Positions 1 through 10,390 of a stretch of DNA of 10,390 bases are shown piece after piece (position 1 is the stretch's first letter; every line of letters starts with the position of its first letter). A program made the translations under genes and the position numbers. The stretch spans positions 1-10,390 of the forward strand of contig JAEOUJ010000003.1 of the NCBI GenBank assembly GCA_016839405.1, read 5' to 3'. The DNA is from Candidatus Gerdarchaeota archaeon. GTDB lineage: Archaea; Asgardarchaeota; Heimdallarchaeia; JABLTI01. The notes beneath the pieces were generated by a model. The model made no database searches, was not told where the DNA came from, and worked only from the letters and a program-made list of their open reading frames with translations.

Positions 1-122
1 AGTAATATTCCTTTACTTTCTAAAAACGCACTAAATTTTTCAATTAAAATTATAGCTTTAGAAATTTCTTCAGAATCTAAGTTCTTTTTTTCTAAATAGG
101 TTTTATATTTATCTAAACTCAT
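1..122 (-). CDS. Unrecognised protein, N-terminal 40 codons only (runs off window)
   Basis: An ATG at 122-120 on the minus strand opens a frame with no stop through position 1, giving 40 codons that begin MSLDKYKTYLEKKNLDSEEI. The visible part is charged and probably all helical (Lys/Glu/Leu rich, heptad-like spacing), with no signal peptide or membrane segment. It loosely resembles the helical N-terminal SAM-like segment of tyrosine recombinases (Tyr-Leu-x-x-Lys pattern), but that is too weak for a call. It lies 106 nt downstream of the membrane acyltransferase gene on the same strand. The gap contains a 12-A run in the minus-strand leader (146-157), so whether the two are cotranscribed is unclear. 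Function unknown. Confidence 0.6.
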   Translation of the reverse strand, partial: MSLDKYKTYLEKKNLDSEEISKAIILIEKFSAFLESKGIL

Positions 123-228
123 TTACAATCATCTTGAATTTTTAGTTTTTTTTTTTTGATGTACAATAATCTAATTATTATTAACTCTTTTAGATTACTC
201 TTATTTTCATCAATCTGATATATCGAAT

Positions 229-2019
229 TTAAAATAAACCTAATACTCCAATTGGTAGGAAGAGAGTTACTAAGATTAATGCGATAAATAACACACATCC
301 AATTATTGAGAGTATAAATGAGGTATTATTTATTTTATTTTTACCATCAGTTTTCTGAGCATTAAGTGAAATTATTATTCCTAAAAAGCTAATGGCCATA
401 AAAAGAATAGAAAATAAACAAACTAGTGATATTATAAGAGCAAATTTGGATTCCCGTTTTACCTTTTGCTTTTGATTTTCTGTTCCAACATCATTCAACT
501 CTATCCAATTAACATTATAGAAAGTCCTATCAACATCAACTAAACCACGTTGCCACCATTTGGTTTTTTCATCAAAAGATTTTCTTCGAATAGGAACAAC
601 ATTATTGGTAAAGGTTCTTATGATCCATTCTAAGGAGCCAAGATATTTTATTTTCTCCCAGTAATAAAGAATGAACGAATAGAGAATATATGTTGTTACT
701 ATCATAAGAATGGTTCCCCACCAAAAGGGTTTTTGATAAGGGGTAAAAGTAAGTATTGATGAAATAAAATAAAAGACGTAAAAATACAACCATTGATTAT
801 TGTAGTTAGAAAACGCGACTATTCCAAATCGTCTAATTATCTTTGTTTTAGGAGCATAAAGATTGCTTTTACCACGAAATTCTATTAAACGAAACATAAA
901 CATGAAAATCATTATACCAAAACCATTTAAAGCTGAAAATTGAGCTAACCAAGAGAAGGGTGGAATGTTAACAACTTCCCCTGGATGTATGACATTCATT
1001 GCATCCGGAGCCCAATGCCGATGAAAGGAGATATAGCGATAAAAAGAAATTGCCACATCAAAAGGATCAGTTCCGGGATTATAGGTTCCATTCATAATCT
1101 GTAATAAAATGAATACAATGCCAATCAAGCCGCTAATAAACATTACAAAACCTATCAAGAACATTTTACGTGGGAAATTCTTTGAAATCTTCTCTTTTGG
1201 TTGTGAAATAACTATTCCAATTATACTTCCGATAAAAGACACTGCTAAATAGGGAAATATTGGTTCAAGTGAACCAGCAAGAGGGGCAAGAAATGGTGCC
1301 CGTAAGATATCCCTAAATGGTTCATAACCAATCCAAGGCATTTGTATTATATGCCCATTGGGATATGTAGCAAAAGGATAACCGTGAACGATTACACCTA
1401 CTAGATCCCAAATTGGTTGAGTTAAACCAATTACAACAATTGCTAGAATAGCATAGCTAATAATCATTCGTTTGGCATTTTTCCAATTATCTTTAAGAGA
1501 TAATAATCCTTGAACGCAGCCGTTAATTATAATGCACCAGGCAATTGTGTGAATTGTTTCAAAAATATTCCAATTATAAAGCATAAGCTCCCAAGGAGTT
1601 TCTGTTGGATTATCTAAATGAAGGAAAAAATGCCCAAATGCTCCATGAGAACCAATTAATCCTTCAGTCAACATAGCAAAAATTAATAACATGAAGCCAC
1701 CAATAATTTGCTTCAAAACTATCCCTTTGATTGAGTGACCTTTATTCAATGCTCTATATGTACTTACCATATTTCCTGATGCTGAGATAAGTAGGAAGAA
1801 ACCAGCAAGACCTCCTAGAAAAGGTAAAATAACTAAAGCTAGAAGATTAATCAAAGCAATACTATTGATATCTGAGAGGAGATCATCTATATTTAGAGTA
1901 TCACTAACCATATGAAGAAAAATCATACCAATAATTGCAAATGCTCGAGTAAGGTCTAGAGTTAGAAATCGTTTTGAGTACTTTTGAGTATCTGTTTCTT
2001 GGAAGGTATTTGTAGCCAT
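229..2019 (-). CDS. Polytopic membrane acyltransferase-like protein (DUF418/DUF1624-like)
   Basis: A 596-aa integral membrane protein with about 12 predicted transmembrane helices. Helix 1 carries RFLTLDLTRAFAIIGMIFLH, matching the LDxxRgxAIxxMxxxH signature of the acyltransferase-3/DUF1624/DUF418 superfamily (Asp, Arg and His all present). A later FETIHTIAWC matches the family's I-L/H-x-I-A motif. Near residue 460 the sequence KIKYLGSLEWIIR resembles the GPLEW end motif of DUF418. Members usually end about there; this one adds roughly 130 residues: a loop, then two more helices (about 530-555 and 570-596) of unknown role. Family knowledge suggests acyl transfer onto lipids or surface glycans at the membrane; the substrate is not visible. 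The ATG at 2019 is preferred; a GTG three codons upstream (2028) is the alternative. No strong ribosome site is seen. Confidence 0.75.
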   Translation of the reverse strand: MATNTFQETDTQKYSKRFLTLDLTRAFAIIGMIFLHMVSDTLNIDDLLSDINSIALINLLALVILPFLGGLAGFFLLISASGNMVSTYRALNKGHSIKGIVLKQIIGGFMLLIFAMLTEGLIGSHGAFGHFFLHLDNPTETPWELMLYNWNIFETIHTIAWCIIINGCVQGLLSLKDNWKNAKRMIISYAILAIVVIGLTQPIWDLVGVIVHGYPFATYPNGHIIQMPWIGYEPFRDILRAPFLAPLAGSLEPIFPYLAVSFIGSIIGIVISQPKEKISKNFPRKMFLIGFVMFISGLIGIVFILLQIMNGTYNPGTDPFDVAISFYRYISFHRHWAPDAMNVIHPGEVVNIPPFSWLAQFSALNGFGIMIFMFMFRLIEFRGKSNLYAPKTKIIRRFGIVAFSNYNNQWLYFYVFYFISSILTFTPYQKPFWWGTILMIVTTYILYSFILYYWEKIKYLGSLEWIIRTFTNNVVPIRRKSFDEKTKWWQRGLVDVDRTFYNVNWIELNDVGTENQKQKVKRESKFALIISLVCLFSILFMAISFLGIIISLNAQKTDGKNKINNTSFILSIIGCVLFIALILVTLFLPIGVLGLF

Positions 2020-2065
2020 ACTAACCACACAATTGTAAAATTAAAACAGAATTTGATACTTTTTG

Positions 2066-2078
2066 AAATATATAAACT
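2066..2078 (-). promoter_or_regulatory. Possible TATA element for the membrane acyltransferase
   Basis: On the minus strand GTTTATATATTTC lies about 50 nt before the ATG at 2019. This is a good match to an archaeal TATA box and would place transcription start near 2045, giving a leader of roughly 25 nt. AT-rich DNA makes such matches common, and no clear BRE precedes it. Confidence 0.35.
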
Positions 2079-2152
2079 TAATTCATAAATAAAAATGAAA
2101 TCACACAGAATTTTAAATGAAAAGGAACAGAAATCAGATTGTTATTTTTAGA

Positions 2153-2185
2153 AATTCAATTAGAATACTCTTTATAAATTGAATT
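2153..2185. repeat. 9-bp AT-rich inverted repeat
   Basis: AATTCAATT (2153-2161) is the exact reverse complement of AATTGAATT (2177-2185), with a 15-nt spacer. It could be an operator or a weak hairpin upstream of the minus-strand acyltransferase gene. In DNA this AT-rich, chance cannot be excluded. Confidence 0.3.
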
Positions 2186-2222
2186 GCAAAACACTTGTAA
2201 ATCAAACTATCTCATTATTTTA

Positions 2223-2273
2223 AAAATTGGACGAGGGTAAAGAATACCCCTGTCACATGAAAAGGGAGTTATT
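2223..2273. repeat. Intergenic hairpin repeat, copy 1
   Basis: First of four related elements, all in the same orientation. The stem is GACGAGGGTA (2230-2239) against TACCCCTGTC (2245-2254) with loop AAGAA, followed by conserved ACATGAAAAGGGAGTTATT. This is the most diverged copy. At the loop-proximal position it has T-A where copies 2-4 have C-G, a compensatory pair change that supports a selected hairpin. It is the only copy not directly beside the 3' end of a recognised gene. Confidence 0.85.
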
Positions 2274-2353
2274 AAGTCTAGGTTCTTTACAATCTAACAT
2301 TGATTTGTATAAAATTTTATAAAGAATATTACATTAAGAAAACAAAAATCTAT

Positions 2354-2459
2354 GGAGGTGCCAGTTAAACAATGATTTACTTAATAGATAGAGTACAAAT
2401 ATTTACATTTAGATTGAACAAATGGCACCTAAGATTGATTGGTTACTAGGAAACCTAGT
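2354..2459 (+). promoter_or_regulatory. Candidate structured leader upstream of the GNAT gene
   Basis: GGAGGTG (2354-2360), an exact anti-Shine-Dalgarno match, sits inside the left arm of an 8-bp perfect inverted repeat: AGGTGCCA 2356-2363 against TGGCACCT 2423-2430. A second tight hairpin, ACTAGG-AAA-CCTAGT, follows at 2445-2459. Pairing of the long arms would hide the ribosome site. A TATA-like stretch at 2305-2324 could start a transcript near 2340. It could be a regulated leader, a small RNA, or debris of a small mobile element. Nothing here matches a riboswitch class I know. Confidence 0.3.
2372..2449 (+). CDS. Possible 25-codon leader ORF
   Basis: An ATG at 2372 opens 25 codons (MIYLIDRVQIFTFRLNKWHL, then five more) ending at TAG 2447-2449. 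It is preceded by GGAGGTG with an 11-nt spacer, slightly long but usable. The peptide is basic and aromatic, and I recognise no family. The stop falls within the 2445-2459 hairpin. The only support is the ribosome site, so this is a weak call; it could be a leader peptide for the GNAT gene 120 nt downstream. Confidence 0.2.
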   Translation: MIYLIDRVQIFTFRLNKWHLRLIGY

Positions 2460-2570
2460 CTTCTTCTGCGTGCTTGAATTAACCTAATTGTAAATGTTAA
2501 CCTACTATTTTGAAAACAACATTGCATAATTGTTAACAGGCAGTTCCTCAGAAATTGAGTGAAAATAAAA

Positions 2571-3713
2571 ATGATAGAACTACAATTAGAAGAATTTGAA
2601 AAAGTTCGAGAATTATTTACAGAAGTTGAATACAACTTGAATTGCATGGTAATAATTGCTGGGATTAACCCAGGTAGGATATGGGTTGATTCAAAAGAGA
2701 AACCTACCAGTGGATTTCTAGTTGACAATATGTGGTCCTTTTTCTTAGCGGGGAATCCAAATAATAAGGAATTCAATGCAACTATTGGGAAGATTCTGAA
2801 AGAGGAAATATTCCCAATTTCAAGTAAGAAGGAAAAAATAACTCATGGTGATTGGGTTTTCTATTATGAAGATCAAGATTGGTTTGAGAAAATAGAAAAC
2901 GAATTTGTGAAAGATCCCATTCCATTGCTTAGATACTATTATGTATTTGATAAATTACTCGTTCCAGATTGGCGAGCTAAAATTCCGAAAGAATTTGAAA
3001 TGAGAAAAATAGATGAGTCTTTGCTAAATCAGAAAAATCTTGAGAATATTGAAGAAATAACAAATTGGATTAATTCTCAGTATGAAAACGAACAAAAATT
3101 CTTGGAAAAAGGATTTGGATTTTGTTTAGTAGAGAATAATAAAACAATCGTTTGTATGTGTCTTTCAGATTGGGGAGTGAAAAATAAAATTGAGATATCA
3201 ATACAAACAGCAGCAGATTACCGCAGAAGAGGATTCGCTACGTTATGTGTAGCTGCGACAGTAGAATATGGCCAAGGAAGAGGTTATCACATAGGATGGC
3301 ACTGCAATCAAGATAATGAAGGATCATGGCGAACAGCAGAAAAAGTAGGCTTTGTAAGGAAGAAAAGCTATGTAGCAGCAAATGGTTTGTACAAAGAAGA
3401 AGATCATTTATCCTTAAATGCTTGGTATAGAGGATTTATTTTAGAGAAACCAGAAGATGGGTTGCAGTACGTCAAGAAGCTAATCGAAATGGGACAATGT
3501 AGACGGAGCTATTTTTTGTATACTCGACTACTAAATAAACTCAAAAAATATCATGAAGCAATAGAAGCATTAAACGAAATAGTGAAAATTGGTCATCCAG
3601 AACCAAACAGATTCAAAGAAGTACTCGAAACACGTGAAGACTTTCAAGAGTTAAGAAAATTAGAAGAATGGAAAACACTAATGAAAAATGTTGAAGAATT
3701 GATCAAAGAATAA
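2571..3713 (+). CDS. GNAT-family N-acetyltransferase with C-terminal TPR-like helices
   Basis: A soluble 380-aa protein. Residues ~1-135 form an N-terminal domain I cannot assign, of the sort found before the catalytic half in the GNAT_acetyltran (PF12746-like) group. The GNAT core is at about 140-290. IEISIQTAADYRRRGFAT (207-224) is motif A, with the Q/R-x-x-R/G-x-G/A acetyl-CoA pyrophosphate loop, and NQDNEGSWRTAEKVGF (246-261) is motif B, where an Asn and the helix to GF are typical. Residues ~310-380 look like a TPR hairpin ending in DFQELRKLEEWKTLM, the usual C-terminal TPR cap, perhaps for partner binding. The likely reaction is acetyl transfer from acetyl-CoA to an amine; substrate unknown. 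The ATG at 2571 is chosen over the GTG at 2559 because GAGTGA lies 8 nt upstream of it. Repeat copies 1 and 2 flank the gene. Confidence 0.8.
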   Translation: MIELQLEEFEKVRELFTEVEYNLNCMVIIAGINPGRIWVDSKEKPTSGFLVDNMWSFFLAGNPNNKEFNATIGKILKEEIFPISSKKEKITHGDWVFYYEDQDWFEKIENEFVKDPIPLLRYYYVFDKLLVPDWRAKIPKEFEMRKIDESLLNQKNLENIEEITNWINSQYENEQKFLEKGFGFCLVENNKTIVCMCLSDWGVKNKIEISIQTAADYRRRGFATLCVAATVEYGQGRGYHIGWHCNQDNEGSWRTAEKVGFVRKKSYVAANGLYKEEDHLSLNAWYRGFILEKPEDGLQYVKKLIEMGQCRRSYFLYTRLLNKLKKYHEAIEALNEIVKIGHPEPNRFKEVLETREDFQELRKLEEWKTLMKNVEELIKE

Positions 3714-3725
3714 TTTGATTAATTG

Positions 3726-3777
3726 AAAATAGGACAGGGGCAAAGAAAGCCCCCGTCACAGGAAAAGGGAGTTTATT
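3726..3777. repeat. Intergenic hairpin repeat, copy 2
   Basis: The stem is GACAGGGGC (3733-3741) against GCCCCCGTC (3749-3757), loop AAAGAAA, followed by ACAGGAAAAGGGAGTT. It fills the whole 59-bp gap between the convergent GNAT gene (stop 3713) and the large surface protein, whose stop codon (3773-3775) overlaps the element's end. Read on the minus strand the stem has no mismatch (one G.U) and is followed by CCTATTTTC, which would suit a transcription terminator for the surface protein gene. Confidence 0.85.
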
Positions 3778-6721
3778 TAAATTTTATTAAATGCTTTTTT
3801 TTATTCTTTTTTTGTAGGATAATAATTATGACAAAAGATAAACCACTGAAAGCAATTATGCTTAATATGTTACCAAATAATGAACTGGTTTCTGTCGAAG
3901 AAGGGCTAATTGATGAAGGTGGATCATCAGGATTAGTGGGATCTGTACCATTAGTAATTTCAGTACTATCGGTAATACCATCTCCATCAGTATCGGGATT
4001 ATTTGGATCAGTGATATAACCATCTTCTCCAACAACTGTTTCTTCAAAATCATTGATGCCATCATCATCTGAATCGCTATCTAAAGGATCTGTTCCAGTG
4101 ACAAAGACTTCTGTGTAATCATCTAAAATATCATTATCTGTATCAATATCATTAGGATCAGTACCTAATGTTGCTTCTGCAAAATCATTTAATCCATCAT
4201 CATCGCTATCTATGTTAAGGGGATCTGATAAATAGGTGTGGACTTCCTCTCCATCTGTCAAACCATCGTTATCTGAATCATCATCTAGAGGATTAGTACC
4301 TTCAGTATATTCATCACCATCGTTTAAACCATCGGAATCAGAATCAGAATTTAATGGATCAGTTATGTAACCATCCAAACCAATAATTAATTCCTCAAAA
4401 TCATCCAATCCATCGTCATCTGTATCATCATTAGTTGGGTCTGTTTGACTGATGTTTATTTCATAATCGTCGGTTAAGCTGTCAGAGTCTGTATCATTAC
4501 TATTAGGATCAGTAATAAAACCATCAGCTCCTAAAACAACCTCTTCGCCATCATAAATAGTATCATCATCTGAATCAGAATCATTAGGGTCTGTATTGTG
4601 AATGTATTCATCTCCATCAAGAAGACCATCGTTATCTGAATCTGAATCAAGAGGATCGGTCATATAACCATCATTACCTAAAATAAGCTCTTCATAGTCG
4701 TTCAATCCATCAGAATCAGTATCAGCATTTGTAGGATCTGTAAAACTTATCCCAATTTCATAATCATCAGTTAAACCATCCGAATCAGAATCATTTGAAA
4801 GAGGATTAGTTATATACCCATCTAAACCTAGTGTGATTTCTTCTCCATCAGGAATAGTATCATCATCACTATCTGAATCAAGAGGATTTGTGTAATAAAT
4901 AAATAATTCATCAGAGTCTAAAATATTATCATCATCTGTGTCATCATCATTTGGATCTGTATTATAGATATTAATTTCATCACCATCTGATATTGTATCA
5001 TCATCAGAATCGGGATCAGTAGGATCTGTAAAAGTAACAGCTATTTCAATCTGATCGTTTAAGCCATCTGAATCTGTATCATTTGAAAGAGGATTTGTAA
5101 TATAACCATCTAATCCTATAGTTACCTCTTCATAGTCATTTATAAGGTCATCATCGGAGTCAGGGTCATTTGGAAATGTATTATTATTGTATTCACCAAT
5201 ATTATTCAGACCATCTCCATCTGGATCTTCTAATGCATCATTACTAAATGGATTTGTGTTATATGTTACTTCCCAATAATCATCCAGAGAATCATCATCT
5301 GTATCATTATCAAATGGATCAGTTCTTGTGAAGTAGATTTCAACCCCATCAACTAATAAATCATTATCATTATCAGGATTGATAGGATTTGTACCAAAGA
5401 AATCATCAGATAGGTCATCCAAATAATCACTATCACTATCCATTTGCCCTGTATTGAAAATAGATCCCTTAAAACTATACCATTGTTGAGTTCCAGAGGT
5501 ACTGATTTCTGTAAAATCCAAACAATACACTTTAGAATCATAGGATCCAAAAATAACCTCTGTTACATTATCATTATCAATATCAACTATCGCAGGATTT
5601 GAAAGAACAATATTCCCTGTATCATAAGACCATTCTTTTCCACCTGTATGGTTTAAACAATATAGATTATGATCCCGTGAACCGATTAAAACCTCAAGTG
5701 TTCCATCTCCATCAAGATCACCCACACTTGGTGTTCCATCAACATCTGCACCAGTTACAAAACTCCATTCCAAACCACCTGTATGGTTAATACAAACAAG
5801 GTCATGAGTTGTTCTCAAACCAACAAGTATTTCTAATGTGCCATCGGCATCGAGATCAGCAATTGCAGGAGACGAGGAGATAAAATCAGATGTTAAATAA
5901 TTCCATTCAATGCTTCCTGTATGACTTATACAACTAATTCTACTTAAATATGATCCAACAAGGATTTCCATGGTTCCATCATTATCAAGATCTGCAACAG
6001 ATGGTGATCCCGGAATTGCTCCTCCTACAGTTGAATACCACTTAGTATTTCCTAGATAATCAAAACAATACAGTCTACTCATATAAGTACCAAAAAGAAT
6101 TTCTAACTCCCCATCATTATCAACATCGGCAATCGCTGCAGTAGAACGGACTATATTAATAATCTCTTTTTTCCATCTTTGTGTACCATTAGCATTTAAA
6201 CAGTAAAAATAAAAATCATCATTTCCAAAAAAAATCTCAAATTCGCCATCATTATCAATATCAGCAATAGCTGGCGAAGTATAAAAATCATCACCTGCAG
6301 AAAAACTCCATTTTTCCATGCCACTTTGATTTAAACAATAAAGCTTATTATCAAGAGATCCAAAAAGAATTTCTAATTCACTATCATTATCAATATCTGC
6401 AACAGTTGGTGATGAGCGGATATCTCCCCCTGTTGTAAAATTCCATTCTTGAGTGCCTAAGTGACTTAAACAGTAAAGATGGTTGTCATTAGAACCAATA
6501 AGCACTTCATTTGTTCCGTCATAATCCAAGTCGACAACAAATGGTGATGAATAGATACCATCTCCAGTTGTATAATTCCATTTAGAGTAAACATCTATTG
6601 CTGGAGGAATAGGTACTTCATTTTCTATTTCGAGGGAATTTGATTTAATATTAAATGGTTTAATCCAAACCATTAATAAAATCAAAACTATCAATATAGA
6701 ATTAATTTTCAAATTTCTCAA
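3773..6721 (-). CDS. Anchored surface protein: eight-repeat FG-GAP/VCBS-like propeller plus 21 TSP3-type Ca2+ repeats
   Basis: A 982-aa exported protein. Residues 1-24 are a signal peptide (MRNLKINSILIVLILLMVWI). Residues ~45-427 hold eight FG-GAP/VCBS-like repeats, each with a calcium-loop motif such as ADIDNDGELEILFGS followed by YCLN..G...W; the recurring Trp and SSPAIAD spacing also resemble PQQ/pyrrolo-quinoline-like propellers. Residues 428-931 hold 21 DxDxDGxxDxxE repeats of the TSP3 type, then a short Ser/Thr/Pro linker, a transmembrane helix (~952-970) and a basic tail. The expected role is a calcium-stiffened ectodomain for adhesion or ligand binding; the ligand is not visible. The start is TTG, with GGTGAT (6730-6725) just upstream. 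The first internal Met (residue 17) would cut the signal peptide. It is a paralogue of the gene at 6881-8872. Confidence 0.85.
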   Translation of the reverse strand: MRNLKINSILIVLILLMVWIKPFNIKSNSLEIENEVPIPPAIDVYSKWNYTTGDGIYSSPFVVDLDYDGTNEVLIGSNDNHLYCLSHLGTQEWNFTTGGDIRSSPTVADIDNDSELEILFGSLDNKLYCLNQSGMEKWSFSAGDDFYTSPAIADIDNDGEFEIFFGNDDFYFYCLNANGTQRWKKEIINIVRSTAAIADVDNDGELEILFGTYMSRLYCFDYLGNTKWYSTVGGAIPGSPSVADLDNDGTMEILVGSYLSRISCISHTGSIEWNYLTSDFISSSPAIADLDADGTLEILVGLRTTHDLVCINHTGGLEWSFVTGADVDGTPSVGDLDGDGTLEVLIGSRDHNLYCLNHTGGKEWSYDTGNIVLSNPAIVDIDNDNVTEVIFGSYDSKVYCLDFTEISTSGTQQWYSFKGSIFNTGQMDSDSDYLDDLSDDFFGTNPINPDNDNDLLVDGVEIYFTRTDPFDNDTDDDSLDDYWEVTYNTNPFSNDALEDPDGDGLNNIGEYNNNTFPNDPDSDDDLINDYEEVTIGLDGYITNPLSNDTDSDGLNDQIEIAVTFTDPTDPDSDDDTISDGDEINIYNTDPNDDDTDDDNILDSDELFIYYTNPLDSDSDDDTIPDGEEITLGLDGYITNPLSNDSDSDGLTDDYEIGISFTDPTNADTDSDGLNDYEELILGNDGYMTDPLDSDSDNDGLLDGDEYIHNTDPNDSDSDDDTIYDGEEVVLGADGFITDPNSNDTDSDSLTDDYEINISQTDPTNDDTDDDGLDDFEELIIGLDGYITDPLNSDSDSDGLNDGDEYTEGTNPLDDDSDNDGLTDGEEVHTYLSDPLNIDSDDDGLNDFAEATLGTDPNDIDTDNDILDDYTEVFVTGTDPLDSDSDDDGINDFEETVVGEDGYITDPNNPDTDGDGITDSTEITNGTDPTNPDDPPSSISPSSTETSSLFGNILSIIAFSGLSFVIIIILQKKNKKKHLIKFK
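3923..5440 (-). repeat. 21-unit TSP3-type repeat array
   Basis: Codes for residues 428-933 of the large surface protein. Each unit starts with an acidic calcium loop (for example DSDNDGLLDGDE) and ends in (T/N)DP or (T/N)NP. Most units are about 22-24 residues; units 5, 9, 11, 13, 15 and 20 are about 27 because of an insert of the form LGxDGYIT. Units with nearly identical protein (5 and 9) differ at several synonymous positions, so the array is not a fresh DNA expansion. Confidence 0.85.
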
Positions 6722-6764
6722 TTAATCACCCACCCTTAATATAACTTAAACATGCATAATAGCT

Positions 6765-6780
6765 ATTAATTTATTTTTCG
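6765..6780 (-). promoter_or_regulatory. BRE/TATA promoter of the large surface protein gene
   Basis: On the minus strand CGAAAAATAAATTAAT begins 59 nt before the TTG start. It combines a BRE-like CGAAAA with an AT-rich TATA segment. A 15-of-16 match lies 56 nt before the paralogue's start (8913-8928). Transcription would begin near 6745, leaving a ~24-nt leader that holds the ribosome site. The conservation between two genes at matched distance is the main support. Confidence 0.6.
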
Positions 6781-6813
6781 TAAAAATAATAAAACAAAAT
6801 CAATAGTTAGAGT

Positions 6814-6862
6814 AAAATTGGACGAGGGCAAGAAGGCCCCCGTCACAGGAAAAGGGATTATT
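6814..6862. repeat. Intergenic hairpin repeat, copy 3
   Basis: The stem is GACGAGGGC (6821-6829) against GCCCCCGTC (6836-6844), loop AAGAAG, followed by ACAGGAAAAGGGATTATT. It is identical to copy 4 over 40 bp (TTGGACG through AAAAGGGA). It sits just after the 3' end of the interrupted paralogue (stop 6881) and 33 bp before the promoter of the next gene. On the minus strand the stem is fully paired with one G.U and is followed by CCAATTTTAC. Confidence 0.88.
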
Positions 6863-6880
6863 TACACTATAAAGAAAAAC

Positions 6881-7672
6881 TCACTTTCTTCGTTTTCGAC
6901 TAATTAATACTATTGATGTTAAAATTACTACAGTAAATACAATACTAGTTGTAAAAATAATGCCTGTTTGTATTGTTGTTGTTATTGTATTATTTAGAGT
7001 AATAGTATCAGGAATTGTAATCGTATCAGGTGGAGGGGTAATTGTTACAGGAGGGGGAGTAATTGTAATAGGTGGTTCAGTGATAGTTGTAGGAGGATGA
7101 TCAAAAGGATCCAAAGGATCTGTACCTACAATTATTTCAATATAATCACTATAACCATCAAAATCTGTATCATAAAGTAGTGGATCTGTACTATAAATGA
7201 AAAGTTCATCACCATCGATTAATCCATCTAAATCAGTATCTGGGTTAATGAGATTTGTACCAAAGATAGTTAATTCTTCCCAATCAAGTAAATTGTCTGA
7301 ATCTGAATCGTTTGATACAGGATTAGAAGAATACAAGAAGATTTCATCCCAATCAGTCAAATTATCTGTATCTGTATCTATACTTAATGGATTGGTTTTG
7401 TAATTTATAGCTTCATCGCCATCCAAAAGTAAATCTGAATCTGTGTCATTGTCAAAGGGATCAGTTTGAAAAGTGAAAATTTCTAACATATCCATTAATA
7501 AATCTGTATCTGTGTCGTTATTGTTTTTATTTGTTCCATAAAATTCTTCAGTTTGATCATCTAAATAATCGGAGTCACTATCTGGTTGCCCTGTTCTGAA
7601 AAATGACCCGCGATGAGTATACCATTGCTGATTTCCTGATGAAATAACACCACTTAAACCTATACAATCCAA
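6881..7672 (-). CDS. C-terminal part of interrupted surface protein: TSP3-type repeats, TIT-P stalk, TM anchor
   Basis: This is the same reading frame as the gene at 7685-8872, separated only by the in-frame TGA at 7685-7687. The frame downstream has only a TTG at 7672 as a nominal start, no ribosome site and no signal peptide, so it is almost certainly not a separate gene. It encodes the end of the last propeller repeat (QQWYTHRGSFFRTGQ matches QQWYSFKGSIFNTGQ in the larger paralogue), seven TSP3-type repeats, a Thr/Pro stalk with TIT(E/P)PP repeats, a transmembrane helix (TTSIVFTVVILTSIVLIS) and the tail RKRRK. The end is a genuine TGA at 6881-6883. Without read-through this half would be lost and the upstream part would lack its anchor. 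Full length would be 663 residues. Confidence 0.7.
   Translation of the reverse strand: MDCIGLSGVISSGNQQWYTHRGSFFRTGQPDSDSDYLDDQTEEFYGTNKNNNDTDTDLLMDMLEIFTFQTDPFDNDTDSDLLLDGDEAINYKTNPLSIDTDTDNLTDWDEIFLYSSNPVSNDSDSDNLLDWEELTIFGTNLINPDTDLDGLIDGDELFIYSTDPLLYDTDFDGYSDYIEIIVGTDPLDPFDHPPTTITEPPITITPPPVTITPPPDTITIPDTITLNNTITTTIQTGIIFTTSIVFTVVILTSIVLISRKRRK
6968..7096 (-). repeat. Thr/Pro-rich stalk coding repeat
   Basis: Encodes about 43 residues built on imperfect copies of TIT-(E/P)PP between the TSP3-type repeats and the membrane helix. At DNA level the plus strand shows recurring GG-rich blocks followed by GTAATTGT. Such segments usually form extended stalks and are often O-glycosylated; glycosylation here is inference. 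Confidence 0.6.
7100..7582 (-). repeat. Seven-unit TSP3-type repeat array
   Basis: Seven units each open with a DxDxDxxxDxxE calcium loop, for example DTDLDGLIDGDE and DTDFDGYSDYIE. All are ~21-23 residues, and the long GxDGYIT variant of the larger paralogue is absent. The first unit (PDSDSDYLDD) aligns with MDSDSDYLDD of the paralogue, so the propeller/array boundary is conserved and only the repeat number differs (7 against 21). Confidence 0.8.
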
Positions 7673-7684
7673 ATCATTACCGCC

Positions 7685-7687
7685 TCA
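7685..7687 (-). other. In-frame TGA interrupting the eighth propeller repeat
   Basis: The frame reads ...SDGLSEILI-TGA-GGNDLDCIGL... and stays open in the same frame on both sides. In the other propeller repeats of the same family the residue after E(I/V)L(I/F) is mostly Gly (EILFGS, EVLIGS). GGA to TGA is a single base change, so a nonsense mutation or a consensus error is the simplest cause. TGA is the ordinary stop of this same gene at 6881-6883, so global recoding is unlikely. Confidence 0.75.
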
Positions 7688-8872
7688 AATTAGAATTTCA
7701 GATAAACCATCTGAATCAACATCAGCTATTATAGGAGACGAATATAAACTTCCTATTAAAATATCATCTAACCAACCACCATATTTATCATAACAGATTA
7801 AATTGCCTTGTGCATGAAATATTATTTCCATTACACTATCATTATTAATATCTGAAATTGCTGGAGAAGGATAATGAAATTGATAATCGCCTGACATTAA
7901 CCATTCATCTGTTCCTAGATGACTAAGACAAAGTAAATTACTAATATCATCATTGCCTGTAATTACTTCATAAAATCCATCTTGATCAATATCAGCAACT
8001 GCTGGTGAAGTTAAAATATAAACGCCAGGGATTGAAAAAAACCATTTTAATATAAAATTATCTATTTCTGTATCCAATTCCAAACAATACATTCCATTAC
8101 CCATATCACCTTCTCCAGGGACAACAATATCTAATATCCCATTTTGATCAAAATCTGCAATTGCTGGAGAAGCATGTGTATAAAATGGATAGCTTAGGAA
8201 ACAATCTCCGCCTGAATCTAAAATATCGATATTACCTCCGGGAAGAATTACTTCCATTGAACCATCATTATTTAAATCTGCTACAGTTGGAATAAGTCGT
8301 TCTAACACACCAAAATTTGCACTCCAATAAAGTGAACCGTTATGAAAAAGGCAATATGTCCAAAATTGTGTACTAATTATAACATTTAACAGACCATCAT
8401 TATTTATATCAACAATAACAGCTGATGATTGAATATCAGCATCAGTTTCATAAGACCAAAATAAATCACCATTAGAATTAAGACAGTATAAATAATCATC
8501 AATTGACCCAACAACAATTTCTGGATCATTATCATGATTTAAATCAACAATAACCGGTGAAGCTACAACATCCCCGCCAGTAGTAAAATTCCAAATTAAA
8601 CCACCCGTAGAATTTACACAATAAATTTTATTATCATTAGAACCAAAAAAAATTTCTAATAAACCATCACCCTCTAAATCATACACTGAGGGAGTTGAAA
8701 CAATAGTACCTCCAGAATTAAAGGACCATTTTTTATAGAAACCTAAAGCTTCAGGTTGAAAATAATCATTAATAGGATAATCATAATGTGTTCCATAATT
8801 AAATCTAATTTTCAATAATAAAAAGCAAATTATCAAGAAAAAGCAAAGGAATTTCTTTTTAGTATTAAGCAA
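7685..8872 (-). CDS. N-terminal part of interrupted surface protein: signal peptide and FG-GAP/VCBS-like propeller
   Basis: 395 residues before the TGA. Residues 1-27 form a signal peptide (MLNTKKKFLCFFLIICFLLL). Eight FG-GAP/VCBS-like repeats follow, with calcium loops such as YDLEGDGLLEIFFGS and ADLNNDGSMEVILPG, each followed by a C-x-x-x-x-G-x-x-x-W segment. Several loops are less canonical than in the 982-aa paralogue (for example NHDNDPEIVVGS). The eighth repeat is cut by the stop. Intact, the protein would be an anchored surface propeller like its neighbour. The start is TTG: GGGTGG (8885-8880) lies 7 nt upstream and no usable ATG exists before the propeller. The downstream half is at 6881-7672. 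It may be a young pseudogene or a sequencing artefact; if the stop is real, the product is a secreted, unanchored propeller. Confidence 0.75.
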   Translation of the reverse strand: MLNTKKKFLCFFLIICFLLLKIRFNYGTHYDYPINDYFQPEALGFYKKWSFNSGGTIVSTPSVYDLEGDGLLEIFFGSNDNKIYCVNSTGGLIWNFTTGGDVVASPVIVDLNHDNDPEIVVGSIDDYLYCLNSNGDLFWSYETDADIQSSAVIVDINNDGLLNVIISTQFWTYCLFHNGSLYWSANFGVLERLIPTVADLNNDGSMEVILPGGNIDILDSGGDCFLSYPFYTHASPAIADFDQNGILDIVVPGEGDMGNGMYCLELDTEIDNFILKWFFSIPGVYILTSPAVADIDQDGFYEVITGNDDISNLLCLSHLGTDEWLMSGDYQFHYPSPAISDINNDSVMEIIFHAQGNLICYDKYGGWLDDILIGSLYSSPIIADVDSDGLSEILI

Positions 8873-8912
8873 TTCTTTCCCACCCTGATAGTATAGTAAT
8901 ATAACCCTTAAA

Positions 8913-8928
8913 ATTCATTTATTTTTCG
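8913..8928 (-). promoter_or_regulatory. BRE/TATA promoter of the interrupted surface protein gene
   Basis: CGAAAAATAAATGAAT on the minus strand, 56 nt before the TTG start, matches the promoter of the neighbouring paralogue at 15 of 16 positions. The match extends upstream (ATTATTTTT, one variable base, then CGAAAAATAAAT) and recurs downstream as GTTATATTA in both leaders. The upstream ATTATTTTT and the AAAAATAAAT form an imperfect inverted repeat that might be a regulator site. Confidence 0.6.
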
Positions 8929-8965
8929 GAAAAATAATCAAAAAAACCTGAATTTAAGAAGGTGG

Positions 8966-9014
8966 AATTTGGACGAGGGCAAGAAGGCCCCCGTCACAGG
9001 AAAAGGGAGTTATT
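8966..9014. repeat. Intergenic hairpin repeat, copy 4
   Basis: The stem is GACGAGGGC (8972-8980) against GCCCCCGTC (8987-8995), loop AAGAAG, followed by ACAGGAAAAGGGAGTTATT. It matches copy 3 over 40 bp. It lies between the 3' region of the last gene (stop 9144) and the promoter of the interrupted surface gene. The T-rich segment after the stem on the minus strand is weaker here (CCAAATTCC) than in copies 1-3. Confidence 0.88.
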
Positions 9015-9102
9015 TATTGGGGAGAGAGGTTTATGGGATTCGGAGAGCAGCATTAAAAAAGAATTAAATTTGCTCTCCGAAATATTACTTGGTACTCCCT
9101 TT
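9002..9102. repeat. Nested inverted repeats downstream of the last gene
   Basis: Inner arms TTCGGAGAGCA (9039-9049) and TGCTCTCCGAA (9071-9081) are an 11-bp perfect inverted repeat with a 21-nt AT-rich loop. Outer arms AAAGGGAGT (9002-9010) and ACTCCCTTT (9094-9102) give another 9 bp, the left arm being the end of hairpin repeat copy 4. Another GGAGAG at 9021-9026 could compete for the CTCTCC arm. It is 42-142 nt past the stop of the minus-strand gene at 9144, so it may be a 3'-UTR fold or terminator, or a small MITE-like relic. Confidence 0.5.
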
Positions 9103-9143
9103 ATAAATAGTTGTCAGTTTATTTTCTTAGCTTTCTTTTCTTT

Positions 9144-10390
9144 TTAAACTATAGTTTCTAATTCTTTTATTTTTTTCTTTGTTTTCTTTCTTCTTCTAAT
9201 TATTAATATTGGTGCTAGTATTATTGCTACTATTCCTGTTATGAATCCTAACCATGATGCTGTATAAATTAATGTTAATTTCGTTTCTGATTTCACTAAT
9301 TGTGTTCCGAATATTTTTACTACTTCCATTTCTTGCATATTTGTCATATCTATTACTACTAAGTAATTTGTTCTCCAGTAGGACCCTTGATTTACATAAG
9401 CATAATTGTCTTTTATTGCCCCATTAAATAATATATAATCACACTCACATATTCCTTTTAGCTCTCTATTTTCCCAATCTGCTATTTCATATATACTTAA
9501 ATTCGTACTATGTAATGTATACACATAATTATTTCTTATTGCTATAATTGACCCTATATCCTGATACTCTAATTCACATATTTTTGTTAGATTTTCTCTA
9601 TTTGTTAAATCATAAACATGTTGTTTTGAACTAAATCCAGTCGCCCAAACATCCATTTTTGTTACAAAGTAATTATCATCCACTATGAAATCTAGCCAAT
9701 GGGTTGATAATGTGTCATTACTTTTCATTATTTTTACTTTTACTAAATGGTAATCCTCTTGTATTGTAAATATCCCTAACGCTAAATCACTGTTCTCATC
9801 TATATAAGCTATATATGCTTTACTTTCTCTTATCTTTATACCAAAAAGATTTCCTTTTTCTTCAAAAAGTTCCTCTGTAGTATTGATTTGGCACTGATAT
9901 TCATATGTATTCATATTTATTCTATCTTGGTAAATTGTCGTTCCATTTTGCTTTAAATGATAAATTATTACTTCTTGTTCTTCACTTATAAATTGAAAAC
10001 TTGTCATATAGGAACTTACTTCACTTTCAACAGGAATGCTTTCCACTAATTTTGGATTTCTTATTTTACTTAAATCATAAATTTGTATTTCATATGTATA
10101 ATTGTCTAAATCATCACGATATCTTGTGTAACAAATCAATTTATTTTTATAAATAAAATTTTTAATAAAAGATCTTGCTGATGAATCAAATGTTACTCTT
10201 TTTTTTGGATTTTCTTTATTTGTTATATCAAAAAAATAGCTATTATACCTATCTTGTACTATCAAGATATCCTCATTTACAACAATATCTGTTACTATTT
10301 GTTGTGTTAATGGATTTTTTATTGCTAATCCTTCTTCTTTTTCCTGATTTATGCTCATACAGTACATAGATGGCGTTAAAAATATGACTA
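9144..10390 (-). CDS. Anchored surface protein with LVIVD-like repeats (N-terminus beyond window)
   Basis: The frame is open from the window edge to TAA at 9144-9146. An ATG at 10367 is not the true start: codons before it read VIFLTPS without a stop, which looks like the end of a signal peptide, so the gene begins outside the window. The visible ~414 residues contain recurrent segments such as YFFDITNKENPKK, IYDLSKIRNPKLV, VYDLTNRENLTKI, IYEIADWENRELK and VIDMTNMQEMEVV, which match the idea of LVIVD/choice-of-anchor beta-propeller repeats (aromatic/Val, D-x-(T/S), N-P). It ends with a transmembrane helix (~364-390 counted from the ATG at 10367) and a Lys/Arg-rich tail (RRRKKTKKK). It has no DxDxDG calcium loops, so it is not a close paralogue of the two TSP3 proteins. 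Likely an extracellular domain facing outward; ligand unknown. Confidence 0.7.
   Translation of the reverse strand, partial: VIFLTPSMYCMSINQEKEEGLAIKNPLTQQIVTDIVVNEDILIVQDRYNSYFFDITNKENPKKRVTFDSSARSFIKNFIYKNKLICYTRYRDDLDNYTYEIQIYDLSKIRNPKLVESIPVESEVSSYMTSFQFISEEQEVIIYHLKQNGTTIYQDRINMNTYEYQCQINTTEELFEEKGNLFGIKIRESKAYIAYIDENSDLALGIFTIQEDYHLVKVKIMKSNDTLSTHWLDFIVDDNYFVTKMDVWATGFSSKQHVYDLTNRENLTKICELEYQDIGSIIAIRNNYVYTLHSTNLSIYEIADWENRELKGICECDYILFNGAIKDNYAYVNQGSYWRTNYLVVIDMTNMQEMEVVKIFGTQLVKSETKLTLIYTASWLGFITGIVAIILAPILIIRRRKKTKKKIKELETIV

Follow-up and report, generated by a model that had tools for sequence, protein, structure and literature searches.

The attC sites of integrons carry two core boxes, RYYYAAC and GTTRRRY. 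CU-rich regulatory small RNAs such as RsaE have hairpins around unpaired C/U-rich motifs, with possible Shine-Dalgarno pairing. Integrons and archaeal CALINs are described as tandem units with hairpin sites, and have been reported in Asgard MAGs (PMC9668308); archaeal integrative elements are described as targeting the 3' ends of tRNA genes (PMC6563490); and the dif (pdif) modules of Acinetobacter are described as discrete gene modules bounded by Xer recombinase sites (PMC6449649). The DNA analysed here is a window of 10,390 nucleotides from Candidatus Gerdarchaeota archaeon, in which repeats separate consecutive genes. With a probability of roughly 0.55, judged by sequence comparison, mostly single-gene units would have inserted again and again at a small RNA gene's 3' end, and the repeats would be copies of that end. 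Comparison of related genomes shows what this reading is built on: two paralogous loci built alike, tails that agree in type with their locus, a common orientation, a trend of decay, and one exchange. The arrangement looks like a natural gene-collecting platform, and no description of one of this kind was found in the literature.

Repeat finding in the window returned a single family of four copies (2225-2267, 3728-3770, 6815-6857 and 8966-9008), all on the plus strand. Their core CCCCNGTCACANGAAAAGGGA has four exact matches, against an expectation of zero from 200 shuffles, and no extra copy occurs in the window at up to three mismatches. The four repeats are real and co-oriented, as an earlier note on this DNA had maintained, and well above chance; the same note correctly had them separating a GNAT gene, a surface-protein gene and its interrupted paralogue. 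The repeats and the units between them are as follows.

2202..2271, plus strand: repeat copy 1, short (R1 model, 67.3 bits)
2559..3713, plus strand: unit, GNAT acetyltransferase of 384 aa (PF12746, E 1.6e-36)
3705..3774, plus strand: repeat copy 2, short (R1 model, 82.7 bits)
3773..6721, minus strand: unit, beta-propeller/TSP3-repeat surface protein of 982 aa (ORF and Pfam)
6794..6861, plus strand: repeat copy 3, short, RNA tail only (R1 model, 72.4 bits)
6881..8872, minus strand: unit, paralogous surface-protein gene with an in-frame stop (ORFs 6881-7672 and 7685-8872; Pfam for the second)
8943..9012, plus strand: repeat copy 4, within the full RNA gene (R1 model, 69.7 bits)

Units homologous to the GNAT unit are present in arrays of two related genomes, G002 and G008. 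The repeat copies have a GC content of 0.47-0.63, against 0.31 for the window. Folded on the plus strand, copies 1 to 4 give hairpins with z of -1.7, -3.3, -2.8 and -2.7 respectively, that of copy 1 being weak (14 of 200 shuffles fold equally well); two copies tested on the minus strand gave z of -3.0 and -4.6. The copies at 2223, 3726 and 6814 consist of the last ~70 bp of the RNA gene only, around its terminator-like hairpin, while at 8966 the copy appears to be where a complete minus-strand RNA gene, seemingly noncoding, has its 3' end; the parts of this gene are these.

8945..9085 (approximate ends), minus strand: proposed small RNA gene, complete, a type A full copy (conservation, R2 model, opposite-strand pairing bias)
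9100..9110, minus strand: TATA-like box of the RNA gene, CTATTTATAAA on the minus strand (seen by eye in aligned full copies)
9039..9081, minus strand: hairpin 2, near the RNA 5' end, arms 9039-9049 and 9071-9081 (covariation)
9019..9029, minus strand: conserved unpaired CCUCUCUCCCC, which is GGGGAGAGAGG on the plus strand (alignment of 20 full copies; pattern searches)
8999..9009, minus strand: conserved unpaired CUCCCUUUUCC (sequence comparison of copies)
8971..8995, minus strand: hairpin 1, terminator-like, near the RNA 3' end (folding and mismatch pattern)

The element has a TATA-like box, two hairpins and a CU-rich linker; the proposed RNA gene is kept in eight further type-A full copies. 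Short and full copies part at the outer edge of CUCCCUUUUCC. Hairpin 2 has changes on both sides in 8 of its 11 pairs among ten A/B full copies. Hairpin 1 forms an inverted repeat around 6-8 nt; no dif site was identified in these genomes. Counted on the plus strand, the mismatches of hairpin 1 are A.C in 49 cases and G.T in 12 (41 copies), and those of hairpin 2 lean the same way, 7 to 2, which is not significant. The RNA is assigned to the minus strand because of the mismatch pattern in hairpin 1 and the position of the TATA-like box; our first model, which had placed the RNA on the plus strand, was overturned by those mismatches and by the box lying at the other end. The earlier note overlooked both the conserved continuation of the 8966 copy to about 9110 and the mismatch pattern that indicates a minus-strand transcript. 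Models R1-R3 were built on the plus strand and kept, so that their matches are valid as sequence matches while their pairing rules are not ideal. A leader peptide after GGGGAGAGAGGTTTATG was rejected: the frame is not maintained (it stops after two codons in B_G004, and the ATG is absent from C_G007a and type D) and hairpin 2 covaries. Rfam gave 11 matches on the window, all under gathering scores, among them a sub-threshold, chance-level match to rox1 on the RNA gene (9032-9084, E 4). As a weaker inference, separate from the stacking reading, the RNA may be a regulator that pairs with Shine-Dalgarno regions; 9 of 195 ATG starts have AGAGG before them, compared with 1 for the control stretch.

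Relatives of the repeat occur in all nine genomes examined of one Heimdallarchaeota order, with strong matches at few loci in each; R1 matches at E<=0.1 number 1 to 13 per genome and are mostly clustered. The REP-like dispersed element proposed earlier does not fit this confinement. Further copies, which the earlier note had suggested seeking, do exist elsewhere: 13 stretches turned up in genome contigs, 12 of them in Asgard/Heimdallarchaeota MAGs. Full RNA copies occupy conserved loci, and within the order no copy comprising the promoter side alone was found at E 0.01. Some other matches were set aside. A Dehalococcoidia stretch (L003) was judged to be chance, there being no hairpin ahead of it and no R1 match in L067 at E<=1; R2 matches in other Asgard genomes (G024, G026, G056, G141 and G174; E 0.002-0.0095) and a single pattern match in G076 are probably chance as well. 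In viral contigs neither core, A or B, had a match, nor did the 352-aa recombinase discussed below. Outside the order, G020 gave two strong matches to type D, both on short contigs, which may reflect either misbinning or a wider spread. Close to several type-D RNAs there is a protein of ~580-590 aa with a helix-turn-helix-like stretch seen by eye; checked as a possible recombinase, its scanned copies had no Pfam or NCBIfam match.

Two paralogous RNA loci, A and B, bear stacks in which the RNA gene is followed by a unit, an RNA tail, a further unit and a further tail, most units having a single gene. The 31 R1 matches at E<=0.01 over seven array contigs have one orientation per contig. All 28 short copies tested lie nearer the full copies of the locus type to which they belong, even though G002 and G008 have both types; types C and D and two degenerate copies (L063 18627 and L072 1210) were excluded from this test. 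Identity to the resident full copy drops with distance (p=0.001; 25 copies, six arrays, stratified permutation), with G008 A as an exception (rho +0.11). The G002 B array, whose contig has no full copy, was left out of this polarity test; the degenerate copy L063 18627 was included, positioned by alignment; and for the A arrays of G002 and G008 the order across contigs (L048, L065) was assumed from shared GNAT sequence. It counts against stacking that 9 of the 28 short copies resemble the full copy of a different genome more closely than that of their own genome, and that in G001, G004, G005, G006 and G007 the A locus yielded no recognisable short A copy, although its neighbouring genes are variable. 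If the short copies were instead working terminators or 3'-processing signals, common to neighbouring genes and retained for function, one could understand why, on the minus strand, hairpin 1 and the T-rich stretch next to it look like a terminator, why a terminator scan detects two copies and why several genes end near a copy. This is improbable, given that, by hand count, only 9 of 13 genes in A arrays, and 9 of 18 in B arrays, share the strand of the RNA, and that distant copies are degenerate. The earlier suggestion of a 3'-end or terminator signal thus survives in part, the repeat being the 3' end of a minus-strand RNA gene; a general terminator role is rejected because distant copies decay and unit genes run both ways.

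A sign of movement comes from the B unit cl33, which differs between G002 and G008 at 5 of 192 fourfold sites, whereas six flanking genes on the same contigs differ at 63 of 221 (28.5%); the similarity break falls inside the tail. On these site counts at least one unit is exchanged between genomes, and the copies are therefore not purely local duplication scars, as the earlier note had allowed they might be; its suggestion of a recombination point that lets single-gene units move gains support from the related genomes. Only one clean exchange boundary was found, the G002 methyltransferase and 189-aa units have a copy at one end only, and, as all relatives are MAGs, chimeric joins at repeats are possible. 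Homologous recombination between the repeats is also possible, and in its full form would need no enzyme of its own: after duplication of the RNA 3' end, units would have been duplicated, deleted and swapped by RecA-type recombination between the ~70-bp repeats. Adjacent paralogous units (the surface proteins of the window; cl17 twice in G008), a repeat length sufficient for homologous exchange and the lack of a linked enzyme all suit this account, which we regard as unlikely yet the most serious competitor, since it leaves unexplained the polar decay, the different genes that begin and end at one repeat, and the parallel history of two paralogous RNA loci, each with its own tail type.

Under insertion at the RNA 3' end, an intact RNA gene would stand at one end of the stack, and each unit would be followed by a short copy of the RNA tail with its terminator-like hairpin, CUCCC motif and T-rich stretch. 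New units would enter beside the intact gene, leaving the RNA whole, and older units with their decaying tails would be displaced outward, in a manner resembling the build-up of cassettes at the attI site of an integron. Unit exchange would be by site-specific recombination, and it is tempting to suggest that an order-specific XerA-like tyrosine recombinase performs it in trans. Of 227 Asgard genomes, 6 carry the candidate, a protein of 352 aa, and these all belong to the nine-genome order; it is the sole PF00589 match in G002, G007 and G009; its co-occurrence with the RNA could come from shared ancestry. Searches of G001, G006 and G064 did not find it, and G064 bears an array; these MAGs may be incomplete. 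No recombinase was found adjoining any array, the PF00589 places in these genomes lying on other contigs, and no integrase was found among the unit proteins scanned with Pfam (part of the unit genes). Duplicating integration by a Cas1/casposase-like or other enzyme, with a long target-site duplication that reproduces the resident RNA tail, would also yield polar growth and tails matching the resident locus; with Cas1 in three of nine genomes (G004, G005 and G064) and not found in array-bearing G002 and G008, it is very improbable.

An integron or CALIN of canonical type, overlooked by earlier scans, would account for single-gene cassettes and co-oriented hairpin sites, and Asgard archaea have integrons according to PMC9668308. 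It is scarcely credible here: the RYYYAAC and GTTRRRY pair is absent from all 44 A/B copies, with GTTRRRY alone in one per strand, and the 352-aa recombinase scores 36 bits against the integron-integrase model, far under its cut-off of 265 (two further PF00589 proteins of these genomes reach 51-52 bits in a partial scan). GGGAGTT in the A/B copies does not continue as GTTRRRY, and an integron reading with crossover between GGGAG and TT was rejected because the core boxes are absent and the sole exchange boundary lies elsewhere.

Taken further, and rather more tentatively, the arrays may represent an unrecognised mode of Asgard gene capture, with small RNA docking sites whose 3' ends are carried or copied with each unit, an XerA-like enzyme with a Cys-rich insert acting in trans, and at least two separately addressed arrays per chromosome. 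Gene gain and exchange in Asgard archaea bear on models of eukaryote origin, and an sRNA-anchored cassette platform, if true, would extend integron-like behaviour to another type of site and perhaps another enzyme. It can be tested through its defined site, through the candidate recombinase and through an archaeal RNA family that would be new; the repeat is a sequence marker for arrays probably overlooked by standard integron-site searches.

Compared with integrons and CALINs as far as PMC9668308 describes them, the arrays share tandem, mostly single-gene units, co-oriented hairpin sites between them and polar stacking at one end; they differ in lacking the core boxes and any IntI found adjoining, in having genes in both orientations, and in being anchored by an RNA gene rather than by attI beside intI. 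The pdif modules, as portrayed in PMC6449649, are likewise discrete modules of genes, delimited by sites at which a host Xer-type recombinase acts in trans, which here is hypothesis only; in contrast, these arrays form a chromosomal stack at an RNA gene, with a longer site that is the RNA tail, and any link to XerCD or a dif site would be putative. By analogy with RsaE-type RNAs, the hairpins flank unpaired C/U-rich motifs with putative Shine-Dalgarno pairing, in an RNA that is archaeal and whose likeness is one of motif and structure. Unlike the tRNA-targeting elements in the account of PMC6563490, the units span about 0.4-3.4 kb from tail to tail, have no recognised integrase gene and form long stacks at an sRNA-like target gene. 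The likeness to those elements is that the 3' end of an RNA gene would be the target, direct repeats of that end flank the insert and the RNA gene stays intact, a direct-repeat likeness that follows from assigning the RNA to the minus strand.

A repeat search of the window returned a core of ~43 bp in four copies, all co-oriented and each combining a GC-rich hairpin with a GGAAAAGGGA tail, where none is expected by chance. The units between these copies were identified from the ORF listing and Pfam as a GNAT acetyltransferase gene and two genes for beta-propeller surface proteins, the second interrupted by a stop. This stop, an in-frame TGA at 7685-7687 on the minus strand, divides the gene into ORFs at 7685-8872 and 6881-7672; it may reflect a nonsense mutation, misassembly or recoding. 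Upstream of the GNAT gene, a stretch at 2354-2459 that resembles DNA of two related genomes, G002 and G008, contains paired segments AGGTGCCA/TGGCACCT (2355-2362 and 2423-2430) and ACTAGG/CCTAGT (2445-2459), and is possibly another RNA element.

In relatives, certain copies run on into a long conserved stretch, GTTATTT...GGGGAGAGAGGTTTATGGG, and a second hairpin, while the remainder lose similarity right after GGGAG. The window copy at 8966 is one of those that run on. Four types of such long copies were distinguished, and named A to D for this analysis. Judged from its sequence, a long copy resembles an RNA gene, whose 3' end the short copies represent. The predicted transcript most likely lies on the minus strand, because the mismatches of hairpin 1 read on the plus strand are dominated by A.C (49 versus 12 G.T in 41 copies) and the opposite strand gives the better fold in 47/54 copies. 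On that strand the order of features in the window is:

9100-9110, minus, TATA-like box (by eye)
9039-9081, minus, hairpin 2
between the hairpins, minus, unpaired CCUCUCUCCCC and CUCCCUUUUCC
8971-8995, minus, hairpin 1
after hairpin 1, minus, T-rich stretch

Among ten A and B copies, hairpin 2 has changes on both sides at 8 of its 11 pairs, and the covariation score for both helices was 0.282, against 0.131 when shuffled, and none of 500 shuffles reached the observed score. The count of further pair types across both helices was no better than shuffles (303/500 as good), and Rfam gave sub-threshold matches only.

The chromosomal places of types A and B are conserved: an AMMECR1 gene cluster adjoins type A in 7/8 other loci, the eighth (L044) being a short contig, and an NTPase gene adjoins type B in all six loci clustered. 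Pfam assignments for representative neighbours are:

Type A: aldo-keto reductase, AMMECR1, Mut7-C, amidohydrolase, CBS
Type B: cupin, NTPase, zinc ribbon, GNAT, EAP30/Vps36-like

The EAP30/Vps36-like (ESCRT-II) gene stands a few genes away from the type-B RNA locus (L061, 11215-12255). Near type-D RNAs there is a family of ~580-590-aa proteins (L054, L066, L074, L075, L092), with no Pfam or NCBIfam match in the four or five copies scanned.

A scan of genome contigs with the core gave 13 stretches, 12 of them in Asgard/Heimdallarchaeota MAGs; the other, from a Dehalococcoidia MAG, looks like chance. R1, the model of the ~70-bp repeat, matches 9/227 Asgard genomes at E≤0.001, namely the nine examined genomes of one order, all of which are also matched by R2, the model of the full RNA gene. 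Five weak R2 matches in other genomes outside the order were taken as chance. Type D is present outside the order in G020, on two short contigs (L090 and L091) with differing upstream genes and an identical terminal 143 bp, starting at the edge of the type-D element, a pattern that strain variation or the presence of two copies could explain.

Seven arrays of units and tails were recognised, three of type A (window, G002, G008) and four of type B (G002, G004, G008, G064). The contig of the G002 B array lacks a full copy, which lies on a separate contig. A type-C short copy close to a contig end (L060, 972-1041; G007:C77) suggests that there may be stacks at type-C RNA loci too. Within each of the seven array contigs all R1 matches at E≤0.01 (31 in total) point the same way. 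When ORFs of 80 aa or more are counted in the 25 intervals between adjacent copies, 19 intervals contain a single ORF and five contain two, one of these being that of the interrupted window gene; the last scores as empty, its 344-aa ORF having been filtered out for overlapping a copy. For all 28 short copies tested (A versus B) the nearest full copies were of their own locus type; the own-genome full copy was the sole best match in 2 cases, shared first place in 17 and came behind another genome's full copy in 9.

Copies are less identical to the resident full copy the farther from it they lie (pooled rho -0.55, stratified permutation p=0.001; 25 copies, six arrays). Three arrays show a strong decay (rho -0.84 to -0.87; one of the three has only three short copies), G002 A a weaker one (rho -0.6) and G008 A none (rho +0.11); the sixth array, G064, has two short copies. 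A number of the distant copies are degenerate, which argues against retained terminator function.

The proteins of cl33, a B-locus unit of 624-627 aa lacking Pfam domains, are 98.1% identical in G002 and G008; the unit differs at 5/192 fourfold sites, compared with 63/221 for six genes that flank it on these contigs. It directly adjoins the RNA gene in G002, and in G008 is separated from it by 4.4 kb containing three units. A chimeric assembly join is a possible source of this sharing; such a join would be expected in the core, the longest shared word, whereas the similarity ends ~20 bp outside hairpin 1, within the tail. Other shared units (GNAT, cl17, methyltransferase and a 189-aa gene), bounded by a copy on one side or both, diverge about as much as their flanks.

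A candidate recombinase is a 352-aa tyrosine recombinase found in 6/227 Asgard genomes (E≤1e-20), all six within this order. Its nearest solved relatives are XerC-like and XerA proteins, and it scores 119 bits against an archaeal XerA cut-off of 220. A protein search listed 27 relatives at E≤1e-30, each at least 63% identical, from organisms named as Heimdallarchaeota, 'Asgard group' and one 'Thorarchaeota'. By eye, a cysteine-rich insert precedes the catalytic domain (L079, 1832-2890, and relatives). The enzyme is the sole PF00589 match in G002, G007 and G009; G001 and G006 have no PF00589 match, and the R1 element is absent from 11 stretches around integrases. Co-occurrence of recombinase and RNA could reflect shared ancestry alone.

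The anatomy of the arrays is well supported; the mechanism of stacking is one that we infer. Integrons have been described in archaea before, with enrichment in the Asgard group (PMC9668308), and Heimdallarchaeum mobile elements have been reported at tRNA genes (PMC8813620); in the parts of the latter consulted, no RNA-anchored cassette stack is described. Open-licence literature on Heimdallarchaea together with gene cassettes, on Heimdallarchaea together with noncoding RNA, repeats and mobile elements, and on archaeal small-RNA attachment sites showed nothing on such stacks among the matches listed, which does not amount to proving novelty. The stacks work like an integron, yet fail a defining integron test; they have the geometry of RNA-gene-targeted integration, yet fail a defining test of that class also. 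They are assigned to no known family.
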